A DNA stretch of 64,000 nt, taken from positions 25,124-89,123 of the forward strand of contig CADCTD010000002.1 in the NCBI GenBank assembly GCA_902805545.1, read 5' to 3'. Under the pieces are notes generated by a model, which was given only the letters and a program-made list of their open reading frames with translations, searched no databases and was not told the DNA's origin. Shown here piece by piece: positions 1-64,000 of this stretch; the first letter of the stretch is position 1; each line of letters opens with the position of its first letter. The DNA is from an uncultured Craurococcus sp. GTDB lineage: Bacteria > Pseudomonadota > Alphaproteobacteria > Acetobacterales > Acetobacteraceae. A program made the position numbers and the translations under genes.

Positions 1-2
1 CG

Positions 3-350
3 AGCAACCATGCGACGCGGCTCGGCATCGCCGGCTTCACCGTGGGCTTCGCCTTCCTCTACGACCCGGGGATCATGCTGCGCGGCTCGCTTGCCGACAT
101 CCTGACCGCGACGGCGATCCAGGTGGGCGCGCTGACGGCGATCTGCGCGGCCTATGCCGGCTTCCTGCTGGCGCCGATGGGCTGGGCCTCGCGGCTGCTG
201 CTGGGTGGGGCGGGGCTCTTCGCCGCCTTCTACCACGGCGTGCCGGACCTGGTGCGGCTGGCCGTCGCGCTCGGCGTGCCGGGGCTGATCGCCGCCGTGC
301 AGATCATCCGACTACCGCGGGCGGCCGCGCCGCGCATCCCAGGAGAGTGA
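3..350 (+). CDS. C-terminal fragment of a membrane transporter, probably fused TRAP transporter permease (starts upstream of window)
   Basis: Open frame from the window edge to 350; hydrophobic C-terminal segment (DPGIMLRGSLADILTATAIQVGALTAICAAYAGFLLAPM) typical of fused TRAP permease tails. Confidence 0.6.
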   Translation, partial: SNHATRLGIAGFTVGFAFLYDPGIMLRGSLADILTATAIQVGALTAICAAYAGFLLAPMGWASRLLLGGAGLFAAFYHGVPDLVRLAVALGVPGLIAAVQIIRLPRAAAPRIPGE

Positions 351-352
351 CG

Positions 353-1381
353 ATGCTGAAGCCATTCCTGCTCGCCCTGGCGCTGCTGGCCCCGGGGATC
401 GCGGCCGCGCAGCAGGCGGCGAGCGCGGGGCCGACCCTCTCGGCGGTGCGGGCCCGCGGCGCCCTCTCCTGCGGCATCTCGACCGGCGACCCGGCCTGGA
501 GCCAGCCGGACAGCCGCGGCATCTGGCAGGGGATGGATGCGGATCTCTGCCGCGCCATCGCCGCCGCGGTGCTCGGCAGCCCGGAGCGGCTGGTCTGGCA
601 GCACCTCACCGGGCAGAACCGCTTCCCGGCGCTGGCCTCCGGCCAGGTGGAGGTGCTGACGCGGACCACCACCTGGACTATGGCGCGGGATTCGATGCTC
701 GGGCTCAATTTCACCGCGCCGAATTTCTATGACGGCCAGGGCTTCCTCGTGCATGCCGAGAGCGGCATCACCAGCATCCGCCAGCTCGACGGCGCGACCA
801 TCTGCTTCGTCTCCGCCAGCACGCATGAGCTGAACCTGCAGGACTGGTCGCGCAGCCAGGGCATCCGCTTCACCCCGGTGATCTTCGCCGAGAAGGACGA
901 GGCGCGGCGGGCCTATGAGAGTAACCGCTGCGACAGCTACACCGGCGATGCCAGCCAGCTCGCCGCCATCCGCGGCGCCTTCCCCGAGCCGGCGCGGCAT
1001 GTGCTGCTGCCGGAGCGGATCAGCAAGGAGCCCTATGCGCCCTCCGTCCGCCAGGGCGACGACCAGTGGTTCGACATCGTCCGCTATGTCGTCTTCGGCC
1101 TCGTCGAAGCAGAGGAGCTCGGCATCACCCGCGCCAATGCGGACCGGTTGCTGGCCGAGAGCCCGAGCCCGGCGGTGCAGCGGCTGCTCGGCAGGACGGG
1201 CGACCTGGGGCCGACGCTCGGCCTCGATCGGGGCTGGATGCTGAATGCCGTGAAGGCCGTCGGTAATTACGGCGAGATTTACGAGCGGCATCTCGGCAAG
1301 GACAGCCCGGTCGGGCTGCCGCGCGGGCTCAACGACCTCTGGACCCGCGGCGGGCTGATGGTGGCGCCGCCAATGCGCTGA
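353..1381 (+). CDS. Amino-acid ABC transporter substrate-binding protein (AapJ-like)
   Basis: Signal peptide then VRARGALSCGISTGDPAWSQPDSRGIWQGMDADLCRAIAAAVLG, SBP_bac_3 type; alternative GTG start at 347. Confidence 0.85.
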   Translation: MLKPFLLALALLAPGIAAAQQAASAGPTLSAVRARGALSCGISTGDPAWSQPDSRGIWQGMDADLCRAIAAAVLGSPERLVWQHLTGQNRFPALASGQVEVLTRTTTWTMARDSMLGLNFTAPNFYDGQGFLVHAESGITSIRQLDGATICFVSASTHELNLQDWSRSQGIRFTPVIFAEKDEARRAYESNRCDSYTGDASQLAAIRGAFPEPARHVLLPERISKEPYAPSVRQGDDQWFDIVRYVVFGLVEAEELGITRANADRLLAESPSPAVQRLLGRTGDLGPTLGLDRGWMLNAVKAVGNYGEIYERHLGKDSPVGLPRGLNDLWTRGGLMVAPPMR

Positions 1382-1382
1382 C

Positions 1383-2630
1383 CTACTCCCGCTCGTAGAT
1401 CAGCCGTGCCCGCACCGTGCCGGGCAGGGCGCGAAGCTCGCCGAGGATGGCCTCCGCCTCGTCCCGCGCCTCGACGCTCTCGACCACGACGTAACCGAGC
1501 TCGGCCTGGGTCTGGTAGTACTGCGCGGTGATGTTGAGCCCCCGCCGGCCGAAGGCCTCATTGATTCGGGACAGCATGCCGGGCGCGTCGCGGTGGACAT
1601 GGATCCAGCGCGCGCCGCTCGCCCGGGCGGGAAGCTGCACCTGGGGGAAGTTCACCGCCCCCATGGTCGCGCCCGTGTCGCTGAAGTCGATCAGCTTCCG
1701 CGCCACCTCCTGGCCGATGCGGGACTGGGCCTCCTGCGTGCTGCCGCCGATATGCGGCGTCAGGATGACGTTGGGGAGGCCCTGGACCGGGCTCCGGAAG
1801 CGCTCGCCGTTGCGGGCCGGCTCCTCCGGGAAGACGTCGGCGGCGAAGCCGAGCAGGTGGCGGTCGCGCAGCGCCCCGGCGACGGCCTCGAGGTCGACCA
1901 GCGAGCCGCGGGCATTGTTGATGAGGATGGCGCCGGTCTTCATCCGCGCGACCTGGGCCGGGCCGATCATGCCGATGGTCTCGGGCGTCTCCGGCACGTG
2001 GAGCGTGACGATGTCGGCCTCGGCCAGCAGGTCGCCGAGGCTGGCGCAGGGGCGGGCATTGCCATGCGGCAGCTTGGTGGTGTGGTCGAAATAGATCACC
2101 CGCAGGCCGAAGGCCTCGGCCAGCACCGAGAGCTGGCTGCCGATATTGCCGTAGCCGACGATGCCGAGCGTCCGGCCGCGTACCTCGTAGCTGCCCTCGG
2201 CCGACTTGTCCCAGCCGCCCTGATGGGCGGAGCGGGAGCGGTCCGGGATGCCGCGGAGCAGCATCACCACCTCGCCCATCACCAACTCGGCGACGGAGCG
2301 GGTGTTGGAGAAGGGGGCGTTGAAGACGGGGATGGCGCGGAGCGCCGCAGTGGCGAGATCGACCTGGTTGGTGCCGATGCAGAAGCAGCCGACGGCGATC
2401 AGCCGGTCCGCCGCCTCCAGGGCGGTGCCGGTCAGCTGGGTGCGCGAGCGGATGCCGAGGAGGTGGACGCCGTGCAACGCCCGGGCGAGGTCCGGGCCAT
2501 CCAGCGCCTTCGGCATGCGGGTGACGTTCTCGTAGCCGGCGGCGGCCAGGAGCTCCACCGCGCTGTCGGAGATGCCTTCCAGCAGGAGGACGCGGATGCG
2601 GTCCTTGGGAAGGGAGAGGCGGTCGGACAT
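1383..2630 (-). CDS. serA: D-3-phosphoglycerate dehydrogenase with C-terminal ACT domain
   Basis: MSDRLSLPKDRIRVLLLEG; NAD-binding GIVGYGNIGSQLSVLAEAFG; C-terminal ACT-like segment. Confidence 0.9.
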   Translation of the reverse strand: MSDRLSLPKDRIRVLLLEGISDSAVELLAAAGYENVTRMPKALDGPDLARALHGVHLLGIRSRTQLTGTALEAADRLIAVGCFCIGTNQVDLATAALRAIPVFNAPFSNTRSVAELVMGEVVMLLRGIPDRSRSAHQGGWDKSAEGSYEVRGRTLGIVGYGNIGSQLSVLAEAFGLRVIYFDHTTKLPHGNARPCASLGDLLAEADIVTLHVPETPETIGMIGPAQVARMKTGAILINNARGSLVDLEAVAGALRDRHLLGFAADVFPEEPARNGERFRSPVQGLPNVILTPHIGGSTQEAQSRIGQEVARKLIDFSDTGATMGAVNFPQVQLPARASGARWIHVHRDAPGMLSRINEAFGRRGLNITAQYYQTQAELGYVVVESVEARDEAEAILGELRALPGTVRARLIYERE

Positions 2631-2670
2631 GGGGGCTCCGGGGCGGCAAACGGGGGCGCTTCTTGCGCCC

Positions 2671-3444
2671 TTACGTGCCTGCCGCCAAGCCCGGCGTGCG
2701 GGGGACCAGGGTGCGGGTGCGGTAGCGTGCGACCTGCTGGCCGGCGGGGACCTTTTGGAAGACCAGGAAATAGCTGTGGTTCTTCCGCGCATGCACCTGG
2801 CGGAGCAGCCGCGCCACCCCCGGCCGGTTGGGGCGCATCAGCACGAAGAGGTCGCGGGCATAGAAGCCGAGCTCGGCGAGGCCGGTGACGATCTGCACAT
2901 GGGTCAGCTCCTGCCGGTTGGCGCTGACCTCGTCCTGGCACTTGACGATGAGGATGCCGTGGTCGCGCAGCACCCGCCGCGCCTCGGCGGCCGCGGCCAG
3001 GTAGAGGTCGAGCACCGCCTGGTGCCAGCGCCCGCCCCCCGGCGCCTCGCCCTCGCCGCCGGCGGCATAGTAGGTGCGGAGGCCAGCATGGCTGCCGAGC
3101 CCGCCGCGCGTCGCCGATTTCGGGCGGAGCAGGCCCTCCATGTAGGGCGGGTCGAGCACCAGCGCGTCGAGGCTGCCATCGGTGTGGGGCAGCGCGCGGC
3201 AATCGGTCCCCGTGGCGAGGTCGGAGGCCAGCACGCGGTAAAGCCCCTCCGGCACCTGCTGCCAGAAAACGCCCTGGCCATAGGTGACATCGGCGATGAC
3301 CGCCCCTGCCGGGACGTGAAGGGCCAGGATCTGCGGGAAGAGGGCGGCATTGCCCCCGGCATGGGCGGAGAGCACCACATCCGCCGTCGCGCTGCCGCCC
3401 TGCACCCGGCGGGCGCGGGGCGGGGCCTCCGCCGCGTCACTCAT
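2671..3444 (-). CDS. Amino-type DNA methyltransferase (DPPY motif), orphan
   Basis: Motif IV DPPY ([11 protein letters not shown]) and motif I-like [10 protein letters not shown]; 8-nt overlap with the aat 3' end. Confidence 0.75.
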
Positions 3445-4111
3445 GCGCGCTGGCGGCGCGGAGGGCGCGGATCTCGGCCTCCAGCAGGCCGGGATCGGGG
3501 GTGATGTGCCACTCGGCGCGCATGGCGACGGCATGGGCGAGGCGGCGCTTGTAGTCGGCGCGGGGGATCTCGTGGGCGCCGAATTGCGAGAGGTGCTCGG
3601 TCAGGAACTGGCTGTCGAGCACGGTGAAGCCGCCGAGGCGGAGCCGCGCCACCAGATGCACCAGCGCGACCTTCGAGGCATCCCGCGCCCGGCTGAACAT
3701 GCTCTCGCCGAAGAAGGCGGCGCCGAGGATGACGCCATAGAGGCCGCCGACCAGCCGCCCCTCCTGCCAGACCTCGATGGAATGGGCATGGCCCTGGCGG
3801 TGGAGGGCGAGAAAGAGATGCTCGATCTCCGGGTTGATCCAGGTGTCCTCCCGCCCCGGCGCTGCGGCGGCGCAGCCGGCGATGGCCGCGGCGAAGTCGC
3901 GGTCGGCGGTGACCTCGTAGGGGCCGGAGAGGACGGTCCGCATCAGCCGCTTCGGGAGGTGGAAGCCCTCAAAGAGCGGGATGATCCCGCGCCGCTCCGG
4001 ATCGAGCCAGTAAAGCCGGTCGCCCCCGCGGCTCTCCGCCATGGGGAAGAGGCCGGCGCGATAGGCGCGGAGCATGAGCTCCGGCGTGATGTCGATGTGG
4101 CGGCGGCTCAT
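3437..4111 (-). CDS. aat: Leucyl/phenylalanyl-tRNA--protein transferase
   Basis: [34 protein letters not shown]; family hallmark [25 protein letters not shown]. Confidence 0.93.
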
Positions 4112-4141
4112 GCGGGGGCGACCGGCCGGCGGGACACCATG

Positions 4142-4258
4142 TCAGGCCCCCGGCTGCTGCGGTCGCGGCAAGGGGGAGGCCGTCGTCCCGGCCTCCAGGG
4201 CGCGACCGATTCGATGGGGGAAGCGCTCCTTCGCCTCGGCGATGCTGTGGCGCGACAT
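4142..4258 (-). pseudogene. Short Phd/YefM-like antitoxin N-terminal segment, possibly frameshifted remnant
   Basis: MSRHSIAEAKERFPHRIGRALEAG resembles the Phd N-terminus (SIAEAK...I.RA..EAG); continuation in the other frame ends ...[10 protein letters not shown] overlapping the aat ATG. Confidence 0.25.
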
Positions 4259-4304
4259 GGGGGCAGCATAGCCAGCCGCCCGGCCGGCCGCCACCGTTTC
4301 CCCT

Positions 4305-5657
<1,353 letters not shown>

Positions 5658-5659
5658 GG

Positions 5660-6151
5660 TTATTCGACGATCAGCAGCGGCTCGCCATACTCGACCGGCG
5701 TGCCGGACTCGACGAGGATGCGGGTGACCGTGCCGGCGCGGGGGGCGCGGATCTGGTTGAAGGTCTTCATCGCCTCGATCAGCAGCAAGGTCTGCCCCTG
5801 CGCCACCTTGGCGCCGACGGTGACGAAATTCGGCTGGCCCGGCTCCGGCGAGAGGTAGGCGACGCCGACCATGGGCGAGGCGACGAGGCCCGGGTGCTTG
5901 GCGTCCGGCACCTCCGCCTCGACGGCGACGGTGGCCACGACCGGCACGGCGGCGGCCGGCGGCGCGGCGGCGGGCAGCATGCCGGCGGGCCAGGCCATGG
6001 TGGCTGCGGCCTGGGGCGGCGCAGGGGGCTTCCGCGCCACGCGGATGCGGCTGTCCTTCTCGACCAGCTCGATCTCGGTCAGGTCGGTGTCCCGCAGGAT
6101 CTGCGCCAGGGCGCGGATCGCCTCCGGGTCGAATTGGATGCCGTTGCTCAT
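5660..6151 (-). CDS. accB: Biotin carboxyl carrier protein of acetyl-CoA carboxylase
   Basis: Biotinylation motif IEAMKTFNQI; Pro/Ala linker; directly upstream of accC. Confidence 0.95.
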   Translation of the reverse strand: MSNGIQFDPEAIRALAQILRDTDLTEIELVEKDSRIRVARKPPAPPQAAATMAWPAGMLPAAAPPAAAVPVVATVAVEAEVPDAKHPGLVASPMVGVAYLSPEPGQPNFVTVGAKVAQGQTLLLIEAMKTFNQIRAPRAGTVTRILVESGTPVEYGEPLLIVE

Positions 6152-6159
6152 GCTCGTCC

Positions 6160-6627
6160 TCAGGCTTCGTCGTCGTCCGGCTCGTCGCTGCCGATCAGCC
6201 CGGCCATCGCCTCGAGCGCCAGGGCATAGCCCTGGACGCCAAGCCCGGCGATGACCCCGGTCGCGGCCTTCGAGACGAAGCTGTGCTGCCGGAATTCCTC
6301 CCGGCGGTGGATATTGGTGATGTGGACCTCGATCACCGGCAGCTCCACCGCCAGCAGGGCGTCCATCAGCGCGATGGAGGTGGTGGTGTAGCCAGCCGGG
6401 TTGATCACGATCCCCGCCGCCCGCCCGTGGCATTCCTGCACCCAGGTGATCAGCTCGCCCTCGCCGTTCGTCTGGCGGAAGTCGATGGCGAGGCCGAGCC
6501 CCTCCGCCACCTCGGCGCAGAGCGCCTCCACGTCGTCGAGGGTGGCGGAGCCATACTTCTCCGGCTCCCGCACGCCGAGCAGGTTGAGGTTCGGGCCATT
6601 CAGGACGACGACCAGCGGGGGCGACAT
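6160..6627 (-). CDS. aroQ: Type II 3-dehydroquinate dehydratase
   Basis: [54 protein letters not shown]. Confidence 0.96.
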
Positions 6628-6747
6628 GGGGGCATATCCGGCGGGGATCGGGGCGGTTGCGCTAGCACGGAGGGGTTTCGGGGGGCAAGCGGATGGGGCG
6701 GCACCCCCGCCTTGTCCTCCGCCCCCCGCTTCGCCACATTCCGGACC

Positions 6748-6960
6748 ATGGAGGCGCAGATCCAGATCACCGTGAATGGCGAGCCCCGGCAGGAGCCGGC
6801 GCCCGTCACCCTGGCCGAGCTGCTGGAGCGGATCGGGCTCGACACGCGCAAGGTCGCGGTCGAGCGCAATCTCGAGATCGTCCCCCGCTCCACCTACGCC
6901 GCGACGCAGCTCGCTGCCGGCGACCGGCTGGAGATCGTGCATTTCATCGGCGGAGGCTGA
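6748..6960 (+). CDS. thiS: Sulfur carrier protein ThiS
   Basis: Ubiquitin-like small protein ending GG(G): IVHFIGGG; directly upstream of thiG. Confidence 0.92.
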
Positions 6961-6963
6961 ACC

Positions 6964-7770
6964 ATGGACGGATTGCCACAGCCTGCCCAGGACGACAGCT
7001 GGGAGGTCGCCGGCCTGCGCTTCCGCTCGCGCCTGATCGTGGGCACCGGGCGCTACAAGGACCTCGAGGAGACGGGGCGGGCCATCGAGGCCTCCGGCGC
7101 CGAGATCGTCACCGTCGCCGTGCGCCGGGTCAATCTCGGCGACCCGAAGGCGCCGATGCTGCAGGATTACGTCGACCCGCGGCGCTACACCTACCTGCCG
7201 AACACCGCCGGCTGCTTCACCGCCGAGGATGCCGTGCGCACCCTGCGCCTGGCGCGCGAGGCGGGGGGGTGGAACCTCGTCAAGCTCGAGGTGCTGGGGC
7301 CGCCGCCCTTCCTCTACCCGGACATGCGGGCGACCTTCGAGGCGCTGGAGGCGCTGCTGAAGGACGGCTTCCAGGTCATGGTCTACTGCTCGGACGACCC
7401 GGTCGCGGCGCGGCGCCTGGAGGAGATGGGCGCGGTCGCCATCATGCCGCTCGGTGCGCCGATCGGCTCCGGCCTCGGCATCCAGAACCCGGTGATGATC
7501 CGGGCGATCATCGAGCAGGCGCGCGTGCCGGTGCTGGTCGATGCCGGCGTCGGCACCGCTTCCGATGCGGCCTTCGCCATGGAGCTCGGCTGCGACGCGG
7601 TGCTGATGAACAGCGCCATCGCCCATGCGCAGGATCCGGTGCGGATGGCGCGGGCGATGAAGGCGGCGGTGGAGGCGGGGCGGCTGGCCTTCCTCGCCGG
7701 GCGGATGCCGCGGCAACACGCGGCCGACCCGTCGAGCCCGCTCGCCAAGGGGATCATCGGCCGGAACTGA
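6964..7770 (+). CDS. thiG: Thiazole synthase
   Basis: [58 protein letters not shown]. Confidence 0.96.
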
Positions 7771-7932
7771 CGCCCGGCCGGTCAACCATTGCCGAGGCGC
7801 CTGCGGCAAATTCCCCGGCGCTTTCGCATCGCGGCAGGCGGATCAGCGGGAACCGCAGCGGGCTCCCGGCGTAGTTTCCGGTGCCTCGGCGGGGGCGCGG
7901 GAAAAAAATCTGGGCCGACCTGCATTTTCCGC

Positions 7933-7960
7933 TTTCCACCCCCGGAGGTGGGGCCTATAT
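7933..7960 (+). promoter_or_regulatory. Candidate promoter of the decarboxylase transcript (TTTCCA-N16-CTATAT)
   Basis: Hexamers 7933-7938 and 7955-7960; spacer contains CCACC-N6-GGTGG. Confidence 0.35.
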
Positions 7961-8059
7961 GCCGGCTCAGACGCAGTACGCACGTGCCTCTGGCCCCAGG
8001 CCCACGGAACCCGGCGCCCCTCCACAACGGCGCAGCCTAGATACGGTCACCGCGGCGCA

Positions 8060-8207
8060 AGGTTTACGCAACGACGTCAAGCGTTCTGGCAACCCCGTGG
8101 GGCGCAAGCCTCGTGGTCCGTTTGGTCGCTGGTTCGTTCGACCGTTTCGTCAATCTGGGGCCGCCGCCCGATCCGGGGTGGTCCTACAGTCTGTAGGGAA
8201 TAGTGCG
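8060..8207 (+). ncRNA. Structured 5' leader of the ornithine/lysine decarboxylase gene; candidate speF-type RNA element
   Basis: Long noncoding leader; hairpins GGTCG(8124-8128)/CGACC(8139-8143) and CCTACA(8183-8188)/TGTAGG(8192-8197), the latter covering the SD-like AGGGA. Confidence 0.4.
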
Positions 8208-9338
8208 ATGACCCCCAAGGTCTCCCGCTTCCTGCGCGACCACGCGCCGGCCACGCCATGCCTCGTGCTGGACGTCGATCGGGTTGAAGAGAACTACCGG
8301 CGCCTTATGGCCGCCCTGCCGCTCGCGCGCATCTACTATGCCGTGAAGGCCAACCCGGCCGCGCCGGTGCTGGAGCGCCTGGTCGGCCTCGGCTCCTCCT
8401 TCGATGCCGCGAGCTGGGAGGAGGTCTCCTCCTGCCTCGCCGCCGGCGCCCGGCCGGAGGCGATCTCCTTCGGCAACACGGTGAAGAAGGAGAGCGCGAT
8501 CCGCGCCGCCCATGAGGCCGGCGTCCGCATGTTCGCCTTCGACAGCGAGGCGGAGCTGCGCAAGCTCGCCCGCTCCGCCCCCGGCGCGCGGGTCTACTGC
8601 CGCATCCTTGTCGGCAATGTCGGCGCCGAGTGGCCGCTGTCGAAGAAGTTCGGCTGCGAGCTCGAGATGGCGCGGGAGCTGATGATCCTCGCCGGCGAGC
8701 TCGGCCTCGACCCCTTCGGCCTCTCCTTCCACGTCGGCAGCCAGCAGACCCGGACGGATGCCTATGAGGCGGCGATCGCCAAGGTCGCCATGCTCTTCAC
8801 CGACCTGCGCGATGCGGGGGTGAAGGTGCGCATGGTCAATCTGGGTGGCGGCTACCCGGTGCGCTACCGCTCCGAGGTGCCGGAGATCGACGATTTCGGC
8901 GCGGCCATCATGGGCGCGATGACGGAGCATTTCGGCAATGCCCTGCCGGAGATCGTCATCGAGCCGGGCCGCTTCATGGTCGGCGATGCCGGCGTGGTCA
9001 GCGCCGAGGTGGTGCTGGTCTCGCGCAAGGCGAAGGACGACCCGGTGCGCTGGGTCTATCTCGACATCGGCCGCTTCGGCGGGCTGGCCGAGACCGAGGG
9101 CGAGGCGATCAAGTATGCCTTCCGCACCCCGCATGACGGCGAGGCGGATGGGCCGGTGACGATCGCCGGGCCGACCTGCGACAGCACGGACACGCTCTAC
9201 GAGCGGAGCAACTACCGCCTGCCGCTCTCGCTCGACTGCGGCGACCGGGTGGAGCTGCTGGCGACGGGGGCCTATGTGACCAGCTATGCCAGCCAGGCCT
9301 TCAACGGCTTCCGGCCGCTGGCCGAGCACTACGTCTGA
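8208..9338 (+). CDS. Type III PLP-dependent ornithine/lysine decarboxylase
   Basis: YYAVKANPAAPVLERL PLP-lysine motif; FHVGSQQ; GPTCDSTDTLYE. Confidence 0.93.
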   Translation: MTPKVSRFLRDHAPATPCLVLDVDRVEENYRRLMAALPLARIYYAVKANPAAPVLERLVGLGSSFDAASWEEVSSCLAAGARPEAISFGNTVKKESAIRAAHEAGVRMFAFDSEAELRKLARSAPGARVYCRILVGNVGAEWPLSKKFGCELEMARELMILAGELGLDPFGLSFHVGSQQTRTDAYEAAIAKVAMLFTDLRDAGVKVRMVNLGGGYPVRYRSEVPEIDDFGAAIMGAMTEHFGNALPEIVIEPGRFMVGDAGVVSAEVVLVSRKAKDDPVRWVYLDIGRFGGLAETEGEAIKYAFRTPHDGEADGPVTIAGPTCDSTDTLYERSNYRLPLSLDCGDRVELLATGAYVTSYASQAFNGFRPLAEHYV

Positions 9339-9382
9339 TTCTTTCCGTTTCCAAGGCCGCACCGGGCGCATAGTCTTGCGCC

Positions 9383-9847
9383 ATGGACGAAATCGACCGG
9401 AACATCACCATCGCGCTGCAGCTGGATGGCAGCGCGGGGCTGGCGGAACTGGCGAAGGTGGCGGGGCTTTCGGTCTCCGCCACGGCCGAGCGGGTCAAGC
9501 GGCTCGAGGAGCGCGGCGTCATCCGCGGCTGGCGGGCCGATATCGACCCGGTGGCCGCCGGCTGCCCGCTGCTGGTGCATATCCTCGTCACCGTCGCGCC
9601 TGGGCGGGACGAGGCCGCCTTCCGCAAGGCGATGCGGCGGCAGGAGGCGGTGCTGGAGTGCCACGCCATCACCGGCGACTGGACCTACCTGCTGAAGGTG
9701 CGGCTCGCCGACCTGCCGGCGCTCGATGCCTTCCTCAATGACGAGTTGCGCGCCCAGTCCGGCGTGCAGCGGGTGGAGACGCTGCTCGCCATCGCCACGG
9801 TGAAGGAGACCTCCATCCTGCCGGTCTCGCCGGCGACGGAGGAGTAG
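9383..9847 (+). CDS. Lrp/AsnC family transcriptional regulator
   Basis: MDEIDRNITIALQLDGSAGLAELAKVAGLSVSATAERVKRLEERGVIRGW plus RAM domain. Confidence 0.92.
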   Translation: MDEIDRNITIALQLDGSAGLAELAKVAGLSVSATAERVKRLEERGVIRGWRADIDPVAAGCPLLVHILVTVAPGRDEAAFRKAMRRQEAVLECHAITGDWTYLLKVRLADLPALDAFLNDELRAQSGVQRVETLLAIATVKETSILPVSPATEE

Positions 9848-9853
9848 GCTGCC

Positions 9854-10696
9854 TCACATGGCCGGCTCGAAGCCGGCCTCGGCCGAACGCTCGGCAAGAT
9901 CGAGGCTTTCGGCGAAATTATCGCGCCTGACAAGGTTCGTGGCGGCCAGCCGCCGCAACTCCGCCTGAGGCCCGGCTGCCTCGGTGACGGGCGCGCGGCG
10001 CTGCTGCAGCACGGTGAAGGCGCCGAGCTGGCCATAGCCCCAGGCCCGCAGCCCACCATCGACGAGGCCGAAGCCGCCGGTTGCCGGGCGCAGCGACACC
10101 TCGGTCCCTGCCGGCACCCGCCCGACCTCGGGTGCCCTGAGTTCCGGCCGCAGCCGCAGGGCGACGGGTGCGGAGGCGACGGCCCGGACCGGCGCGTCGC
10201 GAGCGGCCCGTTCGGCCAGCAGGGCGGCGGCCGTGCCGGGCGCGGCGCGCTCGACCGCGGCTTCAAGGCGGGCGCTGCGCTCGCTCAACCGTTGGCGAAG
10301 CTGCTGCGCGCGCCGGAGGTCGGCGCGCAGCCGCCCCGACGCTGCGGCGAGCCGGACCGAGGCTTCGGCCTTGGGGACGACATTGCTGGCGGCATCGGCG
10401 CGGATCACCCGCACTTCAGTCCAGCGGCAGTAGAGCAGGGCGTCGAAGGCGATCTGGAGGCGATCGATCGCGGCATTCTCCCGCGCCAGCTCGCTGGCCA
10501 GTTCCTCGGCCCCCGGCGGCCTCTGGCGCCGCGGCGGCTCGCCGAGGAGGTCGCCGGCCGAGACGAAGACGACGACCTGCGGGCCGCAGGAATCGGCCGG
10601 ATCGGCTGCCGCCAGCCCGGGCGGCGGCGGCTGGCGAGGCGCGCATCCCGAGACCAGCGCCAGGGCGAGGCCGACTCCGAATGCGCGGAACCGCAT
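9854..10696 (-). CDS. Putative lipoprotein with coiled-coil and SH3-like region
   Basis: Lipobox-like LALVSGC; long Arg/Ala helix; C-terminal SH3-like VALRLRPELRAPEVGRVPAGTEVSLRPATGGFGLV. Confidence 0.6.
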   Translation of the reverse strand: MRFRAFGVGLALALVSGCAPRQPPPPGLAAADPADSCGPQVVVFVSAGDLLGEPPRRQRPPGAEELASELARENAAIDRLQIAFDALLYCRWTEVRVIRADAASNVVPKAEASVRLAAASGRLRADLRRAQQLRQRLSERSARLEAAVERAAPGTAAALLAERAARDAPVRAVASAPVALRLRPELRAPEVGRVPAGTEVSLRPATGGFGLVDGGLRAWGYGQLGAFTVLQQRRAPVTEAAGPQAELRRLAATNLVRRDNFAESLDLAERSAEAGFEPAM

Positions 10697-10701
10697 TGCC
10701 C

Positions 10702-12288
10702 CTACCGCGCCGCTCGCACGGCCATCGCCGTGGTCCGCTCGTCCATCCGCGCTTCGTAGGTGAGGCCCTTGCGCAGCGCCCAGCTGTTGACGAGCTGGAA
10801 GAGCGGGATGATGGCGATGTCGTCCGTCGCCATCTTCACCGCCTCGCGCAGCAGCTGCTCGCGCTGCCGGTCATCGATGGTGGCGGCGGCCCGGGCCGTC
10901 GCCGCATCGAGCTCCGGGTTCGAATAGCGGCCGCTGTTGCTGGCGCCGGTGCGTCGCTCGCGGTCATAGGTGCCGAGGATGTTGACCAGCGCGTAGCTCG
11001 CCTCGCCGGTCACGCTGCCCCAGCCGCTGAGGCGAATGGCATATTCCTGCCGGTTGGAGCGCTGCGAGAAGCTGGACCAGGGCACCGCCTCCACCTCCGT
11101 GCGGATGCCGATGCGGGTGAACATCTGCGCCACTGCCTGCGCCGTCTTGGCGTCGTTCGGGTAGCGGTCGTTCGGGCTGTGCAGGGTCATGCGGAAGCCC
11201 TGCGGGAAGCCAGCTTCGGCGAGCAGCCGCTTGGCGCCATCCGCGTCGAAGGCGGGGGCGCGGACCTCCGGGTTGTAGCCGAAGGTGCCCTCAGGCAGCC
11301 ACTGCCCGGTCGGCTGCGCGGTGCCCTCCATCACCCGCTCGGCCAGCGCCTGGCGGTTGATCGAGAGGGAGAGGGCGCGGCGCACGCGGACATCGTTGAA
11401 CGGATTGGCGGCGAGCGGCTTGCCGTCGTTGTCGCTGATGAAGGGCACGTCGCGCTGCCGCGAGTGGTCCATCAGCAGGTAGATGAGGCGAAGGCCCTGG
11501 ATCTCGGAGATCGTCACCTTCGGGTCCCGCTTCATCCGGACGAGGTCGGTCGACGGCACCTGGTCGATCAGGTCCACATCGCCGGCGAGCAGCGCCGCGG
11601 TGCGTGCGCCGTCGTTGCCGATGAAGCGGTAGTTCACACGGGCCCAGGGCTCCGGCCCGCGGAAGTAGGCCTCATTGCGGGCCATCTCGGTACGGTCGCC
11701 GGAGCGGTAGGCGACCATCCGGTAGGGGCCGGTCCCGACCGCCGCGCGGCCGCTGTTGAAATCCTCCGTGCTGGCGCCCTCCGCCGCATGGCGGGCGATG
11801 ACGGCGACGGAGGCGAGCTCGGTCGGCAGCAGCGGATGCGGCTGCGCGGTGTGGAAGCGGACGGTCAGCGGGTCGATCACTTCGACGCGCTCGATGGCGC
11901 GGACGAAGCCGCCGAAGCCGCCCGGGCTGCCCGGCACGCTCGGCGAGCGCTGGATGGTGAAGGCCACATCCTCGGCGGTGAAGTCGCGCCCGTCATGCCA
12001 CTTCACGCCGGGGCGGAGCTTGAACTCCCAGACCCTCTCCCCGATCACCCGCCAGCTCTCGGCAAGGCCCGGATAGGGCTGCGCCCGCGCATCCCGCTCC
12101 ACCAGCCGGTCGAAGATGTGCATCGCCAGGCTGTTGTTGGGCGAGGCATTGAAGAAATGCGGATCGACCGAGGTGACGGAGCCGGCGATGCCGATATTCA
12201 GCGTGGTCTCGCCGTTCTGGGCGAGGGCGGGGGCGGCGGTGAGCAGGGCGGCGGCGAGGCCGAGGCCCGTGGCGGTGCGGTGGTGCAT
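10702..12288 (-). CDS. Peptide-type ABC transporter substrate-binding protein (SBP_bac_5)
   Basis: Signal peptide; LNIGIAGSVTSVDPHFFNASPNNSLAMHIFDRLVERD; RPGVKWHDGRDFTAEDVAFT. Confidence 0.93.
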   Translation of the reverse strand: MHHRTATGLGLAAALLTAAPALAQNGETTLNIGIAGSVTSVDPHFFNASPNNSLAMHIFDRLVERDARAQPYPGLAESWRVIGERVWEFKLRPGVKWHDGRDFTAEDVAFTIQRSPSVPGSPGGFGGFVRAIERVEVIDPLTVRFHTAQPHPLLPTELASVAVIARHAAEGASTEDFNSGRAAVGTGPYRMVAYRSGDRTEMARNEAYFRGPEPWARVNYRFIGNDGARTAALLAGDVDLIDQVPSTDLVRMKRDPKVTISEIQGLRLIYLLMDHSRQRDVPFISDNDGKPLAANPFNDVRVRRALSLSINRQALAERVMEGTAQPTGQWLPEGTFGYNPEVRAPAFDADGAKRLLAEAGFPQGFRMTLHSPNDRYPNDAKTAQAVAQMFTRIGIRTEVEAVPWSSFSQRSNRQEYAIRLSGWGSVTGEASYALVNILGTYDRERRTGASNSGRYSNPELDAATARAAATIDDRQREQLLREAVKMATDDIAIIPLFQLVNSWALRKGLTYEARMDERTTAMAVRAAR

Positions 12289-12566
12289 GCATGTCTCCCG
12301 GATGGCGGTGAGATTACCGGCCGCGGCGCCTGCCGCCAACCGCATGGCACCGGCCTCGTGAACGGGGAGCGGCGGGTGAGCGCGAGGCCGGGCATGGCGC
12401 CTGGCTGCCTAGGGTCGCGCCATGCCGTGCGCGGCCTGCCGCCGGCTTGTGCGTTATGCCTCGGCCTTCGCCATGGGCGAGGCTGGGCGGCCGGGCCGGG
12501 AGGGAAGCTGGCGAGAGGATGACCGGAATGCTAGCTTTCGCGTCGCTGGGGCTTCCGAGGGACACA

Positions 12567-14156
12567 ATGACAGGATTTCGTCACGCGGCCGGTCTGGCCG
12601 CCGGTCTGGTAATTGCCGCCCTGGCTTCCGGGCCGGCGGCAGCGCAAACGCTCACCATGGGCGTGGGCGCGCCCGTCACCTCGATCGACCCGCATTACCA
12701 TCAGCTTTCGCCGAACACGGCGGTGGGCCACATGATCTTCAGCGGGCTGACCCAGACGGATGCGCATGCCCGCATCGCCCCGGCGTTGGCCGAGAGCTGG
12801 CGCCCGGTCTCCGATACGGTCTGGGAGTTCAAGCTGCGCCAGGGCGTGACCTTCCACAACGGCTCGCCCTTCACCGCCGAGGATGTGGCTTTCACCTTCG
12901 ACCGCGTGCCGAAGGTGCCGAACTCGCCCTCCTCCTACGCCATCTACACGCGGCCGATCACCCGGGTGGAGATCGTCGACAGCCACACGCTCCGGCTCCA
13001 TACCGCCTCGCCCTATCCGCTGATGCCGACCGACCTGGCCAGCGTAATGATCCTCGACCGCGAGACGCATGGGGCTGCGACGACCGAGGGCTTCAATGCC
13101 GGGCCGATGGCGGTGGGCACCGGGCCCTTCCGCATGGTCAGCCACCGCAACGGCGACCGCATCGAGTTCGAGCGCAACGACGGCTATTTCGGTCCGCGCC
13201 CGGCCTGGAACCGCGTCACCTACCGAATGATCACCAACGATGCGGCGCGCACCGCGGCGTTGCTCGCCGGCGATGTGGACGTGATCGACCAGGTGCCGAC
13301 CAGCGACCTCGCCAAGCTGCGGACCGACCAGCGGCTGACGCTGGCCGAGACCACGGGGCTGCGCGTCATCTTCCTCAGCTTCGACCATATGCGGGACGAG
13401 GCCTCGCCCTTCGTCACCGACAACGAGGGCAAGCCGGCCCCGCGCAACCCGCTGCGCGATGGGCGAGTGCGCCGTGCCCTCTCCATGGCGGTCGACCGCA
13501 ACGCCATCACCGAGCGTGTGATGGAGAATGCCGCGATCCCCGCCGGGCAGTTCCTGCCGGAGGGGAGCTTCGGCTACGTTCCCGGCCTCAACCCGCCGCG
13601 CTTCGACACCGAGGCGGCGAGGCGGCTGCTGGCCGAGGCGGGGTATCCGCAGGGCTTCCGCATCACCCTGCACGGGCCGAATGACCGCTATCCGAACGAT
13701 GCGCGCATCATCCAGGCCGTCGGCCAGATGTGGTCACGGGCGGGCGTGCGCACGGCGGTGGAGGCGCAGCCCTGGACCACCTTCGTCGGCCGCGCGGCGC
13801 GGCAGGAGCTCTCCGCCTTCCTGATCGGCTGGGGCACCTCCTCCGGCGAGGCTTCCAACCCCTTGCGCAACCTGACCGCCACCTTCGACCGCGAGAAAGG
13901 CTATGGCGCCTCCAACCGCGGCCGCTACTCCAACCCGGAGGCGGACCGCATCCTGGAGCAGGCCATGCGCGAGCTGGACGATGCGAAGCGCGAGGCGCTG
14001 CTGCAGCAGGCGACGCGGCTCGTCATGGAGGATGTCGGGATCATGCCGCTGCACATTCAGAAGAATGCCTGGGCCATGCGCCGCGGCTTCGCCATGGAGG
14101 CGCGGGCGGATGAGCTGACGCGGGCGCAGGATGTCCGCCCGGTGGCGGCGCGATGA
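12567..14156 (+). CDS. Peptide-type ABC transporter substrate-binding protein (SBP_bac_5), paralogue of 10702..12288
   Basis: Signal peptide; LTMGVGAPVTSIDPHYHQLSPNTAVGHMIFSGL; RQGVTFHNGSPFTAEDVAFTFDR. Confidence 0.93.
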   Translation: MTGFRHAAGLAAGLVIAALASGPAAAQTLTMGVGAPVTSIDPHYHQLSPNTAVGHMIFSGLTQTDAHARIAPALAESWRPVSDTVWEFKLRQGVTFHNGSPFTAEDVAFTFDRVPKVPNSPSSYAIYTRPITRVEIVDSHTLRLHTASPYPLMPTDLASVMILDRETHGAATTEGFNAGPMAVGTGPFRMVSHRNGDRIEFERNDGYFGPRPAWNRVTYRMITNDAARTAALLAGDVDVIDQVPTSDLAKLRTDQRLTLAETTGLRVIFLSFDHMRDEASPFVTDNEGKPAPRNPLRDGRVRRALSMAVDRNAITERVMENAAIPAGQFLPEGSFGYVPGLNPPRFDTEAARRLLAEAGYPQGFRITLHGPNDRYPNDARIIQAVGQMWSRAGVRTAVEAQPWTTFVGRAARQELSAFLIGWGTSSGEASNPLRNLTATFDREKGYGASNRGRYSNPEADRILEQAMRELDDAKREALLQQATRLVMEDVGIMPLHIQKNAWAMRRGFAMEARADELTRAQDVRPVAAR

Positions 14157-15127
14157 CCGCCTTCCTGCTCCGCCGACTGATCCAGGCCGCGGCCGTCGTC
14201 CTCGTCATGTCGCTGCTGGTCTTCCTCGGCGTCTTCGCGGTCGGCGATCCGGTCGAGATCCTCATCAGCCCCGAGGCGGACCAGTTCGAGCGCGAGCGCG
14301 CGGTCAAGGCGCTCGGCCTCGACTTGCCGCTCTGGCAGCAGTACCTGGTCTTCCTCGGCAATGCGCTGCAGGGCGACCTCGGCCGCTCCTTCGTCTTCAA
14401 CGAGCCGGCGCTGAAGCTCATCCTCGAGCGCATGCCGGCAACCCTCGAGCTCGCCATCGGCGCCACCATCGCGGCGCTGGTCATCGGCCTGCCGCTCGGC
14501 CTCTATGCGGGGCTGAGGCCGAACGGGGCGCTCAGCAAGGGCATCATGGCGACGAGCATCCTCGGCTTCTCGCTGCCGACCTTCTGGGTCGGGCTGATGC
14601 TCATCATGGTCTTCGCCGTGCAGCTCGGCTGGCTGCCGAGCACGGGCCGGGGCGAGACGGTGACCATCCTCGGCACGCGCTGGTCCTTCCTCACCAGCGA
14701 CGGCATCGCCCATCTCATCATGCCGGCGCTGAACCTGGCACTGTTCAAGATCAGCCTCGTCATCCGCCTCACCCGCGCGGGCGTGCGGGAGACGATGCTG
14801 ATGGACTACGTGAAGTTCGCCCGTGCCAAGGGGCTCTCGCCCGCCCGCGTCACCTTCGTGCATGTCTTCAAGAACATCCTGATCCCGGTCGTGACCGTGG
14901 TCGGGCTGGAGTTCGGCGGGACGATCGCCTTCTCGGTGGTGACGGAGAGCGTCTTCGCCTGGCCGGGGATGGGCAAGCTCATCATCGACAGCATCAACGT
15001 GCTCGACCGGCCGGTGATGGTCGCCTACCTGATGATGATCGTGCTGCTCTTCATCACCATCAACCTCGTCGTCGACCTCACCTATTCCCTGCTCGATCCC
15101 CGCGTCCGGCTGGAGGGCAAGCAATGA
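14153..15127 (+). CDS. ABC transporter permease (DppB/OppB family)
   Basis: ATGA overlap with the SBP; FLLRRLIQAAAVVLVMSLLVF; VTESVFAWPGMGKL. Confidence 0.93.
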   Translation: MTAFLLRRLIQAAAVVLVMSLLVFLGVFAVGDPVEILISPEADQFERERAVKALGLDLPLWQQYLVFLGNALQGDLGRSFVFNEPALKLILERMPATLELAIGATIAALVIGLPLGLYAGLRPNGALSKGIMATSILGFSLPTFWVGLMLIMVFAVQLGWLPSTGRGETVTILGTRWSFLTSDGIAHLIMPALNLALFKISLVIRLTRAGVRETMLMDYVKFARAKGLSPARVTFVHVFKNILIPVVTVVGLEFGGTIAFSVVTESVFAWPGMGKLIIDSINVLDRPVMVAYLMMIVLLFITINLVVDLTYSLLDPRVRLEGKQ

Positions 15128-16044
15128 GCAGCACCACGATCGGCGCCGCCCCCGCGGCACCGGCCCCGAAGGTCGAGACGCCCTTCCAGCGCTTCGTCTC
15201 GGAATTCGCCGCCTCCCGCATCGCGCTCCTCGGGCTGGTGGTGTTCCTGGCCATCGTCGCCATCGCGGTGCTGGCGCCCTGGATCGCGCCGCAGAATCCC
15301 TACGACCTCGCCCAGCTCGACATCATGGACGGGCGGATGGAGCCGGGCACGGTGGGCGGCGCCGGCTTCACCTTCTGGCTCGGCACCGATGACCAGGGGC
15401 GGGACATGCTCTCCGGCATCATGTACGGGCTGCGCATCTCGCTGATGGTGGGCGCAGGCTCGGCCATCATCGCCTGCCTGGTCGGCGCCTCGCTCGGGAT
15501 GCTGGCCGCCTATGCCGGCGGGCGGACGGACAGCCTGATCATGCGGCTGGTCGACCTGCAGCTCTCCTTCCCGGCCATCCTCGCGGCGCTGATGATCCTC
15601 GCCTTCCTCGGCAAGGGCATCTTCAACGTCGTGCTCGCGCTCGTCATCGTCGAATGGGCCTATTACGCCCGGACGGTGCGCGGCTCGGCGCTGGTCGAGC
15701 GGCGGCGGGAATATATCGAGGCGGCGCAATGCCTCGCCCTGCCGACGCGGCGCATCATCTTCCGCCACCTGCTGCCGAACTGCCTGCCGCCGCTGATCGT
15801 CGTCGGCACCATGCAGGTCGCGCGCGCCATCGCGCTGGAGGCGACGCTCTCCTTCCTCGGCCTCGGCGTGCCGATCACCGAGCCCTCGCTCGGCCTCCTC
15901 ATCTCCAATGGCTACGAGTACATGCTGAGCGGAAAATACTGGATCAGTTTCTATCCCGGCATCGCCCTGCTGGTCACCATCGTCTCGATCAACCTGGTCG
16001 GCGACCAGCTGCGCGACGTGCTGAACCCGAGGCTGAAGCGGTGA
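15124..16044 (+). CDS. ABC transporter permease (DppC/OppC family)
   Basis: WLGTDDQGRDMLSGIMYGLRISLMVG; RHLLPNCLPPLIVVGTMQVARAI. Confidence 0.93.
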   Translation: MSSTTIGAAPAAPAPKVETPFQRFVSEFAASRIALLGLVVFLAIVAIAVLAPWIAPQNPYDLAQLDIMDGRMEPGTVGGAGFTFWLGTDDQGRDMLSGIMYGLRISLMVGAGSAIIACLVGASLGMLAAYAGGRTDSLIMRLVDLQLSFPAILAALMILAFLGKGIFNVVLALVIVEWAYYARTVRGSALVERRREYIEAAQCLALPTRRIIFRHLLPNCLPPLIVVGTMQVARAIALEATLSFLGLGVPITEPSLGLLISNGYEYMLSGKYWISFYPGIALLVTIVSINLVGDQLRDVLNPRLKR

Positions 16045-17021
16045 GCGCCCCCACCCTCGAAGTCCGCAACCTCAGGACGCATTTCTTCACCCGCGGCGGC
16101 GTGGTGAAGGCGGTGGACGATGTCTCCTTCACGGTCGAGGCCGGCAAGGTCATGGGCCTCGTCGGCGAGAGTGGTTCGGGCAAGACCGTCACCGGATTCT
16201 CGATCATCGGCCTCGTCGACCCGCCGGGGCGGATCGCGGGCGGGCAGATCCTGTTCAAGGGGCGCGACCTGGCGACGCTGCCGGAAGCCGAGATGCGGGG
16301 CCTGCGCGGCAACCGCATCGCGATGATCTTCCAGGACCCGATGATGACGCTGAACCCGGTGCTGCGCATCGACACGCAGATGATCGAGACGGTGCAGGCC
16401 CATGAGAAGGTCAGCCGGGAGGAGGCGAGGCAGCGCGCGCGGGACGCGCTCGGCCAGGTCGGCATCCCGAGCCCGGATGAGCGGCTCAAGGCCTATCCGC
16501 ACCAATTCTCGGGCGGCATGCGCCAGCGCGTCGCCATCGCCATCGCGCTGCTGCACAAGCCGGACGTGATCGTGGCCGACGAGCCGACCACGGCGCTCGA
16601 CGTGACCATCCAGGGCCAGATCCTCGCGGAGGCGCAGAAGCTCTGCGCCCAGTTCGGCACCGCACTGGTCTGGATCACCCATGACCTCTCGGTCGTCGCC
16701 GGCCTCGCCGACGACATCGCGGTGATGTACGCGGGCAAGGTGGTGGAGAGCGGGCCGGTCGCGCAGGTGCTCGACGCGCCTCTGCATCCCTATACCCTCG
16801 GCCTGATCGGCAGCGTGCCGAGCCGCAACAAGCGCGGCGAGGCGCTGCGGCAGATCCCCGGCATGACGCCCTCCCTGCTCAACCTGCCGGCCGGATGCGC
16901 CTTCCGCTCCCGCTGCCCGCGGGCCGAGCCGGGCTGTGCCGAGCCGCCGCCCATGGCCGAGTACCGTCCGGGCCAGCATGCCCGCTGCATCCACCCGCAT
17001 CAGGAGGCCGTGGCAGCATGA
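16041..17021 (+). CDS. ABC transporter ATP-binding protein (DppD family)
   Basis: Walker [20 protein letters not shown] signature; [14 protein letters not shown]. Confidence 0.95.
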
Positions 17022-18055
17022 GCGAGACCCTGACCGCGCCGCCCGCCGCGGAAACCCTCGCCGAGCCGATCATCGAGCTGCGGGGCGTCTCCAAGCGCTT
17101 CTCGAAGACGCTCGACTTCGCCGGGCGCCTCGCGCGGCGCCTGGGCGCCAATCTCCGCGACGAGGTGGTGCATGCGGTGGACGCCGTCGACCTCACCATC
17201 CGCAAGGGCGAGGTGGTGGGTCTCGTCGGCGAGAGCGGCTGCGGCAAGTCGACCCTCGGCCGCATGGTCGCCGGCATCATGCCGCCGAGCGACGGGACGA
17301 TCCTCTGGCGCGGCCGCGACCTGACGAGCCTCAATGGCGCGGAGGCGCGCGAGGCCAAGCTGCGCACGCAGATGATCTTCCAGGACCCCTATGCCTCGCT
17401 CAATCCGCGGCTGAAGGTGCAGGAGATCGTCGGCGAGGCACCGCAATTCCATGGCATGGCGAAGCGCGGCGAGATCGAATCCTATGTCGATGAGCAGCTT
17501 CGCCGCGCCGGCCTCGACCCGGCGCTGAAGGCGCGCTACCCGCACCAGTTCTCGGGCGGCCAGCGGCAGCGCATCGGCATCGCGCGCGCCCTTGCGGTGC
17601 AGCCGGAGTTCCTGGTCTGCGACGAGGCGGTGGCGGCGCTCGACGTCTCGATCCAGGCGCAGATCCTGAACCTCTTCATGAAGCTGCGCCGGGAGCTCGA
17701 CCTCACCTATCTCTTCATCAGCCATGATCTCGGCGTGGTGGAGCATCTCTCGGACCGCGTGGTGATCATGTATCTCGGCCGCGTGGTGGAGGAGGCGCCG
17801 GCGGAGGAGGTCTTCCGCAGCCCGAACCATCCCTATACCAAGGCGCTGCTCGCCGAGGTGCCGCGGATCGAGGCGCGGAAGCGCGCCTTCGCCGGGGTGA
17901 AGGGCGAGATTCCCTCGCCATTGAACCCGCCCTCGGGCTGCCATTTCCATCCGCGCTGCCCCTTCGCCTTCGACCGCTGCCGGGTGGAGCGGCCGGCGCT
18001 GCAGCAGGTCGGCACGGGGCATCGCAGCGCCTGCCACCTGAACGACGCCGCATGA
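17018..18055 (+). CDS. ABC transporter ATP-binding protein (DppF family)
   Basis: Walker A GESGCGKST; HQFSGGQRQRIGIARAL; oligopeptide/dipeptide C-terminal domain. Confidence 0.95.
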   Translation: MSETLTAPPAAETLAEPIIELRGVSKRFSKTLDFAGRLARRLGANLRDEVVHAVDAVDLTIRKGEVVGLVGESGCGKSTLGRMVAGIMPPSDGTILWRGRDLTSLNGAEAREAKLRTQMIFQDPYASLNPRLKVQEIVGEAPQFHGMAKRGEIESYVDEQLRRAGLDPALKARYPHQFSGGQRQRIGIARALAVQPEFLVCDEAVAALDVSIQAQILNLFMKLRRELDLTYLFISHDLGVVEHLSDRVVIMYLGRVVEEAPAEEVFRSPNHPYTKALLAEVPRIEARKRAFAGVKGEIPSPLNPPSGCHFHPRCPFAFDRCRVERPALQQVGTGHRSACHLNDAA

Positions 18056-18174
18056 GGGGCGCGGTCCTCCTCGCCCTGCTGCTGCTCGCCGCCTGCCAGT
18101 CGGGCGGCACCAGCGGGCCCTATGTCGGCGGCGCGGCCGGCGCCACGATCCGCGAGGATCAGCGGCCGCGCTGA
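18052..18174 (+). CDS. Small (40 aa) lipoprotein-like protein
   Basis: MRGAVLLALLLLAACQSGGTSGPYVGGAAGATIREDQRPR*; ATGA overlap with the upstream gene; lipobox LLAAC. Confidence 0.55.
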   Translation: MRGAVLLALLLLAACQSGGTSGPYVGGAAGATIREDQRPR

Positions 18175-19337
18175 GCCGCCGCCAGGGCGAAGCAGGCGGC
18201 GCCGAAGGCCCCGAGCCCGGCCAGCAGCCAGGGCACGGGGCCATAGCCCCAGGTGCCTTCAGAGATCAGGGCGATCAGCACCGGCGCGAGCGTCCGCGGC
18301 AGCACCGTCACCGCGCTCAGCGCGCCGGTGATGGCGCCGTAGCCCTCGCGGCCCAGGATCTCGGCGACGCCGGCGGCGCGGACGATGGTCATCAGCCCAT
18401 CCGCCACCGCCCAGGCGAGGATGTAGATCAGCAACCAGGCGAATTCGGGCGGCGCCAGCCCGAGCGCCAGCATGGCGACGGGGACGAGGGCGGAGGCCAG
18501 GCGCCCGACGCCCCGCATCGTCACCCGCCGCCCGAGCGCGAAGAGCGCCAGCCGCGCCGCCACCTGGAAGGGCCCGTGCAGCGAGACGAGGGCGATCACC
18601 GAGGCCTCCGGCAGGCCCCGCTCGCGCAGCAGGGGGATGGCATGGGCGCCGAGCCCGACGCCGATGAAGGCATGTGCCGCCAGCGCACCGGCGAGGCCGA
18701 GGAAGGCCGGGCTCCGCATCGCCCGGCCGAGATCGAAGCTGCCGCTGCCCTTGGCCTCCGCCCGCACCGCATCCGGCGGCAGTAGCCAGAGCGCCAGCAG
18801 GCCGGGGATGGCCTGCAGCCCCGCCAGCACCAGCAGCGCCTCGCGCCATCCGAGCCGCTCGATCAGCAGCGCGGTGAGCGGGACGAAGAGCGTGGCGGTG
18901 AAGCCGGTGATGAAGGTGATGCCGGTGATGGCGCGCACCGGCTCCCGCGCCTGCGCCACCACCACCGCCATGGCCGGGCTCCAGAGCGCCGTCGCCTGGG
19001 CGAGGCCCATCGCCGCCCAGATCGCCCAATAGGCCGGGAGGCTCGAGACCTGTGACCAGGCCGCCAGCAGCGCGGCGCCTCCCCAGCCGCCGAGCGCCAG
19101 CATCCATCGCCCGCCGCGCCGGTCCACCCAGCGCCCGGCCGGCACGGCGGCGAGGCCGGAGACGAGCAAGGCGAGCGTCAGCCCGGCATTGAACTCCGTG
19201 CTCGTCCAGCCAAGCTCCGCCTCGATCGGCGCGCCGAAGAGCGGGAAGGCCGAGAAGAGCGTGCCCCACCCGATCAGCTGGCCGATGGCGATGCAGAGGA
19301 TGAGGCGGCGATCCGAAGCGGGCGGGCTGCCTTCCAT
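18159..19337 (-). CDS. MFS transporter
   Basis: 12-TM-like protein; IGQLIGWGTLFSAFPLFGAPIEAELGWTSTEFNAGLTLALLVSGLAAVPAGRWVDRRGGRWML. Confidence 0.88.
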   Translation of the reverse strand: MEGSPPASDRRLILCIAIGQLIGWGTLFSAFPLFGAPIEAELGWTSTEFNAGLTLALLVSGLAAVPAGRWVDRRGGRWMLALGGWGGAALLAAWSQVSSLPAYWAIWAAMGLAQATALWSPAMAVVVAQAREPVRAITGITFITGFTATLFVPLTALLIERLGWREALLVLAGLQAIPGLLALWLLPPDAVRAEAKGSGSFDLGRAMRSPAFLGLAGALAAHAFIGVGLGAHAIPLLRERGLPEASVIALVSLHGPFQVAARLALFALGRRVTMRGVGRLASALVPVAMLALGLAPPEFAWLLIYILAWAVADGLMTIVRAAGVAEILGREGYGAITGALSAVTVLPRTLAPVLIALISEGTWGYGPVPWLLAGLGAFGAACFALAAAQRGR

Positions 19338-19360
19338 GCGCGATGCCTGGCCGAGGCGCC

Positions 19361-20179
19361 TCAGACCGTGAACTGCTCGGCGATGATCCGCTCGCTCAGC
19401 CCATGGTCCGGGTCGAAGAGCAGGGTGAGGGCCATGCTGCGATCCTCCCGCACCTCGACGCGGCGCACGTCGCGCACCTCGGTATAGTCGGCGACGGCAG
19501 CGACCGGGCGCTTCGAACCTTCGAGGATCTCGAAGACCACGGCGGCGTCCCCCGGCAGCAATGCGCCGCGCCAGCGCCGCGGGCGGAAGGCGGAGATGGG
19601 CGTCAGCGGCAGGAGGTTGGCGCCGAGCGGCACGATCGGGCCATGCGCCGAGAGGTTGTAGGCGGTGCTGCCGGCCGGCGTCGCCACCAGCACGCCGTCG
19701 CAGATGAGTTCCGCCAGGCGCTCCTTGCCATCGACCAGAATGCGGATCTTCGCCGCCTGCCGCGTCTCCCGCAGCAAGGAGACCTCGTTGATCGCCGGCG
19801 CCTCGCGCACCGTGCCATCGGCCGAGGTGGCGCGCATGCGCAGGGGATGCAGCGTCGCCGCCTGGGACTCGGCCAGGCGCTCGGCCAGCGCCTCCTCGCG
19901 GTAGTCGTTCATCAGGAAGCCGACGCTGCCGCAATTCATCCCGTAGACAGGAAGGTTGCGGCCGAGCAGCCGGTGCTGCGTCTCCAGCATGCAGCCATCG
20001 CCGCCGAGGGAGACGACGGCGCGGGCGCGTTCCAGCGGCGCGTCGCCGTAGCGGGCGATCAGCCGCGCCTTGGCGGCCGCCGCGATCTCCGTGGCGGCGG
20101 CGAAGAAGGCGATGCGCCCGGTGAAATCCGCCGGCACCAGGCTGACCGGCTGGGGGAAGGGCGCCGGCACGGGCTCCAT
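19361..20179 (-). CDS. nadK: NAD kinase
   Basis: [15 protein letters not shown] motif; [31 protein letters not shown]. Confidence 0.94.
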
Positions 20180-21054
20180 CACGCGCCGCGCGCCGCGGCG
20201 TCGAGGTCGATGCGCCGTGCGGCGCGATGCTCCATCACCGGCATGTCGCGCCGGACGCGCGCGGTGATGGCCGGGTCGATCCGCGCCGTCGCCCAGCCGG
20301 TGCCGTCGGAGGCGCGGGCGACGACATGCCCCCAGGGGTCCGCCACCAGGGAATGCCCGTAAACCGAGCGCGGCTGCCCGCGCTCGAGGTACTGGCCGGT
20401 GGAGGCGGCGGCGACGATCCAGCACTGGGTCTCGATCGCACGCGCCTTCAGCAGCGGCTCCCAATGGTCCTTGCCGGTCTGCAGGGTGAAGTTGGAGGGG
20501 ACGAGGATCGCCTCCGCCCCCATGCGCCGCAGCGCCACGTAGTGCTCGGCGAAGCGCATGTCGTAGCAGATGGTGCAGCCGAAGGTGATGCCGCCCGCGG
20601 CGAAGGTCACCAGCCGGTCGCCGGCGCCGTAGAGGGCGCTCTCGCGGTAGCCGGTGCCGTCGGGGGCCACGATGTCGAACATGTGGATCTTGCGGTAGCG
20701 GGCGGCCTCGCGCCCCTCCGGGTCGAAGACGACCGTGGTGTTGTAGAGCTTCTCCGGGTCGTCGCCCGGGCCAGGCGCCTCGATCATCGAGCCGCCGTGG
20801 AGATGGATGCCGTGGCCGCGGGCAAGGCCGCGCATCAGCTCATAGGCCGCGCCGCCCGTCTCGCCGGGCGCGGGCAGCATCTCGGCCGCCGCCTGCCGGC
20901 TCTCCCGACCGCCGCCGAGATTGGTCCAGGTCTCGGGGAGGGAGACGAGGCCGGGCCGGTCCGCCGCCACCGCCGCCTCGATCAGCCGCCGCGCCTGGTC
21001 GAGATTGGCCTGCTTCTCGCTGCCCTGGTTCATCTGGATGACGCTGACGCGCAT
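20179..21054 (-). CDS. Carbon-nitrogen hydrolase (nitrilase/omega-amidase family)
   Basis: Glu-Lys-Cys triad context: [26 protein letters not shown]. Confidence 0.92.
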
Positions 21055-21115
21055 CGCCCCACTCCGCCGGATGGGCGCATCAAGCCCCGGCGGGGGGCCA
21101 AGGGCAAGCCTCGGC

Positions 21116-21457
21116 TCAGTCGATCCGGGGCTCCGCGCGGCCGCGGCGGGAGGCCTCCTGCCAGGAGGGCTGCCGCCTCGGCTCAGGCTGGGCCGGCGGC
21201 AGGTCCATCCAGTCCTCGGAGACGGTGCTGCGGCGCGGCGCATCGGCGAGGCGCATGGCGATCAGCCGCAGCTCGCCCTGGATCTCGTCGAGCTGCGCCT
21301 CGACCGTGTCGAGCCGCCCCTTCAGCCCGAAGACGCTGAAGGGCATCAGCAGGTAGGCGAGGCCGACCAGCAGCAGGACGAGGAGCGCGAGCAGCCCCGT
21401 CCAGTCCGGCAGGCCGGGGATGGCGAGGCGGGATGCCAGATCCTGCAGCAGGGCCAT
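21116..21457 (-). CDS. Hypothetical single-TM protein with coiled coil
   Basis: TM GLLALLVLLLVGLAYLLMPFSVFGLKGRLDTVEAQLDEIQGELRLIAMRL. Confidence 0.65.
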   Translation of the reverse strand: MALLQDLASRLAIPGLPDWTGLLALLVLLLVGLAYLLMPFSVFGLKGRLDTVEAQLDEIQGELRLIAMRLADAPRRSTVSEDWMDLPPAQPEPRRQPSWQEASRRGRAEPRID

Positions 21458-21461
21458 GGGG

Positions 21462-22454
21462 TCAGCCTCCGGTCACGCTCATGTGGCGGGCGACGGCCGG
21501 CCGGGCCTCGCGCCGCTCGATGACGAAGTCATGACCCTTCGGCTTCCGCAGCATCGCCGCCTCGATCGCCGCGCGGAGGCCCTCGTCGCCGGCCCCGGGG
21601 TCGCGCAGCACCTGGCGCAGGTCCGCCGCATCCTCCTGGCCGAGGCACATGTACAGGGTGCCGGTGCAGGTCAGGCGGACGCGGTTGCAGCTTTCGCAGA
21701 AGTTATGCGTCATCGGGGTGATGAAGCCGATCCGCCTTCCGGTTTCCTTAACCGTGTAGTACCGGGCCGGGCCGCCGGTGCGGTAATCCGTCGGCTCCAG
21801 CGTCCAGTGCTCGCGCAGCCGGTCCCGCACCGCGGAGAGGGGCAGGTACTGGTCCATCCGGTCGCCGGTGATTTCGCCAAGCGGCATGGTCTCGATGAGG
21901 GTGAGGTCGAAGCCGTGCTCGCCGCACCAGGCCAACATGCGGTCGTACTCGCCCTCGTTCACGCCCTTCAATGCGACGGCATTGATCTTCACCGCGAGCC
22001 CGGCTGCCTTGGCGGCGAAGATGCCGTCCAGCGTCTGGCCGATCTCGCCCCAGCGCGTCACCGCCTTGAACACGCCTGGGTCCAGCGTATCGAGCGAGAC
22101 GTTGATGCGGCGCACGCCGGCCGCACGGAGGTCATCCGCCATCTTCGGCAGCTGGGTGCCATTGGTGGTGATGGTGAGCTCCTTGAGCCCCCCTTCGCCG
22201 ATGCGCCCGCCGAGGCTGCGGATCAGGCTGATGACGCCCCGCCGCACGAGCGGCTCGCCCCCGGTCAACCGGATCTTCTCGACGCCGAGGCCGATGAAGG
22301 CACCGCAGAGCCGGTCCAGCTCCTCGAGCGTCAGCACCTCCCGCTTCGGCAGGAAGGTCATGTCCTCCGCCATGCAGTAGACGCAGCGAAGGTCGCAACG
22401 GTCGGTCACCGAGACGCGGAGGTAAGAGATCCGTCGGCCGAACGGATCGATCAT
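21462..22454 (-). CDS. moaA: GTP 3',8-cyclase
   Basis: Radical [16 protein letters not shown]-terminal cluster [21 protein letters not shown]; terminal GG. Confidence 0.97.
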
Positions 22455-22551
22455 GGACGGGCTTCCCTTGGGGAGGATGGGTCTGTTTTGTACATTTGGG
22501 CCACGACCCCCATCGCCCGCAACCCCCCGGCCCCCGCGGCGCAGCCCCGCG

Positions 22552-22779
22552 TCAGGGCCATGGCTCGGCCAGGGGCTCGAGCGTCACCACGGCGGCATTG
22601 ATCAGGACCTTGCCGGCATGCTCGAAATTGACCGTCACCCGGTCCCCGACGACCGACTGGATCTGGCCGATCCCCCAATCGGGCTGGCCGGGATGGCGCA
22701 CCCGCATGCCTGGCTCGAATAGGCTCGGCACCTCTGGTCCTCCTGCAGGACAGACCGTGCAACGCTTCGCTAACGTCAA
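22552..22779 (-). CDS. DUF3553 family protein
   Basis: [41 protein letters not shown]. Confidence 0.8.
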
Positions 22780-22817
22780 CAGGGTAGCCCATGGGGCGGC
22801 CTACAGGAAACCCGCCC

Positions 22818-23438
22818 ATGACGCCTCCTTCTGACACCAGCCTGGCACGGACGCTCTGCGCCCGGCTCTGCCACGACCTCAGCGGCGCGATCGGTAGCCT
22901 CGCGGGCGCGCTCGACCTGTTGCCGGAGGGCGGGGAGGAACTGCTCGAGGTGGCGCAGGAGAGTGCCGCCGCGCTGCGCCAGCGTCTCCGCCTCTTCAGC
23001 GCCGCCTGGGGCGGGCCGACCGAGGCGCTGCAGCCGGCGGCGATGGCGGAGCTGCTGGCCGGTGCCCCGGCCGCGCCGCGCGTGCGGTTCGACCTGGCAG
23101 GGCTGGAGCCGGCGGTGGCGCTGCCGGCGCCGCTCGTCCCGATCGCGCTCAATGCCGCGTTGCTCGCCGCCGAGGCCCTGCCGCGCGGCGGCACGGTGCG
23201 GCTCTCCGGCTCGCCGCTGGATGGGCTGGTGGTGTTGCCGGCGGCCGATCTCGGCGCCCCGCCCGCGGCCTGGCCCGCTGGCTTCCTTGCCGTGATTGCG
23301 GGCCAGGCACAGCCCTCGCCCGGCCCGCGGGAGGTGCTGGGGCCGCTGCTCCACGCCCTGGTGGCCGAAGCGGGCTGGAGCGCAAGCCTCGCATTGGGGG
23401 CGGCCCAGGCGGCGCCGCTGCTGCTCACGCCGCGCTGA
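22818..23438 (+). CDS. chpT: ChpT-like histidine phosphotransferase
   Basis: LARTLCARLCHDLSGAIGSLAGALDLL (HDxSGA phospho-His box of ChpT); degenerate ATPase-like C-terminus; near ctrA. Confidence 0.85.
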   Translation: MTPPSDTSLARTLCARLCHDLSGAIGSLAGALDLLPEGGEELLEVAQESAAALRQRLRLFSAAWGGPTEALQPAAMAELLAGAPAAPRVRFDLAGLEPAVALPAPLVPIALNAALLAAEALPRGGTVRLSGSPLDGLVVLPAADLGAPPAAWPAGFLAVIAGQAQPSPGPREVLGPLLHALVAEAGWSASLALGAAQAAPLLLTPR

Positions 23439-23505
23439 GCGCCTTTACCGAATATTCGCGCCTTGAGGCGCAGTCTGCCTGCCGCAGACCGCCTCGAGGA
23501 TCACC

Positions 23506-26070
23506 ATGGATGACCTGCTCGCCGACTTCCTGACCGAAACGCAAGAGGGCCTCGGTGCGCTCGACGCGGCGCTGGTGCGGCTCGAACGGGCACCCGACGA
23601 CATGGCGACCCTCTCCGAGGTCTTCCGCATCGTCCACACCATCAAGGGCACATGCGGCTTCCTTGGTCTCACCCGCATGGAGGGCGTCGCGCATGCGGCG
23701 GAGAATGTCCTCGGCCGCTACCGGGACGGCACGCTTCGGGTCACCCAGTCCGGCATCTCCGTCATTCTCAGCGCCATCGACTGCATCCGTGGCATCGTCA
23801 CGGCGCTGGAAGGGACGGGTGCTGAGCCGGCCGGCGACGATTCGGCGCTGATCGCGGCGCTCGACGCCGTCGCTTCCGGTGAGGCCGCCCCGGCTGCCGG
23901 GCCCGGCCCGGAGGCCCTGCCGCCCGTCGCGGCGCCGATGGTGGCCGCTGCCCCGCAGCCCGCACCCGTGGCGCCCGCTGCGCCCCTGCCGACCGCGGCC
24001 GAACCCGACGTCGGCGGCGCCAATGCCCCGCCGCAGACCATCCGCGTCACCGTCGACGTGCTGGAAGGGCTGATGATGCTCGTCTCCGAGCTCGTCCTCA
24101 CCCGCAACCAGCTTCTGCAGCTCTCCCGCAACGGCGCCGACAGCGCCTTCGCCGTGCCGCTGCAGCGCCTTTCCCACATCACCTCCGACCTGCAGGAGGG
24201 GGTGATGAAGACCCGCATGCAGCCGATCGGCAATGCCTGGGCCAAGCTGCCGCGCCTGGTGCGCGACCTCGGCGTGGAGCTTGGCAAGAAGATCGAGCTG
24301 GAGATGCGCGGCGCGGAGACCGAGCTCGACCGCCAGGTGCTGGAGCTGATCAAGGACCCGCTGACCCACATGGTCCGCAACTCGGCGGATCATGGCCTAG
24401 AGACGCCGGAGCAGCGCCTGGCCGCGGGCAAGCCGGAGGCCGGGCGGATCATGCTCAACGCCTCGCATGAGGGCGGGCACATCATCATCGAGATCGCCGA
24501 TGACGGGCGTGGCCTCAGTGTCGAGCGGATCCGCCAGAAGGTGCTCGCCCAGGGCCTTGCCACCGAGGCGGAGCTGGCGGCCATGCCGGAGCGGGAGATC
24601 CAGCGCTTCATCTTCCGCGCCGGCTTCTCGACTGCGGCCGCCGTCACCGCCGTCTCCGGCCGCGGCGTCGGTATGGATGTGGTGAAGACCAACATGGAGC
24701 GGATCGGCGGCACCATCGAGGTCCGCTCGAAGGAGGGCCGCGGTACCGCCTTCGTCGTCAAGATCCCGCTGACGCTGGCCATCGTCTCCGCCCTGATCGT
24801 CGAGGCGGGGGGCGAGCGCTTCGCCATCCCGCAGATCGGCGTCGTCGAGCTGGTGCGCGTCGGCGGCGAGGGCGCGCCGCAGCTGGAGCGCATCAAGGAC
24901 AGCGCCGTGTTGCGCCTGCGCGACCGGCTGCTGCCGCTGGTCAATCTGGCGAACCTGCTGCATCTCGACAGCCCGGTCGCGGAGGAGAGCGCCTTCGTCG
25001 TCGTGACCCAGGTCGGCGCGCATGTCTTCGGCATCATCGTCGACCGCGTCTTCGACACGGAGGAGATCGTGGTGAAGCCGGTGGCGCCGATCCTGCGCCA
25101 CGTGACCATGTTCTCCGGCAACACCATCCTCGGCGACGGCAGCGTCATCATGATCCTCGACCCGAACGGCATCGCCCGTGCAACCGGCGTCGGCGCCGAG
25201 AGCGGGGAAGGGGAGGCGGAGCGGGACGGGAAGCGCCAGGCCGTCGCCCACCGCTCCGACCAGCGCACGGCGCTGCTGCTCTTCCGTGCCGGCGATGCGA
25301 CGCCGAAGGCGGTGCCGCTCGGCCTCATCGCCCGGCTCGAGGATGTCGAGCGCGAGCGGATCGAGAATGCCGGCGGCCGGCCGCTCGTCCAGTATCGCGG
25401 CAAGCTCATGCCGCTGGTGCCGCTGAGCGGCCACTGGGACCAGTCGATGACGCCTGAGCGCCAGCCGGTGCTCGTCTTCTCCGACGGCGAGCGCACGATG
25501 GGGCTGATGGTCGACGAGATCCTCGACGTGGTCGAGGAGCATTTGGTGGTCGACGGCGCCGGCGAGCGGCCCGGTTTCCTCGGTACCACCGTGATCGGCG
25601 GCAAGGTGACGGAGATGCTCGATACTGCCTGGTGGCTGCGCCAAGCCGGCGAGGACTGGTTCGGCCATGGCGCCGAGCATGAGGCGGGCGCTGGCCGGCG
25701 CATCCTTCTGGTGGAGGACAGCGCCTTCTTCCGCAACCTCGTCATCCCCGCCATCGGCGCCGCGGGCTACGACGTGACCGCTGTCGCCGATGCCGAGGAG
25801 GCGCTGCGGCTGCGCGAGGCGGGTGCGGGTTTCGATGCGATCATCTCCGACATCGCCATGCCGGGGATGGACGGCATTGCCCTGGCGCGCGGGCTGCGCG
25901 AGGGCGGCGCCTGGCGCGACCTGCCGCTGATCGCACTCACCGCCCGGGCGGATCCGGCCGATATCGAGCGCGGCCGCGCCGCCGGCTTCACCGACTATGT
26001 GGCGAAATTCGACCGTGCCGCCCTGCTGGAGAGCCTCCGGCAGTGCCTGAGCGCGCCGGTCGTCGGCTGA
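23506..26070 (+). CDS. cheA: Hybrid chemotaxis histidine kinase CheA-REC
   Basis: Hpt HTIKGTCGFLG; HMVRNSADHGLE; GRGVGMDVVKTNM; two CheW-like segments; C-terminal receiver RILLVEDSAFFRNLV. Confidence 0.95.
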   Translation: MDDLLADFLTETQEGLGALDAALVRLERAPDDMATLSEVFRIVHTIKGTCGFLGLTRMEGVAHAAENVLGRYRDGTLRVTQSGISVILSAIDCIRGIVTALEGTGAEPAGDDSALIAALDAVASGEAAPAAGPGPEALPPVAAPMVAAAPQPAPVAPAAPLPTAAEPDVGGANAPPQTIRVTVDVLEGLMMLVSELVLTRNQLLQLSRNGADSAFAVPLQRLSHITSDLQEGVMKTRMQPIGNAWAKLPRLVRDLGVELGKKIELEMRGAETELDRQVLELIKDPLTHMVRNSADHGLETPEQRLAAGKPEAGRIMLNASHEGGHIIIEIADDGRGLSVERIRQKVLAQGLATEAELAAMPEREIQRFIFRAGFSTAAAVTAVSGRGVGMDVVKTNMERIGGTIEVRSKEGRGTAFVVKIPLTLAIVSALIVEAGGERFAIPQIGVVELVRVGGEGAPQLERIKDSAVLRLRDRLLPLVNLANLLHLDSPVAEESAFVVVTQVGAHVFGIIVDRVFDTEEIVVKPVAPILRHVTMFSGNTILGDGSVIMILDPNGIARATGVGAESGEGEAERDGKRQAVAHRSDQRTALLLFRAGDATPKAVPLGLIARLEDVERERIENAGGRPLVQYRGKLMPLVPLSGHWDQSMTPERQPVLVFSDGERTMGLMVDEILDVVEEHLVVDGAGERPGFLGTTVIGGKVTEMLDTAWWLRQAGEDWFGHGAEHEAGAGRRILLVEDSAFFRNLVIPAIGAAGYDVTAVADAEEALRLREAGAGFDAIISDIAMPGMDGIALARGLREGGAWRDLPLIALTARADPADIERGRAAGFTDYVAKFDRAALLESLRQCLSAPVVG

Positions 26071-26082
26071 GGAGACCCCGCG

Positions 26083-26577
26083 ATGCAGACCCAGACCACC
26101 TCCGGCCCCGCGCCCGGCCTGATGGCTCGCGGCGGCCTCCCCGCCGATGCGGCGGAGGAGATCTATCTGACGCTGACCGTCGCCGACCAGCTTTGCGGCG
26201 TGCCGGTGCTGTCCATCCGCGACGTGCTTGGCGTGCAGACGATCACCCGCATCCCGCTGGCGCCGGCGGAGGTGGCGGGCAGCCTCAACCTGCGCGGGCG
26301 CATCGTCACGGCGATCGACCTCCGCTGCAGGCTCGGCCTGCCGCCGCGGCCTGACGGGCATCGCGGCGCGATGAGCGTCGTGGTCGAGCGTGATGGCGAG
26401 CTCTACAGCCTGCTGGCCGACCAGGTGGGGGAGGTGCTGCCGCTGCCGCGGGCCGAGCGCGCGCCCAACCCGGTCACGCTTGATGCGGTCTGGCGCGACG
26501 TCTCGACCGGCGTCCACCGCATCGGCGAGCGGCTGCTGATCGTCATCGATGTCGAACGCATCCTGGCGATCGGCTGA
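26083..26577 (+). CDS. cheW: Chemotaxis adaptor CheW
   Basis: VADQLCGVPVLSIRDVLGVQTITRIPLAPAEVAGSLNLRGRIVTAIDLRCRLGL. Confidence 0.95.
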   Translation: MQTQTTSGPAPGLMARGGLPADAAEEIYLTLTVADQLCGVPVLSIRDVLGVQTITRIPLAPAEVAGSLNLRGRIVTAIDLRCRLGLPPRPDGHRGAMSVVVERDGELYSLLADQVGEVLPLPRAERAPNPVTLDAVWRDVSTGVHRIGERLLIVIDVERILAIG

Positions 26578-26607
26578 GTCCCGCCGTCGCAGAGGGAGAA
26601 CCGCAGC

Positions 26608-26999
<392 letters not shown>

Positions 27000-27003
<4 letters not shown>

Positions 27004-28097
27004 GCGCCGTCCCCGTCCGGGTGATGCTCTGCGACGACAGCACTACCGTCCGCGCCGCCCTGGCGCAGCTGCTGGAGGCGGATCCCGGCATCAAGGTTGT
27101 CTCCCGCGTCGGCGACGGGAAGCAGGCGGTTGAGGCATTCGCCGCCCTGCCTTCCGCCGCGCGGCCACAGGTCGTGCTGCTCGATCTCGAGATGCCGGTG
27201 ATGGATGGCATGACGGCCTTGCCGCTGCTGCTCCGGCAGGAGCCACGGCCGGCCGTCATCGTCGCCAGCGCGCTGACGAAGAAGGGCGCCAGCGCCACCA
27301 TGGCCGCCCTGCGCGCGGGAGCGGCGGACTACATCCCGAAGCCGGGTGCCACGACCGGCGGACTCGCGGATCCGGCCTTCCGGGCGGAGCTGCTCGCCAA
27401 GGTGAAGGGCTGGGCCAGGGTCGGCCCGTCGCGGCCCATGGCGAGGCCAGCGGTGCCGCTGCGCGCGCCGCCGCTCTCGCCGGGACGCGGCCTGCGGGCA
27501 ATCGGTATCGGCTGCTCCACCGGCGGGCCGCAGGCGCTGACCGCCCTGCTGCGCGGGCTCGGTCGGCCGCTGCCAGTGCCGATCGTCGCCGTGCAGCACA
27601 TGCCGGCCGGCTTCACAGCAATGCTTGCCGAGCATCTCGACCGGCTTGGCGGTCCCGGTTGCGCCGAGGCACGGGATGGCGAGGCCTTGCAGCCTGGCCG
27701 CCTCTATCTCGCGCCTGGGGACCGGCATTTGCTCGTCGAGGGCAAGGCCGATGGCGGCCTCGTTGCCCGCTTGTCCGATGCGCCACCCGAGAACTTCTGC
27801 CGTCCAGCGGTCGATCCGATGCTGCGCAGCCTCTCGGCCGCCTGTGGTGGTGCGGTGCTGGCCGTCATCCTCACCGGCATGGGCCAGGACGGGCTGCTCG
27901 GATGCCGCGCCGTAGCCGGCGCAGGCGGGATGGTGCTGGCGCAGGACGAGGCGAGTTCCGTGGTCTGGGGCATGCCGGGCGCCGTGGCGCGGGCCGGACT
28001 GGCCCAGGTCCTGCTGCCGCCCGAGGGGCTGGCGGATCAGATACTGGCAGCGGCCGAAGCCCGGCCCCGGCCAGCCCGGCAAGGAGTGATGGCATGA
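27000..28097 (+). CDS. cheB: Protein-glutamate methylesterase CheB
   Basis: Receiver plus GIGCSTGGPQALTALL and VAVQHMPAGFTAMLAEHLD. Confidence 0.95.
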
Positions 28098-28915
28098 GTC
28101 CCGATACCTTCGCCTTCGTCGCCGGGCTGGTGAAATCCCGCTCCGGCCTCGTGCTGACGCCGGACAAGGGGTACATGCTGGAGACCAGGCTCGCCCCGCT
28201 GCTGAAGCGCGACGGCCTCGCCAGCCTCGATGCGCTGGCGGCCAGGCTGCGCGACCCGCGTGCCGGGGCGCTGGCCGAGGCGGTGACGGAGGCCCTCACC
28301 ACCAACGAGAGCAGCTTCTTCCGCGACGGCAAGCCCTTTGACCACCTGCGCAAGGTGCTGCCGATGCTGGTCCGCATGCGACCGGCCGGCGCGACGCTCC
28401 GCATCTGGTCCGCCGCCTGTTCGACCGGGCAGGAGGCCTATTCGATCGCCATGCTGCTCGGCGAGCTGCCGCTCGAGGGTCGTCGGGTGGAGATCGTCGG
28501 CACCGACATCGCGGAGGGCGTGGTCGCCCGTGCGCGGGAGGGGTTCTTCACCCAGTTCGAGGTGCAGCGCGGCCTGCCCGCCCGGCTGCTGGTGAAGCAT
28601 TTCCGGCAGGAGGAGGGGCGCTGGCGGGCGTCGCCCGAGCTGCGCGGGATGGTGCGGTTCGAGCGCGGCAACCTGCTCGGCGAGTTGCGGGGCTTCGGCC
28701 GGTTCGACGTGATCTTCTGCCGCAATGTGCTGATCTATTTCGACCCGCCGACCAAGGCGCGGGTGCTGAACGCCCTCGCGGCGCAGCTCCAGCCGGATGG
28801 TGTGCTGTACCTGGGCGGAGCGGAGACGGTGCTTGGGTTGACAGATCGGCTGGTGCCGGTGCCGGGCGAGCGCGGGGTCTATGAGCAGCCGAGGGAAGCG
28901 GCCCTGGCAGGCTGA
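28094..28915 (+). CDS. cheR: Protein-glutamate O-methyltransferase CheR
   Basis: ALTTNESSFFRDGKPFDHL; IWSAACSTGQEAYSIAMLL; FDVIFCRNVLIYF. Confidence 0.95.
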   Translation: MSPDTFAFVAGLVKSRSGLVLTPDKGYMLETRLAPLLKRDGLASLDALAARLRDPRAGALAEAVTEALTTNESSFFRDGKPFDHLRKVLPMLVRMRPAGATLRIWSAACSTGQEAYSIAMLLGELPLEGRRVEIVGTDIAEGVVARAREGFFTQFEVQRGLPARLLVKHFRQEEGRWRASPELRGMVRFERGNLLGELRGFGRFDVIFCRNVLIYFDPPTKARVLNALAAQLQPDGVLYLGGAETVLGLTDRLVPVPGERGVYEQPREAALAG

Positions 28916-28932
28916 CATTCAGGCTTTCGGGC

Positions 28933-28979
28933 ACGCAGCGAAGGCCCGGTGGAGTTGCTCCACCGGGCCTTCGCTGCGT
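28933..28979. terminator. Bidirectional terminator hairpin between convergent cheR and ctrA
   Basis: ACGCAGCGAAGGCCCGGTGGAG-TTG-CTCCACCGGGCCTTCGCTGCGT: perfect 22-bp stem, 3-nt loop. Confidence 0.85.
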
Positions 28980-29719
28980 CAGGCGACCTGGCGGTCGGCA
29001 GGGATAGTAGCGGGGCGCGGCGCGACGAAGCCGGGGGCGAGGCGGGCATCCGGGTCGCGCAGGACATAGCCGCGGCCCCAGACGGTGCCGATCAGGTTGT
29101 CGGCCCCGGCCTGGGCCAGCTTCTTGCGCAGCTTGCAGATGAAGACGTCGATGATCTTCACCTCGGGCTCGTCCATGCCGCCGTAGAGATGGTTGAGGAA
29201 GGCTTCCTTGGTGAGGACCATGCCCTTGCGCAGCGTCAGCAGCTCGAGGATCGCATACTCCTTGCCGGTGAGGTGGACCTGCTGGCCATCCACCGTCACC
29301 TCGCGCGAGCCGAGGTTGAGGGTGAGGCCGCCGACCGAGAGGCTCGGCTGGGCGAAGCCCTTGGCGCGGCGGACGACGGCCTGGATACGGGCCAGCAGCT
29401 CCTGCCCGTCGAAGGGCTTGGTGATGAAGTCGTCTGCGCCGACGCCGAAGCCCTTCACCTTGGCCTGCGGGCGGGCGAGGCCCGAGAGGATCAGCACCGG
29501 CGTCTCGATGCGCCCGGCGCGCAACCGGCGGACGACCTCATAGCCCTCCATGTCGGGCAGGACGAGGTCGAGGATGACGATGTCGTAGTCGTAGAGGCGG
29601 ACCAGCTCGAGCGCCTCCTCGCCGCTGTCGACGGCGTCCACGACCATGGCGGAGGCCTTCAGCATGGCCGTGATGCCGCGGGATGCCGTGAGATCGTCCT
29701 CAACCAGAAGCACGCGCAT
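28979..29719 (-). CDS. ctrA: Cell-cycle response regulator CtrA
   Basis: [57 protein letters not shown]. Confidence 0.95.
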
Positions 29720-29852
29720 GTTGCGATCTCCTACACTTTCTACGTGCATAGAGATATCACCGTAGCGCGCATTTGGAAGAACCTATTCATCTTTGAGACG
29801 TATAAAGATCGGAGACAGCGTTTCAAAATCCTCAAAAGAGAGGCAAAAGTCC

Positions 29853-31202
29853 ATGCTGTTTCAGCGTTATGCCCCGTTTCCCGGGCTCCATACCGCCCTT
29901 CGTCGCCTTGATCCGCTGCGACTGCACGGCAAGGTTGTAGGTGCGGGTGGCCTCCAACTCAGCCTGGAGGGGCTCGCCCCCTGGTTGCAGGTGGGGGCAC
30001 GGCTCCATCTGCAGCCGCCCAGGCAGGCCCCGGTCCCGGCTGAGGTCGTCGGCTTCCAGGCCGGCCAGGCCCGGGCCCTCGCCTTTGCGCCGCTGGAGGG
30101 CATCGCGCCGGGGACGCCGGCGGTGCTCGCTCCGCCCGCCTGCCTCTTCGTCGACGAAAGCTGGCTGGGCCGGGTGATCGATCCGCTGGGCCGGCCGATC
30201 GATGGGAAGGGGCTGCTTCGCCCGGGGCCGCTGCCGCGCCCGGTTCGTGCGGCGCCGCCGGAGGCCGGGACGCGGGCGCGGCTCGGGTCGCGGCTCGATC
30301 TCGGGGTGCGGGCGCTCGATGCCTTCGCCACCTGCCGGCGCGGCCAGCGGCTTGGCCTGTTCGCGGCGTCCGGCGTCGGCAAGTCGACCTTGCTTTCCAT
30401 GCTGGCGGCGGGGGCGGATTGCGATGTCGCCGTGCTCGCCCTGGTCGGGGAGCGGGGGAGGGAGCTCCGCGAGTTCATCGAGGATGATCTCGGCCCCGCC
30501 GGCCTCGCGCGGAGCGTCGTCATCTGCGCCACCTCGGACAGCCCGCCGCTGATGCGGCGCGAGGCGGCGCTCGCCGCCATGGCCATCGCCGAGCATTTCG
30601 CCGATGCCGGGCGCCAGGTGCTGCTGATGATGGACAGCGTCACCCGCTTCGCCCTCGCCTTGCGCGAGATCGGCCTCGCCGCCGGCGAGCCGCCGACGAC
30701 GCGCGGCTATACCCCCGGCGTCTTCGCCGAGCTGCCACGGCTGCTGGAACGCGCCGGGCCGCGGGAGGAGGGCTGCGCCGGCGCCATCACCGGCCTCTTC
30801 ACGGTGCTGGTCGAGGGCGACGATCATGACGAGCCGGTGGCCGATGCGGTGCGCGGCATCCTCGATGGGCATGTGGTGCTCGACCGTGCGATCGGCGAGC
30901 GCGGGCGCTATCCGGCCATCGACATCCTCCGCAGTCTCTCCCGCACCGTGCCCGGCTGCCTGCGGCCGGAGGAGGCGGCGCTGATGCGGCGGGCGCGGGC
31001 GATCCTCGCCCTGCATGCGGAGATGGCGGATCTGGTCCGCCTCGGCGCCTACCGGGCTGGTGCCGATCCGGCGGTGGATGAGGCGGTGCGCCTCGCCCCG
31101 CGGATCGAGGCCGTGCTGGCCCAGGGCAAGGGCGAGCGGGACAGCGTCGCCGGAGCCTTCGCCGCGCTGGCCGCTGCCCTGGGCGGTGCCGATGGCGCGT
31201 GA
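29853..31202 (+). CDS. fliI: Flagellum-specific ATP synthase FliI
   Basis: Walker A FAASGVGKSTLL; SDSPPLMRREAALAAMAIAEHFADAGRQVLLMMDSVTRFA. Confidence 0.95.
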   Translation: MLFQRYAPFPGLHTALRRLDPLRLHGKVVGAGGLQLSLEGLAPWLQVGARLHLQPPRQAPVPAEVVGFQAGQARALAFAPLEGIAPGTPAVLAPPACLFVDESWLGRVIDPLGRPIDGKGLLRPGPLPRPVRAAPPEAGTRARLGSRLDLGVRALDAFATCRRGQRLGLFAASGVGKSTLLSMLAAGADCDVAVLALVGERGRELREFIEDDLGPAGLARSVVICATSDSPPLMRREAALAAMAIAEHFADAGRQVLLMMDSVTRFALALREIGLAAGEPPTTRGYTPGVFAELPRLLERAGPREEGCAGAITGLFTVLVEGDDHDEPVADAVRGILDGHVVLDRAIGERGRYPAIDILRSLSRTVPGCLRPEEAALMRRARAILALHAEMADLVRLGAYRAGADPAVDEAVRLAPRIEAVLAQGKGERDSVAGAFAALAAALGGADGA

Positions 31203-31593
31203 CCCGCTTGCCGCCCTCGCCCGGCTGCGGCGGCTGGAGAGCGACGAGGCGCGGCGCCTGCTCGGCGAGGCCAATACCCGGCTGGTTGCGGCCGAGGCGC
31301 GGACCGCCGCCGCCGCGGCGGCGCTCGGCGCGGAAGGGAGGCCAGGCGGGGAGGGGGATTACGGCCGCTGGCTCGCGCGCGGCCTTGCCGAGCGCGACCG
31401 GGCCGCTCGCACCGCTGGCTTCGCGGCCGAAAGCACCGAACTCGCCCGGCAGGGCCTGGGCGCGCGCCGCGCTGCCGAGCGGGCGCTCGATCAGCTATGC
31501 GAAGCCCGGGCCGAGGCCACCCGCCGCAAGGCGCTCCGCCGCAGCCAGGCGCTGCTCGACGAGGCGGCCGCCCGCTCCATCCTGCGAGAATGA
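31192..31593 (+). CDS. fliJ: FliJ-like flagellar export chaperone
   Basis: Overlaps the fliI 3' end; ~133 aa coiled-coil, Arg/Ala/Glu-rich. Confidence 0.75.
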   Translation: MARDPLAALARLRRLESDEARRLLGEANTRLVAAEARTAAAAAALGAEGRPGGEGDYGRWLARGLAERDRAARTAGFAAESTELARQGLGARRAAERALDQLCEARAEATRRKALRRSQALLDEAAARSILRE

Positions 31594-31905
31594 GAGGTGC
31601 CGGCCGGGAGCAGGACACCGGGCCGGGTGCGGGCTTGTGGGCCGGAAGGAGCCGGCGCGATGCAGGCCCTGAAACCGTGGCGGCCCTTCCTGGCCGAAGC
31701 CTGCCCGTTCCTGCCGGCGAGCCCCGCGCTCGCCCGGCCTGCCGAGGGGCCGCAACGAAGCGGCCCGGAATGGAGCTGACCGAAACACCGGCCCCAACCC
31801 GGCGGGGATCGAGGCCGGTGGCCGGATATCCCGGCCCGGGCAGCTTCGCCTTGAGGAGGTGAACCACCTCCGCCGCGACCGCACCGGCCAGGACCCGGAT
31901 GCGGC

Positions 31906-31931
31906 CCGCCGCGCGGATGCCCGCGCGGCGG
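31906..31931. terminator. GC-rich terminator-like hairpin downstream of hppD
   Basis: CCGCCGCGCGG-ATGC-CCGCGCGGCGG perfect 11-bp stem. Confidence 0.55.
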
Positions 31932-31943
31932 ATCGCCGGTAGG

Positions 31944-33047
31944 CTACTCCGCCGCCAGCACGCCGCGGCGGATCTGGTCGAGCTCGATGCTTTCGAAGAG
32001 GGCGCGGAAATTGCCCTCGCCGAAGCCCTGGTCGCCCTTGCGCTGGATCAGCTCGAAGAAGATCGGGCCGATGACGGTGCCGGTGAAGATCTGCAGCAGC
32101 CGCCCGCCCTCGGGCGTCGGCGCGCCGTCGGTGAGGATGCGGTTGCGCGCCAGGCGGCCGATCTCCTCGGCGGTCAGGTCCGGCATGCGCTTCGGCAGCA
32201 GCTCGTAGTAGGTGTCCGGCGTGTCCATGAACTCGACGGACCGGCCGCGCATGCCCTCGACGCTGGCGAAGATGTCGGTCGTGCCGAGGGCGATGTGCTG
32301 GATGCCCTCGCCGTTATAGGCGCGGAGATACTCTTCGATCTGCGACTTGTCGTCGCTGCTCTCGTTGATCGGGATGCGGATCTGGCCGCAGGGCGAGGTC
32401 AGCGCGCGGGACTTGAGGCCGGTCAGCTTGCCCTCGATGTCGAAGTAGCGGATCTCGCGGAAATTGAAGAGCTTCTCATAGAAGCCCCACCACACATCCA
32501 TCCGCCCGCGATGCACGTTGTGCGTCAGGTGATCGATGACGGTGAGGCCGTGGCCGGCCGGCGCCGGGTTGGTGCCGTCGATCCAGCGGAAGTCGACGTC
32601 GTAGATGCTGCCGCGCGCGCCGTAGCGGTCGACGAAATAGAGCAGGGACCCGCCGATGCCCTCGATCGCCGGGATGTTCAGCTCCATCGGCCCGACCTTG
32701 CCGGTGACGGGCTTGGCGCCGAGGGCGATCGCCCGCTCATAGGCCGCAGCGGCATCGGCGACGCGGAAGGCCATGGCGCAGGCCGACGGCCCATGCACCT
32801 TCTGGAAGGCCTGGGCGAAGCTCTCCGGCTCGGCGTTCAGGATGAAGTTGATGTCGCCCTGCCGCCAGAGCGAGACCTGCTTGCTGCGATGCACCGCGAC
32901 GCGGGTGAAGCCGAGCCGGCCGAACAGCGCCTCCAGCCCCGGCATGTCCGGGCCGGTGAACTCGACGAATTCGAAGCCGTCCGTGCCCATCGGGTTCTGC
33001 TCGGAGATGGTTCCGGCGAAGCCAGTGCGATCGGGGGGGATGTCCAT
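31944..33047 (-). CDS. hppD: 4-hydroxyphenylpyruvate dioxygenase
   Basis: NPMGTDGFEFVEFTGPD; DHLTHNVHRGRMDVW; GIQHIALGTTDIF; GFGEGNFRALFESIE. Confidence 0.96.
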   Translation of the reverse strand: MDIPPDRTGFAGTISEQNPMGTDGFEFVEFTGPDMPGLEALFGRLGFTRVAVHRSKQVSLWRQGDINFILNAEPESFAQAFQKVHGPSACAMAFRVADAAAAYERAIALGAKPVTGKVGPMELNIPAIEGIGGSLLYFVDRYGARGSIYDVDFRWIDGTNPAPAGHGLTVIDHLTHNVHRGRMDVWWGFYEKLFNFREIRYFDIEGKLTGLKSRALTSPCGQIRIPINESSDDKSQIEEYLRAYNGEGIQHIALGTTDIFASVEGMRGRSVEFMDTPDTYYELLPKRMPDLTAEEIGRLARNRILTDGAPTPEGGRLLQIFTGTVIGPIFFELIQRKGDQGFGEGNFRALFESIELDQIRRGVLAAE

Positions 33048-33058
33048 GCTCGGTCTCC

Positions 33059-33892
33059 TCAGACGGGTTGGTCGCCGGGCGCGGCCGCGCCCGGCGCGAT
33101 CGGTTCGGCATCGCGCGCCGCGGCCAGCAAACGCGGCAGCTCCTGCATCGCCGCAAAGAGCTCGCCATAGCCCTCGATGACGAAATAGGTCGGCTGCAGG
33201 TCGTCGATGAAGTAGTCGCTCCGCAGCACCCGGCGCGGGTCGAAGCGGAGGCGGCGCGGGCGGTCGCCCTCCGTCGCATGCACCGTCTCGGCGGCGGAGG
33301 AGAGGATGCCGGCGCCATAGGCCCGGAGCCCGCCATCCTCCCGGATCAGGCCGAACTCGACCATGTGCCAGTAGAGCCGGGCGAGCGGCTTCAACGCGCC
33401 GATCCGCGCCGCCTCCTCGCCCAGGCGGCCATAGGCGGCGAGGAAATCGGCGAAGTCGGGCTGGGTCAGCAGCGGCACATGGCCGAAGGCGTCGTGGAAG
33501 ATGTCGGGCTCCACGATGTAGTCCAGCTCCTCCGGCCGGCGGATCCAGCAGGTGACGGGGAAGCGCCGCGCCGCCAGATGGCCGAAGAAGGCGCCGTCCG
33601 GGATCAGCCCCGGCACCGCGACCAGGGTCCAGCCGGTGGCCGCCCGCAGCCGGGCCGAGCATTCCGCGAAATCCGGCACGCCATCGGCGAAGGGGAGTGC
33701 GGCGAGGCCGGTGCGAAAGGCCGCCGCGGCATGGCGGGGCAGCAGCGCCGCCTGCCGGCCGTAGAGCGTCCGCCAGGTGGCGTGGTCGGCCGGCGTGTAG
33801 CCCGCCATGTCCTGCACCAGCGTGAAATCCTCGGCGGCGGAGGCATAGTCGCCCCGCAACCCGGCCGGCAGACCTTCGATCAGCCCATCCAT
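33059..33892 (-). CDS. phhA: Phenylalanine 4-monooxygenase
   Basis: PDIFHDAFGHVPLLTQPDFADFLAAYG iron-binding His motif; YWHMVEFGLI. Confidence 0.95.
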   Translation of the reverse strand: MDGLIEGLPAGLRGDYASAAEDFTLVQDMAGYTPADHATWRTLYGRQAALLPRHAAAAFRTGLAALPFADGVPDFAECSARLRAATGWTLVAVPGLIPDGAFFGHLAARRFPVTCWIRRPEELDYIVEPDIFHDAFGHVPLLTQPDFADFLAAYGRLGEEAARIGALKPLARLYWHMVEFGLIREDGGLRAYGAGILSSAAETVHATEGDRPRRLRFDPRRVLRSDYFIDDLQPTYFVIEGYGELFAAMQELPRLLAAARDAEPIAPGAAAPGDQPV

Positions 33893-34005
33893 GGCAAACC
33901 TCCCATGATTGCCAGCAGGTTAACCGAGGTCGGGGAGGGTTTTCCGGCGAAGTTTGCCCCGGCCGGGCCTATGTTGAGCGGAATACGCTAGGCCGAGGCT
34001 CCTTG

Positions 34006-34479
34006 ATGGCGAAAACCCCTGTCGCGCTCGATGCGCTCGACCGTCGCATCCTCCGCGCCCTGCAGCGCGACGGCCGCCTGCCGGTGGTGGCGCTGGCCGA
34101 GCAGGTCGGCCTCTCCCCCACCCCCTGCCAGCGCCGCGTCCGCCGGCTGGAGGAGGCGGGCATCATCACCCGCTACGGCGCGGTGCTGGACCCGATGCGG
34201 CTCGGCCTGCCGCTCCAGGCCTTCGTCATGGTCGCCCTCGAGAGCCATGCGGAGGAGGTGGTGGACCGCTTCCACAAGTCGCTGGCCGAGCGGCCGGAGG
34301 TTCTGGCCGCCTATGCGATGAGCGGCGAGATGGACTACCTCCTCCACGTCCTCGCCGCGGATTTCGAGGCCTATGCGGATTTCGCGCTGAAGGCCCTGCT
34401 GCGCATGCCGGGGGTGAAGGAGACGCGCAGCAGCTTCGTCCTCACCGCGCTCAAGCCCCCGGGCGAGGTTCCGGTATAG
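34006..34479 (+). CDS. Lrp/AsnC family transcriptional regulator divergent from phhA-hppD
   Basis: LDALDRRILRALQRDGRLPVVALAEQVGLSPTPCQRRVRRLEEAGIITRY. Confidence 0.93.
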   Translation: MAKTPVALDALDRRILRALQRDGRLPVVALAEQVGLSPTPCQRRVRRLEEAGIITRYGAVLDPMRLGLPLQAFVMVALESHAEEVVDRFHKSLAERPEVLAAYAMSGEMDYLLHVLAADFEAYADFALKALLRMPGVKETRSSFVLTALKPPGEVPV

Positions 34480-35719
34480 GAGCGGTCGTGACGCTCCAGC
34501 TCTCTCGGGCGTTCAGCGTCGCCGGGTCGAAGCCGGCGATGCGCTTGTAGCCGTTCACCGTCGCCTCCAGCTCGGCGCGGGGGATGACATCCTCCAGCCG
34601 CTCGAACCCGTCCGGCGCGCGGGCATGGACCAGGTCCATCACCCGGTCCGGCCCGTCGCCGCGATTGGCCTCGACGACCGCCGCGGTCGCCGGGCGGCGC
34701 ACCGTCTCATAGGCCTCGAGCCCGGCCTCCACCGCGCCGTGCCGGGCCAGCTGCAGGGCGAGGAAGCGCGCGTCCAGCACCGCCTGGGAGGCGCCGTTGG
34801 AGCCGATGGGGTACATCGGGTGGGCCGCGTCGCCGAGCAGCGTCACCCGGCCCTGGCGCCAGCGCGGCAGCGGGTCCCGGTCGACCATCGGGAATTCGTA
34901 GACGGCCTCGGCGGCGCGGATCAGCCCCGGCACGTCCAGCCAGGCGAAGCGCCAGTCGGCGAAGATCGGCAGGACGTCCTCGAGGCGCGCCGGGCGGTTC
35001 CAATCCTCCCGCGCCCAGGGCGTGTCGGTCGGGAAGCGCTGCTCGGCGATCCAGTTGACCAGCACCCGCCCGCCCGGCGCCTCGCCGATCGGGTAGCAGA
35101 CGAATTTCGTGTCGCGGTGGCCGGCCTGCACCATGGAGGCGCCGGTGAGGAAGGGCTGCGCGGTGCTCACCGCCCGCCAGAGCAGGGCGCCGTTCCAGCG
35201 CGGCGGCCCCTCGCCGGGGACCAGCAGCGCCCGCACGGCGGAATGGATGCCGTCCGCGCCGATCAGCGCGCTGCCGCGTGCGGTGCCGCCATCCTCGAAT
35301 TGCGCGGTGACGCCCGTCTCGTCCTGGCTGAAGCCTGCGAGCCGGCGCCCGCGATGCAGCCGCGCCGGGCCGAGCCGGGCCTCGGCCGCTGCCCAGAGCA
35401 GCATCTGCAGCCGGCCGCGATGGATCGAGTATTGCGGCCAGCGATACCCGGCCAGGAGGCCACGCGGCTCGGCCCAGATGGTCTGGCCGAAGCGGTTGGC
35501 GTAGCGGAATTCCTGGGTGGCGACGCCGTTCGCCGCCAGCGCCTGGCCGAGGCCGAGCTCCGTCAGTTCGCGCACCGCATGCGGCTGGAGGTTGATGCCG
35601 ACGCCGAGCGGCCGGACCTCCGCCGCCGCCTCGAAAACCTCGACCTCGATCCCGGCCGCGTGCAGCGCCAGCGCCGTCGCCAGCCCGCCGATGCCGCCAC
35701 CGATCACCAGGATGCGCAT
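34451..35719 (-). CDS. FAD-dependent monooxygenase (PHBH/salicylate hydroxylase-like)
   Basis: MRILVIGGGIGGLATALALHAAGIEVEVFE; GADGIHSAVR; GRVTLLGDAAHPMYPIGSNGASQAVLDA. Confidence 0.92.
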   Translation of the reverse strand: MRILVIGGGIGGLATALALHAAGIEVEVFEAAAEVRPLGVGINLQPHAVRELTELGLGQALAANGVATQEFRYANRFGQTIWAEPRGLLAGYRWPQYSIHRGRLQMLLWAAAEARLGPARLHRGRRLAGFSQDETGVTAQFEDGGTARGSALIGADGIHSAVRALLVPGEGPPRWNGALLWRAVSTAQPFLTGASMVQAGHRDTKFVCYPIGEAPGGRVLVNWIAEQRFPTDTPWAREDWNRPARLEDVLPIFADWRFAWLDVPGLIRAAEAVYEFPMVDRDPLPRWRQGRVTLLGDAAHPMYPIGSNGASQAVLDARFLALQLARHGAVEAGLEAYETVRRPATAAVVEANRGDGPDRVMDLVHARAPDGFERLEDVIPRAELEATVNGYKRIAGFDPATLNARESWSVTTAPIPEPRPGA

Positions 35720-35800
35720 CCCAAGCCTGCTCCGTTGCCTTCGTTTCAATATCGTGCGCGAAGGGCCCGGTCCATGCCCGTAACCAACTGGTGAAAAACC

Positions 35801-36541
35801 TTACGCCTTCGGCTTCTCCAGCACGCAATAGGACTGGCCGAGCGCACGCTTACCGGGCGGCACCGCCTCGGTCGCCGTCTCCGCCGTCACGGCGATGCTG
35901 GGCTTGTCGCCGCGTTCCATGGCGACGACGGTGAGGCCGAGCCGCCTCGCCCAGAGCCTCAGGTCGTCCGCATGCATGAAGACGTTGATGTGGCCGAGAT
36001 AGGAGCGCTTCCGTACCCAATCGACATTGCCCTCGAAGACGTTCCACTGGGCGTCCACGGCGAATTCGAAGAAGGAGAAGATCACCCGCCCGCCCGGCGC
36101 CAGGATCCGGGCGCATTCCTGCAGGTAGACATAGGATTCCTCGTGCAGGAGATGGGTGAAGACCGAGAAGAAGGCGACGAGATCCGCCTCGCCATCCGCG
36201 AGCGGGATGCGGTTGCCCTGGCTCAGCTCCAGCTTGAAGTCGGGCCGCGCCATCTTCCGGCGGCAATAGTCCAGCAGCTCCGGCACCACATCGAGGCCGA
36301 GATAGCGCAGCTTCGGATAGCGCCGGAGCTGCGCCGCGAGCCGCCCGGCGCCGCAGCCCACATCGACGACGCGGCTGTCCTCGCGGAGCCCGTACTGAAG
36401 GAGCAGGCTGTGCTCGAGCACGCCGAAGAGCTCCAGGTTGCCGCCGACCGAGCGGGCGACCGCCTCATCCTCGGGGAAGGCCGCAAGATAGGCGCGGACC
36501 ATGGCGGCGTAGCTCTGGACGTAGTTCAACTGGAGGCTCAT
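35801..36541 (-). CDS. Class I SAM-dependent methyltransferase
   Basis: VVDVGCGAGRLAAQLRRYPKLRYLGLDVVPELLDYCRR. Confidence 0.88.
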   Translation of the reverse strand: MSLQLNYVQSYAAMVRAYLAAFPEDEAVARSVGGNLELFGVLEHSLLLQYGLREDSRVVDVGCGAGRLAAQLRRYPKLRYLGLDVVPELLDYCRRKMARPDFKLELSQGNRIPLADGEADLVAFFSVFTHLLHEESYVYLQECARILAPGGRVIFSFFEFAVDAQWNVFEGNVDWVRKRSYLGHINVFMHADDLRLWARRLGLTVVAMERGDKPSIAVTAETATEAVPPGKRALGQSYCVLEKPKA

Positions 36542-36651
36542 GCGTGCTCCGCCCGGCGTGATCGGCCCGGGCGAGCTATCATGCGGCCCGGCGCCCGGTC
36601 CAGCATCGCGGGCGCGTTGACCCCGGGGGGAGGCCTGCCTAGCTTCCGGCC

Positions 36652-37044
36652 ATGAGCGACGACCCCATCTTCCGCCCCAACCCCTTCCTGCAGACCGGGC
36701 TCTCGGTGCGGATCATGGACCTGTCGGGTGCCAATGGCTCCGAGCCGGTCGAGACCGTGACCGGCTTCCGCACCCTCGAGCATGCCAATGCCTTCGCCCG
36801 GCGCTACGTGCGGGACAGCCTGGAGCGGTCGCGCACCGCCGGCATGACGGCGGAGGAGGTGATCGCGAGCTGGTTCGCCTTCGGCGAGGATGCCGAGGTG
36901 CAGGGCGGCGGCGAGCAGGCCTGGACCAGCGCCACCGAGCTCGCCGACTTCGCCGCCCAGCCGGTGCGCGATGCCGAGGACCGCAACTGGCGCGCCCTCG
37001 ACCCGCGCCGCGACGAGGACGATGCCGAAGAGGAGGAAGGGTGA
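36652..37044 (+). CDS. Conserved hypothetical protein, acidic C-terminus
   Basis: 130 aa, overlapped by the next gene start (GTGA). Confidence 0.7.
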   Translation: MSDDPIFRPNPFLQTGLSVRIMDLSGANGSEPVETVTGFRTLEHANAFARRYVRDSLERSRTAGMTAEEVIASWFAFGEDAEVQGGGEQAWTSATELADFAAQPVRDAEDRNWRALDPRRDEDDAEEEEG

Positions 37045-37334
37045 GGCTTCACGCCGTCCGCTGTCGGGATTATGGCGATCCGGATGGGGAATGGACGATG
37101 AAGGGCTTCGCCGGCGCGGGGGCTGCGCGCCGCGCCATCCGCGCCCGGATCGAGGATATGCGGGCCGGAATGGGCCCTGCCGAGGAATTGGAAGAGATGT
37201 ATCGCAGCTTCGGCGACCACGCCCGCGCCAGCGGCCCCCATCAGGAGGCCTGGGCCGCGCCGTGCATCGCCAACCCCACCTGCCGCCGGGCCGGGATCGG
37301 CACCCTGGCGCCCGCGTCGCGGGCGTGCGCATGA
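37041..37334 (+). CDS. Hypothetical protein in a three-gene overlapping run ending in gltX
   Basis: GTG start overlaps the upstream stop; its stop overlaps the gltX ATG (ATGA). Confidence 0.6.
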   Translation: MRLHAVRCRDYGDPDGEWTMKGFAGAGAARRAIRARIEDMRAGMGPAEELEEMYRSFGDHARASGPHQEAWAAPCIANPTCRRAGIGTLAPASRACA

Positions 37335-38677
37335 AGCTCCGCTTCGCGCCCTCGCCGACCGGGCTGCTGCATGTCGGCAATGCCCGCGCCGCCTTGGTGA
37401 ACTGGCTCTTCGCCCGGCAGCGCGGCGGCAGCGTGCTGCTGCGGCTCGACGATACCGACCTCGAGCGCTCCAAGGCCGAATATGCCGAAGCGCTGCAGGA
37501 GGACCTCCGCTGGCTCGGCCTCGACTGGGATGAGAGCTTCCGCCAGTCCGACCGCCTGCCGCTCTATGCCGCGGCGGCCGAGCGGCTGAAGGCCTCCGGC
37601 CACCTCTACCCCTGCTTCGAGAGCGAGGAGGAGCTGCGCTACAAGCGGGAGCTCCGGCTCAAGCAGGGCCGCCCGCCGCTCTACGACCGCGGCGCCCTCA
37701 AGATGACGCCGGAGCAGTACGAGCGGGCGCTGGCCAATGGCAAGCGGCCCTACTGGCGCTTCAAGCTCAGCGGCCTCCAGCGCGAATGGGCGGATGGCGT
37801 GCTCGGGCGGCGCGCGGTGAAGCTCTCCAGCCTCTCCGACCCGGTGCTGGTCCGCGCCGACGGCTCGCCGCTCTACACCTTCACCTCGGTGGTGGACGAC
37901 CTCGAGAGCCGCGTCACCCACATCATCCGCGGCGAGGACCATGTCACCAATACCGGCGTCCAGCTCGATATCTGGGAGGCGCTGGCCAGACGGGACGATC
38001 TCCGGCCGGAGGCGCTCTCCTTCGCCCATCTGCCGCTGCTGACCGATGCGGATGGCGGGCCGCTCTCGAAGCGCCTGGGTAGCCTGTCATTGCGCCAGCT
38101 CCGCCGCGACGGGGTGGAGCCGGCCGCGCTGGCTGGCTACCTCGCCGCGCTCGGCACCTCGACCGACCCGGCGCCGGGGATGCCGGCGGAGCTGGTGCCG
38201 GGCTTCGCGCTCACCGCCATCTCCCGCTCCGCGGCGCGGTTCGACGTGCAGCAGCTGCTCGCCCTGAACCGGAAGCACCTGCACGGCCTGCCCTTCGAGG
38301 CGGTGCAGGCGCAGCTGCCGGCCGGGGCGGACGAGGAGTTCTGGCTCGCCGTGCGCGGCAACCTCGACCTGCTCGGCGAGGCCAGGTCCTGGTTCGAGGT
38401 GGTGCGCGGCAGCATCGTCCCGCCGGCCCAGCCGGGGGAGGGGGAGTTCCTCCAGGCCGCCCTCGCCGCCCTGCCGCCGGAGCCCTGGGATGGCGCGACC
38501 TGGGGCGCCTGGACCGAGGCGCTGAAGCAATCCACCGGCCGCAAGGGCAAGGCGCTCTTCCTGCCGCTCCGCCTGGCGTTGACGGGCGAGGACCACGGGC
38601 CCGACCTCAAGGGCCTGCTGCCGCTGATCGGGCGGGAGCGGGCGGCGCTGCGTTTGAGGCTCGGCGTCGATGGGTGA
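37331..38677 (+). CDS. gltX: Glutamate--tRNA ligase
   Basis: RFAPSPTGLLHVGNARAALVNWLFAR (HIGH-like); LSKRLGSLSLRQL. Confidence 0.94.
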   Translation: MKLRFAPSPTGLLHVGNARAALVNWLFARQRGGSVLLRLDDTDLERSKAEYAEALQEDLRWLGLDWDESFRQSDRLPLYAAAAERLKASGHLYPCFESEEELRYKRELRLKQGRPPLYDRGALKMTPEQYERALANGKRPYWRFKLSGLQREWADGVLGRRAVKLSSLSDPVLVRADGSPLYTFTSVVDDLESRVTHIIRGEDHVTNTGVQLDIWEALARRDDLRPEALSFAHLPLLTDADGGPLSKRLGSLSLRQLRRDGVEPAALAGYLAALGTSTDPAPGMPAELVPGFALTAISRSAARFDVQQLLALNRKHLHGLPFEAVQAQLPAGADEEFWLAVRGNLDLLGEARSWFEVVRGSIVPPAQPGEGEFLQAALAALPPEPWDGATWGAWTEALKQSTGRKGKALFLPLRLALTGEDHGPDLKGLLPLIGRERAALRLRLGVDG

Positions 38678-38730
38678 GGGGTGCCGTCGCCCGCAGGCCC
38701 CGATCGGGCCGTGACGCAACGCGCCGGGGG

Positions 38731-38760
38731 TTGAGCTTTCGGCCGCGACCTGCCTAGAAT
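38731..38760 (+). promoter_or_regulatory. Candidate sigma70-type promoter of the cysS leader (TTGAGC-N18-TAGAAT)
   Basis: -35 38731-38736, -10 38755-38760; expected +1 at 38767/38768, i.e. at or next to the leader ATG. Confidence 0.55.
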
Positions 38761-38767
38761 GTCAGCC

Positions 38768-38797
38768 ATGTTCGAGGCCTGTCGCTGCCGCTGCTGA
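38768..38797 (+). CDS. Cys-rich leader peptide MFEACRCRC* upstream of cysS
   Basis: ATG TTC GAG GCC TGT CGC TGC CGC TGC TGA; three Cys in the last five residues; immediately upstream of cysteinyl-tRNA synthetase. Confidence 0.6.
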   Translation: MFEACRCRC

Positions 38798-38808
38798 ACC
38801 ATTCCCGC

Positions 38809-38830
38809 CCGCGGGCCCGGCCCGCGGTTT
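38809..38830 (+). terminator. Attenuator-like hairpin in the cysS leader
   Basis: CCGCGGGC-CCG-GCCCGCGG followed by TTT; alternative pairing GCTGAACC (38793-38800) with GGTTTCAGC (38826-38834). Confidence 0.5.
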
Positions 38831-38852
38831 CAGCCGCGTGACCTTTGCGACG

Positions 38853-40292
38853 ATGGACCCCCCGATGACCCAGCTCCACCTGCACAACAGCCTGACGCGC
38901 GCGAAGGAGGAATTCGCGCCGATCGACCCCGGCCATGCGCGCCTCTATGTCTGCGGGCCGACGGTCTACGACCTGGCGCATCTCGGCAATGCGCGGCCTG
39001 TGGTGGTCTTCGACACGCTTGCGCGGCTGCTGCGGCGGCTCTATCCGCGCGTCACCTATGTCCGCAACATCACCGATGTGGACGACAAGATCAACGCGCG
39101 CGCAGCCGAGAGCGGCGAGCCGATCGCGGCCATCACCGCCCGCACCGTCGCCGATTTCCACGCCGACATGGCCGCCCTCGGCGCCCTGCCGCCCGATGCG
39201 GAGCCGCGCGCCACGCAATCCATCGCGCCGATGATCGCGCTCATCGAGCGGCTGATCGACCGTGGCCATGCCTATGCGGCCGAGGGGCATGTGCTGTTCA
39301 GCGTGCCCTCCTTCCCGGACTACGGCGCGCTCTCCGGCCGCAGCCCGGACGAGCTGGTCGCCGGCGCCCGGGTGGACGTCGCCCCCTACAAGCGCGACCC
39401 GGGCGATTTCGTGCTGTGGAAGCCCTCGGACGCGGCGACGCCGGGCTGGGACAGCCCCTGGGGCCGCGGCCGGCCGGGCTGGCATATCGAGTGCTCCGCC
39501 ATGTCCTGGCAGGCGCTGGGCGAGGTCTTCGACATCCATGGCGGCGGGCATGACCTGCTCTTCCCGCACCATGAGAACGAGGTGGCGCAGAGCCGCTGCG
39601 CCTTCGGCACGCCGCGCATGGCGAATGTCTGGCTGCACAACGGCATGCTGCGCGTGAATGGCGAGAAGATGTCGAAGTCGCTCGGCAATTTCCTGACCGT
39701 GCGCGACATCCTGGCGCGAGGCGCCTGGGCCGGCGAGGCCTTCCGCCTGCTGCTGCTGCGCACGCATTACCGTGCCGATCTCGACTTCACCTTCGCCGTG
39801 CTGGAGGAGGCGAAGGCGGAGCTGGACGATGGCTACGCCATGCTCGCCCGCACCGTCGCCCCGGCGGATGGGCATGAGGCGACGCGGGAAGCGATGGTCG
39901 ATTGGGCGATCGAGCCGCTGCTCGACGACCTCAACACGCCGCTGGCGCTGGCCCGGCTGCGCGACCTCCGCACGCTCGAGAATGTGGCGAGCGTCGGCGG
40001 CAGCGCGACCTCGGTCCTCCACCGCATCGGCAAGCCCTGGCCGGTGGTGGCCGGCCTCGCCGCGGAGGCCTTCCGCGAGGTCGCTGCGCTGCTCGGCCTG
40101 CACCCCTCCGACCCCGAGGCCTGGCTGCGCGGCGGCGAGGATACGGGCTGGGTGGAGCAGGCCATCGCCGACCGCCTCGCGGCCCGAAAGGCGCGGGACT
40201 TCGCCGAGGCCGATCGCATCCGCGACGATCTGAAGGCCAGGGGCATCCTGCTGGAGGATGGCCCGCAGGGCACGAGCTGGCGGCGGGCGTGA
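38853..40292 (+). CDS. cysS: Cysteine--tRNA ligase
   Basis: LYVCGPTVYDLAHLGNARPVVVFDTLARLL; HIECSAMSWQALGEVFDIHGGGHDLLFPHHENEVAQS; KMSKSLGN; alternative starts 38838 (GTG) and 38865. Confidence 0.96.
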   Translation: MDPPMTQLHLHNSLTRAKEEFAPIDPGHARLYVCGPTVYDLAHLGNARPVVVFDTLARLLRRLYPRVTYVRNITDVDDKINARAAESGEPIAAITARTVADFHADMAALGALPPDAEPRATQSIAPMIALIERLIDRGHAYAAEGHVLFSVPSFPDYGALSGRSPDELVAGARVDVAPYKRDPGDFVLWKPSDAATPGWDSPWGRGRPGWHIECSAMSWQALGEVFDIHGGGHDLLFPHHENEVAQSRCAFGTPRMANVWLHNGMLRVNGEKMSKSLGNFLTVRDILARGAWAGEAFRLLLLRTHYRADLDFTFAVLEEAKAELDDGYAMLARTVAPADGHEATREAMVDWAIEPLLDDLNTPLALARLRDLRTLENVASVGGSATSVLHRIGKPWPVVAGLAAEAFREVAALLGLHPSDPEAWLRGGEDTGWVEQAIADRLAARKARDFAEADRIRDDLKARGILLEDGPQGTSWRRA

Positions 40293-40337
40293 CCGGGCCC
40301 GCTGACCGCAGGGCACCGGAGGTCTGACTTGGACCCG

Positions 40338-41441
40338 ATGGCATTGACCGCCGAGGACTGGATGGATGCGCTGAAGCGCATCGCCCTGACCGACCCGAAG
40401 CGCGCCTGGTTCCGCGCCCATCTCGACGCGCCGGGCTGCACCGCGACCGAGGCCGCCCTTGCCGAGGCCGCGGGCCAGCCCATCGCCGAATACCGGGCGC
40501 TGGCCGCCGAACTCGCCGCGGCGCTCGAGACCGACCTGCCGCCGGAGCCGCTGGCCCTCCTGGCCGAGCCGGCGGAGGAGGGGGCCTGGCGCCTCCACGT
40601 CCCGCTCGCCTTCGCCCTCGGCATCCACCGCGTCGTCCCCGATGCCTGGACCCGCGGCGGCAAGCCGGCGGCGAAGCTGCAGCCGGCGCCGGGCGAGAGC
40701 CCCGTCGTCGTCCTCGTCCGCCCGCAACTGGCCGAGAATATCGGTACGACGGCGCGGGCGATGGCGAATGGCGGGCTCTTCCACCTGCGCCTCGTCGCCC
40801 CGCGCGATGGTTGGCCGCAGGACCGCGCCTGGCGCACCGCCTCGGGCGCGGATGCGATCCTCGACGCGGTCCAGGTCTTCCCAGACGTTCCAAGTGCCAT
40901 CGCCGATTGCCACCGGGTCTTCGCCACCTGCCCGCGGCCGCGCCACATGGTGAAGCCGCTGCGCACCGCCCGCGCCGCGGCCGAGGATGTGCGCGAGGTC
41001 AACGAGCGCGGTCTGCGCTGCGCCGTGCTCTTCGGGCCGGAGCGCGCGGGGCTCGAGGCCGACGACATGGCCCATGCCGACACGCTGGTCCGCTACCCGC
41101 TGAACCCGGCGCATATGTCGCTGAACCTCGCCCAGGCGGTGATGATCTTCGCCTATGAATGGTGGACGGCACGCGAGACGACGCCGCCCCGCCGCCTCGT
41201 CACCAACGGCACGCCGGTGGCCAGCAAGGGGCTGCTCGAGGCCTTCCTCGACCGGCTGGTCAGCGAGCTCGACGCATCGGGCTTCCTCGAGCCGGAGAAG
41301 AAGCGGGCGAACATGGTCCGCAACCTGCGCCACTGGTTCGAGCGCGGCGAGGTGACGGAACAGGAGCTCCGCACCCTGCATGGCGTGGTGACGGAGCTCT
41401 CCCAGGGGCGGATGCGGCGGGGGCGGCCGGATCTCGACTAG
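40338..41441 (+). CDS. TrmH/SpoU-family RNA methyltransferase (TrmJ-like) with extra N-terminal helical domain
   Basis: C-terminal VVVLVRPQLAENIGTTARAMANGGLFHLRLVAPRDGWP; VLFGPERAGLEADDM; NPAHMSLNLAQAVMIFAYEW. Confidence 0.9.
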   Translation: MALTAEDWMDALKRIALTDPKRAWFRAHLDAPGCTATEAALAEAAGQPIAEYRALAAELAAALETDLPPEPLALLAEPAEEGAWRLHVPLAFALGIHRVVPDAWTRGGKPAAKLQPAPGESPVVVLVRPQLAENIGTTARAMANGGLFHLRLVAPRDGWPQDRAWRTASGADAILDAVQVFPDVPSAIADCHRVFATCPRPRHMVKPLRTARAAAEDVREVNERGLRCAVLFGPERAGLEADDMAHADTLVRYPLNPAHMSLNLAQAVMIFAYEWWTARETTPPRRLVTNGTPVASKGLLEAFLDRLVSELDASGFLEPEKKRANMVRNLRHWFERGEVTEQELRTLHGVVTELSQGRMRRGRPDLD

Positions 41442-41986
41442 ATCGGTCTGCCCTCGCTCAGCGCCCAGTCGTCGCCCATCAGCACGTTGCTCGGCAGCGT
41501 CTTGTCGAGGACCTTCCATGCCGCCTCGGCGCCGGCCACCGGCAAGCCCTTCGGGTCCAGCAGCCCGACCTGCACCAGCACCGAGGCCTGGTCCCAGTAG
41601 ATGTGCTCGTGCACCAGCTTGTCGCCCTGGAACTGGACGATGGCGACCAGCGCCACCTCCACCTTCCGCCCCGTCGGCGGGATGCCGGGCAGCATCCAGT
41701 CGATGCCGGAGGTATGGGTGAAGCGGAACAGCATCTCGTCGACGATGCTGCTCTCGCCGACGGTGCGGCTGATCGGCATCAGCTCCGTATCCGGCGGGTT
41801 GGCGCCGATGAAGTGGTACCGGTAGAAGCGCTTGAGCTGGTCGTGGCCGACGCCGCCGGTCATGGTCGGGACGTGGTTCACATAAGGCTCGGACACCATG
41901 GAGGCCATGGTCGCCTCCACGTCGCGGGTCTCGAATTCGTAACGGCAATGCGCTTCCCAGAGCGCGACGAGGTCATGGCCGGGCAT
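41438..41986 (-). CDS. SnoaL/NTF2-like family protein
   Basis: Polyketide-cyclase-like fold pattern; MVSEPYVNHVPTMTGG; HEHIYWDQASVLVQVGLLD. Confidence 0.75.
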   Translation of the reverse strand: MPGHDLVALWEAHCRYEFETRDVEATMASMVSEPYVNHVPTMTGGVGHDQLKRFYRYHFIGANPPDTELMPISRTVGESSIVDEMLFRFTHTSGIDWMLPGIPPTGRKVEVALVAIVQFQGDKLVHEHIYWDQASVLVQVGLLDPKGLPVAGAEAAWKVLDKTLPSNVLMGDDWALSEGRPI

Positions 41987-42036
41987 CGGTCTGCCTTTCC
42001 GGTTCGCTGGGCGGCAGCGAAGCAGAGGGCGGCACC

Positions 42037-42612
42037 TCAGGGAAGCCTCAACCCCTTGAGCAGGAGTGCCAGCACCGCCTCGAGCGCCGCCGCCCGGTCG
42101 GGCCCGCCCCCTGCGGTGCGGACCATATGGGGGTGGTGGAAGGCGCTCGTGGCGGCCAGCACCGCGCGCGCCAGCGCCCCGGCCTCGCCGGCGAAGCTGC
42201 CCTCCGCCACGCCCTCGGCCAGGATGTGCGCGAGCTGGCCGTGCAGCTCCGCGAGGTGCCGCTCGACGGCGCCGCGATGCGCTTCCGCCAGGGCCTCATA
42301 GGCGGCGAAGAGCTCAGGCTCGGCCAGGATCTTGGCCTCCTTGGCGGCGGCCAGGGCGCGCACCCAGCCCGCCAGCCGCTCCGGTGCCGGGTCCGGCTGC
42401 TGGGCGACCGCGGCCAGCGGGGTCGAGACCGACCCCAGCCAGCGCTCCACCACCGCCTCCCGCAGCGCCTCCTTGCTCGGGAAGTGGCGGTAGAGGTTGG
42501 CATGGCTCATGCCGAGGGCCCGGGCGACATCCACCACCGAAACCTTGGCCGGTCCGTGGCGGCGGATGAGCGCCTCGCAGGCATCGAGGATGCGGTCGCG
42601 GATGGGCTCCAT
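42037..42612 (-). CDS. TetR family transcriptional regulator
   Basis: RILDACEALIRRHGPAKVSVVDVARALGMSHANLYRHFPSKEALREAV. Confidence 0.93.
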   Translation of the reverse strand: MEPIRDRILDACEALIRRHGPAKVSVVDVARALGMSHANLYRHFPSKEALREAVVERWLGSVSTPLAAVAQQPDPAPERLAGWVRALAAAKEAKILAEPELFAAYEALAEAHRGAVERHLAELHGQLAHILAEGVAEGSFAGEAGALARAVLAATSAFHHPHMVRTAGGGPDRAAALEAVLALLLKGLRLP

Positions 42613-42622
42613 CCGCCCCTTT

Positions 42623-43615
42623 TCAGCCCGGCCGGCGCTCGCTGTCGAGGGCCGCCATGGAATGGGCGTCGTAGCGCGCGCCGGCGACCGCCTCGGCCGG
42701 CACCGCCGCCTCCAGCCGGGCAACCTCCTCCGGCGTGAGGGCGATGTCGAGCGCGCCGAGCGCCTCCGTGAGGCGGGCCCGGCTGCGGGCGCCGACCAGC
42801 GGCACGATGTCCTCGCCCCGGTGCAGCGCCCAGGCGATGGCTAGCTGCGCCCCGGTCACGCCGCGCTCCGCCGCAAGCGCCGCGAGGGCATCGGCCAGGG
42901 CCCGGTTGCGCGCCAGGTTCTCGCCCTGCCAGCGTGGGCCCATGCTGCGGAAATCGCCCGGCCCCTTGGCCTGGCTGCCGCCGAGCAGCCCGCGCGCCAG
43001 CACGCCATAGGCGGTCATGCCGATGCCGAGCTCGCGCAGCACCGGGAGGATCTCCGCCTCGGGCCCGCGGCTCATCAGGCTGTACTCGATCTGCAGCTGG
43101 GCGATCGGATGGACGGCCGCGGCACGCCGCAGCGTCTCGGGCCCGACCTCGGAGAGGCCGATATGCCGGACGTATCCGGCCTGCACCATCTCGGCGATGG
43201 CGCCGACCGTCTCCTCGATCGGCACCGCCGGGTCGAGCCGGGCGGGCTGGTAGATGTCGACATGATCGGTGCCAAGGCGGCGCAGCGTGTAGGCCAGCGC
43301 CGTCTTCACCGCCTGGGGCCGCGCGTCGTAGCCGACGAAGCCCCCGCCCGGCTCCCGCTGGGCGCCGAACTTCACCGCGATGGCGACCTTGTCGCGCCGG
43401 CCGCCCTCGAGCGCCCGGCGCAGCAGCATCTCGTTATGCCCCATGCCGTAGAAGTCGCCGGTGTCGAGCAGGGTGACGCCGGCATCGATGGCGGCCTGGA
43501 TGGTGGCGATGCTCTCGGCCTCGTCGGCCGGGCCGTAGAAATCCGACATGCCCATGCAGCCGAGGCCGAGGGCAGAGACGCGGGGGCCTGTCCGGCCGAG
43601 TGTGCGCAGGCGCAT
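42623..43615 (-). CDS. Aldo/keto reductase
   Basis: LGRTGPRVSALGLGCMGMSDFYG; LLDTGDFYGMGHNEMLLRRAL; YSLMSRGPE. Confidence 0.95.
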   Translation of the reverse strand: MRLRTLGRTGPRVSALGLGCMGMSDFYGPADEAESIATIQAAIDAGVTLLDTGDFYGMGHNEMLLRRALEGGRRDKVAIAVKFGAQREPGGGFVGYDARPQAVKTALAYTLRRLGTDHVDIYQPARLDPAVPIEETVGAIAEMVQAGYVRHIGLSEVGPETLRRAAAVHPIAQLQIEYSLMSRGPEAEILPVLRELGIGMTAYGVLARGLLGGSQAKGPGDFRSMGPRWQGENLARNRALADALAALAAERGVTGAQLAIAWALHRGEDIVPLVGARSRARLTEALGALDIALTPEEVARLEAAVPAEAVAGARYDAHSMAALDSERRPG

Positions 43616-43696
43616 GGTCGATCTCCTTCCGCTGGTGTGGCGGGAAGATCGCTGCGGCCTGCGGCGATTACAAGTGACAGATTTTGAATATTGTCA

Positions 43697-43906
43697 TTAG
43701 GCCGCTGGCAGCCGGTTCGCGAGCTTGCGCGCCAGCGCATAGCCGAGCAACCCGGCGACGGGCGCCGCCGGCAACACCAGCAACCAGCCGATATGGACGT
43801 TCTGCACCACCAGGCCGAGGCCGATGCCGAGCATCAGCCCGCCGACCAGGCTGCCCACCACGCCGGCGGTCAGGCCGAGGATGAGGATTTCCGAGCGTGT
43901 CACCAT
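43697..43906 (-). CDS. Small membrane protein
   Basis: 69 aa, two TM-like Gly/Leu-rich helices. Confidence 0.55.
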   Translation of the reverse strand: MVTRSEILILGLTAGVVGSLVGGLMLGIGLGLVVQNVHIGWLLVLPAAPVAGLLGYALARKLANRLPAA

Positions 43907-43935
43907 GGCAGCGGAATAGGCGCCGCAGGCCGGGT

Positions 43936-43964
43936 TTGACAAGCCGGCCCCCCGCTTCTATAGG
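43936..43964 (+). promoter_or_regulatory. Strong sigma70-type promoter of rpsD (TTGACA-N17-TATAGG)
   Basis: -35 43936-43941, -10 43959-43964, 17-bp spacer. Confidence 0.7.
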
Positions 43965-44095
43965 CCCGGCTCTTCCTGGGAACGTGGACACATCTTCGGG
44001 GTGTGCGCCCGCCCATGCCCGTTCGGGGCGTGGGCCTACCGGGACAACATTGCGACGAGGGCCGCACCCGGAAACCGGGGCGGGATACCGAGCCT

Positions 44096-44713
44096 ATGAC
44101 CAAGCGCGTCGAAGCCAAGTTCAAGATCAACCGCCGCCTCGGGGTCAATCTCTGGGGCCGGGCCAAGAGCCCGATCAACAAGCGCGAAACCATCCCCGGC
44201 CAGCATGGCGCCCGCCGCAAGCAGAAGCCGACCGACTTCGGCGTGCAGCTGATGGCGAAGCAGAAGCTGAAGGGCTATTACGGCAACATCGGCGAGAAGC
44301 AGTTCCGCAAGTATTACGAGGAGGCCGTGCGCCGCAAGGGCGACACCTCCGAGAACCTGATCGCCCTGCTCGAGCGCCGGCTGGACTGCGTCATCTACCG
44401 CATGAAGCTGGCGGTGACGCCCTTCGCGGCGCGGCAGTTCGTCAACCACGGCCATGTCACGGTCAACGGCAAGCGGCTCAACATCCCCTCCTACCAGGTC
44501 AAGGACAACGACCTGATCGAGGTGAAGGAGAAGTCGAAGCAGATGACCGTCGTGCTGGATGCCGTGCAGAACGGCGAGCGCGACGTGCCGGAGTACCTCG
44601 AGATCGACCACCGCGCCATGCGCGGCCGCTTCGTCCGCGCGCCGAAGCTCTCCGACGTGCCCTACCCGGTGCAGATGGAGCCGAACCTGGTCGTCGAGTT
44701 CTACTCGCGGTAA
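44096..44713 (+). CDS. rpsD: 30S ribosomal protein S4
   Basis: [31 protein letters not shown]...[31 protein letters not shown]4 domain [15 protein letters not shown]. Confidence 0.97.
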
Positions 44714-44752
44714 TCCAGAGGGGCCGGGTCGCAGGACCTGGCCCTTTCCATG

Positions 44753-45196
44753 TCAGCGGGCAGGGTGCTCCAGGCGGAAGCCGACTCCCAGCCGGTTCCA
44801 CAGGTTGATCATCCCGATCAGCGTCGTCAGCGAGACCAGCTCCGCCGGCGAGAATTGCTCCGCCGCCGCAGCATAGTCCGGATCGGGCGCGCCGGCCTGC
44901 GGCAGCAGGGTCAGCGCCTCCGTCCAGGCCAGCGCCGCCCGCTCCTGCGCCGTGTAGAGCGAGCTTTCGCGCCAGGCGGAAAGCAGCAGCAGCCGCTCCG
45001 GCGTCTCGCCGGCCTTCAGCGCGTCCCGGCTGTGCATGTGGATGCAGTAGGCGCAGTTGTTGATCTGCGAGGCGCGGGTCTTCACCAGGTCCATCAGCCC
45101 ATGCGGCAGGCCGCTGTTCCGGATCTGCGTCTCGAGCGCGAGCAGCGCCTTGTAGAGGCCCGGATTCGCCTGCGGCGGGTTCAGTCTCTGGCTCAT
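44753..45196 (-). CDS. Carboxymuconolactone decarboxylase/AhpD-like protein
   Basis: INNCAYCIHMHSRDALKAGETPERLLLLSAWRES (CxxC...H). Confidence 0.93.
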   Translation of the reverse strand: MSQRLNPPQANPGLYKALLALETQIRNSGLPHGLMDLVKTRASQINNCAYCIHMHSRDALKAGETPERLLLLSAWRESSLYTAQERAALAWTEALTLLPQAGAPDPDYAAAAEQFSPAELVSLTTLIGMINLWNRLGVGFRLEHPAR

Positions 45197-45212
45197 CGGT
45201 CTGGTCCTTCGG

Positions 45213-46166
45213 TCAGGCCGGCGGAAAATCCGCCCGCTGCCCCAAGGACGCTCCGGCGCCGCCGCTTGTGACAGCGCTCCGCATAATTCCATGCAGTTTG
45301 TCGGGATTGCGGAGGAGGTAGAGCGCCTGGATGCGCCCCTCCGCCACCTCGGCCCCCAGCACGCCCCAGGGCGCACCGTCGAGGAAGATGGCGAGGCCCG
45401 GCTGGCCGTTGACGGCAATGGGCCGCGCCCCGAGCCCCGGCGGCAAGCGCCGGCCCACGCCAAGGGCGAAGCGCGCCACCTTGTCGCCGCCGAGGATCGG
45501 GTTGAGGGCCGCCTGCGCCTTGCCCCCGCCATCGGTCAGCAGCCGCGCATCCTTGGCCAGCACCCGCAGAAGCCTCGCCGGATCGCCCGACCGGGCCGCC
45601 GCAAGGAAGGCCGTGAGCAGCCGTCGGTGCATCGCCGGGCTCGCCGTACGCCGCGCCGGCGCCGGGTCCCGCAGCCGCTCCCGCGCCCGGTGGAGAAGCT
45701 GCCGGCAGGCCGCCTCGGACCGGCCGAGTGCGGCGGAAATCGTACCGTATTCCGCCCCGAAGGCGTCCCGCAGCAGCAGCGCCGCCCGCTCCGGCGCGGA
45801 GAGCCGCTCCAGCAGCAGCAGGAAGGCGATGGAGAGGTCGGCCGCCCGGTCGAGGCGCCGGTCGGGCGCCGTGCTCTCGGGCGGCGCCGGCACCTCCTCC
45901 AGCCAGGGCTCCGGCAGCCAGGGGCCGGGATAGTCGCGCCGCGCCGACGCGCCTCGCCGCAGCCGGTCGAGGCAAAGCCGCGTCGCCACCGTCACCAGCC
46001 AGGCGGCGGGGTCGGCGATGCCCGCCCGGTCCGCAGCCTACCAGCGGATCCAGGCTTCCTGCACCACCTCCTCGGCCTCGCCCGTCGCGCCGAGCATGCG
46101 ATAGGCAAGGGCCAGCAGCCGCGGCCGATGCGCCAGGAAAGGGTCGGGCCCGGCCAGCTGCTGCAT
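45213..46166 (-). pseudogene. ECF41-type (SigJ-like) RNA polymerase sigma factor with SnoaL-like tail, interrupted by in-frame TAG at 46038-46040
   Basis: N-part FLAHRPRLLALAYRMLGATGEAEEVVQEAWIRW*; same-frame continuation AADRAGIADPAAWLVTVATRLCLDRLRR...WLPEP...DGGGK...NPDKL. Confidence 0.8.
45247..45273 (-). promoter_or_regulatory. ECF41-type promoter TGTCACA-N16-CGTC for the carboxymuconolactone decarboxylase gene
   Basis: Minus strand TGTCACA (45267-45273), CGTC (45247-45250), spacer 16 nt; about 50 nt upstream of the ATG at 45196. Confidence 0.65.
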
Positions 46167-46196
46167 CCGTCGCGCTCCCCTGCCAGAGTGGCCAGC

Positions 46197-46946
46197 ATGC
46201 GCCGATTCCTCTCCCTGCTGAACCTCCTCCTCCCCGCCCTCCTGCCCTTCGCCGGGGTGATGGCGAGCCTCATCGGCATGGGCCATCCGCTCTGGGCGAT
46301 GCAGAGCATCCGCACGCCGGTGGTGCCCGCGCCCTACGCCTTCTCGATCTGGGGCGCGATCTTCGCACTCGCCCTCGCCTGGGGCTTCTGGCAGATGCGG
46401 CCCGCGCAGCGCGCCGACCCGCGACTCGCCCGGCTGCGCGGCCCGGCGGCGGCTGCCTTCGCGCTGATGCTGCTCTGGATGGTGGTGGCGCAGCTCACGC
46501 CCAATGGCTGGCACCTGCTGGCGATCATCCTCGCCCTGCTGGCCGCGGCGCTGGTGGCCTTCCTTCGCGCGGCCGGGCAACGGATGGACGGGGCGGGCTG
46601 GCGCTGGGTCGCCCGGCCGCTGTTCGGCTTGCTGGCCGGCTGGGTCTCGGCCGCCAGCATCGTCAACCTCTCCGGCGCGGCGGCGACCGCGGGCGTGACC
46701 TGGGGCGGCATGGACCCGGTGCTGGTGGCGATGGGGCTGATCCTGCTTGCCGCCTGGATCGGCAGCGCCGTGCTGCGGCGCGGCCGGGGCGACCTCTGGT
46801 ATGCCGGCGCGCTGCTCTGGGCGCTGCTGGCCGTCGTCGTCGCCAATGCGGCGCTGCCGGCGGTCGCCGTCACCGCCGGCCTCGGCATGCTGATCGTCGG
46901 CGTGGCGGCGTGGCTAGCCCGGATACGCCACGAACGGCCCGTGTAG
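46197..46946 (+). CDS. Multi-TM membrane protein, possibly TspO/MBR-related
   Basis: VVPAPYAFSIWGAIFALALAWGFWQ and several Trp-rich TM helices. Confidence 0.6.
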   Translation: MRRFLSLLNLLLPALLPFAGVMASLIGMGHPLWAMQSIRTPVVPAPYAFSIWGAIFALALAWGFWQMRPAQRADPRLARLRGPAAAAFALMLLWMVVAQLTPNGWHLLAIILALLAAALVAFLRAAGQRMDGAGWRWVARPLFGLLAGWVSAASIVNLSGAAATAGVTWGGMDPVLVAMGLILLAAWIGSAVLRRGRGDLWYAGALLWALLAVVVANAALPAVAVTAGLGMLIVGVAAWLARIRHERPV

Positions 46947-47888
46947 CGGCCGCGGCAGCAGCGGCAGGGCGTGGGCGGCCGCCAGCAGCAGCGCCCGCTT
47001 CGGCGAGGGCGCCGCGGCCACCGAAGCGCGCAGCCGCCCGAGTCCTGCCGCCCGGTCGCCATGGCGGATCAGTTCCCGTCCGACGATCCAGGCATTCTCC
47101 GCCTCCGCCCGCCGCCGCATCCGCGCCAGGCGCTGCGGGCCGAGCCGCTCCGCCAGCAATGGGTTGGCGTAGATCGCCGCCATCGCCGGGGCGAAGGCCA
47201 TCGGGTCCCGCGCCATCCGGCGGTAGGCGCTGCCCTGGCGCTCGCGGACGAAGAGCACCGGCTCCGCATCCTCGACCGCGACGAAGGGGCCCTGCAGGGC
47301 AAGGCGGATCCAGTATTCCCAGTCCTCGCCGTAGCGGAGATGCGGCAGGAAAGGCCCGGCGGCGGCGATCGCCTCCCGCCGGACCAGCATATGCCCGCCG
47401 TTGACGAAGAGGTTCTGCACCAGCAGCCGCTCCAGCAGGTCGCCTGAGAGGGCAGGGGCGCCCTTCAGCCGCAGCGGGGGGTCGCCGGGCCGGGCGTCCT
47501 CGGCCATCACCGCATAGGCGCCATGGGCGGCGATGGCGGCCGGGACGGAGGCGAGCGCCACCATCAGCCGCTCGAGCGCATCGGGAGCGAGCCAGTCATC
47601 GGCATCGAGGAAGAGCACGGCCTCGCCCCGCGCCTCGGCGATGGCCCGGCTGCGGGCGGCGGAGACGCCGGCATTCTCCTGCCGGATGAGGCGGATGCGC
47701 TTGTCCTGGCAGCCCGCCACCACCTCCGCCGTGTTGTCGCGCGAACCGTCATCGACGACGAGCATCTCCCAGTCGGGGAAGGTCTGGGCCAGGACGCTGC
47801 CGACCGCGGCACCGACATAGCGGGCGACGTCGAAGGCCGGCGTCAGGATGGAGACGGCAGGGGCGGGGGTGACGAGGTCGCGCATCAT
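46914..47888 (-). CDS. Glycosyltransferase family 2 protein
   Basis: VSILTPAFDVARYVGAAVGSVLAQTFPDWEMLVVDDGSRDNT; AVLFLDADDWL. Confidence 0.93.
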   Translation of the reverse strand: MMRDLVTPAPAVSILTPAFDVARYVGAAVGSVLAQTFPDWEMLVVDDGSRDNTAEVVAGCQDKRIRLIRQENAGVSAARSRAIAEARGEAVLFLDADDWLAPDALERLMVALASVPAAIAAHGAYAVMAEDARPGDPPLRLKGAPALSGDLLERLLVQNLFVNGGHMLVRREAIAAAGPFLPHLRYGEDWEYWIRLALQGPFVAVEDAEPVLFVRERQGSAYRRMARDPMAFAPAMAAIYANPLLAERLGPQRLARMRRRAEAENAWIVGRELIRHGDRAAGLGRLRASVAAAPSPKRALLLAAAHALPLLPRPLHGPFVAYPG

Positions 47889-48088
47889 TCCCCCCGCCTG
47901 CCATGCGGCGGCCGGGGGGTGGGGTCACGCCTCCGCGGCGTCTCGCGCTTGTGTCCGCAAGCCAGCGTCGGGCCGCGGCCATCGCCCCGGCCGGCGCCCC
48001 TCGCTGACGGCGAACCTGCCCTCCGGACGCGCGGGATGCGCCGCCCGTCAACCCGGCCGATGGGGCAGGCCTCCCGTGCCGATTCTCG

Positions 48089-48976
48089 TCAGGCGGCGCG
48101 CAGGACCCGCCCGGCCACCGCATCCAGCTTCGCCAGCATGGCGGGGTCACGCCGCTCGGGTGCCGTGATCAGCGCATGATCGAGGGCGCGGTCGCAGCCG
48201 GCCGGGCAGGGACCGCGGCGCCGCCCGAGCTCCGGCACCACCGCCTTCACCAACGCCCGCGCCTTGTCCGCATTGCCGAAGAGCACCTTCACCACCTGGT
48301 CGACCGTCACATGGTCATGGTCCGGGTGCCAACAGTCGAAATCCGTCACCATGGCGACGGTCGCGTAGCAGAGCTCCGCCTCCCGGGCGAGCTTCGCCTC
48401 CGGCATGTTGGTCATGCCGATGACGCTGCAGCCCCAGGACCGGTAGAGCAGGCTCTCCGCCTTGGTGCTGAACTGCGGCCCCTCCATGACGAGATAGGTC
48501 CCGCCCCGCGTCACCGGCAGGCCGAGGCCGCGCGCCGCGCCCTCCAGCGCATCCCCGAGCCGCGGGCAGACCGGCTGCGCCACCGAGACATGCGCCACGC
48601 AGCCGGTGCCGAAGAAGCTTTTCTCGCGGGCGAAGGTGCGGTCGATGAACTGGTCGACGATGACGAAATGGCCGGGCGGCAGGTCCTCCCGCAGCGAGCC
48701 GACGGCGGAGAGGGAGAGGATCTCGGTCACGCCGGAGCGCTTCAGCGCGTCGATATTGGCGCGGTAGTTCAGCGCCGAGGGCGGCGTCGGGTGGCCGCGC
48801 CCGTGGCGGGGCAGGAAGACGCAGCGCACGCCGGCGAGGCGCCCGAAGAGCAGCTCGTCGGAGGGGTCGCCCCAGGGCGTCCCCACCCTGCGCCATTCGC
48901 GCTCCTCCAGCCCGTCGATGTCGTAGAGGCCTGAGCCGCCGATGAGGCCGATGACGGGTTCAATCGTGTCGGGCAT
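48089..48976 (-). CDS. mtnP: S-methyl-5'-thioadenosine phosphorylase
   Basis: IGLIGGSGLYDIDGLEE; FLPRHGRGHPTPPSALNYRANIDALK; MEGPQFSTKAES. Confidence 0.95.
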   Translation of the reverse strand: MPDTIEPVIGLIGGSGLYDIDGLEEREWRRVGTPWGDPSDELLFGRLAGVRCVFLPRHGRGHPTPPSALNYRANIDALKRSGVTEILSLSAVGSLREDLPPGHFVIVDQFIDRTFAREKSFFGTGCVAHVSVAQPVCPRLGDALEGAARGLGLPVTRGGTYLVMEGPQFSTKAESLLYRSWGCSVIGMTNMPEAKLAREAELCYATVAMVTDFDCWHPDHDHVTVDQVVKVLFGNADKARALVKAVVPELGRRRGPCPAGCDRALDHALITAPERRDPAMLAKLDAVAGRVLRAA

Positions 48977-49099
48977 GGGATGCATCTCCGAAAGATGAGC
49001 GGCTTTTGGGCCAGCGCCGCGCGGCGATCAACCATGGGCGATGGCCGGGCGCCGTGGGCCGGGCCAAGCTGGCGGCATCACGCCGACCGGAGTCGCCCC

Positions 49100-49234
49100 A
49101 TGACCGCCCGCCTCGCCTGCCTTCTCCTGATGCTCGGCGCCTGCAGCCCCACGACAACGCTGAGGGAGAGCAGCCGCATCGAGCGCGGCACCGCCCTGCC
49201 GCCGCCGGACCTGACGGCCGCCCCGGCCCGCTGA
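49100..49234 (+). CDS. Small (44 aa) lipoprotein-like protein
   Basis: MTARLACLLLMLGACSPTTTLRESSRIERGTALPPPDLTAAPAR*; lipobox LMLGAC. Confidence 0.5.
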   Translation: MTARLACLLLMLGACSPTTTLRESSRIERGTALPPPDLTAAPAR

Positions 49235-49240
49235 ATTGCA

Positions 49241-49264
49241 AAGGGCCGCCCGAAGGCGGCCCTT
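49241..49264. terminator. Bidirectional terminator between small lipoprotein and petC
   Basis: AAGGGCCGCC-CGAA-GGCGGCCCTT perfect 10-bp stem, tetraloop. Confidence 0.75.
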
Positions 49265-49289
49265 GCCTTGGACCCGGGCTCGGCCGGGC

Positions 49290-50063
49290 CTAATGCACGT
49301 CGGCCCAGATCTTGCGCTTCACCGCATAGGCGAGGCCGCCGAGGATGGTGAGGAAGATCACGACCTTCACCCCCATCGCCTTGCGCTCCTCGAGCTCCGG
49401 CTCGGCCGCCCAGGTCAGGAACTGAGTGACGTCGGTCACCATCTGGTCGACCGTTGCCTGCGTGCCGTCATGGTACTCGACCTGCCCGTCGGAGGTGATC
49501 GGGGCCGGCATCGCGATCTGATGCCCGGCATAGTACTTGTTGTAGTACATGCCTTCGGCGAGCTGCACGCCGGGAGGCGGGTCGCTGTAGCCCACCAGCA
49601 AGGCATGGAGGTAGTCCGCCCCGCCTTCGCGGGCCTTGGTGATCACCGAGAGGTCCGGCGGATGGGCACCGTTATTGGCCGCCCGTGCCGCCTGCTCGTT
49701 GGGGAAGGGGCTCTTGAACCGGTCGGAGGCGCGGCCGGGCCGCTCCACCATCTGGCCCTCGTCATTCGGCCCATCCATCACCTGCACCGTCGCCGCGATG
49801 CCCGCCACCTCGGCCTCGGAGAGGCCGAGCTGCCGCAGGTTGCGGTAGGAGAGGAGGTGCATCGAGTGGCAGCCGGAACAGACTTCCTTGTAGACCTGGA
49901 AGCCCCGCTGCGCCGAGGCGCGATCGAAATGCCCGAACAGCCCGTCGAAGGAGAAGCGGGTGTCCGGCAGGCTGATGGCTTCGCCGGCGGCGAGGGCCGG
50001 CGAGGCCCCTGCGATCAGCCCAAAGCCGAGGACCAGCGCCCGGAGGCTACGGAAAGCGGACAT
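49290..50063 (-). CDS. petC: Cytochrome c1
   Basis: Heme motif CSGCHSMH; C-terminal TM anchor. Confidence 0.96.
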   Translation of the reverse strand: MSAFRSLRALVLGFGLIAGASPALAAGEAISLPDTRFSFDGLFGHFDRASAQRGFQVYKEVCSGCHSMHLLSYRNLRQLGLSEAEVAGIAATVQVMDGPNDEGQMVERPGRASDRFKSPFPNEQAARAANNGAHPPDLSVITKAREGGADYLHALLVGYSDPPPGVQLAEGMYYNKYYAGHQIAMPAPITSDGQVEYHDGTQATVDQMVTDVTQFLTWAAEPELEERKAMGVKVVIFLTILGGLAYAVKRKIWADVH

Positions 50064-50064
50064 G

Positions 50065-51336
50065 TCAGGCCTTCTCCATCGGCTTGCTCATGGCGCCGGC
50101 CGGCATCGGCCCGCCGCCGCGCAGCACCGGGCGGGCGATGCTTTCCGGCAGCGGCAGCGGCCGCTCCAGCCGCCCGAGCAGCGGCAGGATCACCAGGAAG
50201 TACAGGAAGTAGTAGGCCGTCGCGACCCGGGCGATGGTGACATAGGGCTCCTCCGCCGGCTTGCCGCCGACATAGAGAAGCACGATGAAGCCCAAGCACC
50301 ACACCGCGAAGAAGGGCCGCGCCAGCGGGCGGAACCGCATCGAGCGCACCGGCGAGGTATCCAGCCAGGGCAGCACGAAGAGGATGGCGATGGAGCCGAA
50401 CATCAGCACCACGCCGCCGAGCTTGTCCGGCACCGCGCGAAGGATGGCGTAGAAGGGCAGGAAGTACCACTCAGGCACGATGTGCGGCGGCGTCACCAGC
50501 GGGTTCGCCGGGATGTAGTTGTCCGCATGGCCCAGTATGTTCGGGTAGAAGAACACCAGCACCGCGAAGACGATGAAGTAGACGATGAGGCCGACGCTGT
50601 CCTTCGCCGTGTAGTAGGGGTGGAAGGGCACCGTGTCCTGCGGCCCCTTCGGGTCGATCCCGAGCGGGTTGTTGGAGCCGGTGATGTGCAGCGTCGCCAC
50701 ATGCAGGAAGACGACGCCAAGGATCAGGAAGGGCATCAGGTAGTGCAGGCTGTAGAAGCGGTTGAGCGTCGGGTTGTCGACGCTGAAGCCGCCCCAGAGC
50801 CAGGTCACGATGCTCTCGCCGACGAGCGGGACGGCGCTGAAGAGGTTGGTGATGACGGTCGCGCCCCAGAAGGACATCTGGCCCCAGGGCAACACGTAGC
50901 CCATGAAGGCCGTCGCCATCATCAGCAGGAAGATGACCACGCCGAGCATGAAGAGCAGCTCGCGCGGCGCCTTGTAGGACCCGTAGTACAGGTTCCGGAA
51001 GATGTGGATGTAGACCACGATGAAGAACATGCTGGCGCCGTTGGCGTGCGCGTAGCGCAGCAGCCAGCCGTAGTTCACGTCGCGCATGATGCGCTCGACG
51101 CTGTCGAAGGCGAGGCCCGTCTGGGCGGTGTAGTTCATCGCCAGGAAGATGCCGGTGGCCATCATGATCACCAGGCTGACCAGGGCCAACGCGCCGAAAT
51201 TCCAGAAGTAGTTGAAGTTACGGGGCGTGGGGAACGTCCCGTACTCCTTTTGCACCATGGTGAAGATGGGCAGGCGGGCATCGACCCAGCGGATGACCGG
51301 GTTCTTGAACTCGCTCTTATGAAGGCCAATGGCCAT
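50065..51336 (-). CDS. petB: Cytochrome b of the bc1 complex
   Basis: [40 protein letters not shown]. Confidence 0.97.
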
Positions 51337-51347
51337 GGGTGGGCTCC

Positions 51348-51896
51348 TCAGCCGATCCGGATCTGGGTATCGGAGGTGAAGGCGTAGGTCGGGACGGGCA
51401 GGTTCGTCGGTGCCGGCCCGACGCGAATACGGCCCGAGGTGTCATAGGCGCTGCCGTGGCACGGGCAGAACCAGCCGCCGAAGGGGCCGCGCTGGTCGGT
51501 GGGTTTCTGCCCGAGCGGGATGCATCCCAGATGGGTGCAGATACCGACAACGACCAGCCACTGATCCTTCTTGACCCGCACCTGGTCCGGCTCCGGGTCG
51601 CGCAGCTCGGAGAGCAGGGTGGCGCGGGCCGCCTTGATCTCCTCCTCGGTCCGGCTGCGCACGAAGACCGGCTTGCCGCGAAAGACCACCGTGATGGCGG
51701 AGCCGGCAGCAATCGGTTTCAGGTCGACATCGGTCGTGGAGACGGCCAGGGTGTCGCGCGCCGGGTTCATCGAGCTGATGAACGGCCAGGCGATCGCGCC
51801 GACGCCGACCGCCGCGAAGGAACCTGTCACGAGTTGCAGGAAGTCCCGGCGGGTCCCGCCGTCCTGCGGCGCAGGTTGCGCCATGCTATCGGCCAT
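51348..51896 (-). CDS. petA: Rieske iron-sulfur subunit of the bc1 complex
   Basis: [10 protein letters not shown]...CPCHGSAYD; Tat-like RRDFLQL. Confidence 0.97.
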
Positions 51897-52114
51897 GCCT
51901 CATCGTCCTTGATCGCGGCACACTCCCGCTCCCGGGGCGGAAGGGGAGGACCGAATGCGATTGCCGCGGCCGGGCCAGGCTCGATCCGCCAAGCATGGAT
52001 CGTGCCTCCAGACGCGCTGCGCCGCATATAAAGGTACGCTATGCAGGGTGGCAATCCGCCGGAACCGCAATCAACCGGCTATTATTTCGCCCCGGCGGCA
52101 AGGAGAGGACAGCG

Positions 52115-53023
52115 GTGACAGAGAGTAACGCAGCCCTGGCGGGCACCGATCCCGCCGCCCACCGCCTGGCCGAGCCGGCCCGCCAATGGTTCGAGAGCCT
52201 GCGCGACCGGATCTGCGCCGCCTTCGAGTCGATCGAGGAGGAGTGCGATACCGGCCCGCATGCCCACCTCCCGCCCGGCCGCTTCGAGCGCACCGCCTGG
52301 ACGCGGGAGGGCGGCGGCGGCGGGGTGATGTCCCTGATGAAGGGCCGGGTCTTCGAGAAGGTCGGAGTGAACTGCTCAACCGTGCACGGCGAGTTCTCCC
52401 CGGAATTCCGCAAGCAGATCCCGGGCGCCGAGGCGGATCCGCGCTTCTTCGCGACCGGGATCTCGCTCGTCGCCCATCTGCGCAGCCCCCGCGTGCCGGC
52501 GGCGCACATGAACACCCGCTTCCTCTCCACCTCCCGCGCCTGGTTCGGCGGCGGCGGCGACATCACCCCGATGGCGCTCGACGCCCCGGAGTCGCAGGAG
52601 GACGCCGCCCGCTTCCACGCCGCCTACAAGGCCGCCTGCGACCGCTACGACCCGGCCTGGTACCCGCGCTTCAAGACCTGGTGCGACGAGTACTTCTGGC
52701 TGCCCCACCGCGGCGAGGCGCGGGGCCTCGGCGGCATCTTCTTCGACTGGCTGGGCGACCGGACCCCGGGCCACGGGGCGGACGAGGATTTCGAGTTCGT
52801 CAAGGATGTCGGCCTCGCCTTCCTCGAGAGCTACCCGGCCATCATCCGCGCCCGCATGCGCGAGCCCTGGACGGAGGCGGAGCGGGAGCACCAGCTCATC
52901 CGCCGCGGCCGCTACGTGGAGTTCAACCTGCTTCACGACCGCGGCACGCTCTTCGGGCTGAAGACCGGCGGGAATGTCGAGGCGATCCTGATGTCCCTTC
53001 CTCCGGAAGCGAAATGGCCCTGA
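52115..53023 (+). CDS. hemF: Oxygen-dependent coproporphyrinogen-III oxidase
   Basis: [77 protein letters not shown] start. Confidence 0.96.
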
Positions 53024-53087
53024 GCGGCGCATTGCCGCGCCCTGCCGCCCCGGTCCAGGCTGCGCCTGACGCTTGAGGAGATGCCCG

Positions 53088-54068
53088 ATGCGCGCAGTCT
53101 GGTACGACCGGCAAGGCCCGGCCGACGAGGTCCTGACCTATGGCGAGCTGCCGACGCCGAGCCCCGGCCCGGGCGAGGTGCTGGTCCGCCTCGCGACCTC
53201 CGGCGTCAACCCGTCCGACTGGAAGAGCCGTAGCGGCCGGGCCCGGCCCATGGCCTTCCCCCGCGTCATCCCCCACAGCGACGGCGCCGGCCATGTCGAG
53301 GCGGTGGGGGAGGGGGTGCCGCGCCAGCGCATCGGCCAGCGGGTATGGACCTGGAATGGCCAGTGGAAGCGCGCCTTCGGCACGGCGGCCGAGTACATCG
53401 CCCTGCCCTCCGAGCAGGCGGTGCCGCTGCCCGAGGGCACCGGCTTCGCCGAGGGTGCCTGCCTCGGCATCCCGGCGCTGACCGCGCTTCATGCTTTGCT
53501 GACCGATGGCGGCGTCACCGGCCAGCGGGTGCTTGTCACCGGCGGGGCCGGCTCGGTCGGGCATTACGCCATCCAGTTCGCCCGGCTGCTGGGTGCGGCG
53601 CAGGTCATCGCCACGGTCAGCGGCGAGGCGAAGGCGGCCCATGCCATGGCAGCCGGCGCCGACCAGACGGTCAACTACCGCAGCGAGGACGTGGCCGAGC
53701 GCGTGCTGGCGCTGAGCGGCGGGGCGGGCGTCGACCGGGTGGTCGAGGTCGACGTCACCAGCGGCGCCGCGCTGCTGCCGCGCCTCATGGCGCCGGGCGG
53801 GGTCTGCGCCGTCTACGGCGCGAACGGGGCCGATGCGACGGTCAATTTCGGCGCCGCCATCATGCGCGGCATCGCGCTCCGCTTCTTCATCGTCTACGAG
53901 CTGACGGCGGCCCAGCGGGCGACGGCCGTCGGCGCCCTGACGCCCTGGCTCGAGCGCGGCCTGGTCCGCCATGCGGTCGCCGCCCATGCCCCGCTCGCCG
54001 ATTGCGCCGCAGCGCAGGATGCGGTGGAGAAGGGGGCCTATATCGGCAATCTCGTGCTGGACTGCTGA
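53088..54068 (+). CDS. NADPH:quinone reductase / zinc-type alcohol dehydrogenase-like (MDR family)
   Basis: GVNPSDWKSRSG; VLVTGGAGSVGHYAIQFARLLGA. Confidence 0.93.
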   Translation: MRAVWYDRQGPADEVLTYGELPTPSPGPGEVLVRLATSGVNPSDWKSRSGRARPMAFPRVIPHSDGAGHVEAVGEGVPRQRIGQRVWTWNGQWKRAFGTAAEYIALPSEQAVPLPEGTGFAEGACLGIPALTALHALLTDGGVTGQRVLVTGGAGSVGHYAIQFARLLGAAQVIATVSGEAKAAHAMAAGADQTVNYRSEDVAERVLALSGGAGVDRVVEVDVTSGAALLPRLMAPGGVCAVYGANGADATVNFGAAIMRGIALRFFIVYELTAAQRATAVGALTPWLERGLVRHAVAAHAPLADCAAAQDAVEKGAYIGNLVLDC

Positions 54069-54074
54069 TCGGGC

Positions 54075-55604
54075 TCAGCCATCGGCCGCGGCCTTCAGGT
54101 CGCGGATGCGCGGGTCGGCGGTGATGTCGAGCAGGTCGATCTCCTCCTCGATCACGTGGAAGGCGTCGTCGCCGATCGTCCCGTGCGAACGCAGCGCCTG
54201 GAGCACCCGGCGCTGCGCCGCGACCGCCTGGCGCTGCAGGCCGGCGAGATCCTCGCCGCCGCCTTCCACCGGCTGCAGCCGGGCGAGGTATTCCCGCTCC
54301 AGCACCTCCGCCGCCCGGCCTGGCTTCGCCGCGCGCAGCACCTCGAGCGCCGCGCTCGCGGTCGCCTGCCGGGCCAGCGCCACCTCCCGCTCCACCCCGC
54401 CGTCGTCCGGCAGGCCCAGCCGCTCGAGCAGCCAGCGCAGGCTGAGCCCCTGCAGCACCAGGGTGACGACCGCGACCGAGAAGGCGGTCAGCAGAATCAG
54501 GTCGCGGTAGGGGAAGCCCTCCGGCAGGGCCAGCGCCGCGGCCAGGGTGACGATTCCCCGCATGCCGCACCAGGCGATGACCAGCCCGCCCTCCAGGCTC
54601 GGCGTGGCCGCCGTCCGCCGCCCGAGCCGGGCGATGCCGACATAGCCCATCACCCAGGCGAAGCGCATGAGGATGACGACGGCGCAGGCGGCCGCGGCGA
54701 AGGCGGCATCCTGCCACCGCCAGCCGTCCAGCCGCTCGAGGATGCCGCGCAGCTGCAGCCCGATCAGGATGAAGGCCAGGATGTTGAGGGTGAAGACCGC
54801 CACCTCCCAGACCGCATAGCTGGCGATCCGGTACCGCCCCCCGATCCGCCCGGGGATGAGCCGGGCGATGGTCATCGCATAGGCGACCATGGTGATGATG
54901 GCCGAGAGCCCGAGCCGCTCCGCCAGCAGCCAGACCGCGAAGGTGCCGAGGAATTGCACCAGCACGGCGACGGCGATGTCCTGCCGGTGAATCCCCATCC
55001 AGATCCAGACCCAGGCCGCAGCGATGCCGAAGAGCGCCCCGCCGCCGCAGGTCAGCAGCAGCATCGGCACCACTTCCCAGGTGCTGAACGCCTCGCCCAT
55101 GGCTGCCCCGACCGCAACGCGGAACAGCAGCAGCGCCGTCGCGTCGTTCAGCAGGCTCTCCCCCTCGAGGATCACCAGCACCCGCTGCGGCGGCCGGAGC
55201 TGCCGCAGCACCGCCGCGGCGGCGGAGGCATCGGGCGGCGCGACGATGGCGCCGAGGGCGATCGCCGCCGCCCAGGGCAGGCCCGGCTCGATCAGCCGCG
55301 CCACCCATGCGACGGCGAAGGCGGTGCAGAGCACGCAGACCAGCACCAGCCCGCCGACCGCCCGCCAATTCGCCCGGAGGTCGCGCGGCGAGGCGTCGTA
55401 GGCCGCATCGAGGAGGGTCGGCGCGACGAAGAGGGCCAGAGCCAGCTCCGGGTCGAGCGTCACATGCGGCAGGCCCGGCACCAGCGCCCCGGCAGTGCCG
55501 GCCAGCGCCAGCAGGGCCGGGTAGGGCACGCGGAGCCGCTTCGCCAGCACGGCCAGCAGCGCGCCCGCCAGCAGCAGGAGGATGACCGTTTCGAAGATCA
55601 GCAT
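54075..55604 (-). CDS. Na+/H+ antiporter (CPA1 family)
   Basis: ALGAIVAPPDASAAAAVLRQLRPPQRVLVILEGESLLNDATALLLFR; IAWCGMRGIVTLAAALALP. Confidence 0.93.
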   Translation of the reverse strand: MLIFETVILLLLAGALLAVLAKRLRVPYPALLALAGTAGALVPGLPHVTLDPELALALFVAPTLLDAAYDASPRDLRANWRAVGGLVLVCVLCTAFAVAWVARLIEPGLPWAAAIALGAIVAPPDASAAAAVLRQLRPPQRVLVILEGESLLNDATALLLFRVAVGAAMGEAFSTWEVVPMLLLTCGGGALFGIAAAWVWIWMGIHRQDIAVAVLVQFLGTFAVWLLAERLGLSAIITMVAYAMTIARLIPGRIGGRYRIASYAVWEVAVFTLNILAFILIGLQLRGILERLDGWRWQDAAFAAAACAVVILMRFAWVMGYVGIARLGRRTAATPSLEGGLVIAWCGMRGIVTLAAALALPEGFPYRDLILLTAFSVAVVTLVLQGLSLRWLLERLGLPDDGGVEREVALARQATASAALEVLRAAKPGRAAEVLEREYLARLQPVEGGGEDLAGLQRQAVAAQRRVLQALRSHGTIGDDAFHVIEEEIDLLDITADPRIRDLKAAADG

Positions 55605-55879
55605 GCGGCACCTTCCCCGGCGGCGGCTCTCCGGTCACCCTGCCGGAATCGGACCCGGAGCGGCTTCCGTTCGCCCTGGCTTACGAAAGCCGCTCCTGGC
55701 TGTAACCTGACCGGGCGGATTCCGGCCGAGCAAGGCCGCCCGACCGGATTTCGCGCCCGACCATGATCCGCCATCGCCGGATGCCGGATCGGTGGTCTAG
55801 CTTGCTGTCATGTCGCGTGATCCGCGCCTCGGGCTGTTCCAGCCCTCGGCGATCACGCCCAAGCCGGGAGAGAACCGCC

Positions 55880-56857
55880 ATGATACGCCGCCGCGCCCTG
55901 CTCGCGGGCGCACCGAGCCTGCTCGCCGCGCCCGCCCTTGCCCAATCCACCGGCGACTGGCCGAACCGGTCGATCCGCGCGGTGATCCCCTGGCCGCCAG
56001 GCGGCTCGACCGATGTGCTCGCCCGCCTGGTCTGCGAGCAGCTCGGCCAGAAGCTCGGCCAGAACTACGTGCTGGAGAACCGCCCCGGGGCCGGCGGCAA
56101 TATCGGCATGGATGCGATCGCGAAAGCGGCCCCGGACGGCTACACCCAGGGTCCTGCGACCATCGCCAACCTCTCCATCGCGCAATTCCTCTACGCGCGG
56201 CTGCCTTTCGACCCCGAGAAGGACTTCTCGGTCATCTCCATGCATTGGGAGCTGCCGAACGTGCTGGTGGCGCCGGCGCAGCACTGCCCGGCCAACACCG
56301 CCCGCGAGTTCATCGACTGGGCCCGCAACCGGACGAACGGCGTCTCCTTTGGCAGCCCAGGCGTCGGGACGACGGCGCATCTCTGCGGGAGCATGTTCTG
56401 CGACCGGCAGAAGATCGACGGCCAGCACGTCCCCTTCCGTGGCGCCGCGCAGATCATCCCCGCCATGCTGGCGGGCGACCTGACCTTCGCCATCGACAAC
56501 CTGGCCAGCTACATCCCGGTGATCCAGGAGGGGCGGATGAAGGCCTTCGCCGTCACCAGCCCGGAGCGCTGGCCCTCGCTGCCCAATATCCCGACCATGG
56601 GCCAGGCCGGCATCCCGGATTTCGTCGTCACATCCTGGTGCGCCTGGGTCGGCCCGGCGGGGATGCCGCGGCCGATCGTCGAGCGGGTGAACGCAGCGAT
56701 GAAGGAGGTGGCGGAGGATCCCGCCATGCAGCGGCGCTTCGAGCAGACCGGCGCCCGCTGCGTCTGGAGCACGCCGGAGGATGCGGTGAAGCACGCCGCC
56801 AGCCAGCGGCCGATGCTCAAGGAGATGGTCCGCATCTCCGGCGCCCGGATGGAGTGA
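55880..56857 (+). CDS. Bug family (TctC-like) tripartite tricarboxylate receptor protein
   Basis: Tat-like N-terminus; IRAVIPWPPGGSTDVLARLVCEQLGQKLGQNYVLENRPGAGGNIGMDAIAKAAPDGYT. Confidence 0.95.
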   Translation: MIRRRALLAGAPSLLAAPALAQSTGDWPNRSIRAVIPWPPGGSTDVLARLVCEQLGQKLGQNYVLENRPGAGGNIGMDAIAKAAPDGYTQGPATIANLSIAQFLYARLPFDPEKDFSVISMHWELPNVLVAPAQHCPANTAREFIDWARNRTNGVSFGSPGVGTTAHLCGSMFCDRQKIDGQHVPFRGAAQIIPAMLAGDLTFAIDNLASYIPVIQEGRMKAFAVTSPERWPSLPNIPTMGQAGIPDFVVTSWCAWVGPAGMPRPIVERVNAAMKEVAEDPAMQRRFEQTGARCVWSTPEDAVKHAASQRPMLKEMVRISGARME

Positions 56858-56875
56858 GGCGGCGCCCCTCCGGGG

Positions 56876-57079
56876 CTACCGGTCCTGCTGGTAGCCCTGG
56901 TTGGTGGTGTTCTGCTTGATATCGCCCTGACGCCCCTGCTGGCCGAGGTTGCGGTCGCGGCTGGACTTCACCGCCTCGGCCTTCTGGGCGCCCATATCGC
57001 CCTCGGGGCTCTGGGCGCCGGGGCCGTGCGGGCTGCGATTGGCCGGCGGAACCGGCGGCGGATGGGCCTTGGATGACAT
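56876..57079 (-). CDS. Small hydrophilic, low-complexity protein
   Basis: MSSKAHPPPVPPANRSPHGPGAQSPEGDMGAQKAEAVKSSRDRNLGQQGRQGDIKQNTTNQGYQQDR. Confidence 0.65.
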   Translation of the reverse strand: MSSKAHPPPVPPANRSPHGPGAQSPEGDMGAQKAEAVKSSRDRNLGQQGRQGDIKQNTTNQGYQQDR

Positions 57080-57176
57080 GGCGTCCCCCATTTGCTGGTG
57101 ATGAGCGGCCACAACGCCGCCCCGCGGCAGGGCGTTCCCCCTGGTCATCCGCCGCGCCGCGCCGCATACCGCAGCC

Positions 57177-57827
57177 ATGCCCGCCCCCGACACCACGCCG
57201 CTCTGGCTGAACAGCCTGTTCGTGGACCATGCCCTGCTGCGCCTCGGCTGGCGCAACTGGGGCGTGGTGGAGGCGGGGCGGCTCTACCGCTCCAACCATC
57301 CGCTGCCCTGGCAGCTCCGCGCCGCGGCGCGCCGCTTCGGCCTCAGGACGGTCATCAACCTGCGCGGCGAGCGCACCGGCTGCGGTTCCGACCGGCTGGG
57401 CCGGGTGGCGGCGGAGGAACTCGGCCTCGCCCATATCGACGCGCCCTTCGAGAGCCGCGGGGCGCCGCACAAGGACCGCATCCTCCGCCTCGCCGAGATC
57501 TTCCGCACCATGCGGGAGCCGGCGCTGATGCACTGCAAGTCGGGCGCCGACCGCACCGGCCTCGCCGCCGGGCTCTGGCTGCTGCTGCAGGGGAGGCCGC
57601 CGGCGGAGGCGCTGGCGCAGCTCTCGCTCCGCCACGGCCATATCCGCCAGAGCCGCACCGGCATCCTCGATGCCTTCTTCCTCGCCTATGCCGCCGCCCA
57701 TGCGCGGGAGGGCAAGCCCTTCCTCGATTGGCTGCAAGAGGACTATTCCGAAGCGGCGTTGCGCGAGGCCTTCCGGTCGAAGGCCTGGGCCGACCGTCTG
57801 GTCGACGGCATCCTACGCCGCGAATAG
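57177..57827 (+). CDS. Dual-specificity/tyrosine phosphatase-like protein
   Basis: CX5R signature HCKSGADRTGLAAGLWLLL. Confidence 0.9.
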   Translation: MPAPDTTPLWLNSLFVDHALLRLGWRNWGVVEAGRLYRSNHPLPWQLRAAARRFGLRTVINLRGERTGCGSDRLGRVAAEELGLAHIDAPFESRGAPHKDRILRLAEIFRTMREPALMHCKSGADRTGLAAGLWLLLQGRPPAEALAQLSLRHGHIRQSRTGILDAFFLAYAAAHAREGKPFLDWLQEDYSEAALREAFRSKAWADRLVDGILRRE

Positions 57828-58293
57828 CCCGATCCCCGATCAGCCGGACCGTCGCCCGCCGACCGAGGATCGGCCCTGCGCAGCCGGCGATGCATGCCCC
57901 GAGTGCTTCCACCCGGGACGATCGCGGGCCAGGCGAGCAGCCCTTGCAGCGCACCGTCCGCGTCAGGTGGACACCGGGGATGAGCGCCACGCCGGGCTCG
58001 AGTGCCTTCGCCCTCAACGCCATCCGGGCATGCCGCGGATCATCGAAACCGCGCCAATCCCGACCTCGGGCAGCGTCAGCAGCATGCCGGCCGGCACCAC
58101 CGCCGCGCTGGCCAGCCCGTGCCGTGCCAGGCGGAAGCCCCGCGCCAGCCGCGCCCCGAGCGAGGCGCCCATCGCCACCTGCGCCGCATCGATCAGCGGC
58201 ACCGGCGCGCCGATCCGCCGCGCCCGGCGATTTTTTGGGACGCTCCTTAACCCGGGATTCACCTCCGTCACGCTATGTCGCTGGTTGATCGCC

Positions 58294-58557
58294 ATGATAC
58301 CGCCGAGCGCCCTTCCCCCGATCGCCAGCCGAGGCACGGACTCGCCTCATCTCCGCCGGGCCGCGGATGCACCGGTCGCCGCGCCGGGCCCGTCGCCGGC
58401 TGCGCAGCCCAATCCGAGCCTGCGGATCGACCCCTCGCTCGGCATCGTGGTGATGGAGTTCCGCGACCGCTCCGGCGCCGTCGCTGCCACCCTGCCGACG
58501 CAGCGGGAACTGGAGGCCTACCGCTCGGCCCAGCGCCGCGGACAGGAGAAGCCATAG
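58294..58557 (+). CDS. FlaG-like flagellar protein
   Basis: NPSLRIDPSLGIVVMEFRDRSGAVAATLPTQRELEAYRSAQ; adjacent to flbT-flg genes. Confidence 0.55.
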   Translation: MIPPSALPPIASRGTDSPHLRRAADAPVAAPGPSPAAQPNPSLRIDPSLGIVVMEFRDRSGAVAATLPTQRELEAYRSAQRRGQEKP

Positions 58558-58585
58558 GCCGTCACCGCGGCCAGCGAATGCCGGA

Positions 58586-59101
58586 TCACGGTCCGACCTG
58601 TCGCGCAGCCCCTTGGTCGAGGGCTTCGGCAGCCACGCCCCGGCCCGCGCGCAGCGTCAGCGTCGTCCGCCCCTCGGCCTGGCCCGGCGGCCGCGTGGCG
58701 GCGAGCGGGGCGATGCCGAGCACCTCCTCCTCATGCCGCATCACCCGCCGCGCCAGCTTCAGCGCCTGGTAGCAGTCGTCCAATTCGGCGAGGCCGAGTG
58801 CCTGGCGCAGCATCTCCCGCGCCAGGGCCGAGGTGGTGGCCTGCTGGAAATCGCCGATCAGCCTGCGCGCCGCCTGCAAGCCGCCGGCCCGCTCCTCATC
58901 CGTGCCGATATAGGCCGTCTGCAGGGCAAAGTAGATGCGCCGCGCCGGCGTCGTCGCCGCCTCCGGCGGCATGATCTGCTTGCCGAAGAGGAAGCGCGCC
59001 TTGGCCGCCAGCTCGATCCGCGTGCGGTTGCGGAAGCGGATCGGCGCGCCATTGACGACCATCATGTCGCCCTGCCGCAATTCGAGCACCAGCGTGGACA
59101 T
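58586..59101 (-). CDS. flbT: Flagellar biosynthesis regulator FlbT
   Basis: LVLELRQGDMMVVNGAPIRFRNRTRIELAAKARFLFGKQIM. Confidence 0.92.
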   Translation of the reverse strand: MSTLVLELRQGDMMVVNGAPIRFRNRTRIELAAKARFLFGKQIMPPEAATTPARRIYFALQTAYIGTDEERAGGLQAARRLIGDFQQATTSALAREMLRQALGLAELDDCYQALKLARRVMRHEEEVLGIAPLAATRPPGQAEGRTTLTLRAGRGVAAEALDQGAARQVGP

Positions 59102-59186
59102 TCTTGTTCCTTTCGGCTCCGCGTGGCGGAGAGTTGGCGGATCCTCGCATGCGTCGCTTAACGCGGACTGAAACCCGGCGGCCGGA

Positions 59187-60254
59187 TCACCGCAGATAGC
59201 GCACGAGGCTGAGAGACCCGATCGTGCCGATCGCGTTGTAGCTGGCCTCGAGCGCGGTCTTCGTGGCCTGCATCCGGGTCAGCACCTCGGCCATGTCGAC
59301 CTCCTCGATATCGGCGAGCTGCGCCCTCAGCTGGTCGTGCATCTGCCCATGCCGGGTCCGCAGGCCGGCGAGCTGCTGCTCGGTCTGCCCAAGGGCGCCC
59401 TGCTCGTCCGCGAGCGCGGCGGAGGCGCTCTGCAGGCCGAGGCGGATGGTATCGGCCAGCGCCTTGAAATCAGGGGGAGAGGTGGCCTGCGCCGGGGTGA
59501 GGGCGGCGATGCTGGCAAGGCCCCGCAGCAGGTCCCGTGCCCAGGCGCCGGTGGTCTCCCCGCTGGAGGTCGCGGCCGCGTTGCGGTTGGCGAAGAGGCC
59601 GACCGGCGTCGCCGTGCCGTCGGCCGAGACCACGCTTCGCCGTGGCTCGCCGCCGCCGCGCGACGGGTCGGTGACGAAGCTGGAGAAGGGCGTGACGCCC
59701 GCGCTGTCATCGAGCGCCGCCGCCCTGGTCGCCGCCGCCACCGCCGCCGCCTTGCCGCCGCCGAGCGAGCCGATGGCGGCCGCGATCTGCGCCGCCATGC
59801 CGCCGGTCGGCAGCCCGTCCGGGTCGGGCACCGGCGGGTTGGCGAAGTCGCTGCCGCCGAAGAGATACTCGCCGCCCTGCTGCGCATTCAGCAACTGCCC
59901 GACCTCGACCAGCGCCTGCCGGGCCTGGCTCGCATAGAGCGGCAGCACGTCCGGATTGTTGGCGTCGAGCTTCACCGCGATGGTGGAGCCGAACTGCCGC
60001 GCGATTTCCGCCAGCCGGCCGAGCGCCTGCTGCGTCGCCTCGGTGCGCGAGAGCGCCTGGCCGATGAGCGTGCCATAGGTGTCGCGCCGCGCGATCTCCG
60101 CCCGCAGCGAGAGGGCGCGCGGCAGCTGCGGGCCGAGATCGGCCGGCTGCTCGCTCTTCAGCCCCGTCGCCTGCTGCCGCGTCAGTGTCAGCAGGCGGGC
60201 GCGCAGCACCGCGGTGTCGTTGTCGAGCCGTGCGATGGTGTCGATTCCCGGCAT
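59187..60254 (-). CDS. flgL: Flagellar hook-associated protein FlgL (HAP3)
   Basis: Flagellin-like N- and C-termini; GGEYLFGGSD; downstream of flgK. Confidence 0.88.
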   Translation of the reverse strand: MPGIDTIARLDNDTAVLRARLLTLTRQQATGLKSEQPADLGPQLPRALSLRAEIARRDTYGTLIGQALSRTEATQQALGRLAEIARQFGSTIAVKLDANNPDVLPLYASQARQALVEVGQLLNAQQGGEYLFGGSDFANPPVPDPDGLPTGGMAAQIAAAIGSLGGGKAAAVAAATRAAALDDSAGVTPFSSFVTDPSRGGGEPRRSVVSADGTATPVGLFANRNAAATSSGETTGAWARDLLRGLASIAALTPAQATSPPDFKALADTIRLGLQSASAALADEQGALGQTEQQLAGLRTRHGQMHDQLRAQLADIEEVDMAEVLTRMQATKTALEASYNAIGTIGSLSLVRYLR

Positions 60255-60267
60255 CGGTCCCCCTTGC

Positions 60268-61794
60268 TCAGCGCACCGCGCCGAGCAGCGAATCCCACAT
60301 GGCCTGCAAGGTGCTGATGACCTTGGCATTGGCGGCGTAGGCGTTCTGCAGCGTCACCATCCCCGCCATCTCCGCATCGACGTCGACGCCGGAGTCGGCG
60401 GTGAAGCGGTCGTCGAGGGCGGCCTGCAGATTGGCCGCCCGGCTCTTCGCCTCCGCCGCCGCCGCGCTGTCGCCGAGCTGCGCCGCGGTGACGTTGCTGG
60501 CATAGCCGGCGATCCGCGCCGCCGGCATGAAGGGCGAGGCGAGCATCCCGTCCGGCCCGAGCCCGGCACTGGCGATCGGTGGCCAGGGATTGCCCTTCGA
60601 AGCCTCGGCGCCGAGGCTCCAGTTCAGCACGCGGTCGAGCATCGTGGTGAAGCCGGCCGGCCCGCCCGGCGGGTTGGGGATGAATCCATCCGGCCCGCCG
60701 GCGCTCGGCGTCACCGCATGGGTGCCGTCGCGCAGCAGGCCCGGATCGGCCGAGACCGCGCTGCCGAGCCGGATGCGCCCGGCGAAGCCGACCTGCGCGC
60801 TCCCGGCATAGGCCACCGCGGTATCCGGCACCGAGCTTCCGTCGAGATCGGTGAAGAGCGTCAGCCCCTGCTGGTCGAACCGGCTGGCGAGGGTGGCGGC
60901 GAGGAGATCCGTCTCCGCCTGGTAGCGCGGCAGGGTGCGGTCGCGCATGGCCACATATTCGCCGAGCCGGCCGCCGGCGATCTGGCCGGTGACGTCGGTG
61001 CCGTTCAGCGTGATTCCCGGCAGGGTCCCGCCGCCGCCATGAAAGGACCCCGGCGCGACGCTGGCGGGCGCCGTCGCCAGCGCATCCCGGCCCGGGTCGA
61101 GCGGCAGCACCAGCCCGCCTCGGGCAATGAGCAGCAGGTCGCCGTCCGGCCGGCGGACCGCCTGGAGCTCCAGGCTCCGGGCGAGGGCAGCGATCGCCTG
61201 GTCGCGCTGGTCCTCGAGCCCGGCCCGGTCCCCGCCGGTGCCGGACTTGATCTGGATGGTGAGGGTGGCGATCTGCCGCAGCGCCGCGTTGGCCGCCGCG
61301 GCCTCGGTGACGATGCCGTCCTGCGCCTGCTGCCGCGCCGCGCCGATCGCCGCCGCGACGTCGTTCAGCCTCCCGGCGACGGTGCCGGCGGCCGCCAGTG
61401 CCGCGCGCTGCTGCCCGGCATCGGCCGGTGAGCCATGCAGCGTGGTGAAGGCGGTCGACAGCGCCGCCACCGCATCGCCGAGCGTCGCGCCGTCGCCGGT
61501 CGTGCCATGCGCCCTGGCGATGCCGGCCAGCAGCTCCTCGCGCGCCATGGCGGCGGCGGTGGCGCCGCGGCTCTGGTCGAGCCGGCCGAGCAGGGCGAGG
61601 TCGACCGCACGCTGCGTGTCGCCGCTGCGCAGCCCCGCCGGCATGTCGGCGACGACCAGCGATTGCTGCGGCACCGTCTTTCGCACATAGCCCGGCGTCT
61701 CTGCGTTGGCGACGTTCTGCGAGGCCTGCGCCAGGCTGCGCTGGACGGCGGCGAGGCCGCTGCGGGCGATGCCGAGGGCGAGGTCGAGGCTCAT
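60268..61794 (-). CDS. flgK: Flagellar hook-associated protein FlgK (HAP1)
   Basis: MSLDLALGIARSGLAAVQRSLAQASQNVANAETPGYVRK; C-terminal VDAEMAGMVTLQNAYAANAKVISTLQAMWDSLL. Confidence 0.93.
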   Translation of the reverse strand: MSLDLALGIARSGLAAVQRSLAQASQNVANAETPGYVRKTVPQQSLVVADMPAGLRSGDTQRAVDLALLGRLDQSRGATAAAMAREELLAGIARAHGTTGDGATLGDAVAALSTAFTTLHGSPADAGQQRAALAAAGTVAGRLNDVAAAIGAARQQAQDGIVTEAAAANAALRQIATLTIQIKSGTGGDRAGLEDQRDQAIAALARSLELQAVRRPDGDLLLIARGGLVLPLDPGRDALATAPASVAPGSFHGGGGTLPGITLNGTDVTGQIAGGRLGEYVAMRDRTLPRYQAETDLLAATLASRFDQQGLTLFTDLDGSSVPDTAVAYAGSAQVGFAGRIRLGSAVSADPGLLRDGTHAVTPSAGGPDGFIPNPPGGPAGFTTMLDRVLNWSLGAEASKGNPWPPIASAGLGPDGMLASPFMPAARIAGYASNVTAAQLGDSAAAAEAKSRAANLQAALDDRFTADSGVDVDAEMAGMVTLQNAYAANAKVISTLQAMWDSLLGAVR

Positions 61795-61810
61795 CACTCA
61801 GCCCCCTGCC

Positions 61811-63112
61811 TCAGCGCCGCATGTTGATGGTGTCCTGCAGCAGCTCGTCCGTCGCGCTGACGACCTTGGTATTGGCCGTATAGGCACGCTGGGCGACGAT
61901 CAGCTTGCTGAACTCGCTGGCGATGTCGACATTCGATCGCTCGATCGAGCCGACCACGATCTTGCCGACGCCGTTGGAGGCGGCGTCCGTCACCCTCGCC
62001 TCGCCCGAATCCGGCGTGCGCATGAAGGCCTGGCCGTCGAGGCGCTGCAGCTTGTCCGGGTCGTTGAAGGCGACGAGCGGCACGCGGGCGATGACGCGGC
62101 TCTGCCCGTTGTCGTAGTTCACCGCGACGTCGCCGTTGGTGCGCATGCTGAGCGAGGAGAAGGCGCCAAGCGGCACGCCGTCCTGCGTCAGGTTGCGCAG
62201 CGCGAATTCGGAGCCCTCATACTGGGTCAGCCCCACCGCCCTGCCGAACTGCCCGAGCGAGAGGGAGACGTTCTGCGGCCCCTGGCCGAAATCGACGCTG
62301 AAGCTGACGACGGCCGGGTCGCCCTCGGCGAAGGTCGCGGGCACGGTCATGGCGCTGACGGCACCGAAGGAGCCGATCGTCCCGTCGGCGACCGGCGGCG
62401 AGGCAGTGGCGCCGAAATTCAGCTCGACCGTCCGTGTCGTCGGCGCGATGTCGTCCGGCACGGTGACCTCGAGCGTCCAGCTATTGGCCGCGAGGCCCGG
62501 GCTGAAGCTCAGATCGACCGTGTGGAGGCGGCCGAGCGTGTCGTAGAGCTGCGCCTGGGTGCCGACCGCGCCGGTCGGCAGGGTAGCCGGGAGGTTGGCG
62601 GCGAGCTCGATCTGCTTGGTGGCGATCGGGTTGAAGACCTGCTGGTTCACCCGGATCGGCTCGATGGTCGTGCGGTCGGGATTGCCGCCGGCACCGACCG
62701 GCCAGCCCTTCAGGTAGTAGCCCGATCCATTCGTGAGATAGCCGTCCGCGTCGCGGCTGAAGTCGCCGGCGCGGCTGAAGAACTGCCGCTCGTCGAAGAC
62801 CGGCTGGCCGTTCACCGAGCCCTTCGCCTGGGCTACGCTGAAGAAGCCCTGGCCGCCGATCGCCATGGCGAGCGGGTTCTCCGACTGCTCGATCGTGCCC
62901 TGCACCGTGTTGGTATAGGCGGGTGCGGCGATCGTCGCCCCGGGCAGGTTGTTCGTCTGGCTCGAGGAGGTGATGTAGGAGATGAAGTTGGTGTCGACCC
63001 GCTTGTAGCCGACGGTCTGGCTGTTGGCGATGTTGTCCGAGATGTTGCCGAGCGAGCGGCTTTGCGAGGTCAGGCCGCTGATGGCGGCGGTGAGCGAGCC
63101 GAAGAGGGACAT
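61811..63112 (-). CDS. flgE: Flagellar hook protein FlgE
   Basis: MSLFGSLTAAISGLTSQSRSLGNISDNIANSQTVGYKRVDTNF; ERSNVDIASEFSKLIVAQRAYTANTKVVSATDELLQ. Confidence 0.95.
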   Translation of the reverse strand: MSLFGSLTAAISGLTSQSRSLGNISDNIANSQTVGYKRVDTNFISYITSSSQTNNLPGATIAAPAYTNTVQGTIEQSENPLAMAIGGQGFFSVAQAKGSVNGQPVFDERQFFSRAGDFSRDADGYLTNGSGYYLKGWPVGAGGNPDRTTIEPIRVNQQVFNPIATKQIELAANLPATLPTGAVGTQAQLYDTLGRLHTVDLSFSPGLAANSWTLEVTVPDDIAPTTRTVELNFGATASPPVADGTIGSFGAVSAMTVPATFAEGDPAVVSFSVDFGQGPQNVSLSLGQFGRAVGLTQYEGSEFALRNLTQDGVPLGAFSSLSMRTNGDVAVNYDNGQSRVIARVPLVAFNDPDKLQRLDGQAFMRTPDSGEARVTDAASNGVGKIVVGSIERSNVDIASEFSKLIVAQRAYTANTKVVSATDELLQDTINMRR

Positions 63113-63184
63113 GGTCGGGCCTCCGTCATCCAGGGGCCGGCCACCGCGTGCTCGGCGGGGCTCGGCCTTCGTCGGGCGGGCATC

Positions 63185-63200
63185 GCAGGCGGCGTGCCAG
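63185..63200 (-). promoter_or_regulatory. Sigma54-like promoter for flgE (CTGGCACG-N4-CTGC)
   Basis: Minus strand TGGCACG (63193-63199), CCGC, CTGC (63185-63188); GG-N10-GC spacing kept. Confidence 0.5.
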
Positions 63201-63339
63201 CGCCGAGGCGCGCCAACCCTGCCGGTCCTGCCGGCCGGCAGGCAGGCTTTGCCGGGCAGGCGGCGAAGGCTGCCGCCTGGGGGCGCCACGGCGCTGGCCC
63301 GCGCTTCGCACCGGTGGCGCGCCGCTGGACCGGATCGCC

Positions 63340-64000
63340 ATGGACCCAACCGCCCTCCTGCCGTCGCTGACGGCCTCGCCCTCCGCCCTCGCCACGGCCA
63401 GGCCGCCCGAGGCCGGCGCCGAGGATTTCGCCGCTCTGCTGCTGCGCGCCGGCCAAGCCCCGGTGGAGATGGCCGCGCCCGGGGCCGCGCCGGCAACGGC
63501 GCCCGGGACGACAGTAGCCCCCGGCTCGCCTGCCGTGACGTCGTCGCCCGGCCTTCCGGCGGCGGTCGGCATCGGCCCGCCATCGGCGGATCATCCCCTG
63601 CCTCCATCCGCGGCCGGCGTGCCGGCGCCCGAGCTGTCCGAACCCCCGGCCGAGGCCGCATCCGATGACACCGCGGCGACCGGGCCCGAGGCTGCTGCGC
63701 AACCGGCGACGCCGGAGATCGCGGCCATGATGCAGGCTGGCCTGCTGACGCTGCCGGTCCCGTCGCCGCCGCCCTCGGCAGCCCTGGCGCAGGCGACGGC
63801 GAGCGCTCCGGCCAGCGGCATCGGGGCCATGCCCGAGAAGGGCATCCTCGTCAGCACCCCGCCGGGCGCCGAGGCACTGCCGGCCGCCTTGCCGGACGAG
63901 GAGCCATCCGACCCGGCCGGCCTCGCTGCGGCCTTTGCCACCCGGCTTGCCGCTGCTGGAAGACCGGCGCCTGGCACGCCAGCTCCGGCGAGCCCCACCT
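63340..64000 (+). CDS. fliK: N-terminal part of a FliK-like flagellar hook-length control protein (runs off window)
   Basis: MDPTALLPSLTASPSALATARPPEAGAEDFAALLLRAGQAP; Ala/Pro-rich, divergent from flgE; open to the window edge. Confidence 0.6.
   Translation, partial: MDPTALLPSLTASPSALATARPPEAGAEDFAALLLRAGQAPVEMAAPGAAPATAPGTTVAPGSPAVTSSPGLPAAVGIGPPSADHPLPPSAAGVPAPELSEPPAEAASDDTAATGPEAAAQPATPEIAAMMQAGLLTLPVPSPPPSAALAQATASAPASGIGAMPEKGILVSTPPGAEALPAALPDEEPSDPAGLAAAFATRLAAAGRPAPGTPAPASPT

Follow-up and report, generated by a model that had tools for sequence, protein, structure and literature searches.

An ECF41-type sigma factor gene carries an in-frame amber codon

The window, by which we mean the whole 64,000-nucleotide stretch of DNA that was analysed, contains on its minus strand a reading frame (46166-45213) that codes for 42 amino acids, runs into a TAG codon at 46040-46038, and then continues for another 274 amino acids up to the stop codon ending at 45213. 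Apart from this TAG the frame is open throughout. The initial annotation had described a single in-frame amber codon in an ECF41 gene, followed by an open frame, and translation together with matches to Pfam and to the NCBIfam SigJ model bears out both points. The part ahead of the TAG (46166-46041) comprises the ATG start codon and the first half of sigma region 2, corresponding to positions 3-34 of the 71 positions of Pfam Sigma70_r2 (1.5e-8); its 42-residue product is MQQLAGPDPFLAHRPRLLALAYRMLGATGEAEEVVQEAWIRW, and the start ATGCAGCA is common to four Belnapia orthologues. The remainder of the frame (46037-45213) holds the end of region 2, a linker, region 4 (Sigma70_r4_2, 1.7e-11), a C-terminal extension and the terminal stop. 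With the TAG entered as X, the entire frame scored 292.7 bits against the NCBIfam model SigJ PRK09636 (cut-off 271) and aligned over positions 8-290 of 293, and we therefore regard it as one gene and not as a chance frame.

The gene resembles the ECF41 sigma factors (Ecf41Bli, Ecf41Rsp and M. tuberculosis SigJ) in several respects. Sigma regions 2 and 4 are present without region 3, and the linker between them contains WLPEP (45920-45906), which has been named as a characteristic ECF41 motif (PMC3426412). Further downstream follows the large C-terminal SnoaL-like extension with the conserved motifs DGGGK (45533-45519) and NPDKL (45308-45294), so that all three motifs on the minus strand are intact, as had been noted before. 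In Pfam, this extension gave only a sub-threshold match, to DUF4440. The intact B. mucosa orthologue aligned nearly end to end with SigJ of PDB entry 5xe7 (1.3e-46). The window copy is unlike the ECF41 members in that it is cut by the TAG within region 2, at codon 43, and should yield no active, full-length sigma factor; judged by its sequence, it is classed as a pseudogene that descends from ECF41.

On the other side of the sigma gene, an ORF for a membrane protein without a Pfam family starts near 46197 on the plus strand. The two divergent genes thus start only about 30 bp apart (46166-46199), and with so short a gap the sigma gene's own promoter must sit within or overlap the neighbouring ORF.

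A likely ECF41-type promoter precedes an intact CMD gene

Sixteen bases past the sigma stop, also on the minus strand, starts a gene for a 147-residue carboxymuconolactone decarboxylase (CMD)/AhpD-like protein (45196-44753; Pfam CMD PF02627, 4.9e-21; AhpD core domain) with the CxxC motif CAYC, and this gene is intact in all five genomes compared. The published consensus of ECF41 target promoters is TGTCACA-16+/-1-CGTC (PMC3426412). An exact match, TGTCACA-N16-CGTC, is found on the minus strand at 45273-45247; it lies within the 3' end of the sigma reading frame, 50 bp ahead of the start codon of CMD. ECF41 systems are marked by an adjacent gene for a CMD with CxxC, an oxidoreductase or an epimerase, and the likeness to them extends in this way to the neighbourhood of the gene. 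The motif occurs once in the window, where the chance expectation is 0.39 even with one mismatch allowed. Its -35 core GTCACA is found with the same spacing and at the same place in four of four Belnapia orthologues, with variation at the motif's outermost bases, the first and the last. Because the match is exact and unique in the window and its core is kept in the orthologues, the CMD gene is the likely target of the sigma factor; that ECF41 would regulate CMD we infer from what has been published on B. licheniformis and R. sphaeroides.

Among the genomes compared, the amber codon is private to that of the window

The genome from which the window comes (G000; 4.53 Mb, 192 contigs, 97% complete) groups in the same genus as the named Belnapia species. 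A comparison with sister strains had been proposed by the initial annotation, and we carried it out on the four Belnapia orthologues at the same genomic place. The codon at the amber site is CAG in B. mucosa, B. arida and B. rosea and CAA in B. moabensis, i.e., glutamine in every case and TAG in none, and among the genomes compared TAG at 46040-46038 is found only in that of the window. The stop would most simply be explained by one C-to-T change from CAG private to this genome, in agreement with the CAG to TAG transition suggested earlier. The accompanying statement that Q is usual in RWQAADR held in part: glutamine is indeed the Belnapia residue (three CAG, one CAA), but its context there reads RWQGAE or RWQGAG, and across ECF41 at large the site is variable (Q, H, D, S, I, A and others) in a tally of matched loci only, for which the automated pattern was too strict and missed many loci.

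In pairwise comparisons of the window copy with the orthologues, dN/dS was 0.22-0.29, which indicates that selection acted on the frame for most of the divergence and that the lesion is young. A recent loss is likewise suggested by the motifs, the promoter and the CMD gene, all of them still intact. Among private substitutions in the sigma gene, the ratio of nonsynonymous to synonymous changes was 14:9 in the window copy versus 20:46 for B. mucosa and B. moabensis taken together (p 0.013, Fisher test). The neighbouring CMD gene, used as a control, showed the same tendency in the window lineage (5:3), and relaxed constraint as a reading of the raised ratio in the sigma gene was consequently set aside.

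Relatives carry other lesions in the same sigma gene

In the B. arida orthologue, an 8-bp insertion shifts the frame after LRRGAA; the sequence at the insertion (L020, about 2965-3005), GTGGCGCGGCAGCGCGGCGGCGCGGC, is GC-rich and resembles a repeat. A further Belnapia genome, G006, has a deletion at the orthologous locus (within G006:C1:3588556-3591675) that takes out the promoter, the start of the CMD gene and most of the sigma gene. Region 2 (EEVVQEA) there runs, out of frame, into the middle of CMD, and both genes are destroyed. What is left of the sequence in G006 is close to that of B. arida, and the lesions of the two may share an older loss; a cautious count would put the independent inactivations, including that of the window, at at least two. 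The lesions in B. arida and G006 point to a sigma gene that has repeatedly been dispensable in the genus. With the glutamine codons of the sisters and the single C-to-T change, these different lesions lend weight to the initial proposal of a very recent nonsense mutation in the window copy. G006 also has a different ECF41-CMD module at another locus (L007).

The sigma gene of B. moabensis has a CAG to TAG change of its own, a few bases after the -10 of the CMD promoter (L019, just downstream of 3749). We considered whether this was the same stop as that of the window and rejected the idea from its position in the C-terminal tail, past NPDKL, where it is probably harmless. In a survey of the family, an ECF41 match at E 1e-40 was obtained in 65 of 398 genomes and, among the matches listed, only that of the window contained an internal stop, in a search that under-counts frameshifted or deleted copies. 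No second ECF41 gene to replace the broken copy was found in the window genome.

Explanations of the amber codon

We consider it highly probable (roughly 85%) that in the window lineage an ECF41-group sigma factor was recently inactivated by a nonsense mutation, a single C-to-T change that made CAG into TAG and Gln43 into a stop. Translation would then end after 42 residues, and the truncated product would be without half of region 2, the part of the protein for core RNA polymerase binding, and without all of region 4, so that no working sigma factor would be made. The CMD gene would be deprived of ECF41-dependent induction and left with basal or read-through transcription.

An assembly error at this base, with the true gene intact, is unlikely. 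Such an error would fit a single-base difference in a 192-contig draft, and the target promoter, the motifs and the downstream gene are all intact, but what differs is a substituted base in the middle of a contig and outside any homopolymer. Moreover, relatives carry other lesions that break this gene, and TAG interrupts none of the 208 other domain matches inspected in the genome (122 ABC_tran, i.e., ABC-transporter, and 86 TctC matches), so nonsense errors are rare in this assembly. The same count bears on readthrough or suppression of the amber codon, which the initial annotation had also put forward and by which some full-length sigma factor would be made through a suppressor tRNA or a leaky context. 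This we regard as very unlikely. Past the stop, the frame stays open and its sequence is well conserved, the amber position tolerates several residues in ECF41, and there is a precedent in the codon-33 amber allele of E. coli K-12 rpoS, a sigma gene that carries a TAG (PMC2700278). However, when we followed the suggestion to search for an amber suppressor tRNA and ran 38 stretches with all 40 tRNA hits through ARAGORN, no CUA anticodon was present among the 40 tRNA genes found, a set that is incomplete (no Ile tRNA and no Gly-GCC were found), and a suppressor tRNA was rejected on this basis. Genome-wide reassignment of TAG was rejected because release factor 1 is intact and TAG is absent from the two large families (0/208; one TGA was found inside these matches). 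A programmed readthrough structure was rejected as well, the RNA fold around the TAG being unremarkable (z -1.2 versus shuffles), and the TAG is not conserved in relatives. Taken together, the tRNA set, the intact release factor, the uninterrupted families and the ordinary fold argue against both genome-wide and local suppression; readthrough of the stop is unsupported by these data, and what we see hence appears to be ordinary gene decay.

Two further readings concern what might still be made from the gene. Near-cognate misreading by a Gln tRNA could in principle turn the amber codon into a low-level translational throttle, with traces of full-length ECF41 serving the intact CMD promoter, an arrangement that we find scarcely credible. 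Equally improbable in our view is a restart of translation inside the gene that would give a C-terminal piece (region 4 plus extension) with a function of its own. There are in-frame GTG codons past the stop and a 260-aa ORF from 45995, but the piece would be without most of region 2, on which binding to core RNA polymerase and recognition of the -10 element depend, and no examined relative has such a separate gene, the frameshifted B. arida copy excepted.

The recent nonsense mutation would make this locus a small, clear case of a regulator that disappears ahead of its target, with a seemingly dead sigma gene next to a surviving promoter and target gene; at least one other lineage among its relatives has lost the same sigma gene through a different lesion. 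The finding is real but ordinary, and it leaves general views unchanged; as a natural knockout, the window lineage could possibly be used to ask what ECF41-CMD modules do in Acetobacteraceae. The early TAG in an otherwise intact sigma factor gene recalls the rpoS amber allele of E. coli K-12. Codon 33 of RpoS, however, precedes region 2, whereas the stop in the window lies inside region 2 and a suppressor tRNA was not found. The rpoS codon-33 amber can be rescued by internal restart and in suppressor strains.

Belnapia relatives with good assemblies have genomes of 6.0-6.9 Mb; the window genome, with 4.5 Mb at an estimated completeness of 97%, is smaller than these by a quarter to a third.
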